Of a stretch of DNA of 64,000 nt, positions 1 through 64,000 are shown piece after piece. The position numbers were made by a program, and so were the translations under genes. The notes under the pieces are model-generated. The model had not been told where the DNA came from and searched no databases. It saw only the letters and a list, made by a program, of their open reading frames with translations. The stretch is from Acidobacteriota bacterium (GTDB taxonomy: Bacteria > Acidobacteriota > Holophagae > Acanthopleuribacterales > Acanthopleuribacteraceae): NCBI GenBank assembly GCA_020439745.1, contig JAGQSC010000029.1:248001-312000 (forward strand), in the 5' to 3' direction. Position 1 is the first letter of the stretch. Each line of letters starts with the position of its first letter.

Positions 1-600
<600 letters not shown>

Positions 601-610
601 CGGAGGTCGC

Positions 611-1012
611 ATGAGCGTGCTCCACCTCGAAATCATGACACCTGACCGCGTCGCCTTTGAAGGCGACGTGTCGTCGGTGTATTTGGAAGGCTCCGAAGGG
701 CGTCTAGGTATCCTGCCGGCGCATACGCCCTTAATTGCCACTTTGTCGTTTGGCAAACTGCGTTTCGATCAGACCGGGAAACCCCGTGAATTCCTGTGTG
801 GAGAAGGGTTCCTTGAAATCAGCGAGAATCGCGCATCGGTCTTGGTGGACAGCGCTGAAGACAAGGACGATATCGACCAGGACCGCGCGGAGCGGGCTTT
901 GGAGCGCGCTCGCTCGCGGATCAACTCCAAGGAAGCCGATATTGATTTGACGCGTGCAGAGGCAGCACTGAGGCGTGCAATGGCGCGGCTCAAGTTTGTC
1001 AAAGGCGAGTAG
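611..1012 (+). CDS. atpC: ATP synthase F1 subunit epsilon
   Basis: Epsilon subunit of F1, part of the central stalk and an inhibitor of ATP hydrolysis. The protein is 133 aa, normal for the family. The N-terminal beta-sandwich carries the conserved EGRLGILPAHTPLIATL segment (about residues 29-45). A C-terminal helical hairpin rich in Arg, Glu and Ala follows (residues 85-133). The start ATG has an upstream GGAGG-like site (acggaggtcgc). It is the last atp gene. The next gene begins inside its 3' end in another frame, so translation may be coupled. Confidence 0.97.
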   Translation: MSVLHLEIMTPDRVAFEGDVSSVYLEGSEGRLGILPAHTPLIATLSFGKLRFDQTGKPREFLCGEGFLEISENRASVLVDSAEDKDDIDQDRAERALERARSRINSKEADIDLTRAEAALRRAMARLKFVKGE

Positions 1013-1691
1013 GTTTTGGGGCCTTGCTCAGCCCCTGGAAGGATATCGATTCAACTGGGATAGTCTTGTTTTGGCGTCACTTGCCGATTCGATACCAGCG
1101 CGCCATTTCTGTGATGTGGGAACTGGATGTGGGGTCATTGCATATCTGCTGGCCTCAGAGCGTGACCGCACCGGCTTGGCCGTGGATGTCCAACGGGAAA
1201 TGGCCACGTTTGCTCGTGAGAATCTCCAAGATCTGCCGGTGAAGGTGATCTGCGCGGATGTTCGAAATGGCTTACCCGCTGATTGCCTGTTCGATCTGGT
1301 GGTTACGAATCCACCTTATGGTGTTATGGGTGCCCAACGCATCAGTCCCAACCCATCTCGGGCAATAGCTTGCACCGCGCTAAATGGCGACCTTCTGGAT
1401 TTTGCGACCGCTATCCATGGACATTGTGCCCAAGATGCCCATTTCTGCTTTGTGTCACCTGATTCTAACTGGGCACGCACGCGTGATGCGCTCGAGGAGA
1501 TGGGCTGGTACGCCAAGCGTGTCTGGAGATTTTATCGAGGAGACAAACCCTTTCGTGTGGCGGTTGATTGTGTAAGGTGTCTCGAACCTTATGTGGAAAG
1601 GTCATTTGAGTCCCAATCCGTGGTGTTGGACGCATTGATTGAGCCCATGATCGAGCGATTGGGAAGGTCCAAGCGTGCAATGGCTGATTGA
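975..1691 (+). CDS. TrmN6/YfiC-like tRNA adenine-N6 methyltransferase
   Basis: Class I SAM-dependent methyltransferase, probably an N6-adenine methyltransferase of the TrmN6/YfiC type (tRNA1-Val A37 in E. coli). Visible motifs are the substrate-side start QPLEGYRFNWDS (about residue 19), SAM motif I DVGTGCGVIAYLLA (residues 47-60) and the catalytic NPPY box (residues 112-115, VVTNPPYG). The frame opens with a GTG at 975 inside atpC. A TTG at 996 is an alternative start, and the conserved core needs only the region from about 1017. No better start exists, so the overlap with atpC is probably real. A PrmC/RsmC-like target is possible; the exact substrate cannot be read from sequence. Confidence 0.8.
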   Translation: MQWRGSSLSKASRFWGLAQPLEGYRFNWDSLVLASLADSIPARHFCDVGTGCGVIAYLLASERDRTGLAVDVQREMATFARENLQDLPVKVICADVRNGLPADCLFDLVVTNPPYGVMGAQRISPNPSRAIACTALNGDLLDFATAIHGHCAQDAHFCFVSPDSNWARTRDALEEMGWYAKRVWRFYRGDKPFRVAVDCVRCLEPYVERSFESQSVVLDALIEPMIERLGRSKRAMAD

Positions 1692-1741
1692 TTCAGGTAT
1701 GATTAGCGTCTATCTGATTTGATTTCGCACATGCGTGCGAA
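1688..1741 (+). promoter_or_regulatory. Tentative promoter and leader hairpin before the LivJ-like gene
   Basis: TTGATT (1688-1693) and TATCTG (1711-1716) are 17 bases apart and could form a weak sigma-70 promoter. Downstream, ttcgcac and gtgcgaa (1724-1741) form a perfect 7-bp stem around an atgc loop, just before the Shine-Dalgarno site of the gene at 1754. The hairpin has no following T-run, so it is more likely to affect mRNA stability or translation than termination. Both readings are pattern-based. Confidence 0.35.
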
Positions 1742-1753
1742 GGGAGTACAGGC

Positions 1754-2929
1754 ATGAAAAAGCAGTTCTTAATGGGCATGGCCTCCGTCGCTTTGTTTCT
1801 TTCCGGTTGTGGTCAGAATTCTGAAGTCAAGATTGGGGTTATCATTCCCCAAGAGGGCAGCCTCGGTGATTATGGTTTTCAGATCATATCGGGTATTGAG
1901 TTGGCTGAGGAGTCTATCAAGAAGGACAAGAAACTCAAGAAGAAATACACGATCATTTACGAAAACGAATCTGCAGATCCCAACAAAGTGGATGTAGCAC
2001 TCGAATCGTTTGGCCGACTCAAAGAAAAAGGCGTGACGGCGGTCATCGGTGCCGCGTCTTCCAGCGCGACGTTGGCATTGGCTGAGCTTGCTAACAAAGA
2101 CCAAATTATCCTGTTGAGCCCTGCTAGCAGTTCTCCTGATATTAACAAAGAGGGTGGCGATTTTGTCTTTCGCAACTACCCATCCGATACCCTGGAAGCT
2201 CAGATGCTTTCCAACGTCATTTTTCAGAAGTGTAAGCTCCAAAAGGTGTTGATGGTTCGATCACGCAATGCCTATGCGGAAGGTATCACCTATGAACTTC
2301 TTCGCTTCGCGCGAAAAAGCAGCTCGAGCCTTCCTGACCATGTCGTGAAGTTTGATTCTGATCCTGGCACCGTGGACTTTGTCAACGTGGTAGACCAGAT
2401 CGTGGAAGTGGCCCCGGATGCTGTATTCTTGGGCGCATATACCGATGCCTTGATCCCATTGATCAGGGAGATACGCGCTCGTGAGGACCTGAAGGGAACT
2501 TACTTGTTTACGTCATCGTCTTTCCTGCCAGGCAAAGTAGCGAAGGCTCTGGGTAGTGAAGTGGTTGAGGATGTGATTTTCACCGCTTATCCTTGGGACA
2601 CAACAACGGATCCTGCGCGTTCAGATTTTGCCAGAGATTTTGATGCTAAATTCGGTACCGAACCTACAATCTACGCTGCCACAGGGTTTGATGCACTGAG
2701 GATCCTTGCGGAAGCCATTGACGGCGTCAATCATCGGCTCCCCAACGAGATCAAGTCTGAAATGAACAAGATTCAACATCACGGCTTAGTGGGCGAAACC
2801 GATTTCAACAAACGCGGAGATGTGACGCATATTCCAGTCGTCTATTGGATGAAAAACGGGGTGCCTGTGGAAGTCACTGCCGAAGACATGGAAAAAATCA
2901 AGCGTGAGTTCTTGACTCGCCTCGACTAG
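1754..2929 (+). CDS. LivJ-type ABC transporter substrate-binding lipoprotein
   Basis: Periplasmic-binding protein type I (branched-chain amino acid / amide family), anchored as a lipoprotein. The signal peptide ends in a lipobox (FLSGC, Cys about residue 19). The mature part starts with the family signature KIGVIIPQEGSLGDYGFQIISG. It continues with two alternating Rossmann-like lobes, including VTAVIGAASSSATLALAELA and a hinge near VFLGAYTDALIPLIREI. Total 391 aa, normal for the family. No permease or ATPase gene is adjacent, so it is an orphan. It may serve transporters encoded elsewhere or act as a sensor component. The ligand cannot be predicted. A bidirectional terminator follows. Confidence 0.85.
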   Translation: MKKQFLMGMASVALFLSGCGQNSEVKIGVIIPQEGSLGDYGFQIISGIELAEESIKKDKKLKKKYTIIYENESADPNKVDVALESFGRLKEKGVTAVIGAASSSATLALAELANKDQIILLSPASSSPDINKEGGDFVFRNYPSDTLEAQMLSNVIFQKCKLQKVLMVRSRNAYAEGITYELLRFARKSSSSLPDHVVKFDSDPGTVDFVNVVDQIVEVAPDAVFLGAYTDALIPLIREIRAREDLKGTYLFTSSSFLPGKVAKALGSEVVEDVIFTAYPWDTTTDPARSDFARDFDAKFGTEPTIYAATGFDALRILAEAIDGVNHRLPNEIKSEMNKIQHHGLVGETDFNKRGDVTHIPVVYWMKNGVPVEVTAEDMEKIKREFLTRLD

Positions 2930-2952
2930 TTCCACCAGCAAACGAAAAAAAC

Positions 2953-2979
2953 AAAAGGGGCCAACAGCGGCCCCTTTTT
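2953..2979. terminator. Bidirectional rho-independent terminator
   Basis: The stem ggggcc / ggcccc with loop aacagc is flanked by A-runs on the left and T-runs on the right (aaaa...ttttt). It therefore works for the plus-strand lipoprotein gene ending at 2929 and for the minus-strand STAS gene ending at 3003. The two genes converge on it. Confidence 0.9.
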
Positions 2980-3002
2980 CGTTTTGTCTTGATAGGTTTG
3001 AG

Positions 3003-3341
3003 TTAGGAAAGACTCTGTAAGGCGTCTTCTGTCGAATCGTAAATCTGGAAAACGGTAACCAACGCTGTCAATTGCAGGAGGCTGTAAATCTTTGGTTTCA
3101 GATTGGCCAGTCTCAACTGAGCGCCCCTGTTCGAAATGGTGGTATAACTGGCGACCAATTCACCGACACCAGAACTGTCCATGTAGGAAACGTCCTGCAG
3201 GTCCAGGATGATTTTCTTCGCACCGTCCTCAAGCACTTCGTTGACACACTGCCTGAGCCGGACATCCCCTTCACCTATCGTGATCTTGCCCTGCAAGGAT
3301 ACAACGGTGACATCGGCGTGTTTTTGGATGTTGCTTTTCAT
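3003..3341 (-). CDS. STAS-domain anti-sigma factor antagonist
   Basis: Small single-domain STAS protein (112 aa) of the SpoIIAA/RsbV type. Such proteins bind anti-sigma kinases in partner-switching circuits and are controlled by phosphorylation of a Ser. The strand-helix junction carries VSYMDSSGVGELVASY (residues 51-66). The second Ser of DSSG (S57) matches the phospho-acceptor of SpoIIAA. No RsbW-type kinase gene is nearby. The closest potential phosphatase partner in the window is the SpoIIE protein at 38087-40234. It lies divergently from ruvA and stands alone between a shared terminator and its own promoter. Confidence 0.9.
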   Translation of the reverse strand: MKSNIQKHADVTVVSLQGKITIGEGDVRLRQCVNEVLEDGAKKIILDLQDVSYMDSSGVGELVASYTTISNRGAQLRLANLKPKIYSLLQLTALVTVFQIYDSTEDALQSLS

Positions 3342-3423
3342 AGAAACTCCCCAATGACAATTGTTGCTGGGTATTATAGACCATCCGTCGCTTGCGACGA
3401 TGCCAAGAATTACGAGGTCAACA

Positions 3424-4026
3424 GTGATTGGTTATCTTTCCGGTAAGCTCATTGAGCATGCCGATCAAAACGTGATTATCGATGTGCAGAACGTGGGTTA
3501 TGAAGTATACGTCGGCAAGAGTCCCTGCTTTGACCTGCCACATTTGGGTGGCAACCTCAGCGTCTGGATTCACACACATGTTCGGGAAGATCAGATTAGC
3601 CTATTCGGTTTCCGGACCCCTCAGCAGCGTCGATTGTTTGTACTATTGAATACCATTTCGGGCGTTGGCCCCAAATTGGCCTACGCCATTCTTGGACAAT
3701 TCAACGAATCGCAGTTGGTGCGCGCTATTGGTTCTGGAGACGCGGCTTTGCTCAAGTCTGTCCCGGGTGTGGGCAAGAAGATGGCTGAACGCATCGTTTT
3801 GGAACTCAGCGAGAAACTGGGCGGCTTAGTTGGACTGGAACTGGGCAGCGCGCATACCGTCGTGGGTTCGATATGGGGTGATCTTGTGGACGCCCTGACG
3901 GGACTCGGCTTCCCCGAGCCCAAAATCAAGAACGTGATAAGATTGCTGCAATCCGAATACGTGGATAACCAGCCTCCACTTGACCAACTCGTAAAAACGG
4001 CACTACAGAAAATCAACGCGTGTTAA
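3424..4026 (+). CDS. ruvA: Holliday junction branch migration protein RuvA
   Basis: RuvA tetramers bind Holliday junctions and load the RuvB motor. The start is set at a GTG (3424): homology begins there ([21 protein letters not shown], an OB fold) and GAGG lies 6 bases upstream. Longer upstream codons do not match the family. The 200-aa product has the normal length. It shows the helix-hairpin-helix DNA-binding motifs [13 protein letters not shown] and [16 protein letters not shown] and the C-terminal RuvB-contact domain ([20 protein letters not shown]). It overlaps the ruvB start by 7 bases, so the two are translationally coupled. Confidence 0.96.
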
Positions 4027-5027
4027 ACGAATCTCAAGATCTCGAATACGAAGTCAGCTTACGACCTAACGCGTTAGCTGACTATGTGGGCCAACCTGCG
4101 TTGAAGCGAAACCTTTCCGTCTATATCAAGGCAGCTCTGGGCCGAAAGGCAGCGCTGGACCATGTACTTTTGTATGGTCCTCCCGGTCTCGGTAAAACGA
4201 CGATGGCCCACATTATCGCTGCCGAGATGGGTGCTTCGCTGCGGGCCACATCTGGCCCTGCTATTGAGAGACCGGGTGACCTGGCGGCTATTCTCACCAA
4301 TCTTCAACCCTTCGATGTTCTTTTTGTGGATGAGATCCATCGATTGTCCTCGTCTGTGGAGGAAGTGCTTTATCCCGCAATGGAGGATTTTCAACTGGAC
4401 ATTGTGATCGGGCAGGGACCCAGTGCACGCACTGTGAAAATCGATCTGCCGCCTTTCACCCTTGTGGGCGCGACAACGCGGGCTGGACTGCTGACGACGC
4501 CGCTCAGAGATCGATTTGGTGTGACCCATAAGCTGGAGTTCTATGACCGCAACGACTTGATCAAGATCCTGTCACGGGCCGCACGTATTTTGGACGTGGT
4601 ACTACACGAAGATGGGGCTCGAATGATTGCCGACCGCGCTCGCGGCACCCCCCGAGTGGCGAACAAATTGCTGAAGCGGTGCCGTGACTTTGCCGAAGTT
4701 CAGGGGGATGGCACCATTTCCGCAGAAATTGCAGCCATTGGCTTGGACGCGATGGGCGTCGACAAGAAAGGGTTGGAAGAGGCACATCGGCAACTATTAC
4801 GCTGCATCATCACCAAGTTCAGCGGTGGACCCGTGGGGCTTTCCACGCTCAGTGCGGCTCTTGGCGAAGAAAAGGACACTCTGGAAGATGTCACGGAACC
4901 CTATTTAATACAATTGGGTCTATTGGAAAGAACGCCTAGGGGTAGAAAGGCAACGCCTCACGCCTATGCACATTTGAAATTGACCATGCATTCGGCACAG
5001 GGTACTTTGTTCAACCATGACTCATGA
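4020..5027 (+). CDS. ruvB: Holliday junction DNA helicase RuvB
   Basis: AAA+ ATPase that drives branch migration together with RuvA. The protein is 335 aa, the family norm. Visible are the opening [13 protein letters not shown], Walker [10 protein letters not shown] (about residues 54-62), Walker [10 protein letters not shown], the sensor region [19 protein letters not shown], and the C-terminal winged helix ([16 protein letters not shown]). The start is GTG overlapping the ruvA stop. Its own stop overlaps the ATG of the sigma-54 regulator by 11 bases, so all three genes are probably one transcript. Confidence 0.97.
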
Positions 5028-6690
5028 ACACCCCTCGAATGCATCGGTAAGCCTGTTCTTCGAGCACTTCCGTCAGAATCTGGAAAAGATTCGAGATGGC
5101 CTTCCCACCGCAAACCCGACACAAAGGGCGCACATCATGCTGGGGCAACTGCGGGAGTTTGAGAAATCAGTCTCGGAGATACAAGACAACCTGCCGCAGG
5201 ACCAAAGCGAGGCCATTTCTCTGGCCGTGCTCCGGCGCATCAATGATTTTCGCGGGTTCGTTCAGTGGCTGATCAGCGAACAAACCATTGCGCCCGTGTC
5301 GAGCCTTTTCTATCGCAACAGGCAGCGGGCATGGGAACGATTACACGGCGAAAGTGACCTTCCGGAAACAGAGCGATTCGAGTGGCTGATTGAAGGTTCC
5401 TTGGGGTATCGCGAATCGGAAGGCGCCAAGACTTTTTTTGTCTTTGCATACTCCGAGCTGCGACTCATCATTACGTTTCCCTCTGACCGTGTCCGCATCG
5501 AGGACAAAGCCCAGGATCTTCTCTGGTTTGTGGCCAGAGTTCTTCCCGTCTACTTGGGCGGTGCGATTAATCGACCGCTTACTCGGCCCGAAACCGACAG
5601 CAACGTGATCGCTCGCGACTCGCGTTTTCTCAATCTGTTGGCCATGGTCGAGAAAGCCGCCGTGACAGACGTGAGTATCATGTTGGAAGGGGAAAGTGGC
5701 ACCGGGAAGGAAGTCATCGCCAACTTCATTCATCAGCGCTCACCCCGGCACCGAAAAGCTCTGATCGCCGTGAATTGTGCCGCCATCCCGGCAGGACTCA
5801 TAGAAAGTGAGTTGTTTGGCCACGAAAAAGGCGCCTTTACGGGAGCCTATGCACGCCAGGTGGGTCGTATCGAAGAGGCCGATGGTGGGACTCTGTTCTT
5901 AGATGAAATCGGCGAGATGGAGTTGCCGATGCAGTCTAAATTGCTAAGGTTCTTGCAGCTTCATGAATTCCATCGAGTTGGCGGCAAACAAAAAGTGACG
6001 GTGGATGTTCGTATTGTGGCTGCCACGAACCGCAACTTGAGACAGCAAGTTGCCGATGGACAGTTTCGCGAAGATCTCTACTATCGCTTATCCGTGATGC
6101 CGTTCCAAGTGCCGCCTTTGCGCGAACGGCCCTTTGATGTGGCGCCTTTGACCCAGTTTTTCTTACACAAATATGCCAAATCATTCGGGCTCTCTATCCC
6201 GGAAATCGATCCAATGGTACTTCAGCTGCTTGCCTCTCACGATTTTCCTGGGAATGTGAGAGAACTCGAGAATCTCGTGCAAAACATGCTCGTAACCAGT
6301 CAAGGTGAAATGATTCGGCCTGAACACCTGCCAGACACGATTCGAGGTTTGGAGCCGAAAGGGCAAGTCGTCCCGCAGCACCCTTCAAGACGCCAGCGTT
6401 TTCGTCTAACTCGGCACACAGCAAAAACGTTCAAATTGCCTCTACGCAAGGGAAGGCAAGTGGTCAATGCAAGTCCTTGGCAAAACCAGGTCCCGCAAAC
6501 CAATCGCGAACTCAAGGAACTCAAAGCGCTCATTCAAAACTACGCAGCAGAGTTGACGTGCGATTTGGAGCGGCGTTTTTTGGAACATCTGCTCGAACGC
6601 GCCGGGGGGTCCATGCCTCAAGCGGCAAAACTCGCAGGCATCAATCGCACGTTGCTGTACAAGATGTTGGAGAGAACGAAGCAAGGTTGA
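5017..6690 (+). CDS. Sigma-54 dependent transcriptional activator with unrecognised N-terminal domain
   Basis: Enhancer-binding protein for RpoN holoenzyme. Residues 1-185 form an N-terminal region that is neither a receiver nor an obvious GAF or PAS. It is helical at first, then has an alpha/beta stretch around [16 protein letters not shown]. The AAA+ domain follows with Walker A GESGTGKE (225-232), [15 protein letters not shown] (GAFTGA loop, 272-277) and FLDEIGEM. A basic linker (about 440-490) leads to a Fis-type helix-turn-helix ([18 protein letters not shown]). Coupling to ruvAB hints at a link with DNA repair or only a shared transcript. Targets are unknown. A 6-bp hairpin (6694-6712) without T-run follows the stop. 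Confidence 0.9.
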
Positions 6691-6789
6691 TTTTGTCTCA
6701 CACCGAGAGACACGACGGCAAACGGTTGCTATTCGTGGGTTTTCTGCTTCGGCACCAGAATTGCTAGCGTATATGCGCCGCATGTTGCG

Positions 6790-8232
6790 GTGAGGTTTGC
6801 TTTGGTTACACGACTACTCATTCTTTTGTTGATGTTGGTAAGCGTTTCGCTGGCGCAGGACGAGTCCGCTCCGGAGTACCGTTATTTGGTGCCCTTTCCA
6901 GAACGCACCTACTCAGGTGAATGGCAGATCACATTAGAGCTCACACCTGCAAGCCAAGCTGTGTCAATGTTAAGAATTCTTGGATTCGGTCCATCGGGCA
7001 AAGCTCTGTTTGAGGAGGAGTTAGGGGCACTTACATCACGCGAAGTGGCAACTTGGAATCTGGCAGCGCAAAAGCAAGAGCTGTTGCAAACGGCGGAAAT
7101 CGTTTCGGATCAACCGCTGCTGGGAACTCTGTGGTTGAAAAACATGAATCTTAATCAATTGAATGGCGTCTCGGTTGGGGCAGCATTTGCAGGTGATCTG
7201 GTCATTCCTCATGTGGCCACCAACTACTTCAAATGGAAGACCAGTTTGGCGTTGAGTGGACAATCTGATTCGGGACTTGGATCTCAGATTTCACTCAACT
7301 ATGTAAATAGTGCGGGACGATTGGGCGAAAACGTCATATTGACTGAGACTCTGAACAACTATGGCTATCTGAGACGTACGCCCTGGCATGATTTCCTGAC
7401 CGAAAATGTGCCTGAGATGGGATGGGTTCAGGCAGCTGACCCCACCTTCAACCTGAATGGATACATGACGTTTTCAAGAGTCGAAGATTCATTGCAAACA
7501 TGTGCCATTGAAATGTCAACAGTCGGTTCCAGCCGCGGCGTTGCAATCATTTCCAACAACACGCCTTTTGAACATGACAACTTTTTTGTGTTTTCAAATT
7601 TGAATACGGAAACCGTGGACGTTCTCTTAACTGTCTATGAACTTTCTGGTGGTGAATCAGGTGGGTCGTTAACGCAAACCATGGTCAAGGTGAGCTTACC
7701 CCCACGAAGTAAGCAACTTTATGTGCTGGGTCTCGATCTGTTTGAATCTGTGAGCGGCTTGCCGTTGGCAGTGGGTTATCAAGTGCTGGGAGAAGGCGAG
7801 CAGGTGCCCCTGAGTATTTACGCGCAACACCTGCAATCAAATGACTCATTGCAAGCTTTGGCGGGTTCTAATTTTTCCGTTCCAGGTGACCGTCTAGAAG
7901 CTTGGCTCCAAGCCAATTCAGATACCAATCAAATGTTTGAGATGGGCAATTTCGGGAGTAAACGCACGGAATTTCAGCTGACTTTTCACGCTTCCAGCGG
8001 TGAAACTTGGCAGATCAATACCGATCTGGGTGTCGGTGAGACTTTTGCCATTACAGGGAAGGCCTTGGCAGCCTATCTCGAACTGGATGCGGAGACAACG
8101 CTTCCCGTTCGTATAAGCGTGGATAGGCTTCTTGAACCGGTGGAAGGTGATCCGCTCGCGCTTGCTGGTAAGGTCACGCGATTTACAGAATCGGATTTTG
8201 CGACGATCAGCGTGAGTGGCTTGATTCGTTAG
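6790..8232 (+). CDS. Secreted beta-rich protein of unknown function
   Basis: A 480-aa protein starting at GTG, with a clear signal peptide (RLLILLLMLVSVSLA|QD). No known catalytic motif is visible. The mature part is beta-strand-like, with many Ser, Thr and Leu. A stretch near residues 240-320 (GVAIISNNTPFEHDNFFVFS, then VYELSGGE, then LPPRSKQLYVLG) resembles modules in the secreted proteins at 13356 and 15509. The Shine-Dalgarno site is weak, so the start is the least certain part. It converges with the ATPase gene at 8229, overlapping it by 4 bases. An extracellular or periplasmic structural or binding role is plausible but not shown. Confidence 0.75.
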   Translation: MRFALVTRLLILLLMLVSVSLAQDESAPEYRYLVPFPERTYSGEWQITLELTPASQAVSMLRILGFGPSGKALFEEELGALTSREVATWNLAAQKQELLQTAEIVSDQPLLGTLWLKNMNLNQLNGVSVGAAFAGDLVIPHVATNYFKWKTSLALSGQSDSGLGSQISLNYVNSAGRLGENVILTETLNNYGYLRRTPWHDFLTENVPEMGWVQAADPTFNLNGYMTFSRVEDSLQTCAIEMSTVGSSRGVAIISNNTPFEHDNFFVFSNLNTETVDVLLTVYELSGGESGGSLTQTMVKVSLPPRSKQLYVLGLDLFESVSGLPLAVGYQVLGEGEQVPLSIYAQHLQSNDSLQALAGSNFSVPGDRLEAWLQANSDTNQMFEMGNFGSKRTEFQLTFHASSGETWQINTDLGVGETFAITGKALAAYLELDAETTLPVRISVDRLLEPVEGDPLALAGKVTRFTESDFATISVSGLIR

Positions 8233-9623
8233 GCTAACTCCATTTCTTCGGAAATCAGCATCATCAGATCGAGGAAATCGGTTTCTGTGTAGTTACCCTG
8301 CGTGTCGTCTGCCATTTGCAAGATCCTGTGCAGGGTCCAGGTGAGATCGGTCTGAACAAATGTGCGAATGAGGGTCATGAGTTGATCGAGGGCCACGCGC
8401 CAGTTCGGTTGATCAAAATCTCCATCTTCCATCATCGTGTCGCGGTCCGGGTAGATGGTTCCGTCGTAGCCTGAACAGCGAAACGTCTGATGAATATCAA
8501 CCATGCGTTTTTGATCTGCAGCCCAATCTATGAAGCACTTGTACAGAGAGGGCAGCTGGCGAAGTATGGCCTCCTGGTGTTGTGGACCTAGCCATTCGTC
8601 AGATACGTGTTTGGCATGAAATGCAGGGCTATGGTCGAATCTCGCTTCCAACCATTTACGAACAAAATGCGAACAAACACTGATGGTCTGGGATGGAAAT
8701 ACCGTAAGGTATCCAAGTTTTTCGAGACGGCTGATTAGTGACTTCTCCACTTGCTGTGTGTAAAGTGACATCGCACTCTTGCCGCAAAAGACATCCTTGA
8801 TAATGTCTCGCTCCTGGTCAGTGAGTAAATCGAAATTGACTTCGATGACCTGGATCAAGGAAGGGTTTGTTTCCATCTCAAAGCACACACTTTCTATATC
8901 TGAGTTGTCAAATACGTGTTTTGCAATGAGTTGAGTCTCGAATGGGTTGCCCTCCGTAAGCGTACTTATCTCTTCGGCCTGAGCTAGATCGGTCATCCCC
9001 TGGGCAATCAATGCCAGTGTTTCATCACGACTGAGGTGACCTAGAAAATGGGACTCGAATCCATGCAGGAAAGGAGATGTCTCCAGGGACATTAACTGGT
9101 GTAGCTGCTCCAGTCTGGTTGTTGAACAAAGAACGGTTCGCAAACCAGCGGTATGCTGTAGCACTTTACGCAGTTTACCCAAGAGTTCCGTGTCATTTCG
9201 GCCGATGTTGATCAGCTCTTCAGCTTCGTCGATCAAAATCACCAGGGATTCATGGTGGCGGTGGACGGACCGGACCAATTGCTTCAGGGTTTGGTGGCAT
9301 TGATTCTGAGTGTTTGGTTGAAAATCTATGCCTTCCCACACATCAGGGAACATATCTCGGGCATCTTCAACGGCATCGTGGAGGCTTTCTAGGAGGCCTG
9401 AGGCGTCATAGCTTCCTTGTATGTCCCAGAACAAAGCTGCCCCGCCCCCTTCCCGGTGGATTTCTGCCTCGATTTGTCGCAACAAAGATGTCTTACCAAC
9501 ACGCCGCTTACCTATGACCCACTGACAATTCTCATGGGAATGGATCAAGTCTTTGATCAACTCGCGACGGCCAAAGAAGTGAGGGCCGGTTACCCAGCGC
9601 CCTGCAATGAATGGGTTGCGCAT
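8229..9623 (-). CDS. Soluble AAA/STAND-like ATPase, paralogue of the next upstream gene
   Basis: Predicted cytoplasmic P-loop ATPase, 464 aa, of the broad archaeal-ATPase/STAND group. It opens with NPFIAGRWVTGPHFFGRREL, followed by Walker A GKRRVGKTS (38-46) and Walker B LVILIDEAE (127-135). An arginine-rich sensor (CSTTRLEQL) precedes a helical/winged-helix C-terminal half. The opening block NP[FY]IAG...F[FY]GRR is shared with the upstream ATPase (9623-11749), so the pair look like diverged duplicates. Its ATG shares one A with the TAA of that gene (TAATG), indicating coupled translation. The last 100 residues are acidic and helical. No effector domain (nuclease, TIR, protease) is recognisable. 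Function unknown. Confidence 0.85.
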   Translation of the reverse strand: MRNPFIAGRWVTGPHFFGRRELIKDLIHSHENCQWVIGKRRVGKTSLLRQIEAEIHREGGGAALFWDIQGSYDASGLLESLHDAVEDARDMFPDVWEGIDFQPNTQNQCHQTLKQLVRSVHRHHESLVILIDEAEELINIGRNDTELLGKLRKVLQHTAGLRTVLCSTTRLEQLHQLMSLETSPFLHGFESHFLGHLSRDETLALIAQGMTDLAQAEEISTLTEGNPFETQLIAKHVFDNSDIESVCFEMETNPSLIQVIEVNFDLLTDQERDIIKDVFCGKSAMSLYTQQVEKSLISRLEKLGYLTVFPSQTISVCSHFVRKWLEARFDHSPAFHAKHVSDEWLGPQHQEAILRQLPSLYKCFIDWAADQKRMVDIHQTFRCSGYDGTIYPDRDTMMEDGDFDQPNWRVALDQLMTLIRTFVQTDLTWTLHRILQMADDTQGNYTETDFLDLMMLISEEMELA

Positions 9624-11749
9624 TATGGAGATCCTTCCTCAATATTCGCGGCAGATTGGTCGAATTCGTGTTTTATCTGCTCGTATACAAATTGAACATC
9701 TTCCTCACGAATTTTTCGCCGATTCACGTTCAGAATATGCGCAACTAAATTGACACAAATCTTTTGGATCAGGTAGGGCTTGCCTTGTGTGAGCTCCAAA
9801 ATCATGTCAATGGATGGGGGCGTAAATGAGTACACACCTTTGACGGGGTCAGCCACAAGATGTCGTGCTTGAGAATCATTGAAGGCTGATAGCTGAATTT
9901 GTTCAAAGAAGTTGTACCAAGGACTGCCCTCACTTTTCCAACGTTTTGAAATGTGAATGCCTGCCATCACAGCGACCAGATGTTGCGCGAAACCCTTCAT
10001 GAATACCGAGCGCAACTGCTGATTGGTTCTTTCCGAAAAGGTGTTCATCACATCTACTTCATCCAGTAAAAGCACAAGCTTGGGACTCTTCTCTAATCGT
10101 TCCTTCAGTAGGTTGATCGCCTTACGCAGGCGCTGAGCAAAAAGTCGCGCGTCAACTTCGTCGGGTGTGGGTTCCAGATCGAACCCGCGAAGTGACAATG
10201 TGCCAGTAATCTCATGATCAAGGAACGCAAAAAAGTCGGATTCTGCGACCCCCTGCAAGTCAATGAGCACCGGAATGAAATCATAAATTTCGTCTTCGAC
10301 GGTGGGCAAAACCGCATTGAGCCGATGCAAAAATGAAGTCTTGCCTATTCTGCGTTCGCCGCAAATCATAAGCGAATTGTTGTGAAGCGTGTTGAGAATT
10401 TGTTTCAGCAAGGCTCGGCGACCGTAAAACATGTTGTCGGTCAGAACCGGGGCGCCTGCGATATAGGGATTAAAACGTTCTCGGAACGCAGTGCGCAAAC
10501 GCCGCTGGTGAATGACATAGGCCATCAACATCAACATGCTTACGCCCAGAATCGACAACCGAATGGCCAACGCCAAGCCTTCGTTCTTGGGGTAAACGAG
10601 CTCGGTACGAAACGTCTTCATGTGTGTCTGACTTTGATAATCCGTAATGTACATGTTGAACTGATTGAGTCCTTCCTTAACAGGTAACTCTTTATCTGTC
10701 AGATTGGGCAAGTGGAAGACTTTCTTCCCCCGCAAGTCCCACTCACCCACGCGCTGGTCGTTGACACTCAAACTCGCCCTTAACAAAGTCACGTTGCTGT
10801 TGATCTGAGCATTAAACCAATATCTGGAATCGGTAAATGTTTTGAACCAGTCTATCGTGACATTGGGCACCACTTGCGGGGAGAGTCGCTTGGCTTGATC
10901 AGACTGCTGTCGGAGCTCGTCAATGACTTCGGCCAGCGATTGGCGGTCCAGTTTTTGCGCCTCAAGGCGCTCCAGTAAGATGGCATTGTCTGACTCCATC
11001 TCTGCGATGCGCGACTCGAGGAAATCAATTTGCAGCTTGTCTTCCGACTGGTCCAAACGCGCCTCATATCGCGAGATAAAAGAACGCGCTTCGGGGTGGC
11101 CCGCAACCAGTTTTCGATCGACGAGTTGGTAAAAGAAATAGGCGGACTCCAGATCATTTTCCCGTTCGGCTTGTCGAGCCCTGGACAAAACGTCGTTAAC
11201 GTCTTGCTGAATCCTGTCTTGCAAGGCCGCGAGGTCTCGACTGGACTTGAGCGCGTTCTCTGCGAAGCGGCGTAACGTGGCCAGCGTCTCGTCGTCCGGG
11301 TGGTCTTTTTGTAAGGTCCGAATGAGCTGAAGTGCGCCTTCAAAGTTACCCACGCTGATCAAATCATTAATGCCTCGCGTATCAAGCACAGGGGTGGTGT
11401 CCACTTCTGGAATAAGGTAACCCTCAAACAACGCGAGCTGGATTCGTACATATTCGTCGCGATCTTCGCCATAGTTTTTCGCCAGCGCAAGGTATTTGCG
11501 CGCTGCATCGTCCTCACCGAGGATTAGGTGTGCCTCCGTGAGGTACACATAAGGAAAATACTTGATCAACTGAACCCCATAAGTCCTTTTGTTGGCGCTG
11601 CTCATCGGGTCAATCTGAATCGCCTTCTCAAGTTGATCAATGGCTCCCTTGTAGTCTTCATCTTGAAAGCGTTTCACGCCAACTTCATAGTGCTCGTAGA
11701 ATTTCTGCGACTGAAAGGCAATGGTCATTAATAATACGATCACAGTCAT
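9623..11749 (-). CDS. Membrane-spanning TPR / coiled-coil / AAA ATPase
   Basis: A 708-aa protein with an unusual order of parts: a short hydrophobic N-terminus (1-13, possible signal sequence or anchor); TPR-like helices (about 17-160, including KGAIDQLEKAIQIDP); a coiled coil (about 230-290); a beta domain (about 295-387); one transmembrane helix (about 391-412); basic RR-rich positive-inside residues; then a cytoplasmic P-loop ATPase with NPYIAG, FYGRR, Walker A GERRIGKTS (464-472) and Walker B LVLLLDEVD (558-566). This predicts a periplasmic sensing part linked to a cytosolic ATPase. It lies 3 bases after the outer-membrane protein gene and 1-base coupled to a second ATPase. Function unknown; a trans-envelope signalling or assembly role is inference. 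Confidence 0.85.
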   Translation of the reverse strand: MTVIVLLMTIAFQSQKFYEHYEVGVKRFQDEDYKGAIDQLEKAIQIDPMSSANKRTYGVQLIKYFPYVYLTEAHLILGEDDAARKYLALAKNYGEDRDEYVRIQLALFEGYLIPEVDTTPVLDTRGINDLISVGNFEGALQLIRTLQKDHPDDETLATLRRFAENALKSSRDLAALQDRIQQDVNDVLSRARQAERENDLESAYFFYQLVDRKLVAGHPEARSFISRYEARLDQSEDKLQIDFLESRIAEMESDNAILLERLEAQKLDRQSLAEVIDELRQQSDQAKRLSPQVVPNVTIDWFKTFTDSRYWFNAQINSNVTLLRASLSVNDQRVGEWDLRGKKVFHLPNLTDKELPVKEGLNQFNMYITDYQSQTHMKTFRTELVYPKNEGLALAIRLSILGVSMLMLMAYVIHQRRLRTAFRERFNPYIAGAPVLTDNMFYGRRALLKQILNTLHNNSLMICGERRIGKTSFLHRLNAVLPTVEDEIYDFIPVLIDLQGVAESDFFAFLDHEITGTLSLRGFDLEPTPDEVDARLFAQRLRKAINLLKERLEKSPKLVLLLDEVDVMNTFSERTNQQLRSVFMKGFAQHLVAVMAGIHISKRWKSEGSPWYNFFEQIQLSAFNDSQARHLVADPVKGVYSFTPPSIDMILELTQGKPYLIQKICVNLVAHILNVNRRKIREEDVQFVYEQIKHEFDQSAANIEEGSP

Positions 11750-11752
11750 CCT

Positions 11753-13036
11753 CTAGAACCTGTATAAGACCGACGTAACCAACCAATCAAATCGGTTGGA
11801 CCTCACAGCGGCCAAATCTACCTGAATGCGGTTGCGCCACACGAACCCCACCCCAGCTGTGAATCCTACGTTGTCGTTCAGTTGCCCAAAGTTGAATATG
11901 AAATCCTGGATTTCTCCGAACTCGTCGTCTTGAGGACCTACAAACCGCGTTTTGTGATCCGGGTCCAGGAAGGCACCCGCTCTCAACGCAACGATCGTTT
12001 TATCGGTCGGGATCAGGTATTCCGTGCCCAGGTGCCACTCGATCACGTCGGGGCTTTCATAGTCCGCTGCCGAAAAGCGCTCGCCAGAAATAATGGTGAA
12101 ATCGTCACCCGTCAATTGTTTGTAGCGAATCCAATCCAGATCGAGAAGGATGGTGGTCAAGTCATTTGGTTGATATGAAAAGCCAAGGTTTAATGAATCA
12201 GGAACTTTGAGGTTTATGGCAAAGTCTTGCCCGCCAGGAAACTCATCAGGCGGAAACTGGGGGTTGTTGACCCGTTCATCGTAACGAAAATCGGGTTGCC
12301 GCTTGAATACCAAGCCGACATTGGCGTGTTGATTGAATTCCAATAAGGCGCCCAGCACAAACGTACCCTTCTGGCTGGTTGCATGTGCCTGACTTTCCAC
12401 GACCTCATTCAATTGCGGCGAAAAAAAGTCGCTCGACAGTCGAGTGCTGTATTGGTAATCAACGGCTAACTTGGAAAGGCCGAAAGCCCCGCCAAGTGAG
12501 AACCTCCCCCAGCGACGTGAAACACTCAAACCAAGCGTATCGATGGACATCGCGACCTGATGTTGATTGATGTATGTGAATTCATAACCCCGGTCGACGC
12601 TGAGCCAACGCGTCAACTCGGCATCTGGCGTATTGCGTTGGTAGTCGAGGTGATTCACAAAAAAGACGCTTAGCGCCGTTTCTCGAACGCTGAATGTGAG
12701 CGACGCAAAACCAATCTTATCCGAAGACTCTTCTGTCGCTTCCGCAGTGCCCCCGATCAATTCAAAAGCCGCAGTCTCCTGAAGAAAAGAGAACTGCGTA
12801 TTGCTGGAGCGAAACTCAATCGACAGTTCCGGTCTCGCAAGCACGGAAATACCAGCAGGATTGTTGTAAGCAGCTGTTGCTTCATCTGCCAACCCCACAA
12901 ACGCCCGACCCATCGCATTTGCGCGAGCCCCGGGCGTAGCAAAGTCAAACTGAAACTCACGATAAATAGTTTCGTCGGTTTGAGCCCATAGGGGCAATGA
13001 AAACAGCACCATAACTGCGATGCAGCGAATGAGCAT
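11753..13036 (-). CDS. Outer-membrane beta-barrel protein, FadL/PorV-like
   Basis: Predicted outer-membrane barrel (427 aa). The signal peptide LIRCIAVMVLFSLPLWA|Q is followed by the family hallmark FATPGARANAMGRAFVGLAD and AYNNPAG, as in FadL/OmpP1 and PorV/PorQ proteins. Alternating beta strands continue to a terminal aromatic residue (VTSVLYRF). The ATG at 13036 places the signal peptide at the N-terminus; ATG 13048 is an alternative and a TTG at 13099 is unlikely. It is the first gene of a three-gene operon with two related ATPases. A transport or anchoring role is suggested by the family, but the partner genes make classical fatty-acid uptake doubtful. Confidence 0.82.
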   Translation of the reverse strand: MLIRCIAVMVLFSLPLWAQTDETIYREFQFDFATPGARANAMGRAFVGLADEATAAYNNPAGISVLARPELSIEFRSSNTQFSFLQETAAFELIGGTAEATEESSDKIGFASLTFSVRETALSVFFVNHLDYQRNTPDAELTRWLSVDRGYEFTYINQHQVAMSIDTLGLSVSRRWGRFSLGGAFGLSKLAVDYQYSTRLSSDFFSPQLNEVVESQAHATSQKGTFVLGALLEFNQHANVGLVFKRQPDFRYDERVNNPQFPPDEFPGGQDFAINLKVPDSLNLGFSYQPNDLTTILLDLDWIRYKQLTGDDFTIISGERFSAADYESPDVIEWHLGTEYLIPTDKTIVALRAGAFLDPDHKTRFVGPQDDEFGEIQDFIFNFGQLNDNVGFTAGVGFVWRNRIQVDLAAVRSNRFDWLVTSVLYRF

Positions 13037-13355
13037 AGCTGGGATCATATCACTGCATAACCGTTTCTCCAACGAATTCTGTCTCCGCACAAAAGACAAT
13101 TCTCAGACAATCGTCGCCCCGGTCAGGCTGTCAACCTAAAATACTTGTTTTATTACACTTAACCTTGCTCACTTTTCATGGCATGAATCTCGCTTCACAG
13201 TGCTGCGGGTGTCCCCCTTGTGGGGACGCAACCTGTATGCATTTATCGATCGACTCAAGTAAGGCGAACGTTAATCCCAGGGAAGCAAATCCCATTGCCA
13301 TTTCGATGGTTTGGTCAAAAATAAAACGATTACTCTTAAATGGAGGTATCACTTA
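13037..13355. other. Divergent intergenic region with a leader hairpin
   Basis: About 320 bases separate the minus-strand barrel gene and the plus-strand secreted protein gene at 13356. The clearest structure is a stem-loop at 13209-13229 (gtgtcccc / ggggacgc around a 5-base loop). It lies about 125 bases before the start and probably within the leader of the plus-strand gene. A strong Shine-Dalgarno site (GGAGGT, 13342-13347) sits 8 bases before the ATG. I could not fix a convincing -35/-10 pair. No short gene is evident. Confidence 0.4.
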
Positions 13356-15374
13356 ATGTTTAAGAAAGCATGGTCCTTGCTGGCGCTTGCAGCTGTGGGC
13401 TCAGTGGTGTTCGCGAACGTTGACCTTCGTACGAACATCCAAGATATCTACTATCGCGGGACTTGCGAAGAAGCTGGTGCTGTCACGATGTCTGTGAACG
13501 GTAACGATTTCTTCGAAGCATCTACCGACACTCCGGTATATATCCGCGTCCGTCTCGACAAGGGCGGCCTGCTGTGCGACACCATGGTTGATTTCCAAGG
13601 TGTTGACTCACTGGGTAACCCCCACACTAACGTGCCGATCTACCTGGCGATGCGCGTTGAATCTTCTTCCGGCGCTTTGATTGCCGCTCCTTCAGGAACG
13701 GTATCTATCATTCGTTGGATCGAAGGTGAAAGCGAACTGTGGTTGCGTGTGCAAGCTACTTCAGCTCAATGGCTGAACGTAGGTGGCGTACTCTTCCCGC
13801 CGGACGTTAACCGTCGTGTTGCTTGGACCTTCGGCGTCACAGCACGTAACTCCTGGAACCGTAACAACCCGGACTTCCTGGCTGGCTTGGCAAACTTGCC
13901 TGCCAACACCAATGATTTGGTAGCCATGGCTGATCCTCTGGTTGATACACGTGGTTGGGCGATTTCGACCCTGTTCTGCGTTGACGTATCTGAGTCCATT
14001 CTCGAGCCTTGGCCGAATCTGAACTCTGAACTCAACTTCGACACGATTTCGTTTGACTTCCAAACGACACCGCCTCAGTCGGTACAGTTTGCTTCACAAA
14101 TTCGCACTGGCGACCAAACGTCAGCTAACTTCTCGGGTGACGATACGATCGCTCGTGGTATTGATGTTGTCTGCACCATGACTGTCGACAAAGGCGGTCA
14201 AGCCAACGCAGATCTGTGCTTGATCCCTGGTGGTCAGAACGTGCAGGCTGATGGTCTGGTATGCATGACCGACAGTATCGGTATCAACCTGTTCTGCGAC
14301 TATGGCTGGAACTTCTTCTCTCAAGTCATCGTGGTCACGCCTGACGGCGCACCTTATGGCTTCCCTGTAATTGTCGATGCAAACGGCGACCCGATCGTTG
14401 TTGCGATCGTAAGTGGAGAAGAATGGTGGGCAGTTGGTGTATCTGGCGAAGTTGAAGGCGATGACTTCTTCTTGGCATTCACCACCGCGGACCAATCTTT
14501 CAGCGCAGGTGGTAACCTGTTGGCTGGCGCGGCTTGGCTGATCTGGCTGGGTCCAGATGTTGCCGGTCCTCTGGTTGACATCGACCTGACTGCAACCGTA
14601 TGTGCTTGGTACACCATTGATCCTCAGCACGTTGACCTTCAAGCCATCGTTTATGTCACCAACCATGGCGACACTGATGATGAGCCTCCGTTCGACGGTA
14701 CGCTGGACGATGGCCAAGGCTATCGCGCAGTATCTGCTGACGACCAACGCGAAGAATGTCCGCCTTCCTTCTATCTGGTTGGCGTGATTGACTGGCCGTT
14801 TGGTACCTTCAACCCATGCCGTTCGGCTACGGTTGTTATCTTCTTCCCATACCTGCCCAAGTTGGTTGACACTGACTTCTGGACTGGTATCTCCTTCGTG
14901 AACCAAGGTCGCGTAAACTTCGACGACGAAGAAGTCATGATTCGTATGTACGAAGCAGACGGTTCTCGTTGGGATGCATACTTCCCAGCACTGCCTGTTC
15001 GTCACCAGCAAACCTACTTGGTTGCTGATGCTGATCAAGGCGTTGGCTTCTACGATGACGACGCAGGAATCTTCATTCCTGTTGAAGCGCAAAACGGCGA
15101 CCTCGTGCCGCTCGACAAGCGTTCTTCAGCGTTCATCCGCGGTAGCCACATCGGTACGTCCATCGTGGACATCGCTGGTCCAGACCTTGACGGCTTCTGC
15201 TTGATCGGTAACTCTGTAACGCAAGTAGTCTATGGCTACCTGCCGCGCAACACCGTTCCTGGCGCGACGCAAGTGGGTGACCTGCCTGTTCAGGCTGGTA
15301 AAACCGCTGTGTTCAACCCAGACCTGCAGAACATGGTGAAAACCAATTCAAAAGGTCTGAAAAAGCGCCTGTAA
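13356..15374 (+). CDS. Secreted acidic beta-rich protein, probably highly expressed
   Basis: A 672-aa exported protein of unknown function. The ATG at 13356 has GGAGGT upstream and gives a standard signal peptide (FKKAWSLLALAAVGSVVFA|N); the longer frame upstream lacks one. The mature protein is acidic, rich in Asp, Val and Gly, with several Cys that could form disulphides (for example TCEEAG and CFLIGN-like regions). Codon choice is strongly biased to CGT, GGT, AAC, TTC and CTG, unlike its neighbours, as in abundant proteins. A C-terminal segment (DFWTGISFVNQG ... MYEADGS ... LPVRHQQTYLV) matches modules in adjacent secreted proteins. A strong terminator follows. A surface-layer or matrix component is a reasonable guess, not shown. 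Confidence 0.8.
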   Translation: MFKKAWSLLALAAVGSVVFANVDLRTNIQDIYYRGTCEEAGAVTMSVNGNDFFEASTDTPVYIRVRLDKGGLLCDTMVDFQGVDSLGNPHTNVPIYLAMRVESSSGALIAAPSGTVSIIRWIEGESELWLRVQATSAQWLNVGGVLFPPDVNRRVAWTFGVTARNSWNRNNPDFLAGLANLPANTNDLVAMADPLVDTRGWAISTLFCVDVSESILEPWPNLNSELNFDTISFDFQTTPPQSVQFASQIRTGDQTSANFSGDDTIARGIDVVCTMTVDKGGQANADLCLIPGGQNVQADGLVCMTDSIGINLFCDYGWNFFSQVIVVTPDGAPYGFPVIVDANGDPIVVAIVSGEEWWAVGVSGEVEGDDFFLAFTTADQSFSAGGNLLAGAAWLIWLGPDVAGPLVDIDLTATVCAWYTIDPQHVDLQAIVYVTNHGDTDDEPPFDGTLDDGQGYRAVSADDQREECPPSFYLVGVIDWPFGTFNPCRSATVVIFFPYLPKLVDTDFWTGISFVNQGRVNFDDEEVMIRMYEADGSRWDAYFPALPVRHQQTYLVADADQGVGFYDDDAGIFIPVEAQNGDLVPLDKRSSAFIRGSHIGTSIVDIAGPDLDGFCLIGNSVTQVVYGYLPRNTVPGATQVGDLPVQAGKTAVFNPDLQNMVKTNSKGLKKRL

Positions 15375-15400
15375 TCTAGGCCTTTTTCAAAGGAAAGCAA

Positions 15401-15425
15401 GGGGCCCCTCTTCGGAGGGGCCTTT
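15401..15425 (+). terminator. Rho-independent terminator
   Basis: The stem ggcccctc / gaggggcc closes a TTCG tetraloop (15403-15422) and is followed by ttt. It lies 27 bases after the stop of the secreted protein gene. The extra-stable tetraloop fits efficient termination of a strongly expressed transcript. Confidence 0.88.
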
Positions 15426-15508
15426 CGCGTTTATAAGTGTCTGGAATAATGCAGACTGGCACGATGTTTGCCCTTAAATTGGATATAACGGTTAAGGTGG
15501 ATGAACAC

Positions 15509-17893
15509 ATGGCGAAGTGGATAAGTGTACTGGTAATTACAGGGATTGCATTTGCCCAATCGGTGGATTTGCCCGATAAGTTGTGGAATGGAGATTGGCT
15601 CTCCACGCAACGCGATCAGCTCGTGCATGGGGAGGGCTATCGAGGATACCCCGGTCCTCTACCAAAAATGTGGGTTGCAATGGGGTTTGACCCCGACCAT
15701 CCGGCCATAGATTTTGAACTTAACTACAATGTGGATCGTGAATCGCCTTATTGGTTTGGACAGTGCAATGGCTGGGCGGCGGCCGCTTTGATTCACGATG
15801 AACCCGATACCTTGGTCATTAACGGCGTCAAGATCTTTAGTGCCGAGTTGAAAGCCATTCTGACGAGTATCTACAAAGATAATCTGCGTCACTATTTGGG
15901 TCCTCGGACGCCCACTGGCATGTCTCCCAATGGTCTGGAAAGCGTACTCAACAACACACTGGGACGCGGAAATGCCGTGATATTCGACGTAGACATCTCC
16001 GATGCCGTCTGGAATTTCCCCGTTGTTAGCTACACGAAAAGTAGCTCCGAAAATGGTGGCTGGACGTTCGCTTCCATGATCGTCGGCTATGTAGCTACGA
16101 TCGAAATGAGCGACTTTCAGGGTCCCACTCAGCTGGACTATCGAGAATATACCTACCGTTATCCAACGGGCGCCACGAGTGGTTACGAATGGACGGGGCA
16201 GTCGGTTGACGATCACCCCAACGTTGCGTGGACACCCAGTATTCCCTATTCACCTCAATTGTGGGAATTGACGGCTGACCGGTACTTCAACTTGAATACC
16301 TATCAGCAATTGCAGGAATTGGCCGCACGCGCGAATCAGGAAGTTGACCTGATGGAACCCAATAATAGCCAGGAAAATGCAACCGCTTTAAACCGTCAAC
16401 TGATGCTCGGAAGCCTCACTGTTGGGGATCGAGACATTTTTAAGATACTGATGGCCAAGGGTGAAATATTCGATGCGTCGGTCAATGTTTATGACGGACC
16501 GGCCATCAATTTGAGGTTGAGTACCGAAAATGGGCAGGAGCTTGTGCGTGTTGAGGGTGTGCAGAGCTACACATTTGATTTTGAAGCGAACGCGACACAA
16601 GGTGTGGTGCTTGAGGTGGATCGGTTCGAGGCGGGACAAACAGTGTTCTATAGTCTGGTCTTTCCTGAGAATCAGGGTTTTGTGCCGACAGGGGAGGCGG
16701 CTTCAATCTGGGCCCTCAATGTTAGCGATACCGAGAATGCAGTATTTGGACGAACAAAGCTTGAGCTTCCGGCAGGGCATGCGCGAAACATCACGGATGA
16801 ACTCAATGAAGGGGATTTTCGCAGTGCCGAAGACGTGATTTGGGCCCGTGAATATCTTCATGATCGAGGGATGACTAAAACCTATTCTTGGGATCATCCA
16901 AGAGCGTTGGATTATGTGGTACCACATTTGACATTCAAGAATGATTGGGACACCCGTCTCGAAATACAAGCCGGATCTAAGCTGACGGAAGTACCCGTTA
17001 TTGTTTATGGAAAGAATGGCCAGGTGATTCAGGAACAAACCATTTATCTTGATGAGCGCGGACAGTTCAACGGTTCTTTGCGCAACATCTTAGTGGGTAC
17101 TGCATTGACACAAGGCGCCTGGCTTAAGCTTGACGTGCCTCCCGGCTCGCTTACGGGTGATGTTGTTTATTGTCGAGAGCTGCTAGATGATTGGGTTCGA
17201 ATCGACTTGCACTCCAGGCCCGCACACGGCGAAATGCCGGTCATGGGAATTCGAAATGGTGACGATGGCTGGACAGGCGTGGCCATGGTCAATACGTCTG
17301 GTGTGGCCAACGAAATTCTCTATCGAGGATATGATAACCGGGGGAATATTGTCGACGAAGGTTTGTTTGTGCTGGCGCCCGGAGAAAAATGGCTGAACAC
17401 CGTTCATGGGTTCTCACCATCGATTCCGAATAACGGTACGCTTATGTTCTTTTCACAATACGATGTGAATTCGCTTGTAATTCAACATGAGTATCAACCC
17501 CGTGCCACATTTGGCATGCGTGGCCTTAGCCGGTTCAATGACCGATTCAATGAAACGATCATGACCGTGCCCGAGAACTGGTCGGAATCTGAAGTGATCT
17601 GTGCCAACTACCAATCCACCAATGTTCATGTCCTGTTTGAAGGCTACGACGAGCAGGGCGTTCTGCACGGTCGTTTTCACACTATTTTGAGCAATGCATT
17701 AAAACCGTTCGAGGTGAGGCGCGCCTCAGTGGCTCAGATCATGGAAAACGGTGTGGTGAATGGGGATCTTTCGGCGATTCGTTACTTCAAAGTATCTGCA
17801 ATTGATCCAGTCTATTGCTTCGAACTCGTGGGAGAACGGGGCGCAGGCCCGCAAACCGTTTCGCATTTGATCCCGTTATATGAGAATCCCTGA
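15509..17893 (+). CDS. Secreted protein: Cys-dependent TGase-elicitor-like domain, PPC domain and beta modules
   Basis: A 794-aa exported protein. ATG 15509 has AAGGTGG 8 bases upstream and yields the signal peptide AKWISVLVITGIAFA|Q. Residues 20-280 carry YWFGQCNGWAAAAL (Cys86) and a later DDHPNVAWTP, resembling the transglutaminase-elicitor family with a Cys/His papain-like fold; that match is from memory and moderate. About residue 305 begins a bacterial pre-peptidase C-terminal (PPC) domain (MEPNNSQENATALN). The C-terminal 350 residues contain beta modules including DDGWTGVAMVN, shared with the previous gene. Plausible roles are a secreted crosslinking or proteolytic enzyme. A hairpin at 17951-17975 lies downstream but lacks a T-run. 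Confidence 0.75.
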   Translation: MAKWISVLVITGIAFAQSVDLPDKLWNGDWLSTQRDQLVHGEGYRGYPGPLPKMWVAMGFDPDHPAIDFELNYNVDRESPYWFGQCNGWAAAALIHDEPDTLVINGVKIFSAELKAILTSIYKDNLRHYLGPRTPTGMSPNGLESVLNNTLGRGNAVIFDVDISDAVWNFPVVSYTKSSSENGGWTFASMIVGYVATIEMSDFQGPTQLDYREYTYRYPTGATSGYEWTGQSVDDHPNVAWTPSIPYSPQLWELTADRYFNLNTYQQLQELAARANQEVDLMEPNNSQENATALNRQLMLGSLTVGDRDIFKILMAKGEIFDASVNVYDGPAINLRLSTENGQELVRVEGVQSYTFDFEANATQGVVLEVDRFEAGQTVFYSLVFPENQGFVPTGEAASIWALNVSDTENAVFGRTKLELPAGHARNITDELNEGDFRSAEDVIWAREYLHDRGMTKTYSWDHPRALDYVVPHLTFKNDWDTRLEIQAGSKLTEVPVIVYGKNGQVIQEQTIYLDERGQFNGSLRNILVGTALTQGAWLKLDVPPGSLTGDVVYCRELLDDWVRIDLHSRPAHGEMPVMGIRNGDDGWTGVAMVNTSGVANEILYRGYDNRGNIVDEGLFVLAPGEKWLNTVHGFSPSIPNNGTLMFFSQYDVNSLVIQHEYQPRATFGMRGLSRFNDRFNETIMTVPENWSESEVICANYQSTNVHVLFEGYDEQGVLHGRFHTILSNALKPFEVRRASVAQIMENGVVNGDLSAIRYFKVSAIDPVYCFELVGERGAGPQTVSHLIPLYENP

Positions 17894-17950
17894 CAGACCA
17901 ATGACCTATCGTAAAATGGATGTGATACTGAAGTAGAGTCTCAACAGGTA

Positions 17951-17975
17951 GCTCCTGTTCCCTTAGAGCAGGAGC
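17951..17975. repeat. Inverted repeat downstream of the PPC-domain protein
   Basis: gctcctg and caggagc (7 bp, loop of 11) form a perfect stem 57 bases after the stop codon at 17893. No U-run follows, so a rho-independent terminator call would be weak. The rest of 17894-18119 shows no gene. Confidence 0.45.
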
Positions 17976-18119
17976 CTAGCTTTGCAATTACCAGTCCGTT
18001 TACGATGGCCTCAATGCGCAGGAAGGCTCGGTAATTCCGGTCATTGTGACACTTTAATAATCAGTAGTGTCCACGATTTTTCGCTATTAGTTTGAGGCAG
18101 TGCTCCAAATCTCGGGTGA

Positions 18120-18423
18120 CTCACGACGTTTGTATCGCTCAATGATGGATGTCTCAAATATCCCTTGTCGTCGCTTCGGCATTTTTTTATTGGACCCGGC
18201 CTGCCCTCGTATCCAGGCTCCTCTTGTAGTGACCGGCTCGACTGTCTTTGCGGCGTTCCGTACGTTCAAATTTCTCCGCATTACACAATCGCTCCGCTTC
18301 GCTGTCTAACAGCTTGTTCAACGTATCCTCAACCCTAGACCGCACCATCTCTCCTAGATGCTCTCTGACCAGTCCTTCGTTGATTTCAACAATCCTGGCT
18401 CGCGTTTCGGTAAAATTATCCAT
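18120..18423 (-). pseudogene. IS256-family transposase remnant, frameshifted and truncated
   Basis: The minus strand from ATG 18423 encodes VEDTLNKLLDSEAERLCNAE, KFERTERRKDSRAGHYKRSL and DTRAG, matching the N-terminal part of Mutator/IS256 transposases. The frame then stops. The next conserved piece (KKMPKRRQGIFETSIIERYK, RRES) continues in another frame at about 18120-18200, so there is a frameshift near 18190-18200. Homology ends at about 18120; the DDE catalytic core of the roughly 400-aa enzyme is missing. This is a dead relic of an insertion. An 8-bp inverted repeat (tctgattg / caatcaga, 18439-18474) lies just upstream, but intact terminal repeats cannot be assigned. Confidence 0.85.
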
Positions 18424-18764
18424 GGCAGTGCTCCTTTTTCTGATTGTTTTTTGTGGTTATTAAATTCAATCAGATTGGGAGCGCTGCCTCCTCACAAAAG
18501 GCGAAATTTATCGTACGTTATCCGCCGTTTCGCGTGGGTCGTGGCGTCAATCCGCAATAGTGGACGGATCGAAGATGATGCGACGCGTCGACCAACGGTG
18601 GATCCCTGACGGCGTGGTACGGCGCCAGCTAGGATTGAGTCCAGAGGCCCATAACCAAGACCCAATTTTGGAGAGGTCTGTTAAGTGAGAAAGGGCTGAA
18701 GTAGCAATTCTTCTCTGTGACTAATGTGTAAGGAGGGGTGAAGTGCTATGTCTTTGTCAATGGC
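18424..18764. other. Gene-poor remnant region beside the IS256 relic
   Basis: Between the transposase relic and the terminator of the next minus-strand gene no convincing gene is visible. An 8-bp inverted repeat (tctgattg at 18439-18446, caatcaga at 18467-18474) flanks an AT-rich loop. The rest has many stops in all frames and probably represents decayed mobile-element DNA. Confidence 0.4.
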
Positions 18765-18790
18765 AAAAAGGCGAGCCAGAAAGCTCGCCC
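18765..18790 (-). terminator. Rho-independent terminator of the dockerin-like protein gene
   Basis: On the minus strand gggcgagc pairs with gctcgcc around a 6-base loop and is followed by five T residues (plus-strand 18765-18769 are A). It lies 16 bases after the stop of the gene ending at 18806. Confidence 0.88.
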
Positions 18791-18805
18791 TTTTGCAGTC
18801 ATTAA

Positions 18806-21529
18806 CTATTCGCAGACGTCTTCGTTCTCGCGAAATGCATAGTCCAAAACATCGACGGATCCATCTACATTGAGATCTGAACCCGGAGCCGCCGGGAGAA
18901 TTCGCCAATCCGCCACGATGGCGCCAAGTGGTGGAACTCCGCCCTGCGGCACATTGACATCAAATGCGATGACGCGTTGAGTTTGCGTCGAAAGCTGTGT
19001 CAGGCGCACGTAGTAGGTCGTGTCAGTCAGTGGACTTGGCCTAGACATATCCCACTCGATGGATCCCGTAGATGATTGATTGGTGTAAGTAGGTGTGTCA
19101 TCAATTAAGTCTTGAACGGTCTCATACCAGTCTGCCTGAAACGAACCTGGCGTTGAGATATTCACGATCCAGGATTCACAGGAGAAGAAGAACAGATTGT
19201 TACCTACGCCGAAATAATCATCTTCAAAGGGTTGTTGTGACGTGAAATTGAAACTCTCAATTTCCCAAGTTGGATTTGCGCCTTCTTGCTGACCCAAGTA
19301 TGGGGCCTGAAATGCGAAGCGGAAACGTATGAACTTATCTACCAGTGGGTTAATCGCATTTGGGTTAATGGGTCGGTCAACGAAAGCCACCTGAGGAGAT
19401 GCCGGAGGATTCAGGTACATCCACACGCGGCGGTTCGCAATATAGGACGAGATATTGTTAGGGAAAACGAGATTGTGATAGATCGGAGAGCCCTGAAAAC
19501 TCTCCATCAAAAGTACCAAATCTGCCCATCCCGTCCAATTCGTACCGTTGGTTGACGTGGCGTACTCCAGCACGCCGCCCGCCAAATTCAAAGGCAAATT
19601 CGGCAAATGAGTCAGGTCGAAATTGGGATACAAGCCCGTATTCACAACCGGTGATTCCAGTGTGTAGAGCTGCACATCGTCTGTAGCTGTACCCGTCCAT
19701 GAACCCTGAGCATACGACCAGCCACCGCCGCCGCGTTTACTGGCTACCGGAGTGGGTGTCCAATTGGAGATACTGCGAAACTCGGTGATATTGGTGTCCT
19801 CGCAGTTACTGCCAATGACAAAATAATTACGATGTGAGGATGTAAACGTATCGCGCGTATGGGTGACCTCGGCATATAGCGATACTTCGCTGCAATCTGG
19901 ACCCAAAAGCAGTTCGAAACTGGTGTTAGACGTACTGTTCTGGCCAGATGCCAAGTTGCTAGGTAACGCTGTAGCGGCAGCAAATACCTCAGTACCCATG
20001 CCGGCGAACTCTGCTCCCACATCAATACTCAGGCCAGTTGCATTCTCACCCGAATTGTTGAATACCTGATAAGGAAATACCGCTGTTTCTCCTGGATCCA
20101 AATAAACGTCAGGAATTGCTTCTGCATTCACAAATGACTCTGCGCCCAGGACGTAACTAAAGCCGTGAACGGGTGATTTGATCGAAACTTGATCGCCGGA
20201 AGCGGTGTGACGAATGCGCGCTTCAATCTGGAAATTACTGGGTAATTGTAATGCGGATGTTGAATCAAGAGTGAGCTTAACGCCGTCTCCGTTTATGTCG
20301 GTGAGTGGAATGATGGTGCTGTTGTTTCTTGCGAACCACGAGATGCTGTAGCTAGATGAAAGGTCTGCGCCGGATTTCCACAATGTCGGCACACTCAGAC
20401 GGGCTTGAACGTTTCCGCGATTGTCGGTATGCAACTCGGTAAACTTGAAGTCTTCTGTAGGCGGACCGAATGCTGCTGAAAGTGGCTGACAAGATCCCTG
20501 AATGCCGATCCAAATGCCCACGTCCCGAATGATCACTGGCACAAGAAACACGTCGATTGTTACCCAATATGGCGGTGAAGGATAACCAAGTCTACTTCTC
20601 GCCGTGCCTCCACAAGGCACTGCGAAATTGGTGATGTCGTAAAAGTTCCAACCCGATCCAGCTGGAGCCCCAACCCCACCGGCGCCGCCTAAGGCTGCCA
20701 AGGGTATGATGCCGTTTTGGGTGCCTGGAATCTCACCTGTACCGTCAATGAGTGTTCCCGTGTGGAAGGTTAATTGGTTGTTTACAAAATTCAGGTGATT
20801 GATGGCACAGTTGTTGGTCACCGGATAGACAAAAAAGTCCCAAACGGAGGTCGGTGAATTGCCAAACAGATACCAATCAAAGGCTAAATAGACCCGTACG
20901 TTTGGGTCAGACATATTTGTGGCGAAAGGATTGGTCACGGAAAGCGGCCAGTTAAACTCGTCTGAATGGCCAATGAATCCGTTGGAGGGTAAAGAACTAC
21001 TCAAGTGGGATGCACGTTCCACGATGGTGACCACATTGTCGTCGGGGCGCAGGAATTGGAGTTGGGATGACGCGCCTGCTACAGAAGCTTGTGCGACATC
21101 TTCCCAAGTAAACTCGAGATTGAATTGCACCTGGCCGGGGCATAAATTGGTGCAGATACTGCCGGCTCCTGCCAGATTGTCATAAAGGTGGACATAAAAT
21201 CCTACCTCTTTGGTAGTGGTGTTTGACCAACTGGGAATAGGCGCGTTCACAAAACTGGCCCCATTTTTATAACCACCATAGGTGGCCGAAAAAATGCTGT
21301 AATTTTCACCGCCGATATTCACGGTCGCACATGCAGGAGGCGTCAATGTGGCTACCACGTTGTTGATGGTGCTTGTCGCGCCTGACAATTGCACCACATA
21401 GGACACAAAAATGGTGTCATCCAATGTGAGTTGGTTAGATCCAACCCTCGACTGCACCGTAAATGTCTGGCAGAAACCAGACACACACCATAATGCAACC
21501 ACCAAGCCACTTGATATTCTGATTGTCAT
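18806..21529 (-). CDS. Large secreted protein with dockerin-like C-terminal repeat
   Basis: A 907-aa exported protein. ATG 21529 has GGGAG upstream; the frame also contains a GTG 6 bases earlier. The signal peptide is RISSGLVVALWCVSGFCQ. The long middle is beta-sandwich-like (DVYLDPGETAVFPYQVFNNS resembles CARDB/NEW3-type domains) with aromatic and Asn-rich stretches. The last 30 residues hold DLNVDGSVDVLDYAF, one calcium-binding dockerin-like/EF-hand loop of the kind often found at the end of secreted proteins in bacteria with large surface proteomes. No enzyme motif is seen. A cell-surface or extracellular structural/adhesive role is inferred. It is monocistronic, with its own terminator, next to an IS relic. 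Confidence 0.78.
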   Translation of the reverse strand: MTIRISSGLVVALWCVSGFCQTFTVQSRVGSNQLTLDDTIFVSYVVQLSGATSTINNVVATLTPPACATVNIGGENYSIFSATYGGYKNGASFVNAPIPSWSNTTTKEVGFYVHLYDNLAGAGSICTNLCPGQVQFNLEFTWEDVAQASVAGASSQLQFLRPDDNVVTIVERASHLSSSLPSNGFIGHSDEFNWPLSVTNPFATNMSDPNVRVYLAFDWYLFGNSPTSVWDFFVYPVTNNCAINHLNFVNNQLTFHTGTLIDGTGEIPGTQNGIIPLAALGGAGGVGAPAGSGWNFYDITNFAVPCGGTARSRLGYPSPPYWVTIDVFLVPVIIRDVGIWIGIQGSCQPLSAAFGPPTEDFKFTELHTDNRGNVQARLSVPTLWKSGADLSSSYSISWFARNNSTIIPLTDINGDGVKLTLDSTSALQLPSNFQIEARIRHTASGDQVSIKSPVHGFSYVLGAESFVNAEAIPDVYLDPGETAVFPYQVFNNSGENATGLSIDVGAEFAGMGTEVFAAATALPSNLASGQNSTSNTSFELLLGPDCSEVSLYAEVTHTRDTFTSSHRNYFVIGSNCEDTNITEFRSISNWTPTPVASKRGGGGWSYAQGSWTGTATDDVQLYTLESPVVNTGLYPNFDLTHLPNLPLNLAGGVLEYATSTNGTNWTGWADLVLLMESFQGSPIYHNLVFPNNISSYIANRRVWMYLNPPASPQVAFVDRPINPNAINPLVDKFIRFRFAFQAPYLGQQEGANPTWEIESFNFTSQQPFEDDYFGVGNNLFFFSCESWIVNISTPGSFQADWYETVQDLIDDTPTYTNQSSTGSIEWDMSRPSPLTDTTYYVRLTQLSTQTQRVIAFDVNVPQGGVPPLGAIVADWRILPAAPGSDLNVDGSVDVLDYAFRENEDVCE

Positions 21530-21964
21530 GACCACTCCCGCTTATAGTTCCACGCTAAGATGAATCGATTCATGAGGCGGATTGCTGCATGTACAGACAT
21601 ATACACCACCTCCATGTCGGTCAACTAGCAAGTGCTGGGCCAATTGAGAAACCCCCTGCTGAGGGTATATACACAGGCAGTTAAGCTATTTTTTTGGAGA
21701 TACTTATGGATTAGTTCGTTGAGGGGACGCGTGTCATTATGGAGCACATCTGCCAACTGAAGTGAAAAATCTGTAAAGTGCCTGTGTGTGTCACTCGAGC
21801 TTGAGACAAGGCTGTCGGAAGACCGCGACAAAGATGGCGCTAAAATGGCGCTTGCGCGGCAGGCAACGTTACAAGGGTAATGCGTAAACTACTTAGAACC
21901 AGTGCATTAGAGTAAGTGGTGGGTTGGCCTAGAATTTGCTCCCCGCCCCATGAGGAGTTTTTTT
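21530..21964. other. Divergent intergenic region, 435 bases
   Basis: It separates the minus-strand dockerin-like gene and the plus-strand DUF1573 operon. It holds a short tandem repeat (atggcgctaaa / atggcgcttg, about 21834-21853) containing a TAAAAT that could be a -10 element, but no matching -35 is obvious. GAGGAG (21952-21957) is the ribosome-binding site for ATG 21965. No short protein with family resemblance was found on either strand. Confidence 0.4.
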
Positions 21965-22939
21965 ATGTTATCAATACCTTGGTTGAGTGTCTTCTTGTTC
22001 AATGGGGCACTCATAAAGCTAGAACAGTCGCAATTTACTTTGGAAGGAATAAAACCCGCAAGTGCGCACATTTTGTCGACAGCCTACGAAAACACGGCTG
22101 ATGAAGATGTTTCAGTACGCTTGGTCGTTGATACGTGCCCTTGCAGCACTAAGTTGAACAAAGTTGAGATTCCCAAAGCTATTGGCAGTGAACTGACCAT
22201 ACGCAAAGGCGACCGCGACAGTTTCTTGATGGAGTTTAGGGCGCCCTTAGCAGGGGCATTTGACGATTATGTCAGTTTGAAGTTTGTCGGCTTGACCTCA
22301 GGACGTGAGGAGATTGTACGCATCGCCATTACGGGTCGAATCATACAAACGCACAAAGCCAGCCTCAATGAAGTTGTCTTTAACGACGAGTCGGGGACTG
22401 AGCCGATAGCTGTTGCAATCACCGATCTAAACGACCAACCCTTGGATATCCGAATCAATGTTGTCGACCCGCCGATTCTTGATGTGGTTGCAAAACCCGG
22501 CGAAATGGTTTTTTCGTTGAATGAACATGCATTTGCACAGGCAGGTCGACCCCTTTCAGGTACCGTGGAATACACGTACCTTTATGACAAGGTAATGGTG
22601 ATGGATTCATTTCCGTTTCAGGTGAATCTTTCCAGTCCATGTGATGTGGAGCCAGGGCTCGCACTGTTTGGTCGAATCGAAGAGGATTACGATCAGATTC
22701 AGCGTGTATTCCTACACTGTAAAGACGTCGATTTAGTAGGTGTCTTGCATCAACCTGACTATGTGGCCACGAAGTTTGCCAGGATGAGGGACAAGTACGT
22801 AGTCATGATCCGGCTGACCAAGAAGCCACCACACCGATTTTCCGATGATGTGTTACTGGCTACCACCAATCCTGAACGTCCTGTGCGAATTAAAGTGACT
22901 GGCCAAGTAATGAAATGGGCAGGGGAAGGAAATCAATGA
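21965..22939 (+). CDS. Exported protein with DUF1573-like domain
   Basis: A 324-aa protein. ATG 21965 is chosen because GAGGAG lies 7 bases upstream; an ATG at 21950 overlaps that site. The N-terminus is hydrophobic (LSIPWLSVFLFNGALI), a probable signal sequence. Residues about 15-130 match the DUF1573/ASH Ig-like fold: an AYENTADEDVSVRLV strand pair, a VDTCPCSTKL turn and a terminal IAITGRI strand. The usual CGC motif is CPC here. A second beta domain fills the rest. It is first in a three-gene operon with a TPR protein and a small NTF2-like protein. Binding or scaffold role; function unknown. Confidence 0.7.
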   Translation: MLSIPWLSVFLFNGALIKLEQSQFTLEGIKPASAHILSTAYENTADEDVSVRLVVDTCPCSTKLNKVEIPKAIGSELTIRKGDRDSFLMEFRAPLAGAFDDYVSLKFVGLTSGREEIVRIAITGRIIQTHKASLNEVVFNDESGTEPIAVAITDLNDQPLDIRINVVDPPILDVVAKPGEMVFSLNEHAFAQAGRPLSGTVEYTYLYDKVMVMDSFPFQVNLSSPCDVEPGLALFGRIEEDYDQIQRVFLHCKDVDLVGVLHQPDYVATKFARMRDKYVVMIRLTKKPPHRFSDDVLLATTNPERPVRIKVTGQVMKWAGEGNQ

Positions 22940-23667
22940 GAATCATTTTGATCGTGAACCTATCGTTTACGCTGTTGGCGCAGTTGTCGCCTAGCCTCAT
23001 GAACCAAGAACGAGATGAAGAGGGTCTGGCGCTTGCTAGAGTGATGAAGCCGATGTTTGTAGAGGGCCCAAGTATCGAAGGCTTGTTGGCGATTGGAGAT
23101 TTTTTTCTTGGAGACGACCGGCCCCACCAAGCGCGATACTTCTATGAACAGGCCCTTGAGATGGACCCAAAGAGCAAAGAAGCAAGAAAGGGTATCGCAT
23201 CGGTCGACGACAAGCTGCGTGATCTCCGTGAGAAATACATCAATTACAGTAAGTCAGCTACAGAAAAGAATGATGTTAATGATCTATGTTCCATGGCCGC
23301 AATTGCATTCCACCAAGGTTACCCTCAGAAAGCCATTGAAATATTGGACAATGCAATGATTCGATTCCCACAGACAGCCTATGAGCCTTCCGGCTTGAAA
23401 ACGACGTTTGTGCATGGTGTCTATCTGGAAGATCAGACCTTGACACGATTGGAAAAAGAACTTCATCTGGCGACCTTTGATGGAAAATTTGAAGAGGCAA
23501 GTATTCTGGCTGGCCGTATGATCTCCATTGGACTGGGCAAAAGCAGAACCATTGCTGCCATTCGTGAGTTCCAGGCCATGTTTCCCGAAAAGGTGAACGA
23601 GAAATGGGTTGGTGTGCTTTCTGGTATGTCCCGCTTTTTTGATTCACCCATGAAGATTGAGGAGTAA
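22936..23667 (+). CDS. Exported TPR-repeat protein
   Basis: A 243-aa protein whose ATG overlaps the previous TGA by 4 bases (ATGA) with AAGGAAA upstream. The signal peptide (RIILIVNLSFTLLAQ) is followed by TPR-type helical pairs, such as HQARYFYEQALEMDPKSKEA and YPQKAIEILDNAMIRFPQTA. The TPRs suggest protein-protein contacts in the periplasm, probably with the flanking gene products. No enzyme motif is present. Confidence 0.75.
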   Translation: MRIILIVNLSFTLLAQLSPSLMNQERDEEGLALARVMKPMFVEGPSIEGLLAIGDFFLGDDRPHQARYFYEQALEMDPKSKEARKGIASVDDKLRDLREKYINYSKSATEKNDVNDLCSMAAIAFHQGYPQKAIEILDNAMIRFPQTAYEPSGLKTTFVHGVYLEDQTLTRLEKELHLATFDGKFEEASILAGRMISIGLGKSRTIAAIREFQAMFPEKVNEKWVGVLSGMSRFFDSPMKIEE

Positions 23668-23670
23668 GGT

Positions 23671-24267
23671 ATGAGTTTTAGATGGTTCTTAATCGTGGTG
23701 TTCTGTGGTCTTCTTTTCGCCCAAGAAACGGTGCCAGCGGGTGACGACATAGACAAAATCATTTCTGAAATTGAAGGCCAGAAGGTAACGGACGAGGACC
23801 TTGTAATAGAGGTCTTTGAACACCCATTCAAGCCAACCGATAGTCGGGAGCAATCTCTGTTTGATGAGGTCGTCGGGTATTGGCAGGCTGCGCACACCGC
23901 GAATTGGGGTCAAGTGTATACCTTCTTTTGGCAGCCGTTCAGGGACAATATGCCGGTTGAATCATACGTAAAGGCCGAGAAGGCAGCGATCAAGAGCTAC
24001 AAGATTTCGAGCATTAGGTTCGTCAGTGATAGTTGTGCTCAAGTAGTGGTGAGCTACTCGTTGGAGCATCCTATGATGAATCTGTCGAATATCCCCACCA
24101 AACAAAACTGGCATCTTGAAAATGACCACTGGCGTATCATGGCTGATCCCTTCGAGAATATGATGGGCATCAAACCTCCAAACACGCCTGCAATGCCCAA
24201 GCCCTGTGATTTCTCTTCGCTATATACCCAACCGGTGCACAAGAAACGCCCACAAAACGATGATTAG
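23671..24267 (+). CDS. Small exported NTF2-like protein
   Basis: A 198-aa protein, 3 bases after the TPR gene, with a GAGGAG ribosome-binding site. Signal peptide SFRWFLIVVFCGLLFAQ. The middle (LFDEVVGYWQAAHTANWGQV, then SYKISSIRFVSD, then WHLENDHWRIMADPF) has the helix-plus-curved-sheet pattern of SnoaL/NTF2-like proteins. The tail is Pro-rich. Function unknown, probably periplasmic. Its stop lies one base from the nadB stop on the other strand, with no visible terminator. Confidence 0.65.
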   Translation: MSFRWFLIVVFCGLLFAQETVPAGDDIDKIISEIEGQKVTDEDLVIEVFEHPFKPTDSREQSLFDEVVGYWQAAHTANWGQVYTFFWQPFRDNMPVESYVKAEKAAIKSYKISSIRFVSDSCAQVVVSYSLEHPMMNLSNIPTKQNWHLENDHWRIMADPFENMMGIKPPNTPAMPKPCDFSSLYTQPVHKKRPQNDD

Positions 24268-24268
24268 C

Positions 24269-25888
24269 CTAACGAAACAAACCTTGTCTTGCTTTAGATA
24301 TGCACGTGTCTTTGGCCATCGTGGGGTTGGGGGCCGGATGGTCCACGTTGTAATTAAGCCCACGGCTTTCCTTTCGAACGACTGCACTTCTTATGACTAG
24401 CTCGGCAATGATTGAGATATTGCGCAGTTCTATCAAGTCTTTTGAAATACTGAAATTCCAGTAAGATTCCTCGATTTCAGTTCTAAGTGATTGAATACGT
24501 CTAACAGCCCTTTGAAGGCGTTTATCGGAACGGACTATGCCCACGTAGTTCCACATGAACCATTTCATTTCATTCCAAAGTGGGTCCAGAAGGGACTCTT
24601 CATGTTCGTCTGAGTAGTTGTGATAGACCCAATCTGCGACTGCTTGGGGAGGGGAGGCGTTGTGTGATGAGTGGTTCAGCACGTAGTCGGCAGATCGGTG
24701 GGCGTACACAGCAGCTTCCAATAAGGAGTTAGATGCGAGTCGATTGGAACCATGTAACCCCGTAAAGGTACATTCACCACCTGCCATCAAGCCAAGGCAA
24801 CTGGTCTTTCCGTCCAGGTCAACCCGAACCCCACCACAACTGTAATGGGCTGCCGGAACCACTGGTATTTGCTGTTTGGTTATGTCTATACCCAACGTCA
24901 GCAACTTCTTGTAGATCGTGGGAAAATGATCAACTACTTCATCCGCTGGCAGCTGGGTCATGTCCAGGAAAACGCATTCTGACCCGGTTCGTTTAAGTTC
25001 CGAATCGATCGCTCTGGCCACGACATCTCTGGGCGCAAGGTCGCGCAATTCGGGATGGTAGTTTGCCATGAAAGGTTCGCCCGCTTGATTTCGCAGTATG
25101 CCGCCTTGGCCCCTAAGCGCTTCGCTGATGAGAAACTTACGTTCAGAATGATGGTGGAGTAGGGTTGGATGAAACTGAATGAACTCCATGTTCACAACGT
25201 CCAGACCGGCTCGATATGCCATCACAATTCCGTCTCCCGTGGCTGTTCGCGGATTGGACGTATAAGGGTAAATCTTCCCAATTCCTCCCGTTGCCAGGTA
25301 AGTCATCTGAGCTGTAAAAGCATGCACCCGATTCGATTTGGCATCCAAGACATAAGCGCCGACAACCTGCGTTTTGGACGTCAATGTTTTTGATCCCGCT
25401 TCATAGACCAGAATGAGGTCAATGGCAATGTAGTCAAACCAAACGGTGATGTTGGGATGCGTGCTTGCCTTTTCTCGAAGCGCACGCATAATTTCTGCGC
25501 CCGTAGCATCCTTAGCATGAACCACTCGACGATGTTGGTGCCCTCCTTCGCGGTGTAGCTCATAGCCACCATGTTCAGTTCGAGTAAAACTCACGCCAAG
25601 TTCAACGAGCTCGCTAATTGCCTTTGGTCCCCCGTGTACCACCGTCTGCACCACTTCTTTATGGCAAAGCCCGTAACCACAATTGATGGTGTCCTCGATA
25701 TGCGCATCGAAACTATCCCCCTCGGACAAAACCGCATTGATGCCGCCTTGAGCGTATTGGGTCGAACATTCCTCAAACGAATCTTTCAGCAGCAGGTTCA
25801 CCTTGCGTTGGTCAGCGACCTTTAGGGCAAACATCAAGCCAGCAATGCCACCTCCAATAACCAGCACATCGCTTTGATTCGTTTGCAT
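24269..25888 (-). CDS. nadB: L-aspartate oxidase NadB
   Basis: FAD enzyme that converts L-aspartate to iminoaspartate, first step of de novo NAD synthesis. ATG 25888 is chosen because the product then starts QTNQSDVLVIGGGIAGLMF (Rossmann FAD site). It shares one base with the nadA stop (TAATG); the longer frame runs through nadA. Visible are the fumarate-reductase-type motifs STQYAQGGINAVL, HREGGHQHRRVVHAKDATG, LRGQGGILRN, HYSCGGVRVD and GLHGSNRLASNSLLE. The 539-aa length is normal. It is last in nadC-nadA-nadB. Confidence 0.96.
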   Translation of the reverse strand: MQTNQSDVLVIGGGIAGLMFALKVADQRKVNLLLKDSFEECSTQYAQGGINAVLSEGDSFDAHIEDTINCGYGLCHKEVVQTVVHGGPKAISELVELGVSFTRTEHGGYELHREGGHQHRRVVHAKDATGAEIMRALREKASTHPNITVWFDYIAIDLILVYEAGSKTLTSKTQVVGAYVLDAKSNRVHAFTAQMTYLATGGIGKIYPYTSNPRTATGDGIVMAYRAGLDVVNMEFIQFHPTLLHHHSERKFLISEALRGQGGILRNQAGEPFMANYHPELRDLAPRDVVARAIDSELKRTGSECVFLDMTQLPADEVVDHFPTIYKKLLTLGIDITKQQIPVVPAAHYSCGGVRVDLDGKTSCLGLMAGGECTFTGLHGSNRLASNSLLEAAVYAHRSADYVLNHSSHNASPPQAVADWVYHNYSDEHEESLLDPLWNEMKWFMWNYVGIVRSDKRLQRAVRRIQSLRTEIEESYWNFSISKDLIELRNISIIAELVIRSAVVRKESRGLNYNVDHPAPNPTMAKDTCISKARQGLFR

Positions 25889-26826
25889 TACCGTGAGTGC
25901 TCCAGCATGGCCAGGAGCGCTCGTTCGGCTTGCTGTCGAATATCCTCTTGCAAAATTACTTCGGGCTTGCCAGTACGCAATGCCTGTTGAATCTTCTCCA
26001 TCGTGTTGAGCTTCATGAACGGGCATGTATTGCAACTGCAGGTTTCATCTTCTGACAGTGCTGGTATGAATGTCTTGTCGGGCGCATTTTTCTTCATTTG
26101 ATGAATGATTCCTGGCTCAGTGACAACGATAAACATTTGATGTGGCTGAACGACCACGTCGTTTAACAACTTCTTGGTGGAGCCCACAAAATCGGCTTCA
26201 TTGAGTATGGACTCCGGGCATTCCGGATGCGCAATAACACGGGCATCTGGATACCTTACTTTGAGCTTTACCAGTTGTTTATGGCTGAATGTCTCGTGAA
26301 CAATACAAGAGCCATTCCAAAGGACCATGGGCCGGTTCGTCTGTTTCATAACCCAGGCGCCCAAATAACGGTCGGGTGCGAAAATAATGGGCTTTTCTCT
26401 AGGTATCGAGTTGACGATATCGACTGCATTCGAACTGGTCACAATGATATCGCTCATAGCCTTGATCTCTGCGGTACAGTTGATGTACGTCACGACTATA
26501 TGGTCTGGGTGATTCGCCTTAAATGTAGCGAACAAATTGGGTGGGCACGATTCAGCAAGGCTGCAACCTGCGTCCATATCAGGAACCAATACTCTCTTGG
26601 AGGGGTTGAGAATTTTGGCCGTTTCAGCCATGAAATGCACACCGGCAAAGAGAATTTGGCTGTGAGTTACCGATTGAGCCTTTCTTGCGAGGTCTAATGA
26701 GTCGCCAATAAAATCGGCAATGTCCTGAATCTCATCTTCCTGGTAGTAATGGGCCAGGATCACGGTATCTGTTTCCTGCTTAAGGCGCTTTATTTCAGAT
26801 TCAATATCGGTCGCGGTTGCGGTCAA
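25888..26826 (-). CDS. nadA: Quinolinate synthase NadA
   Basis: [4Fe-4S] enzyme that condenses iminoaspartate with DHAP to quinolinate. The 312-aa length fits the NadA type with the C-terminal Cys set ([15 protein letters not shown]). Other markers are [57 protein letters not shown] and VIAHPECP. It overlaps nadC by 4 bases and nadB by one, so the three are one unit. Confidence 0.97.
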
Positions 26827-27707
26827 GATGCCTCCTCATTTACAAGCAGTGTGATGTCGGGTGCCTTGACGGAATGAGTCAGCGACCCGATGGAAATTCG
26901 GTCTAGAGTGGGATGGCAGTAGTGACTGATATTTTCGAGGGAGATACCGCCACTAACTTCAAACTCTGCTCCATTTCGAGGCCAAGAACAGGCTTCATGA
27001 ACGTGAACGGGTTTGAAATTGTCGAGCATGATCAATCTGCAACCAGCGTCAAGGGCTTGACGCAATTGGTCAAAATTCTGCACTTCAATCTCGATGGGTA
27101 TTTGCTTCGGCGTCCTTTCCCGGGCATATTGGACGGCTTCAGCGACACCGCCAAAAGACGCGATGTGGTTTTCTTTGATTAACACTTGGTCGCTGAGATT
27201 CATGCGGTGGTTTTGGCCCCCGCCACACAAGACGGCGTATTTATCAAAGTAGCGAAAACCTGGAAGAGTTTTTCTTGTGTCCAGTACCGCGGCGTTGCAA
27301 CCAAGCGACCGCACCAAATCGACAAAGGCCTTGGTCTTGATGGCGATACCCATACCGCGTCCAAGAAAATTGAGGAACGTACGTTCAAAAGCAAGTAGGT
27401 CTGCCGAATCGCCTTGCAAATCAAATAGGACATCGCCTGATTGGATTGCTGCGCCATCGCGTTTTTTTGCGGTCACGCGCATATCTTGTTTCGCGTAAGG
27501 CTGAAATGCGTCCAAAACCGCCTGAAGCCAACACTCACCGACCATAATTCCAGATTGGCGTGTCATGACACGTGCTGAGACCCGTTTGCCTGACAAGTTT
27601 AGAGCATTTGCTGTCACGTCGCCTGCGGGCAGATCTTCAGCAAATGCGAGCCTAGCCAACTGATGGACCGATTCATTAAGCGGCTGAATGTAATCACATG
27701 CGACCAT
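26823..27707 (-). CDS. nadC: Nicotinate-nucleotide pyrophosphorylase (carboxylating) NadC
   Basis: Quinolinate phosphoribosyltransferase, which forms nicotinate mononucleotide from quinolinate and PRPP. 294 aa. Motifs: [76 protein letters not shown] and [10 protein letters not shown]. The start ATG has AGGAG 7 bases upstream. First gene of the nad operon; the upstream 180 bases shared with the divergent kinase gene should contain both promoters. A weak inverted repeat (TAGGC/GCCTA, 27718-27740) lies just before the start, and I do not claim it as an operator. Confidence 0.96.
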
Positions 27708-27890
27708 TTCTGACTCCTAGGCGTACACCTACTAAGCCTACCAGAAATTTGTGTTTCAGGTTTGCTAGTAATAGCGTTGGAACATCTGTGGTCGATTACC
27801 GTTTCGTCATCTAAATGCCCAATCAAACCATTATGGAATATTGTTGCGCGTCTCACAGTTTCATGGAGTGAAGCTCAGGAGGGATTGCTC

Positions 27891-29426
27891 ATGCTTTTGG
27901 TGGTTGAGCGTGACCCCAAATTCACTGCGAAACTCAAACAGCATCTGAAGATAAAGGGGTTAAGGCTGTTTTTTGTAGAAACCACGCGAGATGCGGTGTT
28001 TCTGCTAGAGAATCTCAAGGCAGATTTTCTTCTCCTAGACCTCAATGCCGTCAGCGACTGGTCCGATTTGGAGGCATTGGAACAGTACGCCACGAAGGCG
28101 GATATTCCAATTCTCGTCATCGAGGGTTCGAGCCGTACCACTGAATTGGCCAAGAGAATCAAATCGCGATCGAGATTCAACTTCATTGCGTTGCCATTCA
28201 AGGTATCGCAGCTGATTGAGCGCATTGAGGCACTGCGTCGAGACAAAGACCCGCTGGAAGGAAAAACCATTGGGCCTGCTGGTCAGGAAGTTCTGCTGAT
28301 GCGCAAATTGGGTGCAGGGTCTATGGGTGCTGTATACGAAGGCACCCACCAGGCGCTACATCGAAAAGTGGCTGTAAAGTTTCTCAATTCCGAGTCCGGC
28401 ATAGACACTGAGTCTGGTGGACGTTTTGTGAGAGAAGCAAGAGCCATGGCCCAAATACGGTCACCTCATGTTGCGCAGGTGTTTTTTACGGGAAAGCACG
28501 AGAACACCCCGTACCTGGTCATGGAGTATATCGACGGACCTGATTTTGATAAGTACCTTCGAGCCAAAGGCAGTTTGAGTGCAAACGAAAGCGTGCGATT
28601 GATTCGGGAGATCCTCCAAGGACTAGCGGATGCACATCGAACAGGACTTACCCATCGCGACATGAAACCCGCAAACGTGATGATGAACCAAAATGGCCAG
28701 GCCGTGATTCTGGATTTCGGCCTTGTCCGCGAAGTGAGTGGCGAGTCCTTGACTCAGGCAGGCATGATACTTGGCACACCGCGATATATTTCTCCTGAAC
28801 AGGTCAAAGGTAAACCCGTCGACCATCGCAGTGACTTGTATTCCGTCGGCATCATGTTTTTTGAAATGCTGGTTGGGAAACCGCCATTTCAGGCCAGTGA
28901 CCTTGTTGGCCTGATGATGAAACACGTTCAGGCGCCATTGCCCCATCCCAGCGACTTCGAGAAAGACGTGGATAGGCACCTTTTTGCCATCGTCGAACGG
29001 TTGTGTCAGAAGCAACCTGAACACCGTTTTGCTTCTGCCATTGATGTCATCGAGGCATTGAACGAATGGGAAAATAATCATCGGTCACAGCTCCAGAAAG
29101 AAACAGCAGCTGTGCGGTTGAAAGCGCAGGGCGGAATATCGATCAATGAGTCCGGTTCACTGACACATTCATTCGGTAGCATGTCGGCCCCAGAATTGCC
29201 CGTGCTCCAAGTGCTCTTGAGCGCATTAAACCAGTTGCAGGCAGTCACGACTTTGGGCGAGTTTCAAAGAGGGATTGTGGAACGAGACGGGAAACGATAC
29301 TTGCTCTTTTCTCATTATGGCGGTCTGGCGGCCCTGGAGCCGGCGGACGCCGATGCTATTTCCCAGTTTCACCGTCTGTCACATTCAGAAATAAAGGCTG
29401 TGTTTGAGTCCGGAGCACACGTATGA
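27891..29426 (+). CDS. Ser/Thr protein kinase with N-terminal degenerate receiver domain
   Basis: A 511-aa cytoplasmic kinase of the bacterial Pkn/Hanks type. ATG 27891 has CAGGAGGG upstream; longer in-frame starts are unlikely. Residues 1-120 are response-regulator-like: LLVVERD, phospho-Asp in FLLLDLN, and the usual KPF replaced by ALPFK, so the conserved Lys is displaced. The kinase domain (about 130-400) has GAGSMGAVYEG, VAVKFL, HRDMKPANVMM, DFGLVRE and GTPRYISPEQ. There is no transmembrane segment. A C-terminal extension (PELPVLQVLLSAL onward) is unassigned. It overlaps the next gene by ATGA. It may join two-component and kinase signalling. Confidence 0.9.
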   Translation: MLLVVERDPKFTAKLKQHLKIKGLRLFFVETTRDAVFLLENLKADFLLLDLNAVSDWSDLEALEQYATKADIPILVIEGSSRTTELAKRIKSRSRFNFIALPFKVSQLIERIEALRRDKDPLEGKTIGPAGQEVLLMRKLGAGSMGAVYEGTHQALHRKVAVKFLNSESGIDTESGGRFVREARAMAQIRSPHVAQVFFTGKHENTPYLVMEYIDGPDFDKYLRAKGSLSANESVRLIREILQGLADAHRTGLTHRDMKPANVMMNQNGQAVILDFGLVREVSGESLTQAGMILGTPRYISPEQVKGKPVDHRSDLYSVGIMFFEMLVGKPPFQASDLVGLMMKHVQAPLPHPSDFEKDVDRHLFAIVERLCQKQPEHRFASAIDVIEALNEWENNHRSQLQKETAAVRLKAQGGISINESGSLTHSFGSMSAPELPVLQVLLSALNQLQAVTTLGEFQRGIVERDGKRYLLFSHYGGLAALEPADADAISQFHRLSHSEIKAVFESGAHV

Positions 29427-30022
29427 TTCAAATTTCTGATTTTGACGGAATTGCTGGCTACGTTTGGGGGGCCCATTACGATCCTTCAGGTCGCACCCAT
29501 CTTTCGGCTGGCGCGCCAACTGAATCCCATCAACAACTCAATCTGGTTGGAAGAGTGTTGGCGCAGGCGCCCTTCCAGATGCCCGTTGCCGATCTTTTAT
29601 TTGCCGATTTCCGCCTGTTGATACGTCGAGGCTGTTATGGTGTGTTGCTGCTGGTTTGCGAACGCGATGCGAACAGTGCCTTGGTAGATGTGGTGCTCAT
29701 GGAGAGTCGATCGGAGGAGGGCGACTCGTCTGTGATGTCGCTAACGGACTCCAACTTCTCGGCCGTCCAGTCTTTGAGTCTATCAACGGCACCAATACCC
29801 GGCGAGATCGTAGAGGAATTGTTGGATCTGTGGACTCAAGTTCTTGGGCCACTTGCGCGAGCCTTCGCCAAGAAAGACACCCAAGCGGCTGGCTTGGACC
29901 TTGAACAGATACAAACAAGAGATTGGTCCCGCCTGCTCAATATCCTTGCAGCACGAATTGATAACGAGGAAAAACGAGAGCATTTCTTGGATTGCGCTGT
30001 ACTTTTGAAGACGCGTTTTTAG
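29423..30022 (+). CDS. Small cytoplasmic protein coupled to the receiver-kinase
   Basis: A 199-aa protein without signal peptide or membrane helix, ATGA-overlapped with the kinase. The first half (DFDGIAGYVWGAHYDPSGRT and CYGVLLLVCERDANSALVDV) has an alternating pattern loosely like roadblock/LC7 or other profilin-like folds; this is a weak fold-level guess. The second half is helical. Tight coupling argues it is a partner, adaptor or substrate of the kinase. I do not recognise the family. Confidence 0.65.
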   Translation: MIQISDFDGIAGYVWGAHYDPSGRTHLSAGAPTESHQQLNLVGRVLAQAPFQMPVADLLFADFRLLIRRGCYGVLLLVCERDANSALVDVVLMESRSEEGDSSVMSLTDSNFSAVQSLSLSTAPIPGEIVEELLDLWTQVLGPLARAFAKKDTQAAGLDLEQIQTRDWSRLLNILAARIDNEEKREHFLDCAVLLKTRF

Positions 30023-30032
30023 GAGAACTGAG

Positions 30033-30812
30033 ATGAGCCTTGCCGTTAGATTTGCATTATTTACGTCCTTTCTGAGCCTTTTCGTAATTGGTGGTATCAC
30101 CTATCTTTCCTATCGGATTTCCTATGGGCAACTCGAGTCTGCGATCGGTCAGCGACTGGAAGCAATTGTGCGAACAGGTGCTTTGTCCCTGGATGGCACG
30201 CTCCATGACACCATACAATCCATGAATGACGCCCAATCGCCGGCTTTCCTGGCTTTGCGTGAACAACTTCGCCGTCTAAAGGCTGCCAATCATCTGGATA
30301 CCGACGTATATACGATGCGGCGTCGAGGTGAGCAGCTGGAATTCGTGGTGATGACCAACGAGAAGCCCTTCATTGGTGACACATACAGTATTCGAGAAGA
30401 AATGCTACCTACCCTCAATCGAGGAGAGTCGGCCTACACGCGGGTATACCGCGACACGCACGGTATGTGGATTTCTGCTTATGCACCCATCCTAGACCAA
30501 AATGGACAGTTTTCCGGATTGTTGGAAGCCGATATACGGGTTGAGACTTTTTTAGCCCTCCTGGCTGAACGGTTTTGGGTACTTTTGTGGAAGGCCGTTG
30601 GCTTTGCCCTGTTTGCCGTTGCCATGAGTTTTGTGTTGGCGCGTCGTGTCACGCGTAAGCTTGTCTATTTGACGTCGGTGACAGAGAAAATCTCACTGGG
30701 CAAATTGAATCAACCCATTTCCGTTCCCGGGCGCGATGAAGTTGCCAAGCTTGCGAATTCATTGGAACGCATGCGCGAAAGTCTCCGCCTTGCGTCGGAA
30801 ATGATTCACTGA
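30033..30812 (+). CDS. Membrane sensor with dCache/sCache-like domain and HAMP, no output domain
   Basis: A 259-aa inner-membrane protein. TM1 is at residues 5-27, the periplasmic sensor at about 30-180 (with YTRVYRDTHGMWISAYAPIL, typical of Cache-like sensors), and TM2 at 186-206. A HAMP domain follows (RRVTRKLVYLTSVTEKISLG, ending VPGRDEVAKLANSLERM). The protein ends right after HAMP, with no kinase, cyclase or methyl-accepting module. It lies 10 bases after the small kinase-coupled gene, so its signal may go to the receiver-kinase by contact. Its end overlaps the convergent pspF gene by 7 bases. Confidence 0.8.
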   Translation: MSLAVRFALFTSFLSLFVIGGITYLSYRISYGQLESAIGQRLEAIVRTGALSLDGTLHDTIQSMNDAQSPAFLALREQLRRLKAANHLDTDVYTMRRRGEQLEFVVMTNEKPFIGDTYSIREEMLPTLNRGESAYTRVYRDTHGMWISAYAPILDQNGQFSGLLEADIRVETFLALLAERFWVLLWKAVGFALFAVAMSFVLARRVTRKLVYLTSVTEKISLGKLNQPISVPGRDEVAKLANSLERMRESLRLASEMIH

Positions 30813-31825
30813 TCTGATTTGGGGTCAATACCCAGTCGAGCTAGGCATCTGCGAAATTGGTGATAGGAAAGAGAAAGAGATTCGGCGGTTTTTCGTTGGT
30901 GGTAGCGGTTGCGTGTCAGGGCCTCAAGAATCCAGCGTCGTTCCGTGTCCGCCAACTGTTTGTTCAGGTCCATTTTGCCTTCAAGATCAGTGGGCTTCTC
31001 GGGTGGACTGACGCGATAGGGTGATGCAAAAGGGTCGAGAAAAACTTGATCAATGAGACCACCGTTTAGGCGAAACACGCTTCGTTCAACTGCGTTTTTT
31101 AGTTCACGAATGTTACCAGGCCATGAATAAGACAGCAGGGTGTTCATAGCGTCTTGCGTGAATTCTGGTGGGTCTTTTAGTCCCAACTCAACAGCCATAC
31201 GGCGTGCAAACACGAGCGCCAGTAAGGGGATGTCATCGGCTCGCTCCCGAAGCGGCGGGATAGTGATAACTTCGAAACTCAAACGATCCAATAAATCGGC
31301 TCGAAATTCACCATTGGTAACCAACGTGGGCAGGTCCTCATGCGTTGCGGCGATTACGCGAACATCGAGTTTCATGGTGTCCGTTCCGCCAACCCTTTCA
31401 AATTCGCCATATTCGAGTATCCGCAGCAGTTTTTCTTGTAGTGGCTTCGTTGACTGAGCTAATTCGTCCATGAAAAGACTTCCGCCATGAGCCAACTCAA
31501 ATCGACCCATCTTTGTTCGGTCTGCTCCCGTAAACGCCCCGCGTTCATGCCCAAAGATTTCCGATTCAAGCAAATCAGGTGCAAATGCGGCGCAGTTTAC
31601 CGTGACACGGGGTTGGTCCCATCGATCAGACAAATAGTGAATTCTAGCCGCGACGAGTTCCTTGCCAGTGCCGCGTTCTCCGACCACAAGGACTGGACGA
31701 TTGACACGTGCGGCCCTTGACACCTGTTCTAGGCAAGAAAGGAATGGCTCGGACTCGCCTAACATGCGGTATGACTCAATGAGTTCCGCTTGGGATTTTC
31801 GGTGGCTAAGCCGCTTCAATGGCAC
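30806..31825 (-). CDS. pspF: Phage-shock operon activator PspF (sigma-54 enhancer-binding protein)
   Basis: AAA+ activator lacking an N-terminal receiver, as in PspF. Strong similarity to E. coli PspF runs from MLGESEPFLSCLEQVSRAA through VGERGTGKE (Walker A), FGHERGAFTGADR (GAFTGA), SLFMDELAQS and SWPGNIRELKNAVERSVFR. A C-terminal Fis-like helix (QRKTAESLSLSYHQFRRCLA) is close to PspF's KYNQKRAAELLGLTYHQFR. 339 aa with GTG at 31825; the first 20 residues are not conserved, so the start may be later. It is divergent from pspA, whose sigma-54 promoter it should activate; in E. coli PspA inhibits PspF. Confidence 0.92.
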   Translation of the reverse strand: MPLKRLSHRKSQAELIESYRMLGESEPFLSCLEQVSRAARVNRPVLVVGERGTGKELVAARIHYLSDRWDQPRVTVNCAAFAPDLLESEIFGHERGAFTGADRTKMGRFELAHGGSLFMDELAQSTKPLQEKLLRILEYGEFERVGGTDTMKLDVRVIAATHEDLPTLVTNGEFRADLLDRLSFEVITIPPLRERADDIPLLALVFARRMAVELGLKDPPEFTQDAMNTLLSYSWPGNIRELKNAVERSVFRLNGGLIDQVFLDPFASPYRVSPPEKPTDLEGKMDLNKQLADTERRWILEALTRNRYHQRKTAESLSLSYHQFRRCLARLGIDPKSDQ

Positions 31826-31936
31826 CTCGCACTTTCCACTATTTATTAGCGAAAATCGTTACATAGCCTAAGGTGGGTTGCAAAGCATTGTGATGTAAGT
31901 TGCTGGTATCAAATCACTTTGGCTAATAGCCCGATT

Positions 31937-31952
31937 TGGTATCACTATTGCT
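31937..31952 (+). promoter_or_regulatory. Sigma-54 (-24/-12) promoter of the psp operon
   Basis: TGGTATCACTATTGCT matches the RpoN consensus TGGCAC-N5-TTGCW, with GG (31938-31939) and GC (31950-31951) separated by exactly 10 bases. Transcription would start near 31963, about 23 bases before pspA. The PspF gene adjacent on the other strand supplies the matching activator. Its enhancer sites should lie in 31830-31930. Confidence 0.9.
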
Positions 31953-31985
31953 CTTTGAGAGACGAAACAATAGCGAGGTGACCTG

Positions 31986-32651
31986 ATGGGTATGTTGAGC
32001 AGGATTTCCGATTTGATGAGTGCTGAGGTCAATGCTGTGCTGGACCGGGCAGAGAATCCAGTGAAGACCGTTCGGCTTTTGATCTTGCAGATGGAAGAGA
32101 AGCTACTGGAAGTTAAGGCGGCGTCAACTAAGAATCACGCCCGTTGCCGACACATAGAGCGGCACCTCGGTGAATTGGATCAAAACATCGTGAGCTGGGA
32201 GCAAAAAGCACAACGGGCCGTGGAGGCGAGTGAAGATGAATTGGCCAAGGCAGCATTGGGCCAGAAACTGCATTTGGAACGCCAGAAAGCCTGGCTGGAG
32301 AAACAGTTATCGACCGCTCAGACCTTTTCAGTGCAGTGCGACGAAGATATCCAAATGCTAGAGTCGCGTCTCAGTGAAACTCGCGATCGGTTTCGTGCCT
32401 TGACAGGGCATGATAGAAATATGTCGCGTTACGCGCCGGTGACGAGCGACGTTCAACACTCAGAAAGCAGCGAAGCCAAGTTTCGCTTCGATCAATGTGC
32501 TTATCGAGTCGACCAATTGTTGAACGAATCGGAACTCTTTCCCATGTCACGTCGTACGATAGAACAACAACTCGATGCTTTGGAACGCAAGGCAGAAGTG
32601 GACCGGGCCTTGGAGTCACTAAAGCTTCAAGTTGGCAGTGTCACTGCCTGA
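31986..32651 (+). CDS. pspA: Phage shock protein A (PspA/IM30 family)
   Basis: Membrane-remodelling ESCRT-III-like coiled-coil protein that protects the inner membrane and in enterobacteria restrains PspF. 221 aa, standard. N-terminal amphipathic helix (GMLSRISDLMSAEVNAVLDR) with AENPVKTVRLLILQMEEKL, then long Glu/Lys/Gln-rich helices to the end. The start has GAGGTGACCTG upstream. First gene of pspA-pspB-hyp-pspC under a sigma-54 promoter. Confidence 0.95.
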   Translation: MGMLSRISDLMSAEVNAVLDRAENPVKTVRLLILQMEEKLLEVKAASTKNHARCRHIERHLGELDQNIVSWEQKAQRAVEASEDELAKAALGQKLHLERQKAWLEKQLSTAQTFSVQCDEDIQMLESRLSETRDRFRALTGHDRNMSRYAPVTSDVQHSESSEAKFRFDQCAYRVDQLLNESELFPMSRRTIEQQLDALERKAEVDRALESLKLQVGSVTA

Positions 32652-32669
32652 ACCGGAGAAGAGGATGCC

Positions 32670-32894
32670 ATGACCGTTTTTATCTTGATGATTGTTTTTG
32701 GAACACCCATCGCGATCGTCGCGTTGGTGCTTCGCTACAAACTAGTTCGATTGCGTATGGAACGCAATCAAATCGAACACACCGATGCCGAACCGCTACC
32801 CGCTAGTGATTACACGGCTTTGCTTGACCGGGCCGAGGATTTCAAACGCCGCATTACCAACCTTGAAGATATTCTCAAAGAAGAGAGGGTTTGA
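32670..32894 (+). CDS. pspB: PspB-like small membrane protein
   Basis: A 74-aa protein with one N-terminal membrane helix (TVFILMIVFGTPIAIVALVL) and a cytoplasmic helix containing FKRRITNLEDILKEERV. This resembles the RMRERIQALESILDAEHP region of E. coli PspB. Position directly after pspA supports the call. In enterobacteria PspB and PspC sense stress and release PspF from PspA. Confidence 0.8.
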   Translation: MTVFILMIVFGTPIAIVALVLRYKLVRLRMERNQIEHTDAEPLPASDYTALLDRAEDFKRRITNLEDILKEERV

Positions 32895-32896
32895 GG

Positions 32897-33193
32897 ATGA
32901 AAATAATTAAAGGCCTATTTTGGGTTTGCTTTGCAGTAGCTGCTTTGTGGATGCTCTCGTTATTCCTGAAGGTGGCAGGCGTTGTTTTGGCCGTGATTGG
33001 ATCGATGATTTCGGTGGTTTTGCATTTGATCAGTGCACCATGGATTTGGGCTTTAGCCGCCATAGGGTTGGTGGTTTTTTTCTGGGGACGACGAGGAGAT
33101 CGACGGCACTCATGGCGGCGAGAGATGCAGGCTTTGGAGCGCGATATGGAGCGACTCAATCACTCCCTCAAGTCGCACCGAATAAGAATATAG
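32897..33193 (+). CDS. Small two-helix membrane protein in the psp operon
   Basis: A 98-aa protein with two hydrophobic segments (about residues 5-45 and 50-67) and a basic, helical C-terminal tail (RRGDRRHSWRREMQALERDM). ATG 32897 lies 2 bases after the pspB stop; a TTG at 32891 is an alternative. It is not a known Psp subunit by sequence that I can recognise (PspD and PspG do not match clearly). Its position between pspB and pspC suggests an accessory envelope-stress component. Confidence 0.75.
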   Translation: MKIIKGLFWVCFAVAALWMLSLFLKVAGVVLAVIGSMISVVLHLISAPWIWALAAIGLVVFFWGRRGDRRHSWRREMQALERDMERLNHSLKSHRIRI

Positions 33194-33203
33194 GGGTGCC
33201 GTA

Positions 33204-33662
33204 ATGATGACTGCTACAAGACATCGCATGGGCGTACGGGCCAGGTGTATGGCTCGATCGTCTCGGAATCGGATTTATCGATCGAGAAGCAAACGAATGT
33301 TTGCAGGCGTAATCGGCGGCATCTCAGAAAGGTTGGGAATTGCACCGGTTTGGCTGAGACTCGCGGCGATTATTCTGCAATGTACGGCGTTGCCATTTCT
33401 GTTCTTGATCTACATTGGCGCTTGTTTCTTCATGCCAAGGGAGCCTCGGCTTCATGAAACAGAATCGATACATATCCCTGAGCCACAGGTTTTGTTGCCA
33501 CCGATACCGGTTGTTACACCGAACGTGAACGTCGCTGATATGCACGCGATCTTTGATGAGATAGAATCGCGAATTCGTGACCTGGAAGACTATGTGACTT
33601 CACGAGAGTTTGCGTTGAATCAGAAGTTTCTTGGGCTCAAAGCTGCTGACCCATTGAAATAG
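33204..33662 (+). CDS. pspC: PspC-domain protein
   Basis: A 152-aa protein with a basic N-terminus followed by the PspC signature NRIYRSRSKRMFAGVIGGISE, RLGIAPVWLRLAAI and a membrane helix (QCTALPFLFLIYIGACFFMP). A Pro/Val-rich linker leads to a short coiled coil (MHAIFDEIESRIRDLEDYV). In Psp systems PspC is the inner-membrane sensor partner of PspB. Its end overlaps the convergent S41 peptidase gene by 26 bases. Confidence 0.9.
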   Translation: MMTATRHRMGVRARCMARSSRNRIYRSRSKRMFAGVIGGISERLGIAPVWLRLAAIILQCTALPFLFLIYIGACFFMPREPRLHETESIHIPEPQVLLPPIPVVTPNVNVADMHAIFDEIESRIRDLEDYVTSREFALNQKFLGLKAADPLK

Positions 33663-34731
33663 CTCGCTGGAGCATGTCTTCTTCGTCGATCACTTGGAAA
33701 TGCGGTTCGATCCCCGTACCAAGGTATTGCGTATTTTGGGGAAACACCATTTTCAAGGTGGAAACCACTACCTGACCGCCATTCTGAAGTGTGAACGGTT
33801 GGTAGTGATAGCTCTGGCCCAAGGTGGATTGGCCCATAATGACACCGCATTTTGCGTCCTTCATGGCAGCGACAAGTGCTTCAGCTGAAGTGCTGGTTGT
33901 TCCGTCAACGAGGCAGTAAACCTGCAAATGTGATCCAGGCCCGGGTATTTGGTTCACATACTGGCGCATAGTTCCATGTCGGGAATGTAATTCAGCAAAG
34001 ATGCCTTGCGGGAATATGAAAGATCCCAATTGAGCCAGCCCCTCATCATCTGGAAGTGCGTTTCCGCGAAGATCTAAGACGAGAAACTTGAGATTTTGAA
34101 GGTCCGACATTGCTTGACCCAAGACTCCTGGAAGATTGATGAAGCTGGGGAGCGCAAAGACACAGCCGGCTCCTTTCCTAGAATAGGCGGCTTGGGGAAT
34201 GTCAAACTTGGCCGGTAGAATATTTATGGAGACGGAATCTCCGTTTTCTGTTTCAGCAATGACTGCAAGGGGCTGTTGATTGCTCAGGTAGGCCTGAGCC
34301 ATATGCAAAGGTTGTTGTTTGAGCGATGTCCCGTTCACTGATACGAGATACATGTTGGGTCTGAGTCCTTCATTCCATGCTGGTGAATCTACAAAGACTG
34401 ACCGGATATAGATACCCGATTGGTTGCGACTCAAGACGAGGCCCGTACGTATTGCGACGGGCCAGGGGTCAACAAGTGCTGTTTCGTTGGGTGGAATGAA
34501 GCTAGCTGAAGGGTCTGTTGCGTCCAGCACCCCTTGCAGTGCGCCGTCCAAAAGGCTGGCGATGTCTTTGTCATCAACATACGCTCGATCGATGAGATCC
34601 AGGATCTCGGGAAGGTCTTTGAGTTCCTTGTAGAGCGAGGTCTTCTTCGTTTCGTCCTGCATGGTCCAGGTACTAATCAAGCCAACCAAGATCAGTGTCG
34701 CGATAATCAGCCGCCCCATCTCAGTTCCCAT
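33637..34731 (-). CDS. S41-family (CtpA-like) periplasmic protease
   Basis: C-terminal-processing-type serine protease, 364 aa. One N-terminal hydrophobic segment (GRLIIATLILVGLISTW) is a signal or anchor. A helical region and PDZ-like domain follow (NQSGIYIRSVFVDSPAWNEG), then the tail-specific protease core: FLVLDLRGNALPDDEGLAQL and the nucleophile region GTTSTSAEALVAAMKDAK. The usual Ser-Lys dyad is expected at TSTSAE and a Lys/Gln about 25 residues on (MGQSTLGQSYHY), where the Lys is not obvious, so activity is uncertain. ATG 34731 overlaps the upstream ABC gene by 11 bases; ATG 34719 is an alternative. Confidence 0.8.
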   Translation of the reverse strand: MGTEMGRLIIATLILVGLISTWTMQDETKKTSLYKELKDLPEILDLIDRAYVDDKDIASLLDGALQGVLDATDPSASFIPPNETALVDPWPVAIRTGLVLSRNQSGIYIRSVFVDSPAWNEGLRPNMYLVSVNGTSLKQQPLHMAQAYLSNQQPLAVIAETENGDSVSINILPAKFDIPQAAYSRKGAGCVFALPSFINLPGVLGQAMSDLQNLKFLVLDLRGNALPDDEGLAQLGSFIFPQGIFAELHSRHGTMRQYVNQIPGPGSHLQVYCLVDGTTSTSAEALVAAMKDAKCGVIMGQSTLGQSYHYQPFTLQNGGQVVVSTLKMVFPQNTQYLGTGIEPHFQVIDEEDMLQRAISMGQQL

Positions 34732-35665
34732 CCACCCAGGTGAAGCTTCGGTCTACATATGGCTGCCATGACTTGATCACCGGTCCTTCAGTGGATGTCA
34801 GTAGTTCGACGAGTTGGTCCCAATAGGCAGATGGGCATTGACCCAGTTTTGAGGACTCGGATGCTTTGAGAAATCGCACAGTCTCACGCAAGATCATCGC
34901 CTCTGCTTCTATCTGCTCTTCAGAGGTAAGTTCAGTCAGGTGTGTGCCAGTAACTGCCGCCAAAGCAGAGTCTGGATTTTGGATCACGTCAACGACGCCA
35001 CGAAAGGTTGCTTTGAGGAAACCTCGAACGAGTTGCGGCTTTTGGCGCACCAATTCTGAAGGGGCCATAATGCCCACTCCAGGAAGCCTACTCGTACCTT
35101 CGAGTAAAAGAGTATGCACTTCAATGTTTCGCTGGATGAGCCGGATTGGCTCATGGTTGATATAACCGACAATAGCATCTACAGACTTAGCTTCGAGGGC
35201 GTGAACCTGGGTGAAGCCAATAGCGATCAGTTGGACGTCCGAAAGGTTTAAGGCCAGCTGACTCAAAAGTGCCTTACACCCGAGATACGAAGAGCCATAC
35301 AAACCACTAATGCCAATCCGGCGCCCACGTAAACCGTCTTGAGTAAGGATGTCGTCTCTTGCAATGAATGCAATTGGGTAGGTTTGATAAAGCGTGGCGA
35401 CGTGCGTCAATTCCATGCCCTGAGATACAGCGCGCAGGAAGGCGTCTGGGTCGGCAGATGCGAAATGAAATTTGCCCATGGCGGTGAGTTTTAGTACATC
35501 AGGACCCACCGTGTAGTCCATGTTCAACTCAATGCCTTCTTCTCTGTAGTATCCCTTCGTCATGGCCACGTAAAAAGGTGTGAATTGGACATTGGGAACA
35601 TATCCTGCTGCATAGGTAATGGGCACCAAATCCTGCAGTAGCATGCATAACATGAGTAAGCTCAT
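34721..35665 (-). CDS. NMT1/THI5-family ABC transporter substrate-binding protein
   Basis: Periplasmic binding protein, 314 aa, of the NMT1/THI5/SsuA type used for pyrimidine (HMP), riboflavin, taurine or nitrate analogues. Short signal peptide (SLLMLCMLLQ). The core motif YVPNVQFTPFYVAMTKGYY with EEGIELNM is the one seen in vitamin-precursor binders of this family. Later LRGRRIGISGLYGSS and PQLVRGFLKATFRGV are typical. Overlaps the permease gene by 4 bases. Substrate undetermined; vitamin precursor is the best guess. No TPP or FMN riboswitch is visible upstream. Confidence 0.88.
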   Translation of the reverse strand: MSLLMLCMLLQDLVPITYAAGYVPNVQFTPFYVAMTKGYYREEGIELNMDYTVGPDVLKLTAMGKFHFASADPDAFLRAVSQGMELTHVATLYQTYPIAFIARDDILTQDGLRGRRIGISGLYGSSYLGCKALLSQLALNLSDVQLIAIGFTQVHALEAKSVDAIVGYINHEPIRLIQRNIEVHTLLLEGTSRLPGVGIMAPSELVRQKPQLVRGFLKATFRGVVDVIQNPDSALAAVTGTHLTELTSEEQIEAEAMILRETVRFLKASESSKLGQCPSAYWDQLVELLTSTEGPVIKSWQPYVDRSFTWVDGN

Positions 35666-36441
35666 TTTCGCCGCCTCCTTTCATGATGCCATGGCCCAAT
35701 CAGAAGAGCCTCTGCGCCTGCGACTATGGAATAAAAAGCGATTCCCATGGCCGACAGTACAATGATGCTCACAAACAACATGGACGTGTCCAGTAGACCG
35801 TTGGCTTCCATGATCAAATGACCGAGACCTTCGCCTGAACCCATAAACTCGCCAACCACAGCACCCACTACCGCCAGAGGTGAGGCGATCTTCATGCCCG
35901 CGAAAATACCTGGAATGGCGGTGGGGACCTCTACCATTTTGAAAAGCTGCCACTTGTTGGCATGAAGGCTTGCCATCAACCTTCGATGAATCGAAGAAAC
36001 CTGTTTGAACCCAACCATCGTGCTCATTGTTACAGGGAAGTATACTATGAGTGCTGCAACCGTAATTTTGGTTTGGATGCCTGTTCCCAACCACAACATC
36101 AATAGGGGTGCAAATGCAACGATGGGAATGGAATTGGCTGCGATCAGATAAGGCGTAGCCCATCGCTCAAGCAACTTGATTTGGGAGATGGGGTATCCCG
36201 TGAATAAGCCCGTCGCAGTACCGAGCGCGAATCCGGATGTCACTTCAATCAGCGTGACAAATGTATGCCTTTGCAGAGAGCCCGCGCGTATCAATTCTAA
36301 AAATCGAGTTGCAACGTGAACAGGTGACGGCAAAAGCCAAGGTTTAGGCTGAATGATCCAGACGAGGCATTGCCAGACTGATAGGGCGATCAAAAAGGTG
36401 AGCGTTAAGACGAAGAGCTTGTGGAGAATGCGCCCGGTCAT
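35662..36441 (-). CDS. ABC transporter permease (SsuC/ThiX type)
   Basis: Inner-membrane permease of 259 aa with about six hydrophobic helices. The cytoplasmic EAA-type loop is near LMASLHANKWQLFKMVEVPTAI, followed by SPLAVVGAVVGEFMGSGEGL, characteristic of the binding-protein-dependent permeases for sulfonates and pyrimidines. Overlaps the ATPase gene and the binding-protein gene by 4 bases each, so the three form one importer. Confidence 0.93.
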   Translation of the reverse strand: MTGRILHKLFVLTLTFLIALSVWQCLVWIIQPKPWLLPSPVHVATRFLELIRAGSLQRHTFVTLIEVTSGFALGTATGLFTGYPISQIKLLERWATPYLIAANSIPIVAFAPLLMLWLGTGIQTKITVAALIVYFPVTMSTMVGFKQVSSIHRRLMASLHANKWQLFKMVEVPTAIPGIFAGMKIASPLAVVGAVVGEFMGSGEGLGHLIMEANGLLDTSMLFVSIIVLSAMGIAFYSIVAGAEALLIGPWHHERRRRK

Positions 36442-37196
36442 CGTTCATCCGTCATTTGAGGCAGGTTTGGGTGGAACTGGAGGTGTTCTCGGACTGTTCG
36501 GACCGTTTCCGCGAATTCCGACTCGTGGAACATGTCTTCCGAACGTGGTCGTTTGAGCGGGATCGACAGGTCGTACACGAATCGCCCCGCCTCCAGAATC
36601 AGTATCCGATCGGATAGGATGACTGCTTCATCAATGGAATGGGTGACAAATAGAATCGTCTTGTGCGTCCTTTGCCACAGTCTTAAGAGGTTGATATTCA
36701 TGTTTTCGCGCAAAAGCGGGTCAAGCGATGAGAATGGCTCGTCCATCAGCATCAGGTCCGGTTTTTGTGTCAAGGCACGGGCGATTGCGACTCGCTGCGC
36801 CATTCCGCCACTTAATTGGAATGGGAACAGGTTCCTTGCATAATAGAGACCTACTTGATGCAAGGCCTTATGGGCCTCCTCAAGACGGGTTTTTGAATCT
36901 TTTCCCTCTACGGTGAGCGGCAAGGCGACATTGGCTGCGACCGTGCGCCATGGAAGAAGGGCAGGTCTCTGAAAGATGTAAGACATGCGCAATCGGGGGT
37001 TCGCTCGATTAATGGTTCCTTGAGTCGCAGGTAAAAGGCCCATGACCACATCGAGGAATGTTGATTTTCCGGATCCGGACCTACCAATGATGGTCACGAT
37101 TTCGCGTTCATTGATTTTGAAATCGAGATCCGCCAAGACTTGGCGATTGCCCAATTTGACGCCCAATGAAGCTATCTCAATGAGGGGTTGGTTCAT
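36438..37196 (-). CDS. ABC transporter ATP-binding protein (SsuB/TauB type)
   Basis: Cytoplasmic nucleotide-binding subunit, 252 aa. Walker A GRSGSGKST (about residues 38-46), Q-loop YIFQRPALLPW, signature LSGGMAQRVAIARAL, Walker B LMLMDEPFSSLDP and H-loop FVTHSIDEA. Powers the permease encoded next to it. Its start overlaps the hslO stop by 4 bases, an unusual neighbour for an importer. Confidence 0.96.
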   Translation of the reverse strand: MNQPLIEIASLGVKLGNRQVLADLDFKINEREIVTIIGRSGSGKSTFLDVVMGLLPATQGTINRANPRLRMSYIFQRPALLPWRTVAANVALPLTVEGKDSKTRLEEAHKALHQVGLYYARNLFPFQLSGGMAQRVAIARALTQKPDLMLMDEPFSSLDPLLRENMNINLLRLWQRTHKTILFVTHSIDEAVILSDRILILEAGRFVYDLSIPLKRPRSEDMFHESEFAETVRTVREHLQFHPNLPQMTDER

Positions 37197-38053
37197 GCCC
37201 GTATCAAGGAGCGAATTTCGTCTCTAGAAAATACGTATGGCTTGGTGCAGAAACGGCACAGCATTTCCGTATCGGAATCCGATTCTGCCATTTCCAGCAG
37301 GTCGCTTTGCGGCAATGCGGCCAAAATCCGCTTGAGGCGTTCATGAGAGCAATGACAACGATAAGAGAGTTCCGTGCTTGCCAGTTTGACAGGATGCAGT
37401 CCTTCCAGAAGTGTGTCGGCCAGGTCCCTTATGGGAATGACCGGTTCACCCAACCACTGCTCTTTCGACAAAGTGGCTAGGCGGTCTTCCAAGATCGTGA
37501 GGATGTGGTCATTTGCGTCCGGAAGCGCTTGAATCAGGATGCCTCCAGCCGCCTTGACCCCTTGTGCTGGATCCAGATCACAAATGAGACTCATGGCGGA
37601 AGGGACCTGATCGCTTTTGGCAAGAAAGCAGGACAAGTTAAAGGCCAGACTGCCTGTTTCTATTTCGACTGCGGAGGTGAATATTTCATCCGTGGTGCTC
37701 AGCCGTTTTCTCACCGTCAACAAGCCTGATCCCAGTGCCGATTCAAACCATGATCGGTTGTCTTGTGTCTCAATATCAACGTTCAGGTCGCCTGCAAAGC
37801 CTCGGGCTTCACCATCCGAATTGGCCTCTACGGTGATATGTCCTGCAGGTCCGGAACCCTCGAACTTGAGCGAAAGCGTACCTTTCGTCTTTAGTTCAGC
37901 CACCATCAATATGGCGCCTGTCATGGCCTGACTGATCAAGTGGAGGGCGAGTGGAGAGCATTGGAGTCGACGATAGGCATCGCGAGCAACGAATGTGGTG
38001 TCTGCTATGAGAACACGCACGTTGCGATCTGCATCGGTATAGCGAACAAGCAC
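37193..38053 (-). CDS. hslO: Hsp33 redox-regulated chaperone
   Basis: Holdase chaperone activated by oxidation of a zinc-binding Cys cluster. 286 aa. The N-terminal core includes RRLQCSPLALHLISQAMTGA, LSLKFEGSGPAGHITVEANS and GSGLLTVRKRL. The C-terminal redox switch has four Cys: CHC (about residue 234) and CRFC in MLCRFCTKPYVFS. The first pair is spaced as CxC and the second as CxxC, as in Hsp33. Overlaps the ABC ATPase gene by 4 bases. It lies 33 bases after the SpoIIE gene. Confidence 0.95.
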   Translation of the reverse strand: MLVRYTDADRNVRVLIADTTFVARDAYRRLQCSPLALHLISQAMTGAILMVAELKTKGTLSLKFEGSGPAGHITVEANSDGEARGFAGDLNVDIETQDNRSWFESALGSGLLTVRKRLSTTDEIFTSAVEIETGSLAFNLSCFLAKSDQVPSAMSLICDLDPAQGVKAAGGILIQALPDANDHILTILEDRLATLSKEQWLGEPVIPIRDLADTLLEGLHPVKLASTELSYRCHCSHERLKRILAALPQSDLLEMAESDSDTEMLCRFCTKPYVFSRDEIRSLIRA

Positions 38054-38086
38054 TTATCTCCCTCCAGCTGTTCGCATTATCGCGAC

Positions 38087-40234
38087 TCACCCTGTTTTTG
38101 GCAACTCGTCAACCGCCAGGACGGCCTTTGGCAAAGAGGCCACAACCAACGTCAGATCGTCGTCCTGTTCCCCAGATGCAACAAATTCACGAACGTCAGC
38201 GAGAATGGCATCTCTCATACCTTCTGCAGATTGGGAAGCATGGGACACGAGCACTTGTCTCAGTCGATCCAAACCGTAGAGCTCACCTTGATTGGTCATT
38301 TCGTCTAGTCCATCTGTGTAGAGGATGACCTTGTCGTTGAGGTCCATATGGAATACGGATGGCTTTAAGATTTTGGCGAATACATGGTTCTTGGCTAATC
38401 CGATCGCCATTCCGGGAGGCAAGAGCTCTTGGCATTGCCCGTGAGCCACATGAAGCGCTGGGCAATGGCCGGCTCTAACCAAGGTGCCTTGGTTTCTTTG
38501 GCCATCTAGAAGCAGGTACGCCGCTGAAATAAACACGTTGGCACTAAGCGCCGGATACAGAATTTCATTAATCGACAACATGAGTTGATGGGGGTTGTCC
38601 CAAAGATGTCTCAACGCGATCAGCACACCTTTGAGCTCAGCCATGTAAAACGCTGCGGACGTACCTTTTCCTGAGACGTCCGCAATGAAGATCCCCACTT
38701 TGCCAGCGCCGACCTCCAAGACATCGTAGTAATCGCCACCCACTTGCTTTGCGGGAATACAAATCGCAGATATCTTGTCGCCGACGGCGGTTTCGTTCAT
38801 GTCGGGAAGCAGGCTCATTTGGATATCACGCGCAATTCGCAATTCCTCCTCGTATTTCTCCTTTTCACGCACTTCAACCAATAGGTTTGAGATGTTGTCC
38901 GCCATGTCGTTGAAAGACTTGCTCATGGCACCGATCTGGTCTTTGCCCAGGTATGGGATACGGTGCGTTAGATTGCCTTGGGCCACCTGTTCATGGCCCA
39001 CGGCGATGGTGGCCAGTGATCGGGTGATGTAACTTATGAGGTAGATCCCCAATACAAACGCGAGCAGTAACGACAGGATGAGAAAGAGTGTAATGCCCAA
39101 AATCATGTATACCTGGATTTGTTTCTGATCGTTGCCAAGGAAGTTGCGTTCCTTTACGCGTCCGATACTGGCCAACAAAGACGATGGTGATATTTCGAAA
39201 GTCATATTAGCCGAATGCTGATAAACACCGGATTTCCAGTCCAGCGCGCGAAGTTCCCAGCTGCTGCGTAAAGGCCTGAAGAGCCATCTTACAAACCACG
39301 AACCGCGTTGTTGATCAGAACGGTAACTCCAGTAGCCGTCTTGTTGATCCAGTGCGATGTTGATGTCCATCGTGTCGCGAATATGTTGAATGAATTGTGT
39401 GTCCATGGGCACTGACGCGACGACCACAATGTTGCCATAACCATTGAAGGGCCGCACACCGAAATGTTGGATGAATAGCTGATCATCACGATCGACGATG
39501 GCAAGGTGTTCTGTTCCTTCAAACCATTCGGGAAAAATGGATTGATAGCGGTCTTCTGACAGCGTGAGGAATCCGTGTAACGCAGATTCCCCTTTGTCCT
39601 TCAATGTCTCGCAGTACATGCAGATCAGCGAGTTGGATGCATTCATGGATGAGATGAAGTAGACATCCACTGCCAAATCACTATAGGCGTGACGGGTCAG
39701 TTCGGTGGTTCGTGTCTCATCAATAATATTGGCGAGTTGGATCTCGACGTTAAAATTCGCGTCCCCCACCGAAAGCAAATCCGCGGTCTTTTCCTGAACG
39801 GCTGCTGAGTATTTTGCAAGGTCATTGGACATGAGAATGATTGTGTTTTCGACGGTATTGGCGGACGTGATGCCGAACAACGCCCTTATCCCCAACACAA
39901 AAATAATCACCGTACAGCCAAGCGGGATGACAGCAAAAATCAAGTAACTCAACATCAATTTGCGGTTGAGGTAGTACCTGGCCCATTGGCGTAAGGTCAC
40001 CCCCAACAACACCGCAAAGAGGATCGCGAGGCAGATTGTCAAGGCGCCGTTCACGGTGATGTCGTATCGGACTTCCGGCACTTCACCCGCGTTGAGCTGT
40101 ATGTACTGACGACTGAGAAATCCCTCAGTGTTGAACCCAAACACCGTACGTACCAAAAAATAGAAGGTAAGGAGTGTGAGTCCTGGCGGCAAGAACCTGT
40201 TGGCGTAGCTCAGCCACGTGGCTTTCATGCTCAT
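38087..40234 (-). CDS. Membrane SpoIIE/RsbU-type PP2C phosphatase with HAMP
   Basis: A 715-aa inner-membrane protein. Three N-terminal hydrophobic helices (about 15-33, 63-82, 94-118) are followed by a large periplasmic sensor (about 120-370), another TM helix (about 375-396), HAMP (SYITRSLATIAVGHEQVAQG through KSFNDMADNISNLL) and a linker coil. The PP2C phosphatase domain of the SpoIIE class has MSLLPDMNE, KQVGGDYYDV (metal ligand Asp), FIADVSGKGTSAAFYMAEL and VILYTDGLDEM. Such enzymes dephosphorylate STAS anti-anti-sigma factors; the STAS protein at 3003-3341 is a candidate substrate. It overlaps the upstream gene by 4 bases. Confidence 0.93.
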   Translation of the reverse strand: MSMKATWLSYANRFLPPGLTLLTFYFLVRTVFGFNTEGFLSRQYIQLNAGEVPEVRYDITVNGALTICLAILFAVLLGVTLRQWARYYLNRKLMLSYLIFAVIPLGCTVIIFVLGIRALFGITSANTVENTIILMSNDLAKYSAAVQEKTADLLSVGDANFNVEIQLANIIDETRTTELTRHAYSDLAVDVYFISSMNASNSLICMYCETLKDKGESALHGFLTLSEDRYQSIFPEWFEGTEHLAIVDRDDQLFIQHFGVRPFNGYGNIVVVASVPMDTQFIQHIRDTMDINIALDQQDGYWSYRSDQQRGSWFVRWLFRPLRSSWELRALDWKSGVYQHSANMTFEISPSSLLASIGRVKERNFLGNDQKQIQVYMILGITLFLILSLLLAFVLGIYLISYITRSLATIAVGHEQVAQGNLTHRIPYLGKDQIGAMSKSFNDMADNISNLLVEVREKEKYEEELRIARDIQMSLLPDMNETAVGDKISAICIPAKQVGGDYYDVLEVGAGKVGIFIADVSGKGTSAAFYMAELKGVLIALRHLWDNPHQLMLSINEILYPALSANVFISAAYLLLDGQRNQGTLVRAGHCPALHVAHGQCQELLPPGMAIGLAKNHVFAKILKPSVFHMDLNDKVILYTDGLDEMTNQGELYGLDRLRQVLVSHASQSAEGMRDAILADVREFVASGEQDDDLTLVVASLPKAVLAVDELPKTG

Positions 40235-41841
40235 TCCACGTACCCCAATGAACGGAGCAATTCTAAATACTGCTTGTCCTCGGTGGGCGGGGCACCGGAA
40301 ATGGTTCTAAGCCCATAGTCGACCGTATCGCTAGTGGCATCAAAGGCTCTTGAGGTATTTGGTTCCATGCGACGGTCAAGCGGCACGTGAAACAGATGAA
40401 GTAGTGTGGGTGCGACTTCCAGTTCGCCTTGAATAGGCGCAGAGCGCTTCAAAAACGAGGGACTGTGGAGGATCTTACATTCAATGGTTTCGTCGTTGAC
40501 AAAGGAGCGGCCTGAAGTCAATACCACCAACACTGATGTTTCGGCCGGCAACCGGGTCATGAGCTGCTGCATAAACCCTGCCCGCCATTTCATGACGCCA
40601 TCCATGGAGGCTAGGTTGCCGGAAGTGGCTAAGATGTCGCTCAGAGGAAAATAGGCAGCTGCCACCTTAAAATCCAGCGCAACACGAAGCAGCGTGTCCC
40701 AAACGGCGTATTCTCGCTGCACGATGGGTCCCACCGAAAGAGGCAGCGACTGGGCGAATTCGGACGCAGCTTGAACGTCAATAGGCACAGAGGTGAATGG
40801 ATACTCCTGGTGATCTGCATCCCAACGTTCAGAAATAACGCCACCCTGTTTACTTTCAGCTGGAAAGGTGTGCCAATAGCCCAATGCGAAGGTTGGCAAG
40901 CCTAGGCCATCGATGATCTCCCAGACATACTTAATATGACGTGTTGAGCGGGCAGTTGGTTTAGCAATTCCCGCCTTTTTTAAGAACCAAATGACTGGCC
41001 GTTGTGTTTGGTCCTGAGGGCTTAATGCCTGTTGCATCCATACCCATTGATAATTGAGTAATGCAGCGTTATTGAACTGAATGCCCGTCCCGAGACGAGT
41101 CCAGAATTGGCTAATATCAGACTCCTGGACCGTGAATTGAGAGGACTGCCAATCCGGAAGCAACGCGGTGTAGGCATCAAATTGAGCAAAAGGCACGTCA
41201 AACCCTAGGATTAAGGCAGGGGCTGCATTCCGATTTGGTTCCAAGTCCGCTCGCGTAGATGGAAGTAGCGTTTCCACGGTGATGACAAATCCAAACACCA
41301 GCGTCATCCATAACACGTGGGGTCGTTCTCTGGGGGGACGCCTGCCAAACCAGTACAACCTACTAATGGCCAGCAAATGCAGGCCACTCACAAATGTCCA
41401 GGAAAAAAGCGCCATGATCAAGAGCAGTATGAACTTGCTTGGCCCAGTCTGGATATGAATGTTTTGATGTAGCCAGAAGTCGATTAACACAAAAACCACC
41501 ATTGCCACAGGGAAACGAACATAGTGGAGCACGCTTCCTTTTTGCATGAGCCCAACCAAAGAAGAAGAGGCCATGATGACGGCAAGCACAAGGTCAATCA
41601 ATAAGGAGGCAATCGGAACCGCTGCAACATAAACCGCTGAAATAACCAGTTTGTCGGTACCTCTGGCAAGCGAGCTGAAACCGATTAAGAGAGCTGTGGC
41701 AAGTGCAAACAGGGAAGAGAAGACCGCAAGGTGTCTGGCATGTGCTCGCCAACCGGGATTGGTCTTGCCCCAAAGCCAGTGACTCACTGGGCTCCGCAAG
41801 TACCCAAGTTGGCGAAGTTGCTCGCGGTAATCGGCCGACAT
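40231..41841 (-). CDS. Membrane protein with degenerate sulfatase/phosphodiesterase-like domain
   Basis: A 536-aa protein. ATG 41841 is chosen because it follows the kinase stop by one base; upstream codons run through the kinase's zinc-ribbon region. About five transmembrane helices occupy residues 35-190. The extracytoplasmic part (about 205-536) resembles the alkaline phosphatase/sulfatase superfamily: APALILGFDVPFAQFDAY at the first metal strand and APTLLHLFHVPLDRRMEP near the end. The final LELLRSLGYVE is common at sulfatase C-termini. The expected metal-binding SDHG is replaced by LTSGRSF, so it is probably catalytically dead and may act as a sensor or binding module. Coupled to a kinase and to a SpoIIE phosphatase. 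Confidence 0.75.
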   Translation of the reverse strand: MSADYREQLRQLGYLRSPVSHWLWGKTNPGWRAHARHLAVFSSLFALATALLIGFSSLARGTDKLVISAVYVAAVPIASLLIDLVLAVIMASSSLVGLMQKGSVLHYVRFPVAMVVFVLIDFWLHQNIHIQTGPSKFILLLIMALFSWTFVSGLHLLAISRLYWFGRRPPRERPHVLWMTLVFGFVITVETLLPSTRADLEPNRNAAPALILGFDVPFAQFDAYTALLPDWQSSQFTVQESDISQFWTRLGTGIQFNNAALLNYQWVWMQQALSPQDQTQRPVIWFLKKAGIAKPTARSTRHIKYVWEIIDGLGLPTFALGYWHTFPAESKQGGVISERWDADHQEYPFTSVPIDVQAASEFAQSLPLSVGPIVQREYAVWDTLLRVALDFKVAAAYFPLSDILATSGNLASMDGVMKWRAGFMQQLMTRLPAETSVLVVLTSGRSFVNDETIECKILHSPSFLKRSAPIQGELEVAPTLLHLFHVPLDRRMEPNTSRAFDATSDTVDYGLRTISGAPPTEDKQYLELLRSLGYVE

Positions 41842-41842
41842 C

Positions 41843-42841
41843 TCAATGTTGTGCGACGTTGCAATGAGGGCAGGCTTGCGTGCGTTTGGAAATGGGTCGC
41901 CCGCAGTTCCAACAGAACAATCCGCCCAGTTCTTTTGTAGCGCGACGAGGCTGAGCTTTCGGAGCAGCCAATTCCATGCTTCCCAGTGATTTGATTTCTC
42001 CTGTTTGAACATCTACTTCCAGACGTCCAGACGAGCCGTCATTGGGTGACGCCATTTGTTCCAGATGCGATTTGAGTTCATGCGCCGACTGATACCTTGC
42101 TTTGATGTTGGGGTTCATGGCTTTGAGGATCAACTGGCTTAGTGGTAGAGGAATTTTTGGGTTGTGATGGTGGGGAGGCTTAACGTTTCCCTCACGAGCC
42201 AGTTGAGCCATTCTTTGTGGACTGGGGTCAAAAAAGGGTAGCCGACCCGTCAAGCTCTCATACATCAGCACGCCCATGGAATAGAGGTCGGATTGCCAGA
42301 CGGCACGCCCGGAGAAGTGCTCAGGAGCCATGTACGGTGGAGATCCGATGCGTGTGGAAGCATATTGGTCATCGCTGAGAAACCGAGATGTGCCGAAATC
42401 GGTGACCTTGACTCGCATATTTTGATCGACCAAGACATTTGCCGGGCGGATGTCCCTGTGAATGACACGCATCCGGTGGGCATATGCCAAGGCATCGCAA
42501 ATATCAATGAACCACGACAAAGCCAACTTGATCTCAACTTGTTTGTGCGTTCTCAGGTGTTGCTCGAGAGAAATGCCGTCAACGTACTCCATGACGATAT
42601 AGAAGATGTCATTTGTTTTTTCGGCGGTAATCACCGTGACGATGTTGGGGTGATTCAAAGCGGCCAGAAGCCGGGGCTCTTTGAGAAGTTTCTCAACGTC
42701 TTCGCCTTGTTTGTGGGGAATCTTGATGGCGACTTTTTTATCAATCCAGGTGTCGGTGGCCAGATAAACTGCGCCAAACCCTCCGCTTCCTATGGAGTCG
42801 ACGACTTTGTACTTCCCGATTTGTTGACCCTTGAAGAGCAT
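41843..42841 (-). CDS. Ser/Thr protein kinase with C-terminal zinc ribbon
   Basis: A 332-aa Hanks-type kinase without a transmembrane helix. Gly loop GSGGFGAVY (18-26), VAIK (Lys40), catalytic loop HRDIRPANVL (128-137), DFG (148-150) and GSPPYMAPE. The catalytic-loop Lys of HRDxKPxN is Arg here, a notable change in a position usually Lys in Ser/Thr kinases. The tail holds CWNCGRPISKRTQACPHC, a CxxC...CxxC zinc ribbon. It starts the long minus-strand operon that continues through the sulfatase-like protein and SpoIIE, so it probably acts with them. Confidence 0.9.
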   Translation of the reverse strand: MLFKGQQIGKYKVVDSIGSGGFGAVYLATDTWIDKKVAIKIPHKQGEDVEKLLKEPRLLAALNHPNIVTVITAEKTNDIFYIVMEYVDGISLEQHLRTHKQVEIKLALSWFIDICDALAYAHRMRVIHRDIRPANVLVDQNMRVKVTDFGTSRFLSDDQYASTRIGSPPYMAPEHFSGRAVWQSDLYSMGVLMYESLTGRLPFFDPSPQRMAQLAREGNVKPPHHHNPKIPLPLSQLILKAMNPNIKARYQSAHELKSHLEQMASPNDGSSGRLEVDVQTGEIKSLGSMELAAPKAQPRRATKELGGLFCWNCGRPISKRTQACPHCNVAQH

Positions 42842-42924
42842 GATTCCGCCGCTTCGAATAAGGGGTTCATCATAACATAGCGAATGGGCTCGGTCGGTTT
42901 GCTTTATCCTTGTAAATAAGCCTG

Positions 42925-43587
42925 TTAAACCCTGTATTGCGCGACCCGATCAGACCAGGCTTGGGGGTCTTCTTGCCATTGCGTCATCGTTTCCCTTTGG
43001 TCCGGCGTGATCTTGTTCTGTGACTCTAAGAGTTGGATCAAATCGATGAGGCGACATAGTGAGTGGCGGGCAATCCGACAACTTGAGAAGGCACGATCAG
43101 CCTGCTTGAGGCCATATTCAAAAACTGCGGCGATCCCAAGCACATCCCCTTTGGCTTGTTGAAGTGCTTGAGCGGCCTGGATCGAGCTTCCGCCCGTGGA
43201 GATGAGATCCTCAATGAGCACGACGCGTTGGCCCGGTTCAAGGCGCCCCTCGATCTGGTTTTGACGCCCATGAGCTTTTGAGTTACTACGGACGTACACC
43301 ATGGGCAAGAAAAGCGCCTGAGCTACCCAAGCCGCATGGGGAATACCTGCTGTGGCGGTGCCTGCGATCACGTGCGGCTCCCAATCATGCTCTGATATCA
43401 GTTGAATCAGACCCGAAGCGACCTGCTCTCGTCCTGCGACGTCACTGATGATCATGCGGTTGTCGCAATAGATAGGCGACCAAAGGCCGCTGGCCCAGCG
43501 AAATGGATCATCCGGTCGAATCGATACGGCACCTAGGTCAAGTAGTAACTGGGCGATTTGTTGGCTGCGTGACTTCATGGGCGACAT
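42925..43587 (-). CDS. pyrE: Orotate phosphoribosyltransferase
   Basis: Forms orotidine 5'-monophosphate from orotate and PRPP in pyrimidine synthesis. 220 aa. Visible FRWASGLWSPIYCDNRMI near the N-terminus and the PRPP-binding motif VVLIEDLISTGGSSIQAAQAL, plus GTATAGIPHAAWVA. Start ATG at 43587 or 43578. It sits between the groEL terminator and the kinase operon and is not obviously linked to either. Confidence 0.95.
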   Translation of the reverse strand: MSPMKSRSQQIAQLLLDLGAVSIRPDDPFRWASGLWSPIYCDNRMIISDVAGREQVASGLIQLISEHDWEPHVIAGTATAGIPHAAWVAQALFLPMVYVRSNSKAHGRQNQIEGRLEPGQRVVLIEDLISTGGSSIQAAQALQQAKGDVLGIAAVFEYGLKQADRAFSSCRIARHSLCRLIDLIQLLESQNKITPDQRETMTQWQEDPQAWSDRVAQYRV

Positions 43588-43602
43588 CCTAGCATCTAAA
43601 AG

Positions 43603-43627
43603 AAAAGGGACCCAAGCGGGTCCCTTT
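43603..43627 (-). terminator. Rho-independent terminator after groL
   Basis: gggaccc (43607-43613) and gggtccc (43618-43624) pair around aagc. On the minus strand the hairpin is followed by TTTTCTTTT, as expected 30 bases after the groL stop. It also separates groESL from pyrE. Confidence 0.88.
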
Positions 43628-43651
43628 ATCGAGTCTTTGCCTGGGCAGGCT

Positions 43652-45328
<1,677 letters not shown>

Positions 45329-45619
45329 TTACTGTTCAACAACAGCCAGGACTTCGTCTTCGCGGACAATGATGTGTTCTACATCGTTGATTTTGACTTC
45401 GGTGCCTGCGTACTTGCCCAGCAGAATGGTGTCACCCACCTTGACGGTCAAGGGAGAAACTTCGCCATTCTCTTGGCGTTTGCCGGAACCCACTGCAATC
45501 ACTTCGGCCTCTAGGGGCTTTTCTTTTGCGGTATCCGGAATGATGATGCCTCCACGCATTTCTTCTTTGGCGTCAATGCGCTTTACGAGGATTCGGTCAT
45601 AAAGGGGTTTGATTTTCAT
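45329..45619 (-). CDS. groS: Co-chaperonin GroES
   Basis: 10-kDa lid of the GroEL chamber, 96 aa. [19 protein letters not shown], the mobile loop with [20 protein letters not shown] and [19 protein letters not shown] are all conserved. First gene of the operon, preceded by a CIRCE element and consensus sigma-70 promoter. Confidence 0.98.
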
Positions 45620-45661
45620 AGTGCGACCACTCCTGTTAAAGTTGGCGGACCCAGACGTTGT

Positions 45662-45688
45662 CTGGCGCTCTTGGTGTCCGAGTGCTAA
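45662..45688 (-). promoter_or_regulatory. CIRCE operator (HrcA site) of groESL
   Basis: On the minus strand the promoter-proximal half is a perfect TTAGCACTC (45688-45680). A 9-base spacer follows, then GAGCGCCAG (45670-45662), which matches 6 of 9 bases of the GAGTGCTAA partner. Spacing is exactly right. The element overlaps the end of the -10 box and the likely start site, fitting repression by HrcA under non-stress conditions. Confidence 0.88.
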
Positions 45689-45716
45689 TTGTAGGAGTTC
45701 AGGGAGGCACTGTCAA
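45688..45716 (-). promoter_or_regulatory. Sigma-70 promoter of groESL
   Basis: Minus strand: consensus -35 TTGACA (45716-45711), 17-base spacer, -10 TACAAT (45693-45688). This is a near-perfect housekeeping promoter, immediately followed by CIRCE. It indicates vegetative-sigma transcription with HrcA repression rather than a dedicated heat-shock sigma. Confidence 0.93.
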
Positions 45717-45834
45717 GAAAAAAAGAAGCAGCCAGAACGCGCAGTTAACTCTATTAAAACATGGTATTTAAATAAGAAAGAATGAAAAACATGCGGATGA
45801 TCATTAAACTAATGTGAGTGCATCGCGCTCATAT

Positions 45835-46113
45835 TCATGCGGTTGCGGCTAATGGCAGGTCACCAAATAGCCACGAGCCACGGTGACGATTGGTGTATTC
45901 GAGAAGGGTCTGGACTTCATGTTCGAGGTCTTCCCAAAGGTGGTACGCATCGGGAGTCTTTGACAGACTCGTTTGGATTCTATCTGCGTGAGCCACGAAG
46001 GCGTGGAAGCGCTTTCGGAACTGCGGTACAGTGTCCATCAGGTGGCTGATCACAGGTGCGGAATAGCCCTGCAGCAAGAGATCAGTACTTAGTCGCGTCA
46101 ATGGGTGGTTCAT
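45835..46113 (-). CDS. Small cytoplasmic protein of unknown function
   Basis: A 92-aa protein. ATG 46113 has GGAGG 5 bases upstream; longer starts lack a site. The sequence is helical and soluble (NHPLTRLSTDLLLQGYSAPV, then FHAFVAHADRIQTSL). No family recognised. It lies divergently from the HU/IHF-like gene with 66 bases between starts, so the two may share regulation. Confidence 0.65.
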   Translation of the reverse strand: MNHPLTRLSTDLLLQGYSAPVISHLMDTVPQFRKRFHAFVAHADRIQTSLSKTPDAYHLWEDLEHEVQTLLEYTNRHRGSWLFGDLPLAATA

Positions 46114-46179
46114 GGTTACCTCCAGCTTCTTAGTCCACATTGTCGGCTGTTTGATGGACAGCCTGTGTCGGAAGGCGAC

Positions 46180-46446
46180 ATGAATCGGACGGACTTGGTT
46201 CGGGCTTTATTGGCTCGAACGGATCTAACGGTGGCCGAGGCGGAGTGGTTGGTGTGTCTGTTTTTTGATGAGCTGGCCCGCGGAATTGCCCAGTATGGCC
46301 ACGTGGAGATTCGCGGGTTTGGTGTGTTTCGCGTGAATTCACGACAGCAGGCTGGGTTCATCAATCCTAAGAATGGCCAGTATTACCCCGCACAAACCGT
46401 CAAAACCATCAAGTTTTATCCGTCATCGTCGGTCGATGTGGATTGA
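46180..46446 (+). CDS. HU/IHF-family DNA-binding protein
   Basis: An 88-aa histone-like DNA-bending protein. ATG 46180 with AAGG upstream gives NRTDLVRALLARTDLTVAEA, the helical dimer domain. It continues with YGHVEIRGFGVFRV (strand with the conserved GFG.F) and the beta-arm region ending INPKNGQYYPAQ, with the intercalating Pro of the NP motif. Whether it acts as HU or IHF cannot be told. Its 3' end overlaps the convergent rsmI gene by 31 bases. Confidence 0.88.
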   Translation: MNRTDLVRALLARTDLTVAEAEWLVCLFFDELARGIAQYGHVEIRGFGVFRVNSRQQAGFINPKNGQYYPAQTVKTIKFYPSSSVDVD

Positions 46447-47240
46447 ATAATACGTGCAATTTCCCGTTTTGTGAGACGATGTTCGCTTGCCAATTGACGC
46501 AGTGCTTGGCTGTGGCGCATGCCCGCTTCGCGCAGTTGCGCGTAGGAAGACGGGATATCCGGTTCATTTAGCTGTTGCTCGAGGGCTCCTAGGACGAGGA
46601 CAATTTCGCCACGCCAAGGATCCGTTCGGGCTGCGATCTCTAAGGCAGACCCTCTGATGACTTCCTGGTGAAGTTTGGTGAGTTCACGGCACACGGCGAT
46701 GGGTGTTTCGCCTGCAAAACGTGCCAGATGGGCCAGCGTGGTCGAAAGGCGGTGGGGTGACTCATAAGCAATTGCTGTCATCGGCCATCTCGTAAGGTTT
46801 TGCAGGAGTTGTGTGCGCCCCGATTGCGTTCGTGGAATGAATCCCACAAACATGTGTGGGACGGGGGGTAGACCGCTGAGCAAAAGTGCCGTCACACCCG
46901 CGCTGGGGCCCGGTAGAACATCCACCTCAAGATCGTGCTGATGTGCCAATTGGACGAGCTCAAAACCGGGATCGGATATGCCTGGCATACCCGCATCTGA
47001 AACGTATACGACAGTGCCTGCTCCCATGAGTAGCTCGGTGACTGCGGCAAAATCGCGCTCACTCGAATGCGCATGAAACGAACGTAAAGGACGGCTGATG
47101 CCGAGGTGGTTGAGGAGTTTGCGTGTATGTCGGGTGTCTTCAGCCAAAATGTGTGAGGCCGATTCTAGGGCGTCACGCAAGCGGACACTAATGTCGCCCA
47201 GATTGCCGATGGGGGTGGCTGCCAGAATGAGTTGAGCCAT
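46416..47240 (-). CDS. rsmI: 16S rRNA (cytidine1402-2'-O)-methyltransferase RsmI
   Basis: Tetrapyrrole-methylase-fold enzyme that 2'-O-methylates C1402 of 16S rRNA with SAM. ATG 47240 (AQLILAATPIGNLGDISVRL) shares its A with the TGA of the preceding synthase gene. 274 aa. Motifs: LAEDTRHTRKLLNHLGI, YVSDAGMPGISDPGFELV and LPGPSAGVTALLLSGLP. A C-terminal helical extension ends KREIARII. Confidence 0.95.
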   Translation of the reverse strand: MAQLILAATPIGNLGDISVRLRDALESASHILAEDTRHTRKLLNHLGISRPLRSFHAHSSERDFAAVTELLMGAGTVVYVSDAGMPGISDPGFELVQLAHQHDLEVDVLPGPSAGVTALLLSGLPPVPHMFVGFIPRTQSGRTQLLQNLTRWPMTAIAYESPHRLSTTLAHLARFAGETPIAVCRELTKLHQEVIRGSALEIAARTDPWRGEIVLVLGALEQQLNEPDIPSSYAQLREAGMRHSQALRQLASEHRLTKREIARIIQSTSTDDDG

Positions 47241-48139
47241 CAGGTAGATCCCCAATTCAGACAGCGTTCAGCAAGTGAGGGAGGGAGCTGTTCCTGCCAA
47301 ATGGGTGGAGGGGGAATGCGAATCGATGTTTCGGGCAACTTCCCATAAGCAGGCCATGAGAGCTCACCGCAATGTAGCTTCATGCCGTATGCCGCAACGA
47401 CACCGTAAAGATGGTCGCCGACCAGCGGACATTCAATGGCTTGGCAGTGAACGCGGATTTGATGGGTCCGCCCGGTAACGGGCTGCGCTTCAACCAACAG
47501 CAGACCATGCTCTTCTCCGAGGTACGTGATGATGGTTTTCGCTTTCTTACCCTGAGGCGACGTAACGTGAATGGTCGGTTTACCCTTCTCGCGTAAGGGC
47601 GCAATAGGCATCTCCACCGTGGTTTGATGATCGTTGAATGGCCAGGGACCACGAACTAAGGCCAAATAACGCTTGATCACGCGCTTCTCGGAAAAAAGTT
47701 CGGCGACATCTGAGTTGAGCGACGCGTCTGTTGTAAAGCATATGAGACCCGAAGTGTCTTGGTCGAGTCGGTGGTGCAACCCCACGTAGCCACCCAGATG
47801 GCGCTTGAGAAGTTCGTAAAGACAGTTGTCATCGCGATCACGACTACCCTGCGTAGGCATGCCAGATGGCTTGTTCACCACAACTATCCCGGACCCGTTG
47901 TGGACGATGGCTTTGGGATCAAGGACCATGTCTCGTTTGACAATTGGAGCATGGTAGTACACTTCAACCGATACGCCAGGCCTCAATGGCGTATCTGCTT
48001 GCTTGTGGCGTTTACCCTTGAGGTAGGCGCCGCCTATCTGAATCAGCGTTGTGACATCTGCCTTTGGTAGCTGCGACATGTCTGCGATGGCATCCAAAAA
48101 CGTTTGGTTCTTGCGAGTGACCGACTGTTTGTAAATCAA
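47240..48139 (-). CDS. RluA/RluD-family pseudouridine synthase
   Basis: 23S rRNA (or tRNA) pseudouridine synthase, 299 aa. An N-terminal S4-like RNA-binding part (LPKADVTTLIQIGGAYLKGK) precedes the catalytic domain with VVNKPSGMPTQ, HHRLDQDTSGLICF (catalytic Asp in HRLDQDTSG) and PVTGRTHQIRVHCQAIECPL. Position in RluA/C/D subfamilies not resolved. Its TGA overlaps the rsmI ATG by one base, so both rRNA-modification genes are co-translated. Confidence 0.92.
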   Translation of the reverse strand: MIYKQSVTRKNQTFLDAIADMSQLPKADVTTLIQIGGAYLKGKRHKQADTPLRPGVSVEVYYHAPIVKRDMVLDPKAIVHNGSGIVVVNKPSGMPTQGSRDRDDNCLYELLKRHLGGYVGLHHRLDQDTSGLICFTTDASLNSDVAELFSEKRVIKRYLALVRGPWPFNDHQTTVEMPIAPLREKGKPTIHVTSPQGKKAKTIITYLGEEHGLLLVEAQPVTGRTHQIRVHCQAIECPLVGDHLYGVVAAYGMKLHCGELSWPAYGKLPETSIRIPPPPIWQEQLPPSLAERCLNWGST

Positions 48140-48178
48140 AGAACTTTTCCCTCTCGCCAGTAGTGTACACTAGCGCTC

Positions 48179-48739
48179 ATGAAGTATGGTTGGATCGCAA
48201 TCTTGTGTGTGTGTGGCTGCAATGCGCCCGTGACTCCACCCAATGAAAAGCAGCAACTTTCAGATCAATATGGCAATTTTGAGTTCCCCCAAGAAGTGCT
48301 GGAAAGAGCGCCCAATATTCGCAAGCACCTGTTGCAGTTGTTGCATTTTGATACGCCTACATTCCAGGTAAAACCACAATTCGCATTTATCGATGACGAT
48401 GATTTGGTTCAGGGTCCTTTCAGTACTCTGGTGACGCACTACACCTACTTTCATGTGGTGTTGCGGCGGGAAACGGAAGTTGTTTGGACGGGAAGCCTGA
48501 TCATGGATCCAGACAGGGGTGTGGGGGTCAGTTCAAAATCTGGATATCAATGGGACATCATTCCAGAAACAGATCATTACAGAATCGAGTTGGCCACACG
48601 CCAAAATCAATTCACCACGAGTCTTGATCGCACAATAGGGGACTCCGAAACGGGGGAATTGGGCGATCTGAGTGTGTATGTCACGCGGTTCGTATTGCCC
48701 AACGAACACCTGTTCACTTCACCCAAGACTCCGGAATAA
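48179..48739 (+). CDS. Predicted lipoprotein of unknown function
   Basis: A 186-aa protein with a short signal peptide and lipobox (ILCVCGCNAP; acylated Cys about residue 14). The mature part has alternating beta-strand sequence (QPKFAFIDDDD-like and WTGSLIMDPDRGVGVSSK) and no known motif. Divergent from the pseudouridine synthase and convergent with the next lipoprotein, overlapping it by 26 bases. Confidence 0.7.
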   Translation: MKYGWIAILCVCGCNAPVTPPNEKQQLSDQYGNFEFPQEVLERAPNIRKHLLQLLHFDTPTFQVKPQFAFIDDDDLVQGPFSTLVTHYTYFHVVLRRETEVVWTGSLIMDPDRGVGVSSKSGYQWDIIPETDHYRIELATRQNQFTTSLDRTIGDSETGELGDLSVYVTRFVLPNEHLFTSPKTPE

Positions 48740-49421
48740 ATTTGATTTGACCAAATTGGATCTTGAGTATTTCCTTGGATTCTGGATCAAGGTAGTACTG
48801 GTCAAATTCGGTTGGGGCTGTGACGGCCTGGAGTTCATAGTGCAACACAGAATAGGCTGTTCCATCCTCATATAAGGTCTCCGGACCCAGGTACCGAACA
48901 GTCACAGGCACAATCTGTCCAGCTGACTCAAGCAAGATGGGATAGGTGCGTTCCTTTCCAGGCTCGGTGAGGTCACCTGCATACATTAATGAAATGAGTT
49001 CCACATAGACGGGGCCATTTCGGGTAACGACCTGGGTTTGGGGCGCCTGCTGACCGTGGCTTGTCTCGATGGTGATCTGATCGCCTTGCACCGTACTACG
49101 GACATGTGTGACCTCGTCGTTAATCACGCGTGTTGTTTCAGATTGATATAGGCTGAAGTCCTTGTGCAATAGGGCTTTTCTTGTGGTACGCCTGTTGGAA
49201 ATGTTCCCAATTGAATGAAGGGTAAGGCTGTCGAATCGAAAACCCTTAGTCCCGTCGCTGAGTGACGTGTTTTCCAATCGGTAGGTGAGTTTGAGTGTGC
49301 GTTTGCCGGCATCAAATCCGGCAAGTTCGGTTTCAAAAAGAGGACGAGTGCACCCGTGAAGTCCGAAAAGCAAAAAGATAACGGTGAGACCGCTGAGCAT
49401 CAACTTAAATCGGAACCTCAA
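48714..49421 (-). CDS. Predicted lipoprotein of unknown function
   Basis: A 235-aa protein with a signal peptide ending in LFGLHGC (lipobox, Cys about residue 24). The mature domain is beta-rich (KRTLKLTYRLENTSLSDG and PVTVRYLGPETLYEDG). No family recognised. Faces the lipoprotein gene at 48179 tail to tail with a 26-base overlap, and is divergent from the MshEN gene. Confidence 0.7.
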   Translation of the reverse strand: MRFRFKLMLSGLTVIFLLFGLHGCTRPLFETELAGFDAGKRTLKLTYRLENTSLSDGTKGFRFDSLTLHSIGNISNRRTTRKALLHKDFSLYQSETTRVINDEVTHVRSTVQGDQITIETSHGQQAPQTQVVTRNGPVYVELISLMYAGDLTEPGKERTYPILLESAGQIVPVTVRYLGPETLYEDGTAYSVLHYELQAVTAPTEFDQYYLDPESKEILKIQFGQIKFIPESWVK

Positions 49422-49529
49422 AGTGGACCTCCAAATGGTGTTGGGCGAAGCCTATCATAATACCTATGGTTGTTGACGTTACAGGTGCCCTGCGTTATCT
49501 TTAAGGCATATAAAATCCAAGGTTTAGCT

Positions 49530-50342
49530 ATGGCTGCGCAAAAGCAGAAGAAAATCGGCGAACAACTCCTTGAAGCTGGACTGATAAGCGAAGCGCAACT
49601 TCTTCGAGCACTGGAAAGGCAACGCAACTGGGGGGGACGACTTGGCTCTAACCTGGTCATGATTGGCGCTCTTTCTGAAGAGGCCCTGCTCAGGTTTTTA
49701 GCGGGAAAAACGGGCATCAAGGAATTGAACATTGCCGAGATCGAAATCGGCGCAAATATGATTCGCAAGATCCCGCAGAAGGTCGCTGAACAATTCCACA
49801 TTATTCCGGTCTATATGAAGGATAAACGCACATTGGTGGTTGCGATGGTCGATCCTACAGATCTAAACGCCATCGACGAAGTTCGCTTCATAACCGGTTT
49901 GGAAATCGAACCAGTCATTACCTCCTATTCATCCATCCTGCAAGCCATCCACAAATATTATCTGGGCACGCAACTACGCTCTCAGCCTGATCGCGAAATC
50001 GTTATGGACGATGGGTACGCGGGTGCCTCAATGGAAGACCATGGGGGCGTGTCCGGGGTTGAGGATCCAGATATCATCATTTTTGGTAGACAGTCGAATG
50101 CCGAAGAAGCCGAAAACGGAGCAGAGGCCGGGGCGGATTTTGAATTTGACACCTCGTCGGACCATTCCGAAGCGGAAGTTATGACCCCAGCTGCGATTCC
50201 GTCATCGGGCGATTTGGATCAGTTTACCGAAGAACAGCGAATCTTTGGCATGTACCAAGTGCTGCTGCAAAAACGCGTCGTGACCGAAGCTGAGATCGCC
50301 CAAGAATTGACTCGGTTGTGGTCACTGGGAAAACTCAAGTGA
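49530..50342 (+). CDS. Stand-alone MshEN (GspE N-terminal) domain protein
   Basis: A 270-aa protein. ATG 49530 gives AAQKQKKIGEQLLEAGLISE, the start of the type II secretion/type IV pilus ATPase N-terminal domain, followed by LRALERQRNWGGRLGSNLVM and LRFLAGKTGI. The C-terminal subdomain has PQKVAEQFHIIPVYMKDKRT and VAMVDPTDLNAIDEVRFITG. The core ATPase part of PilB/GspE is absent; an acidic tail follows (AEEAENGAEAGADFEFD). MshEN domains can bind c-di-GMP, so this could be a receptor or adaptor. Confidence 0.85.
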   Translation: MAAQKQKKIGEQLLEAGLISEAQLLRALERQRNWGGRLGSNLVMIGALSEEALLRFLAGKTGIKELNIAEIEIGANMIRKIPQKVAEQFHIIPVYMKDKRTLVVAMVDPTDLNAIDEVRFITGLEIEPVITSYSSILQAIHKYYLGTQLRSQPDREIVMDDGYAGASMEDHGGVSGVEDPDIIIFGRQSNAEEAENGAEAGADFEFDTSSDHSEAEVMTPAAIPSSGDLDQFTEEQRIFGMYQVLLQKRVVTEAEIAQELTRLWSLGKLK

Positions 50343-50499
50343 CCTACGATGTGATCTTGTGTGACGGTACATGGTTGCGCGGCGTTGATAGCGTACCCGA
50401 ATCATCCGTTCGAGCGGTCATGTCACATCATTGGTGGATCAAGACCTTTGTTCTAGGCAGTTTTTTGCGCAGCTATTGGGCTAAGCATCATGGTGCCCG

Positions 50500-50670
50500 C
50501 TACTCGTTTTCAAACACCTCATCTTCATCAGCAGCGACGCGATAGGTCTCGGAGAACCAGTGTCCCAACTCTGCGGCTCTGCACCGCTCTGAGCAGAACG
50601 GGCGATACGGGCTCTCGTCGCACCAGATGACTTCCTGGCCACATTGAGGGCAGGCCACCTTGACCGTCAC
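50500..50670 (-). CDS. yacG: YacG-like zinc protein (DNA gyrase inhibitor family)
   Basis: A 56-aa protein. GTG 50670 overlaps the lpxA TGA by 4 bases (GTGA). The sequence VKVACPQCGQEVIWCDESPY and FCSERCRAAELGHW matches YacG with its CPxC...CxxxC zinc ligands; an acidic tail ends in FENE. In E. coli YacG binds GyrB and inhibits gyrase. Last gene of the envelope operon. Confidence 0.88.
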   Translation of the reverse strand: MTVKVACPQCGQEVIWCDESPYRPFCSERCRAAELGHWFSETYRVAADEDEVFENE

Positions 50671-51449
50671 CTCACGATTCCCCGTTCGCTTGTCTCAATG
50701 AATTTGACCAAATACTGCACTCTGGGACAGCTGGCATAATCCTGCTTCAACTTTTCCAGCGCATCAATCAAACGAAGTTGTCTTTGAAAAAGGGTTCGGT
50801 AGGCGGATTTCAAATTCTTGACTTCAGTTTCAGTAAAGCCAAGGCGTTCCAAGCCGATGTTGTTAATGCCATAGATTTTGGCGCGATTACCGACTGATTT
50901 CACGAAGGGCAAGGCGTCCTGGGTGATCACTGAATATCCGCCAATAAAGGCGTAATCACCCACGCGGCAAAATTGATGGACACCCGAATAGGCACCTATG
51001 GTGGCATGGGATCCCACATGGACGTGGCCCGCCAACGTGGCAGCGTGTGAAAAGATGGTGTGGCTGGCCACCTCGCAATCATGGGCCACGTGAGAACTCA
51101 CCATGAACAGGTTCTTGTTGCCAATAGTTGTCTGACCGCCGCCCTGTTCGGTTCCTCGGTGGATAGCACATTGTTCGCGAAACACATTGTCATCGCCTAT
51201 GACAGTGGTGGTTTTCCCGCCTCCGAATTTGAGGTCTTGGGGCTGTACCCCAATGGTCGCAAATGGAAAAACCTTATTGCGATCCCCCATCTGTGTATAA
51301 CGTCCGATATAAGCACTTGCCATGAATTGGCAATCTGATCCAATGGCCACGTCGTCTTCAATAACACAGTAGGGTCCTACGACCGTCCCAGAACCAACCG
51401 TAACGCGTTGGCCAATGACCGCTGTGGGATGAATAACAGGATCACTCAT
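50667..51449 (-). CDS. lpxA: UDP-N-acetylglucosamine acyltransferase LpxA
   Basis: First enzyme of lipid A synthesis, adding a 3-hydroxyacyl chain to UDP-GlcNAc. 260 aa, normal. Left-handed beta-helix hexapeptide repeats (VIHPTAVIGQRVTVGSGTVV onward), catalytic His region SSHVAHDCEV, GAYSGVHQFCRVGDYAFIGG and the helical C-terminus. Overlaps fabZ by 4 bases. Confidence 0.97.
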   Translation of the reverse strand: MSDPVIHPTAVIGQRVTVGSGTVVGPYCVIEDDVAIGSDCQFMASAYIGRYTQMGDRNKVFPFATIGVQPQDLKFGGGKTTTVIGDDNVFREQCAIHRGTEQGGGQTTIGNKNLFMVSSHVAHDCEVASHTIFSHAATLAGHVHVGSHATIGAYSGVHQFCRVGDYAFIGGYSVITQDALPFVKSVGNRAKIYGINNIGLERLGFTETEVKNLKSAYRTLFQRQLRLIDALEKLKQDYASCPRVQYLVKFIETSERGIVR

Positions 51450-51895
51450 GTTTCGTCTCTTTTGACTAGAATGGATGCAAACTCAGCTTCTGCAACCAAT
51501 TCACCATCTACAAATGCCTGCCCTTTAAGGCGACATACTTTACGACGAAAATAGAGCACATCGACTTCCATGCGCAATTGATCACCGGGAACCACAGGCC
51601 TACGGAATTTGACCTTATCGATGCTCATGAAAAAGATGACGTAGTCTTCGATATTGTCGAATTCCTGCATAATGAGCACGCCACCGGTTTGAGCCATCGC
51701 TTCCACAATCATGACACCGGGCATGACTGGTCGGCCGGGAAAGTGGCCCTGAAAGAACTCCTCGTTGATGGTGACGTTCTTCAAACCCACGATTCTTTGA
51801 GCCTTCTCCATCTCGACAATGCGGTCCACCAGCAGCAATGGATATCGGTGGGGCAATAACTTCATGATGTCGACAATGTCAATCTTATGATCCAT
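51446..51895 (-). CDS. fabZ: 3-hydroxyacyl-ACP dehydratase FabZ
   Basis: Dehydratase of fatty acid elongation, 149 aa hot-dog fold. [15 protein letters not shown], the active-site [20 protein letters not shown] (His and Glu) and [13 protein letters not shown]. It competes with LpxA for hydroxyacyl-ACP and is classically encoded between lpxD and lpxA, as here. Overlaps lpxD by 11 bases. Confidence 0.97.
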
Positions 51896-52892
51896 GGTTT
51901 TTCTCCAATTCAGCGATCCGGCGTTTCAGTTTATCCAATGATCGAATGTTTGCAAGCTGCCGTTGATAAGAAATGTGGGGCACGGCTGGATTGCCGGCAT
52001 AGGTCCCAGGCTGGTCAATATTCTTGGTCACCACCGATTTGCCCATCACAAGCACACCGGCAGCGATATCCACATGGCCATTGACCCCAACCTGACCGGC
52101 CAATATCGTGCCATTCCCAATCCGAGCACTTCCCGCTATGCCACATTGGGCAATGATCATGGCGTGTTCTCCAATGGTGACTCCGTGTGCTATTTGAACC
52201 AAGTTGTCGATCTTGGTTCCCACGCCCACGCAGGTGTCTTTGATGGCGCCTCGATCGATGGACACGTTGCTGCCTATTTCCACATCTGCACCAATGACCA
52301 CGCGGCCGATTTGGGGTATTTTGACGTGTTGACCTTTGACTTGCGCATAACCAAAACCATCTCCGCCAATTACGGACTGAGCATGAATGCGAACCCGATC
52401 GCCAATCACACAGTTAGGGTAAAGCACAACGCCTGGAAACAGGTGAACAAATTCCCCAAGCTGGCTGCCGGCCCCAATGACACAATGGGGTTCTATGACA
52501 CAGTGCCGGGCTAAGACAGCGCCTTCTTCGACGACAGCAAAGGCTCCTATGTGACAGGTGGGGTCGACAGATGCCCGTGCAGCTACATATGCGCTCGGAT
52601 GTACGCCGGAATGATACGCCCGCTCGGGATGAAGTACGCTGAGAATTTCCCCCAACTTGGCGTAAGCGGCGGGAGTCACCAACTGGAGAACTCCCGCCTC
52701 TGGAACCACTTTCTCTACGAGCACCGCACTGGCACCTGTGTTCAGGATTTGCTGGCGGTATTTGGGATTGGTGAGAAAACTCAGATCCCCTGATTTCGCT
52801 TCGTCCAGGGCTTTTACGGCTTTGATCTCGTGGTCGTTAATTGAACCGTGAGGCCTGAGCCCGAATTGCGAGATCAGTTCAGAAAGAAGCAA
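51885..52892 (-). CDS. lpxD: UDP-3-O-acylglucosamine N-acyltransferase LpxD
   Basis: Third lipid A step, N-acylation of UDP-3-O-acyl-GlcN. 335 aa. The uridine-binding N-terminal domain ([18 protein letters not shown]) is followed by hexapeptide repeats and the catalytic-type [20 protein letters not shown]. The C-terminal helix ends [13 protein letters not shown]. Three bases after skp. Confidence 0.96.
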
Positions 52893-52895
52893 GCC

Positions 52896-53411
52896 CTATT
52901 CTGCGCTTTCGTCGTACTTCTTGATGACTGCATCTGTAATATCGACTCGTGCATTGAAATAGACCAAGTTGGACTGGGGTCCGTGGTTGATGATGATGTC
53001 TAGTTTCATTTCTTCAGCAACCGCCTGAATCACGGGACCTAACTCCTTGCGGAACTTGCTCAAGGCGTCGTTCAAACGGCGATCACTTTCCTGCTTGGCA
53101 TCTTCCTGCATGCGCTTGATGTCTTTTTCAAGATTCTGCAGTTGAACGACCATCTCTCTGCGCTTGTCTTCGCTGAGACTGTTCACTTTGTTTTTGTAGT
53201 CTTTTTCCTTGTCTGAATATTCGCTAACGCGCGCTTGAATTTCGTCCGACTTTTGTTTGCCGAATTGTTCGAACTCCTGGAAAAAGCGTTTGCCCTTGAT
53301 GGACTCTTGAATCACGATGTCGGCGTCCACGATGCCGATCTTGACCGGGCCCTCTTGGCCAAATGCAGGAATCAGGGTAACCATGCCCAGAACTGCAAAT
53401 AGTGCTTTCAT
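52896..53411 (-). CDS. skp: Periplasmic OmpH/Skp chaperone
   Basis: Trimeric chaperone for outer-membrane proteins. 171 aa. Signal peptide (KALFAVLGMVTLIPAFG|Q), then VKIGIVDADIVIQESIKGK and long coiled-coil tentacles rich in Lys, Glu and Gln, ending in LDIIINHGPQSNLVYFNAR. Located between bamA and lpxD, the conserved order. Confidence 0.94.
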   Translation of the reverse strand: MKALFAVLGMVTLIPAFGQEGPVKIGIVDADIVIQESIKGKRFFQEFEQFGKQKSDEIQARVSEYSDKEKDYKNKVNSLSEDKRREMVVQLQNLEKDIKRMQEDAKQESDRRLNDALSKFRKELGPVIQAVAEEMKLDIIINHGPQSNLVYFNARVDITDAVIKKYDESAE

Positions 53412-53434
53412 TGTATACCTCTCTCGAATGGTGA

Positions 53435-55768
53435 TTAAAACGTGGTTCCGATGGAAAACTTGGGTTCTCCACCTTTCTCGTCGAAGGGGGTCTCCACGAG
53501 TTTGTAGGCGTAGATCAGGCGAAGGGGTGCCTGAAAAACGGGTAAGCTGAATCGCATCTCCAAGCCGGTCGACATGGCTAAGTCCGAATCAAACCAGTCC
53601 TCTTCGAGCCCAAACACCTGGCCGGCATCGAAGAACATAACAAAACGGAATTGATCCGAAACCGGAACGATGTACTCCAAGTTGAACTGGAAAGACTTGT
53701 CGCCGCGTAGCGGAGTGAGACTGCCGCCGAAGTTGGTGACCGGTCCCAACAGGTTACGGCGATATCCGCGCACGGACTCTTCGCCGCCAAGATAAAACAG
53801 CTCGTAGTAGCTGGGTCGCTGGTCCTCGAAGGTATCCATCAATGACCCCTCAACATTCACGCCGAAAAATGTTTTTTTGAATGCCTTGAAGTACTGCGTG
53901 CCCCCCAGGGAAAGCTTGTAAAACAGGGAGTCCCCTCCTGTTTGCCAACCTGCCAATTCCACAGTGGTGGAGAGTTTGTGGCCGCGGGTTGGAAAGAAGG
54001 GATGGTCGGTGGTGTCGAAGGTAAAGTTCTGCGTCACAGATGACGTGAGCAAACCATTCACGGGCTGGTAGATCGGTGATTGCACCCTCGGAATGGTGAC
54101 TTCCGTGAATTGATAGGAAATGGAATAACGAGAGAACGTTGTGGGACGGAAACTGAGACCTGTCTGGAAGCCAAAGTTGTCTTGTTCAAAACCAAACCAA
54201 CGGGTCTTGGTGTCGAAAATCCTCGCTGAAAAGCCGCGTGGTTTATCAAATAGCCAGGGCTCGACAAACGTAAGATCGTAGGTGTCGGAGATACTGCCCA
54301 ACTGGGCCTGCACTTTGACGGTTTCACCACGACCCAAAAAGTTCAACGTGGAAAAACTGAGGAAACCGTTGCGACCTCTGAAATCACTGTAACCGATACC
54401 AAAGTTCAGTTCATTGACACCGGATTCCTGTCCTTTGATCGTGATGTTTACCTTGTTCTCATTGGGGAGCGGTTTGACATCAGGCTGATCGTGGGTCACG
54501 TCAAAAAAGCCCAGCTGATTGATACGCAATAATGAGTTTCGGAAGTAGTTCAGACGAAATACATCGCCTTCTCGGATGAGGACCTCACGTCGCAGCACCT
54601 TGTCTCGTGTCGTGATGTTACCCGCAAAGCCAATTCGGTTGATGTAGATCTGTTCGTTCTCAATGACTTTGAATTTGACGTCTACAATGTTCTCATCGCG
54701 GATTTTGACGTCTTGTTGAATGGTGTAATACAGGTAACCCGTATTGTTGTGCAGTTCTTCGAGGTTGGTAATCCACTCGGTGACCTTGCCCAGGTCATAC
54801 ACATCGCCTTCCACCATCGGAAACATAGCTTGGTAAATGGGTGTCGGGATGACCGTATTGTCTTCAATCGTCATCTTGCCCAGAAAATAGGGTTTCCCTT
54901 CGAAGACAGGTATCGTCATCGTCATACGCAGATCTTCTTTGGGGTTCTTGGCCTTCTTCAGGCGCTCAATATTCTTGCGCTTTTGTCTCTCTGAAGTGTG
55001 GTCCTCAATATCAAACTGAGGTGTACCAAAGAGGATGTCTTTGTAGCCTTTGGCCCAGTACTTCTTCTTGAGTTTTTCTAAGTCCTCGCCGTATTTTTCT
55101 TCGTTGAACACATCGTGTTGCGTCAGCCAAGAGAACCACCAATGTTGTTTGGTTTTTCGCATGGTTCGCCGCAACTTTCTGTCGCTGAACTGAGTGTTCC
55201 CATCGAAGTTAATATCGTATATGCGTACTTTGCTACCCTCAAAAATGTTAAACACAACACGTGCTGTGCCGGCCTCTAGTCGCTCAAGTGCATAGGTCAC
55301 CTTGCCGTTGCGCAGGCCTCGGTCATCCAAAAGCGTCTTGATCAGTTTTCTGATCTCGTTGACCTTGCGATAGTCCAGCGGCGTGTCCTCTGCAATAGTG
55401 AGTCGTTCCTCTTCGATTTTGTCGGTAATCGTTGATTTGCCGATCTTGCGGTTGCCCCTGATATCGACTTCAGTGACGATGGGCAACTCGCGCAGGATGT
55501 ACGTAAGAATGACACCCCCATCCTCGGCAGGCTCCGTCTGGACACCGATGTTCTCGAACAAACCCGTATTCCAGAGTTCCTTAATGTCTCGCGTGATCGT
55601 GGGCTCGTCCACGGCCTGCCCGGTTTTGGTCGTTAACCGATACGTAATCGCTTCATCAGACACCCTTCGGTTTCCGAAAAATCGGATTTCCTTAATGATG
55701 TCTTGAGCGAAACTGGGCAGAATAGTCAGGAGGATGCAGCACACACCAAGTTGTTTTAGCTGCTGCAT
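53435..55768 (-). CDS. bamA: Outer-membrane protein assembly factor BamA
   Basis: Core of the BAM complex that inserts beta-barrels. 777 aa. Signal peptide (LGVCCILLTILPSFA|Q), five POTRA repeats (about 25-420, for example IKEIRFFGNRRVSDEAITYR) and a C-terminal 16-strand barrel. The barrel carries LFYLGGEESVRGYRRNLLGP and ends in aromatic Phe (GTTF). The POTRA 3 region shows a long charged insertion (KKKYWAKGYKDILF through KNPKEDLRM). The start overlaps the clpC end by 13 bases. Confidence 0.97.
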   Translation of the reverse strand: MQQLKQLGVCCILLTILPSFAQDIIKEIRFFGNRRVSDEAITYRLTTKTGQAVDEPTITRDIKELWNTGLFENIGVQTEPAEDGGVILTYILRELPIVTEVDIRGNRKIGKSTITDKIEEERLTIAEDTPLDYRKVNEIRKLIKTLLDDRGLRNGKVTYALERLEAGTARVVFNIFEGSKVRIYDINFDGNTQFSDRKLRRTMRKTKQHWWFSWLTQHDVFNEEKYGEDLEKLKKKYWAKGYKDILFGTPQFDIEDHTSERQKRKNIERLKKAKNPKEDLRMTMTIPVFEGKPYFLGKMTIEDNTVIPTPIYQAMFPMVEGDVYDLGKVTEWITNLEELHNNTGYLYYTIQQDVKIRDENIVDVKFKVIENEQIYINRIGFAGNITTRDKVLRREVLIREGDVFRLNYFRNSLLRINQLGFFDVTHDQPDVKPLPNENKVNITIKGQESGVNELNFGIGYSDFRGRNGFLSFSTLNFLGRGETVKVQAQLGSISDTYDLTFVEPWLFDKPRGFSARIFDTKTRWFGFEQDNFGFQTGLSFRPTTFSRYSISYQFTEVTIPRVQSPIYQPVNGLLTSSVTQNFTFDTTDHPFFPTRGHKLSTTVELAGWQTGGDSLFYKLSLGGTQYFKAFKKTFFGVNVEGSLMDTFEDQRPSYYELFYLGGEESVRGYRRNLLGPVTNFGGSLTPLRGDKSFQFNLEYIVPVSDQFRFVMFFDAGQVFGLEEDWFDSDLAMSTGLEMRFSLPVFQAPLRLIYAYKLVETPFDEKGGEPKFSIGTTF

Positions 55769-58200
55769 TCCACCTCCTCCTGAGTGACCATGCCGTTGGT
55801 TGGGATTAGCGTGGGGATAAGTTCGTTTTCGACTAGCTTCATTTGCACTGTCCCCTCGACTGCTTCGTCAGCGCGGACGATGAGTTCGGCCAAGGGATCC
55901 TCAATATGTTTTTGGATAATGCGCCGTAACGGGCGCGCACCATATTGCCGGTCTTTGTTGGTCAAGTCAAGCAACCAGCTGTAGCATTCGGGTTCCAAAA
56001 CCACCGAAAGGTTCTTTTTGGCAAGTGTCTGGTTCAATTCGCTCACCAACAACTCGCATACCTCGCGGAGGTTTTCTTCCGTCAACTTATTGAACACGAC
56101 GATTTCGTCAATGCGATTGATGAACTCGGGCCGGAATATGCGTTTGAGTTCGCGCAGCGCCTCGGACTTCATGTCGCGGTCCTTCTGATCCACATTCCCC
56201 GTCAGGCCTAGCGGCTTCTCAGCGACAATCTGTTTGGAGCCCACATTGCTCGTCATAATGATGATTGTGTTCCTGAAATCAATGGTGTTGCCAAAGGCGT
56301 CGGTAACCTGTCCGTCCTCGAAAATCTGAAGCAAGATGTTGACCAAGTCGGGGTGTGCTTTCTCAATTTCGTCGAACAACACGATGGAGTAGGGGTTTCT
56401 TTTTACTTTGTCAGTTAACTGCCCCCCCTCTTCGAAGCCCACATAACCCGGAGGCGAGCCAATCATTTTGGAGACCGAATGCTTTTCCATGTACTCGGAC
56501 ATATCGAATCGAATCAGGCACTTAGCGTCGCCAAACAGGAATCGAGCCAGTTGCTTTGACATCTCGGTTTTACCCACGCCCGTGGGACCGAGAAACAGGA
56601 ACGAGCCCATGGGCCGATTGGGGTTCTTCAAACCTGTTCGACTGCGCCGAATGGCTCTACTGACAGCCGAAATGGCGTCATCTTGGCCCACGATGACCTT
56701 ATCCAAGTGCGTTTCCATGTCTGCGAGTTTCTTTTTGTCTTCTTGCTTGAGCGCAGTTACAGGCACGCCTGTCCACGAGCTGACAACCTGCTCCATTTCA
56801 CCCAGCGAAACACGCAAGATCTGATCTTCCTTAAAGGAGCTCTGTTTTTCATCCTGAATCTGTTTGCGCAGTTTGATCTCAAACTCCCGCAAAACTACAG
56901 CCTGTTCGAAGTCCTTGTTGACAACTGCTTCATTCATTTCCTCGCTGACACGGCGTAGGTCTTTCTCCAGGTTCCTGATGGTCTGAGTGTCGGCCGTATG
57001 GGCCAATTTCACCATCGCACCAGCCTCGTCCATCAAATCCAGTGCCTTGTCGGGCAACGATCGGTCCGTGATGTAGCGATTGGACAGGTAAACTGCCGCT
57101 TGAATCGCGTCGTCATCGTAACGGACACGGTGAAAGGCTTCGTAGTGATCGCGCAGACCAAACAAAATGGTCGTGGCCTCGCCTTCGTCCGGTGGATGCA
57201 CATGGACGGATTGGAAGCGGCGAACAAGGGCACGGTCCTTCTCAATGTACTTGGTAAACTCTTTGTGTGTGGTGGAACCGATACATTGAATCTCGCCTCG
57301 GCTCAGTGCCGGCTTCAAGATGTTGGCAGCATCCAGTGAACCTTCAGCTGCACCCGTGCCAATGATGCTGTGAATTTCGTCGATAAACAGGATGACGCTC
57401 GAATCCTTGGTCGCTTCAGCAATGATTGATTTCAATCGTTCTTCAAATTGGCCCCTGTACTTGGTGCCCGCCACAATCAGCGATAAATCGAGTGCGAAAA
57501 TGCGCTTGTCCATCAAACCAATGGGCACGTTTCCCTGAACGATTCTCTGAGCCAAACCTTCAACGATGCTGGTCTTACCTACACCTGGTTCGCCCAAGAG
57601 GATCGGGTTGTTTTTGCGGCGACGGGACAGGATTTGAATGATGCGTTGAATCTCGATGTCACGTCCGATCAAGCGATCAAACGCACCCCGTTCAGCCAGT
57701 TCAGACAGGTTCCGACTGAACTCAGAGAGTAAGGGGTGTTCCTTCTTCTTTTTGTTGATCTTCTCCTCTTTGAGGATGTCGAGAAGGATCTCCTTGGCAC
57801 GGTACAGATCCGCGCCCATTTCAATCAACAGCTGCGAGGCAAAGGCATGTTCATCGCGAAGCACGCCTAGAAGAATATGTTCCACACCCACGTATTTATG
57901 GTTGAGAGACATGGACTCCTTCATGGCGTAGTGCAATACGCGTTTGGTCTCTTCACTCAGCGGAATTTCAACCGAAGTTGACACCTGCTTTTTGGGCAGA
58001 TTCTTGGAAATAATGCGTTCTTTGAGTTCCTGGACGTTAATGCCCATTTGCTCCAGGATCTGGATGGTCGTTTTCTCCGCTTCGCGCACCAGTCCAAGTA
58101 GAAGGTGCGCCGACGTGATGGTACTGGCACCAAACTGGGACGCCTCATAGCGGGCGAAAAAAAGAACCCTACGCGCCTTGTCGGTATACTTTTCAAACAT
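55756..58200 (-). CDS. clpC: ClpC-type AAA+ protease subunit
   Basis: HSP100 unfoldase working with ClpP. 814 aa. Two N-terminal Clp_N repeats (FEKYTDKARRVLFFARYEA and TKRVLHYAMKESMSLNHKYV), AAA1 with GEPGVGKTS, a UVR-type middle motif (NKDFEQAVVLREFEIKLRKQ) that distinguishes ClpC from ClpA and ClpB, AAA2 with GPTGVGKTE, and the D2 small domain. Placement between lolD and bamA is uncommon; overlaps lolD by 8 bases. Confidence 0.94.
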   Translation of the reverse strand: MFEKYTDKARRVLFFARYEASQFGASTITSAHLLLGLVREAEKTTIQILEQMGINVQELKERIISKNLPKKQVSTSVEIPLSEETKRVLHYAMKESMSLNHKYVGVEHILLGVLRDEHAFASQLLIEMGADLYRAKEILLDILKEEKINKKKKEHPLLSEFSRNLSELAERGAFDRLIGRDIEIQRIIQILSRRRKNNPILLGEPGVGKTSIVEGLAQRIVQGNVPIGLMDKRIFALDLSLIVAGTKYRGQFEERLKSIIAEATKDSSVILFIDEIHSIIGTGAAEGSLDAANILKPALSRGEIQCIGSTTHKEFTKYIEKDRALVRRFQSVHVHPPDEGEATTILFGLRDHYEAFHRVRYDDDAIQAAVYLSNRYITDRSLPDKALDLMDEAGAMVKLAHTADTQTIRNLEKDLRRVSEEMNEAVVNKDFEQAVVLREFEIKLRKQIQDEKQSSFKEDQILRVSLGEMEQVVSSWTGVPVTALKQEDKKKLADMETHLDKVIVGQDDAISAVSRAIRRSRTGLKNPNRPMGSFLFLGPTGVGKTEMSKQLARFLFGDAKCLIRFDMSEYMEKHSVSKMIGSPPGYVGFEEGGQLTDKVKRNPYSIVLFDEIEKAHPDLVNILLQIFEDGQVTDAFGNTIDFRNTIIIMTSNVGSKQIVAEKPLGLTGNVDQKDRDMKSEALRELKRIFRPEFINRIDEIVVFNKLTEENLREVCELLVSELNQTLAKKNLSVVLEPECYSWLLDLTNKDRQYGARPLRRIIQKHIEDPLAELIVRADEAVEGTVQMKLVENELIPTLIPTNGMVTQEEVECSS

Positions 58201-58891
58201 CGGTATCCCCCTGTTTGGTGGCCGTATTCTGAGCCTCTTCCAGCTGAATTATTCTATCACAGCGCTGCGATAGACCCGGGTTGTGCGTGACCAGCAGACA
58301 CGCAATTTGGCGTTCACTTTGGAGCTCACAAAGAAGGTCAAAAATTCTGTCTCCTGTGGCCGCATCCAAATTGCCTGTGGGCTCGTCGGCCAGGATCAAC
58401 GCCGGCTCCACCACCAGGGCCCGTGCAATGGCAACTCGTTGTTGTTCCCCACCACTCAATTGGTTAGGACGGTGGTGTAGTCGTTGGCCCAGTCCTAGCC
58501 GGTCCAGAAGGGTCATGGCTCGGGTGCGGCCGTCGTCACTATTGACGCCCGCTATCAGGCATTTGAGCCAAACGTTCTCCAAAGCCGTGAATTCTCCGAG
58601 CAACTGATTGAATTGAAAAATGTATCCGATCTCTTTTTGACGGAATCGGTCCCAGTGGGTTGCGCGCCAGTTCCGCGTATCTTGCCCGCGAAAGGTGATG
58701 TTGCCGGAATCAGGCTGGTCCATGCCACCAATGATGTTGAGCAGGGTGGTTTTGCCGCTACCGGATGGGCCCACCACGGACGCCAGCTCTCCTGCTTGCA
58801 GCGACATGTGCAGTGACTGCAGAACGGGCACACTTTTGTGGCCGCATTGGTAGGACTTGGTGATGTCCCTCAGCGATAAAAGTTCACTCAT
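58193..58891 (-). CDS. lolD: Lipoprotein-releasing ABC ATPase LolD
   Basis: ATPase of the LolCDE complex that extracts lipoproteins from the inner membrane. ATG 58891 is used because it starts SELLSLRDITKSYQCGHKSV. It overlaps the lolC stop by 8 bases; the longer frame runs into lolC. 232 aa. Walker A GPSGSGKTT, signature LSGGEQQRVAIARAL and Walker B LILADEPTGNLD. Confidence 0.95.
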   Translation of the reverse strand: MSELLSLRDITKSYQCGHKSVPVLQSLHMSLQAGELASVVGPSGSGKTTLLNIIGGMDQPDSGNITFRGQDTRNWRATHWDRFRQKEIGYIFQFNQLLGEFTALENVWLKCLIAGVNSDDGRTRAMTLLDRLGLGQRLHHRPNQLSGGEQQRVAIARALVVEPALILADEPTGNLDAATGDRIFDLLCELQSERQIACLLVTHNPGLSQRCDRIIQLEEAQNTATKQGDTDV

Positions 58892-60143
58892 AACGAAGCG
58901 CTTCCACAGGATCGAGGTTTGCTGCCTGGAACGCCGGATAAATGGATGCAGAAAACGCAATCAACAACGAGCCAATGGCCACTGCTGCCACTTCAATGGA
59001 ATGCACCTCAAACGGCAGATAGTTCAATACCTCATACACGTCGGAGTCCAATTTAAGCAGTTGGGTGCGATCCGCCCAAATCGAGAGGCCCACACCCAGT
59101 GCAGTGCCCAAGAACGTACCGATCACGGACAGGGTCATGCCATGACGTACGAATACGCCAAGAATCATCCTTCGAGACGCACCCATGGCTTTCATGATGC
59201 CGATGTCCCGATGTTTCTCCATGCTCAGCATGATCAGTGCGGAGACCATATTCAACGCCACGATCATCATGATCAACGAGATGATCAGGGTGGTTCCCCA
59301 TTTTTCGAGGGTCAAAGCATGGAGCAGACCTGCATTGATATCTCGCAGGTCGATGACCCGCGCACTTACCGGCATATCAGGATGACTGCGCAGGTAGGTT
59401 TTGGTGGCGTCCAGGGTGCGAATATCTTTCAGTTTGATTTGGATTTGCCCGATACGGTCCGTGCCCATCAAGCTCATGAACGACTCGATCAACACATAGG
59501 CGCTCATTTGGTCCAGGTCCGAACTGCCCGTTCTGAAAATGCCGACCACTTCGAAGGCCTTCTGCTTCAAATTGCCGGCACGCATGGTCAAGGACGGACT
59601 GGCAATCTTAGGGACCATCAAACGCACCATATCGCCTTGGGTCACACCTAATTTTCCAGCCAAGTCGTAACCCAACACGATGCCGGGCCGTTCCAGATCA
59701 CTGCGTTCGAGTTCCTCGAGCTGGCCCAAGACAAAGTGGCCGAGGGATTCGTTGACCTTGGATTCCTGGTCAGGGACGATGCCCTTGACTTGAGCTGGTG
59801 CCACCATCTGTTGACCGCGAGTGATCAACGACCACTCGCTCACCTGAAACGAAATCGCCTCCACACTGCGCACCTCGTCCAGAACCTGTGCAATGGCTTC
59901 GAGGTCGGCTGAGTCGAAGCCCGGTTCACTCCAGTCGATGTGTGTCACGGTTAACAGCCCGGTGGAGCCGATCAAACTGCGCAAGAACGCACTGCGCATA
60001 CCGTTATGAACGGAAAGACCTATGTTCAATGCCGCTACACCTAAGATGATACCCAGGGTCGTCACCAAAGAGATCACACCGATGAAGGCTTGTTTCCGTT
60101 TGGCCTTTAGGTATCGACGGGCCACAAAGGGCGCGAATCTCAC
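58884..60143 (-). CDS. lolC: Lipoprotein-releasing permease LolC/LolE
   Basis: Inner-membrane subunit of LolCDE, 419 aa. Four TM helices in the MacB-FtsX pattern: TM1 around residues 20-45 (TTLGIILGVAALNIGLS), a large periplasmic domain, then three C-terminal helices (ISLIMMIVALNMVSALIMLS; RHGMTLSVIGTFLGTALG; AVAIGSLLIAFSASIYPAFQ) ending NLDPVEALRYE. Only one permease gene is seen, so it may work as a homodimer (LolF type). Overlaps the cinA-like gene by 4 bases. Confidence 0.94.
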   Translation of the reverse strand: MRFAPFVARRYLKAKRKQAFIGVISLVTTLGIILGVAALNIGLSVHNGMRSAFLRSLIGSTGLLTVTHIDWSEPGFDSADLEAIAQVLDEVRSVEAISFQVSEWSLITRGQQMVAPAQVKGIVPDQESKVNESLGHFVLGQLEELERSDLERPGIVLGYDLAGKLGVTQGDMVRLMVPKIASPSLTMRAGNLKQKAFEVVGIFRTGSSDLDQMSAYVLIESFMSLMGTDRIGQIQIKLKDIRTLDATKTYLRSHPDMPVSARVIDLRDINAGLLHALTLEKWGTTLIISLIMMIVALNMVSALIMLSMEKHRDIGIMKAMGASRRMILGVFVRHGMTLSVIGTFLGTALGVGLSIWADRTQLLKLDSDVYEVLNYLPFEVHSIEVAAVAIGSLLIAFSASIYPAFQAANLDPVEALRYE

Positions 60144-60892
60144 GATGACGGCTCGAATCTCTTGGGTGATTCGGACCCAATCAACGTTTCTCTCTGTTTG
60201 AACAGTTGTGACAACGATTCGAAACAGGCTTCGAGCAACGATCGCTCGGTCGACTTGCAGGTCAATCGGGTAAAACTTCCCTTGCCAATGCCTTTCGGAT
60301 ATGAGCCAATCTCGACGCCTTTGTGTAGGCGTTGCTGGTCTTCGAGCACCGCTGCAAAATCCGACTCGGATTCGGACGTATCGACGGCTGCATAGAAAAG
60401 CGGCGGTTGGGCGGGTAAGACGCTCATCAGGGCCTCAAACTTGAGTAAAAAAACTTCGGGCAATCCCGGAAGTGCAAAACAATTTCCCACCTTGATCAAG
60501 GGCCAATGGATGTGATCGGTATGAATCAGCTCCACCGACGCGGGTAGCCGAGCCATGCGCAAATGTCCGTCGTGAAGCCTGGCGCCATAATAATCGCGCA
60601 TGATTTGCACCAATGCCTCACAGGTTTGAAGGGGCTGGTTAAAGGCTTCCGCGTAGGCTGCCATGGTCACGTCATCGTGAGTGGGTCCTAAGCCTCCTGT
60701 GGAAATAACCCACTGGTGCCTGGCGGAAAGGGCCGTCAGAGCCTGCGCGATCTCATGGATACCATCGCTGACAATGCGCACTTCGCCTACCTTGTGACCA
60801 CTGGCACCAAAGCGGCGCAACATGTGACTCACATTGGTGTCCTGTACCTGTCCGGACAACAGTTCGTTACCAATTACGAGTATGGCGATCAA
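60140..60892 (-). CDS. CinA N-terminal/MoCF-domain protein
   Basis: A 250-aa protein with the molybdopterin-binding-like (MoCF/CinA-N) fold: AILVIGNELLSGQVQDTN, VRIVSDGIHEIAQAL, VISTGGLGPTHDDVTMAAYA and ALPGLPEVFLLKFEALMSVL. The C-terminal nicotinamide-nucleotide deamidase domain of full CinA (PncC) is absent, so it is a short form. In NAD metabolism such proteins act on nucleotide by-products. First gene of the minus-strand envelope operon. Confidence 0.88.
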   Translation of the reverse strand: MIAILVIGNELLSGQVQDTNVSHMLRRFGASGHKVGEVRIVSDGIHEIAQALTALSARHQWVISTGGLGPTHDDVTMAAYAEAFNQPLQTCEALVQIMRDYYGARLHDGHLRMARLPASVELIHTDHIHWPLIKVGNCFALPGLPEVFLLKFEALMSVLPAQPPLFYAAVDTSESESDFAAVLEDQQRLHKGVEIGSYPKGIGKGSFTRLTCKSTERSLLEACFESLSQLFKQRETLIGSESPKRFEPSS

Positions 60893-60927
60893 GCGGCACC
60901 TCTAAACAGGATCTGCATTATAGCCCA

Positions 60928-60968
60928 GTACAACCGACGCTCAGCGCGTCAAGCTGACGTGGTTGTAC
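60928..60968. repeat. Long near-perfect inverted repeat between cinA-like and degP genes
   Basis: GTACAACC (60928-60935) pairs with GGTTGTAC (60961-60968). Pairing continues inward as ACG and TCAGC to make 16 base pairs with two single-base bulges and a 7-base loop. It lies in the 206-base divergent region. A protein-binding operator or an RNA hairpin are both possible; no T-run follows, so it is not a terminator. Confidence 0.6.
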
Positions 60969-61098
60969 CGGTGAAATCCGCAGCGCGTTCAGCGAAAACC
61001 CACAACAGACGGTTGTTCGAGCTCAACTGAGGCCATGGCATACTTCATGCTCACCTGGCCGTTGACTAATTAGGCGTCTTACGCCAAGGAGGTTACGC

Positions 61099-62463
61099 AT
61101 GTTTCGATCTCTTTTTGTGGTCACCCTGTGGAGTATCTTGAGTTTTGCCGGAGGCAAGCCTGCGGTTGTCAGCGAAGTCAAACAGGTGGGACCGTCTATC
61201 GCGGACTTGGCCGAGGCACTCAGCCCAACTGTGGTTTATATTGAGAACATCAGCCGCGGCAGTGGGCAGAATAAGTCGCGTACACCGTTTCACGATTTTT
61301 TTATAGACCCTAATGCGCCACGCGTGGGGTCCGGCTCTGGTGTCCTGGTCACAGCCAATGGGGACATCATCACCAACCACCATGTGGTGGAAGGTGCTGA
61401 CGAGATCCAAGTCACATTGACCGATGGTCGCGTGTTCGAAGCCGAAATCGTGGGTTCGGACCCCGAAATCGACCTGGCTGTGATCCGCATCGCGGCAGAC
61501 AATACAACCTATGCCAGTTTGGGTACTTCCGAGTTCGTCCGGGTTGGTGATTGGGTCATGGCCATTGGTAATCCGTTAGGGTATCGCTATACCGTGACGG
61601 CGGGCATCGTCAGCGCCTTGGGACGTGGTAGCGGGTTGAACGTTATTGAGAACTACATTCAGACCGACGCCGCCATCAATCGCGGGAACTCCGGTGGGCC
61701 ACTTATCAACATGAAAGGCGAGGTCATCGGCATCAATACTGCCATTATCGCCTCTGGGCAGAATATTGGTTTTGCCGTGCCAATCGACCTGATCCGACCC
61801 TCCTTCCAGCAAATTGTGGAGACTGGGAGCGTGGCGCGAGGCGCGCTAGGTGTGAATCTTCAGGAGTTGTCACCAGAGTTGAAAGACTATTACGGTACCA
61901 ACCAAGGTGCCTTGGTGTCGGCTGTGCCTGACGGGCCCGCTCAAAGGGCGGGTATCAAGAAAGGCGATCTCATCGTTAAGTTCAACGATAAAAACGTTGA
62001 AAGTGTGTCCCAACTCATCGCCAGCGTGGCTGTCAATCGTCCTGGAGAGCAGGTGAAAGTGACCGTCTTGCGAGATGGCAAACAGCACGACTATGAGTTC
62101 AGATTAGGTGATCGGAAACGCATCTTTGCATCGTTGGCCGGCGACTCCCCCGAAGGGGGTGATGTGGAGACGGTTGACATGGTCAAACTCGAACCGCTTG
62201 GACTGGAATTGAGACGTGTCGACGACTCCGGCAACGAGAATTATCAGGCCGGTGACTATGTGATCACCGATGTGGAAGCCAATTCACCTGCACGGGAAAA
62301 GGGCGTGACGCCCGGTTGGGTCCTGGAGCGCATTAATGAGTATGACGTGCGCGCAGCTAATCTAAACGCTATCAAGAAAGAGATAGCTGAAAAAGACGTG
62401 GTTCGCCTGCAATTGAGAGGAGAACGCGGGACGCGACTGGTAGGTGTACGTTTACGTAACTAG
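61099..62463 (+). CDS. degP: Periplasmic DegP/HtrA serine protease
   Basis: Envelope-quality-control protease. 454 aa with AAGGAGG 9 bases before ATG. Signal peptide (FRSLFVVTLWSILSFAGG), protease domain with catalytic triad His95 (NHHVV), Asp125 (DPEIDLAVIR) and Ser198 (RGNSGGPLINM). Two PDZ domains follow (from LGVNLQELSPELKDYYG and from LGLELRRVDDSGN). Expected substrates are misfolded envelope proteins, matching the BAM/Lol operon divergently encoded next door. Confidence 0.95.
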   Translation: MFRSLFVVTLWSILSFAGGKPAVVSEVKQVGPSIADLAEALSPTVVYIENISRGSGQNKSRTPFHDFFIDPNAPRVGSGSGVLVTANGDIITNHHVVEGADEIQVTLTDGRVFEAEIVGSDPEIDLAVIRIAADNTTYASLGTSEFVRVGDWVMAIGNPLGYRYTVTAGIVSALGRGSGLNVIENYIQTDAAINRGNSGGPLINMKGEVIGINTAIIASGQNIGFAVPIDLIRPSFQQIVETGSVARGALGVNLQELSPELKDYYGTNQGALVSAVPDGPAQRAGIKKGDLIVKFNDKNVESVSQLIASVAVNRPGEQVKVTVLRDGKQHDYEFRLGDRKRIFASLAGDSPEGGDVETVDMVKLEPLGLELRRVDDSGNENYQAGDYVITDVEANSPAREKGVTPGWVLERINEYDVRAANLNAIKKEIAEKDVVRLQLRGERGTRLVGVRLRN

Positions 62464-62960
62464 TTGGATCGCAAGTAAATGACGAAAGCACCCGCGCCGC
62501 CCATGGCGCGTGGTGCCTCGGCATAGGCTTTGATGAAACGTGCCCCTTTTTGCGTGATCCACCGCTCCACAACAGGTTTAAGGGTGGCCTGTCCCGAAGC
62601 CGCGTGTTTGCCTTTCCCGGTTACCACGATCACGCTGGGCACCCCGTTGGCAAAGGCGTCAATGACAAAGCGCGTAAGGGCATGGATCGCTTCATCCTTC
62701 GTCTTCCCGTGAAGATCCAAGATCTCGTTGATCTCAAAAGCTCTCTTTTTGGCCAACTTCACGCGAGTGGTTGGTTCCTGTTCGGATTTAGGCGCTTCAG
62801 TTGACAAGGACGCCATGGCTTCGAGAAAAAGAGCCTCATCTGAGGGAGCTGAAAGGGACTGGGCTTCAGGCGTGAGTTGAGGGGTCTTGTCGACAGGTTT
62901 CACCTTGAGTTGGCGCATGGCCCGCTCAAAGATGTCGTCAGGGGACGATGACGATGTCAT
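62460..62960 (-). CDS. Smr-domain protein
   Basis: A 166-aa protein; the start is set at ATG 62960, overlapping the SLBB gene by 23 bases, because longer starts lie deep in that gene. An N-terminal variable part is followed by the Smr nuclease-like domain (ILDLHGKTKDEAIHALTRFV, VIVVTGKGKHAASGQATLKP, ending GGAGAFVIYLR), with the HGxxxxEA motif and GKGxHxxxG motif. Such domains cleave RNA or DNA; some rescue stalled ribosomes. Convergent with degP, overlapping it by 4 bases. Confidence 0.88.
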   Translation of the reverse strand: MTSSSSPDDIFERAMRQLKVKPVDKTPQLTPEAQSLSAPSDEALFLEAMASLSTEAPKSEQEPTTRVKLAKKRAFEINEILDLHGKTKDEAIHALTRFVIDAFANGVPSVIVVTGKGKHAASGQATLKPVVERWITQKGARFIKAYAEAPRAMGGAGAFVIYLRSN

Positions 62961-63729
62961 TGGGTTCGATGGTGAAATCGGGTTCCTTGCCCGATTTGAT
63001 GTCTTTGACGTTGAGTTTGAACTCAGTGAAGATACCTTCCGATTCACGCTTAACGACCACTTTTTTAGCGCGTGCATAATCGGTCATGCCGCCTGCCTTG
63101 GCAATCACTTGCAACAACGTGACTCGGTCCCGCCGAGAAAACTTCAACTCGCCCGGTTTGACCACTTCGCCCGTCACATAGACCGAGAAGGGGATATCCA
63201 GCGGCACGTTGATGGTATCGCCAGGAAAAATGGGGATATTCAGATGGGGTAGTCCTTCATACAGCAACTTATGCAGATTAATCTCGAGGGTCGCTCCAAC
63301 GCCAGACCCTGATTTCCGGATCACCAGCAGTTTGTCACCCGCGTTTTCGGTGACCCCGCCTACCTGACTCAGAACGTGTAATAAATCAATATCGTACGTG
63401 AATGTGATTTGGCCCGGTCGAGTCACGGCCCCTATCACGGATACAGGTCGGGATCGCTGTTGCTTCACCTTTACGATCACTTGCGGATTGTTGAGATACT
63501 TGTCAGCCAAGCGATCCGCAATTAACGACTGCAATTCGCGGGTGGTCATGTTCCGAACCTGAAGTTGGTTCAGATAGGGCAAGGTAATGGTTCCTAAATT
63601 GTCCACTTGGTACTCACCATTCACTTCTTCGAGGTTCAATACCTGCACTTCCAACACATCTCCGGCACCTAAGGTGAATTCCTGGCCAGTACCTGTTTGG
63701 AATGCAAGGATGAGTGTCAAAAAAAGCAT
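62938..63729 (-). CDS. Polysaccharide export protein with SLBB domains (Wza type)
   Basis: A 263-aa periplasmic/outer-membrane export protein. Signal peptide (LFLTLILAFQTGTG), polysaccharide-export domain (FTLGAGDVLEVQVLNLEEVN through VKVKQQRSRPVSVIGAVTRP), then SLBB-type beta-grasp repeats (ITFTYDIDLLHVLSQVGG and SVYVTGEVVKPGELKFSRRD). No lipobox is visible, unlike Wza. Other polysaccharide genes are not in the window. Confidence 0.88.
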   Translation of the reverse strand: MLFLTLILAFQTGTGQEFTLGAGDVLEVQVLNLEEVNGEYQVDNLGTITLPYLNQLQVRNMTTRELQSLIADRLADKYLNNPQVIVKVKQQRSRPVSVIGAVTRPGQITFTYDIDLLHVLSQVGGVTENAGDKLLVIRKSGSGVGATLEINLHKLLYEGLPHLNIPIFPGDTINVPLDIPFSVYVTGEVVKPGELKFSRRDRVTLLQVIAKAGGMTDYARAKKVVVKRESEGIFTEFKLNVKDIKSGKEPDFTIEPNDIVIVP

Positions 63730-63774
63730 GCGAACCTCGAAGAAATACCGGCCTGCTGAACCCGGGCCAGCGCT

Positions 63775-63780
63775 ATTATA
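63775..63780 (-). promoter_or_regulatory. -10 element of the SLBB gene promoter
   Basis: Minus strand TATAAT (63780-63775) is a consensus -10, about 46 bases before ATG 63729. A CTGCCA lies 16 bases upstream as a modest -35. The start site would fall near 63768. Confidence 0.55.
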
Positions 63781-63856
63781 GTCGAAAAGCTGGTTTTGGC
63801 AGGCCCGACTGCATAGCTAGTATCGTACTAACCGGGCTATAAGTTTAATTTAAGGA

Positions 63857-63886
63857 TTGGTCTCCTAATCACACGTGTGATATGAT
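63857..63886 (+). promoter_or_regulatory. Promoter and palindromic operator-like site before rpsO
   Basis: TTGGTC (63857-63862) and TATGAT (63881-63886) with an upstream TG (extended -10) and 18-base spacer form a likely sigma-70 promoter for rpsO. A perfect 14-base palindrome ATCACACGTGTGAT (63868-63881) fills the spacer and touches the -10 box, as expected for a dimeric regulator. The regulator is unknown. Confidence 0.6.
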
Positions 63887-63905
63887 CCACCGATTATGGA
63901 TTGAG

Positions 63906-63928
63906 ATCTCTGCGCATTTGCGCGAGAT
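63906..63928 (+). promoter_or_regulatory. Hairpin in the rpsO mRNA leader
   Basis: atctc and gcgc pair with gcgc and gagat around an attt loop, with one unpaired T, just upstream of the GGAG site and ATG 63951. Ribosomal protein S15 autoregulates its own mRNA by binding leader structures in several bacteria, so this hairpin is a reasonable candidate for that; the pairing itself is directly visible. Confidence 0.55.
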
Positions 63929-63950
63929 ACTTTAGGAGAGCGACAGGGAA

Positions 63951-64000
63951 ATGACTAACAAGCAAGAAATAATTGAGAAGTTCCGCACGCATGCCAACGA
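63951..64000 (+). CDS. rpsO: Ribosomal protein S15, N-terminal fragment (runs off window)
   Basis: ATG 63951 preceded by TAGGAGAG; 16 full codons plus two bases are in view and give TNKQEIIEKFRTHAN, matching the N-terminus of S15 (for comparison Bacillus has NEIINEFKTHESDTGS). The call rests on few residues plus the leader hairpin and typical housekeeping promoter, so it is probable rather than certain. Confidence 0.75.
   Translation, partial: MTNKQEIIEKFRTHAN

Follow-up and report, generated by a model that had tools for sequence, protein, structure and literature searches.

Gene content and arrangement of the locus

Three genes lie consecutively on the minus strand of the window (the whole stretch of DNA analysed, 64,000 nucleotides from an uncultured Acidobacteriota bacterium) and encode, in this order, a Ser/Thr kinase (41843..42841), a membrane protein with five transmembrane (TM) helices and a degenerate alkaline phosphatase (AP)-fold domain (the middle protein, P0001; 40231..41841) and a membrane HAMP-SpoIIE phosphatase (P0003; 38087..40234). 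All features of the operon given below are on this strand. The kinase stop codon TGA (41845-41843) is followed by a single base (41842, G) and the ATG of the middle gene at 41841. The ATG of the SpoIIE gene (40234-40232) overlaps the TGA of the middle gene (40233-40231) as ATGA. The 1-base gap and 4-base overlap given by the first-pass annotation are confirmed by this direct reading of the junction bases. The ORF caller places the start of the middle gene at ATG 42012 (593 aa), 170 bases within the kinase gene; homologues of the middle protein begin at a position matching 41841, which favours the start giving 536 aa. A strong terminator-like hairpin (43604-43627, minus strand) separates groEL from pyrE, and the transcript carrying the operon may therefore begin with pyrE.

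The kinase is a Hanks-type protein of 332 aa without TM segment (PF00069, 2e-54), with the kinase domain at residues 11-259 (42065-42811). The Hanks landmarks VAIK Lys, HRD, Asn, DFG and APE are all found; the exception is the Lys of HRDxK. The catalytic loop reads HRDIRPAN, and Arg replaces the usual Lys in all seven orthologues, compared with HRD[IL]K in 12 of 12 other kinases checked. This replacement might reduce kinase activity. The C-terminal tail carries a four-Cys zinc-ribbon-like motif, CWNC...CPHC (41861..41914). Of the earlier designation as a zinc-ribbon Ser/Thr kinase, the Hanks kinase stands; the zinc ribbon is a weak match to PF13248 (20 bits, under the 27-bit cut-off), yet the four Cys are conserved in 7/7 orthologues. 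The 5.1-Mb genome G000 has at least 76 kinase-like matches to the operon kinase, and Hanks kinases are very numerous in this lineage.

The phosphatase is of PP2C type, 715 aa in length, and matches SpoIIE over the whole domain (PF07228, 7.9e-38). The SpoIIE Asp motifs VGGDYYD, IADVSGKG, TDGLDE and DDDLTL are all present, and with them the metal-binding Asp residues. The HAMP domain occupies residues 399-449 (38888..39040). Both domains bear out the membrane SpoIIE phosphatase named in the first-pass annotation. Residues 117-376 (~260 residues; 39107..39886) form an extracytoplasmic domain predicted from hydropathy, which could be a sensor of the phosphatase itself. The AF2 model of this outer domain (pLDDT 44) is too poor for fold naming. 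A CMYC cysteine pair (residues 205-208; 39611-39622) lies within it, is found also in genome G001 and is absent from G004; it could be a redox or metal site.

Topology and fold of the middle protein

The middle protein alone has no match in Pfam, NCBIfam or PHROGs. Five TM helices are given by hydropathy (residues 38-56, 72-90, 104-122, 138-156 and 176-194) and by the AF2 model (residues 38-194; 41260..41730). Positive charge on the N terminus and on the loop between TM4 and TM5 places the N terminus inside and the C-terminal domain outside. Ahead of TM1 is an LxxxGYL motif (residues 9-15; 41797..41817), invariant in an alignment of 16 family representatives, with GYL in 47 of 48 family members. 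The outer domain (residues 204-518; 40288..41232) is followed by a C-terminal LRSLGYV tail (residues 529-535; 40237..40257), whose LGY is present in 47 of the 48 members and in 11 of 13 active relatives.

The AF2 model was built from a three-row alignment; its mean pLDDT is 62, rising to 75-92 in the core of the AP domain, and its membrane region shows five long helices. Foldseek matches in the PDB include iPGM, alkaline phosphatase, MCR-2 and a sulfatase; PbgA (6xlp, rank 22, E 3e-3) and YejM (6vat, rank 41) are ranked lower. VIA-align gives Z up to 17.0 against sulfatases and NPPs over residues 205-497, and sulfatases, NPPs and iPGM align to the model at Z 16-17 across 215-250 residues, as expected of an AP-like fold. 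PF01663 is detected in 8 of the 16 family representatives, which backs the assignment to the AP superfamily. The five-TM protein with a sulfatase-like outer domain described by the first-pass annotation is thus upheld, the fold at Z ~17 on the AF2 model.

Loss of the active site

Forty-eight family members were aligned with 13 active relatives, also from Acidobacteriota, in which the nucleophile, the D..H motif and SDHG are each intact (13/13). The nucleophile column holds Ser in all 13 and in none of the 48; Pro is found in 40 members, and Ile in the window protein (Ile243; 41113..41115) and its two orthologues. At the SDHG position the window protein reads TSGR (Ser-Gly-Arg 443-445; 40507..40515). 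Across the family these columns hold Asp in 28/48, His in 0/48 (mostly Pro) and Gly in 46/48, followed by Arg in 41/48, so that the replacement is (D)PGR, with DPGR in many members. Two ligand Asp are kept: Asp215, the first (41197-41199; 48/48), and Asp402 (40636..40638; 47/48). The latter belongs to the second motif, D..H, in which His is kept in 5/48 and replaced by Thr in the window protein. The last His column was left out of the evidence because His aligns in only 9 of the 13 active relatives. The invariant columns of the 16-row alignment show no conspicuous substitute cluster of ligands. The nucleophile and two-metal ligands, SDHG included, that characterize enzymes of the AP superfamily are therefore not found together in the middle protein. 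The earlier report of a missing SDHG metal motif agrees with these columns, and the comparison of metal-ligand columns that it called for finds the ligand set incomplete in these columns, with two Asp ligands remaining.

By residue criteria, the AP domain of the middle protein is a pseudoenzyme, as is its whole family. It is improbable that the protein has kept or gained an unusual activity, with a single metal or with catalysis in the membrane part, as proposed for YejM. Such activity would fit the two ligand Asp kept in 47-48 of 48 members and the reported description of YejM as a metalloenzyme (PMC7576196); it is opposed by the loss of the nucleophile and the SDHG His in 48/48, by the loss of the other His in most members and by the lack of another ligand cluster. 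The family-wide G/R replacement motif, together with GYL and LGY, indicates selection for something other than this catalysis.

Distribution of the pseudoenzyme family in Acidobacteriota

A profile of the three orthologues reached distant kin, and 16 representatives were then aligned for a new profile. These have in common the N-terminal LxxxGYL, TM helices, the AP-fold domain and the C-terminal LGY tail. Matches to the 16-row profile are found in 84 of 396 genomes of the phylum at E 1e-15, active relatives included; ~45 of them extend over most of the model and are mostly of the pseudoenzyme type. A search of genome contigs with the narrow three-sequence profile gave two loci, seemingly ones already found. 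Hydropathy predicts five TM segments in 37 of the 48 members, six in 8 and four in 3. In the topology of a FastTree tree with active relatives as the root, the family and three divergent proteins (L023, L151, L152) form one group, with the window clade nested inside it. A literature search on AP-type pseudoenzymes of Acidobacteriota found nothing relevant. The middle protein belongs to a phylum-wide, undescribed dead-AP family whose members are probably envelope sensors.

Conservation in the bacterial family

The kinase and phosphatase genes are neighbours in each of the seven genomes from the bacterial family (G000-G006), with orthologue identities of 53-82% for the kinase and 35-74% for the phosphatase; in G004 the phosphatase gene is divided between two contig ends. 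In a single genome so rich in kinases, a kinase gene beside a SpoIIE gene could be chance, but conservation of this arrangement in seven of seven at such phosphatase identities is not. The flanking genes pyrE, groEL and Hsp33 are common to G000 and G001 only, among the regions read, so the kinase-phosphatase pair has remained intact while its surroundings were rearranged. G000, G001 and G004 carry the middle gene; it is not detectable anywhere in the other four genomes, which retain the kinase and phosphatase, and the pair therefore does not require the middle protein. In the comparison of relatives that the first-pass annotation called for, the three genes do not always occur together (triad 3/7, pair 7/7). 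A strict or obligate three-gene module is ruled out, the kinase-phosphatase pair holds as a conserved unit, and the middle gene appears as an optional input, accessory rather than core.

The kinase tree groups G004 with G003, G005 and G006 (support 0.98), and the phosphatase tree groups G000 and G001 with G002 (support 0.99). The middle gene thus stands at the same place in two sub-lineages, for which an ancestral gene and two losses are simpler than two insertions. On these small trees, the middle gene is probably as old as the bacterial family and was lost twice.

In G003, G005 and G006, ~450-580 bp separate the kinase and phosphatase genes. This interval neither matches the middle protein nor contains a convincing gene, and it was rejected as a remnant of the middle gene and as the site of a small gene in its place. 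The same operon was also sought in other Holophagae and rejected: the closest SpoIIE homologue (~35%) is beside an unrelated kinase of ~900 aa in opposite orientation (3/4 loci read).

The difference in distribution, together with the ~260-residue outer domain of the phosphatase, is what would be seen if the phosphatase sensed through that domain, the kinase and phosphatase formed an autonomous pair and the middle gene were a bystander in some genomes. This is regarded as distinctly unlikely; the same place of the gene in both sub-lineages and the tight junctions argue for an old, selected position.

Neighbourhoods of the family elsewhere in the phylum

A polyprenyl-diphosphate synthase gene precedes the pseudo-AP gene by one to three genes, in the same orientation, in 26 of 46 loci. 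STAS genes are near it in 9/46 loci and RsbW genes in 7/46; one cluster (in G150) was checked by Pfam and NCBIfam. STAS and RsbW are found mostly alongside the synthase, so their link could be with the synthase. A distinct synthase copy, more similar to the linked one, is present in 22 of 24 genomes with the family and in 10 of 175 without it (Fisher 1.6e-19, a value that treats related genomes as independent and uses an E-value threshold picked after seeing the data). The synthase is directly upstream, with or without STAS/RsbW, in L082, L120, L137, L140, L143, L149, L150 and others. Another neighbour context is secA. Genes named by eye as PqqD-like and/or radical SAM are downstream in L121-L123, L126, L129, L134 and L146-L148. 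The two best synthase copies of the window genome are on another contig than the operon, the first within an xse-ispA-dxs cluster and the second next to a UbiA-like gene, and a synthase tied to the operon was rejected.

These associations suit a middle protein that serves envelope or isoprenoid biogenesis as a lipid-handling or scaffold pseudoenzyme, holding for example a polyprenyl-linked lipid, and merely co-transcribed with the signalling genes in this lineage. No tblastn match to the kinase or SpoIIE is found beside the pseudo-AP gene outside the bacterial family in the loci compared (L072-L085), which also speaks for such a role. The role is nevertheless considered rather unlikely: the junctions of the middle gene couple it to both signalling genes, the arrangement is kept in two sub-lineages, and the STAS and RsbW neighbours elsewhere also indicate signalling.

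An RsbW-STAS pair resembling those near pseudo-AP genes elsewhere (RsbW 39-45%, STAS 42-49% identity) is present in G000-G005, and G006 likewise has an adjacent RsbW-STAS pair. The pairs lie away from the operon in all seven genomes. In G000 the pair is at L159:6441-7213 (contig C26, outside the window), with the STAS protein encoded at 6441-6782, and without an adjacent phosphatase. A STAS-domain protein is also encoded within the window (3003-3341, minus strand; domain match 3021-3332), ~35 kb from the operon.

Proposed function

The operon is tentatively interpreted, at somewhat less than even confidence, as a Ser/Thr phospho-switch to which a pseudoenzyme sensor of an envelope ligand adds an accessory input from the membrane. 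The soluble kinase and the membrane HAMP-SpoIIE phosphatase would act oppositely on a common cytoplasmic protein. The outer AP-fold domain of the middle protein would bind, without hydrolysing it, a ligand of the envelope, for which a lipid or a lipid-linked sugar or phosphate is the likeliest candidate. The five TM helices and the cytoplasmic N terminus with GYL may convey the ligand-bound state, through contact and without catalysis, to either the phosphatase or the kinase, on the model of PbgA/YejM with LapB in E. coli; this direction of the signal is presumed. An accessory sensor is proposed because the dead AP domain keeps conserved residues round the old site, stands outside on five TM helices and is encoded by a gene tightly joined to those of the kinase and phosphatase. 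Against this phospho-switch with an accessory sensor, the pair works without the middle gene in four of the seven genomes, the phosphatase has an outer domain of its own, and the kinase might be less active owing to the Arg in its catalytic loop.

A plausible phospho-target would be the STAS protein of the conserved RsbW-STAS pair; against it, that pair does not adjoin the operon. The STAS protein of the window is a possible alternative target. It is thought unlikely, though conceivable, that throughout the phylum pseudoenzymes derived from AP phosphodiesterases monitor polyprenyl-linked envelope lipids and report by Ser/Thr phosphorylation, through STAS/RsbW in several lineages and the kinase/SpoIIE pair here. 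If true, this would be a separately evolved Acidobacteriota counterpart of the PbgA/YejM lipid checkpoint. Candidate partners for testing are the kinase, the SpoIIE phosphatase, STAS/RsbW and the polyprenyl synthase, in a poorly studied phylum.

Comparison with known systems

The first-pass annotation spoke of a new kind of envelope-sensing module. This is too strong, as a five-TM sensor with a dead AP domain (PbgA/YejM) and kinase-PP2C operons (PMC6213207), which are common, are each known already. New are the pseudo-AP family, the motifs that mark it and its link with Ser/Thr signalling, none of which was found in a limited search of libraries and literature.

PrkC/PrpC-type operons likewise encode a Hanks kinase and a PP2C-type phosphatase together (PMC6213207). 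The operon described here differs in the soluble kinase with a zinc-ribbon-like tail, the membrane HAMP-SpoIIE phosphatase and the third membrane protein between them. SiaA-SiaB-SiaC of Pseudomonas aeruginosa couples a membrane HAMP-PP2C phosphatase with a kinase on one small target protein (PMC7647112), and is similar in that coupling. The SiaA model is the best NCBIfam match of the phosphatase P0003, at 42 bits, far under the cut-off of 700. SiaB is not a Hanks kinase, and to our knowledge the Sia operon has no pseudo-AP protein. RsbU/SpoIIE-RsbV-RsbW partner switching shares a SpoIIE-family phosphatase, and RsbW/STAS genes are near the pseudo-AP gene in other lineages; it differs in that the operon itself contains no STAS or RsbW gene and the link to such a target is presumed.

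Type I phosphodiesterase/nucleotide pyrophosphatase-like proteins of Acidobacteriota (PF01663) have the same fold and flanking motifs, LGY tail included. They differ in their intact catalytic residues and in the N-terminal GYL-type motif, present in 1 of 13 compared with 47 of 48 in the family.

PbgA/YejM (LapC) of E. coli and Salmonella is the closest known analogue in build. It has five N-terminal TM helices and an outer AP-superfamily domain lacking the usual catalytic residues, and is an inner-membrane LPS sensor working through a protein partner (PMC7018646, PMC9356133). It consists of DUF3413 and AP and, very distant homology aside, is not a detected sequence relative: none of the 16 family representatives matches DUF3413 at E 0.1, PbgA is missing from the matches of a profile search against PDB sequences, and the detectable kin of the pseudo-AP family are PF01663 phosphodiesterases. 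GYL, LGY and DPGR are the family's own motifs. YejM acts on LapB/FtsH; the middle protein is instead encoded with a kinase and a SpoIIE phosphatase. Dead hydrolases as envelope sensors are well known from this one case. A second, apparently separate family with this build, found widely in Acidobacteriota and in some cases coupled to Ser/Thr phospho-signalling, would point to a general route from lipid- or phosphoester-binding enzyme to sensor.
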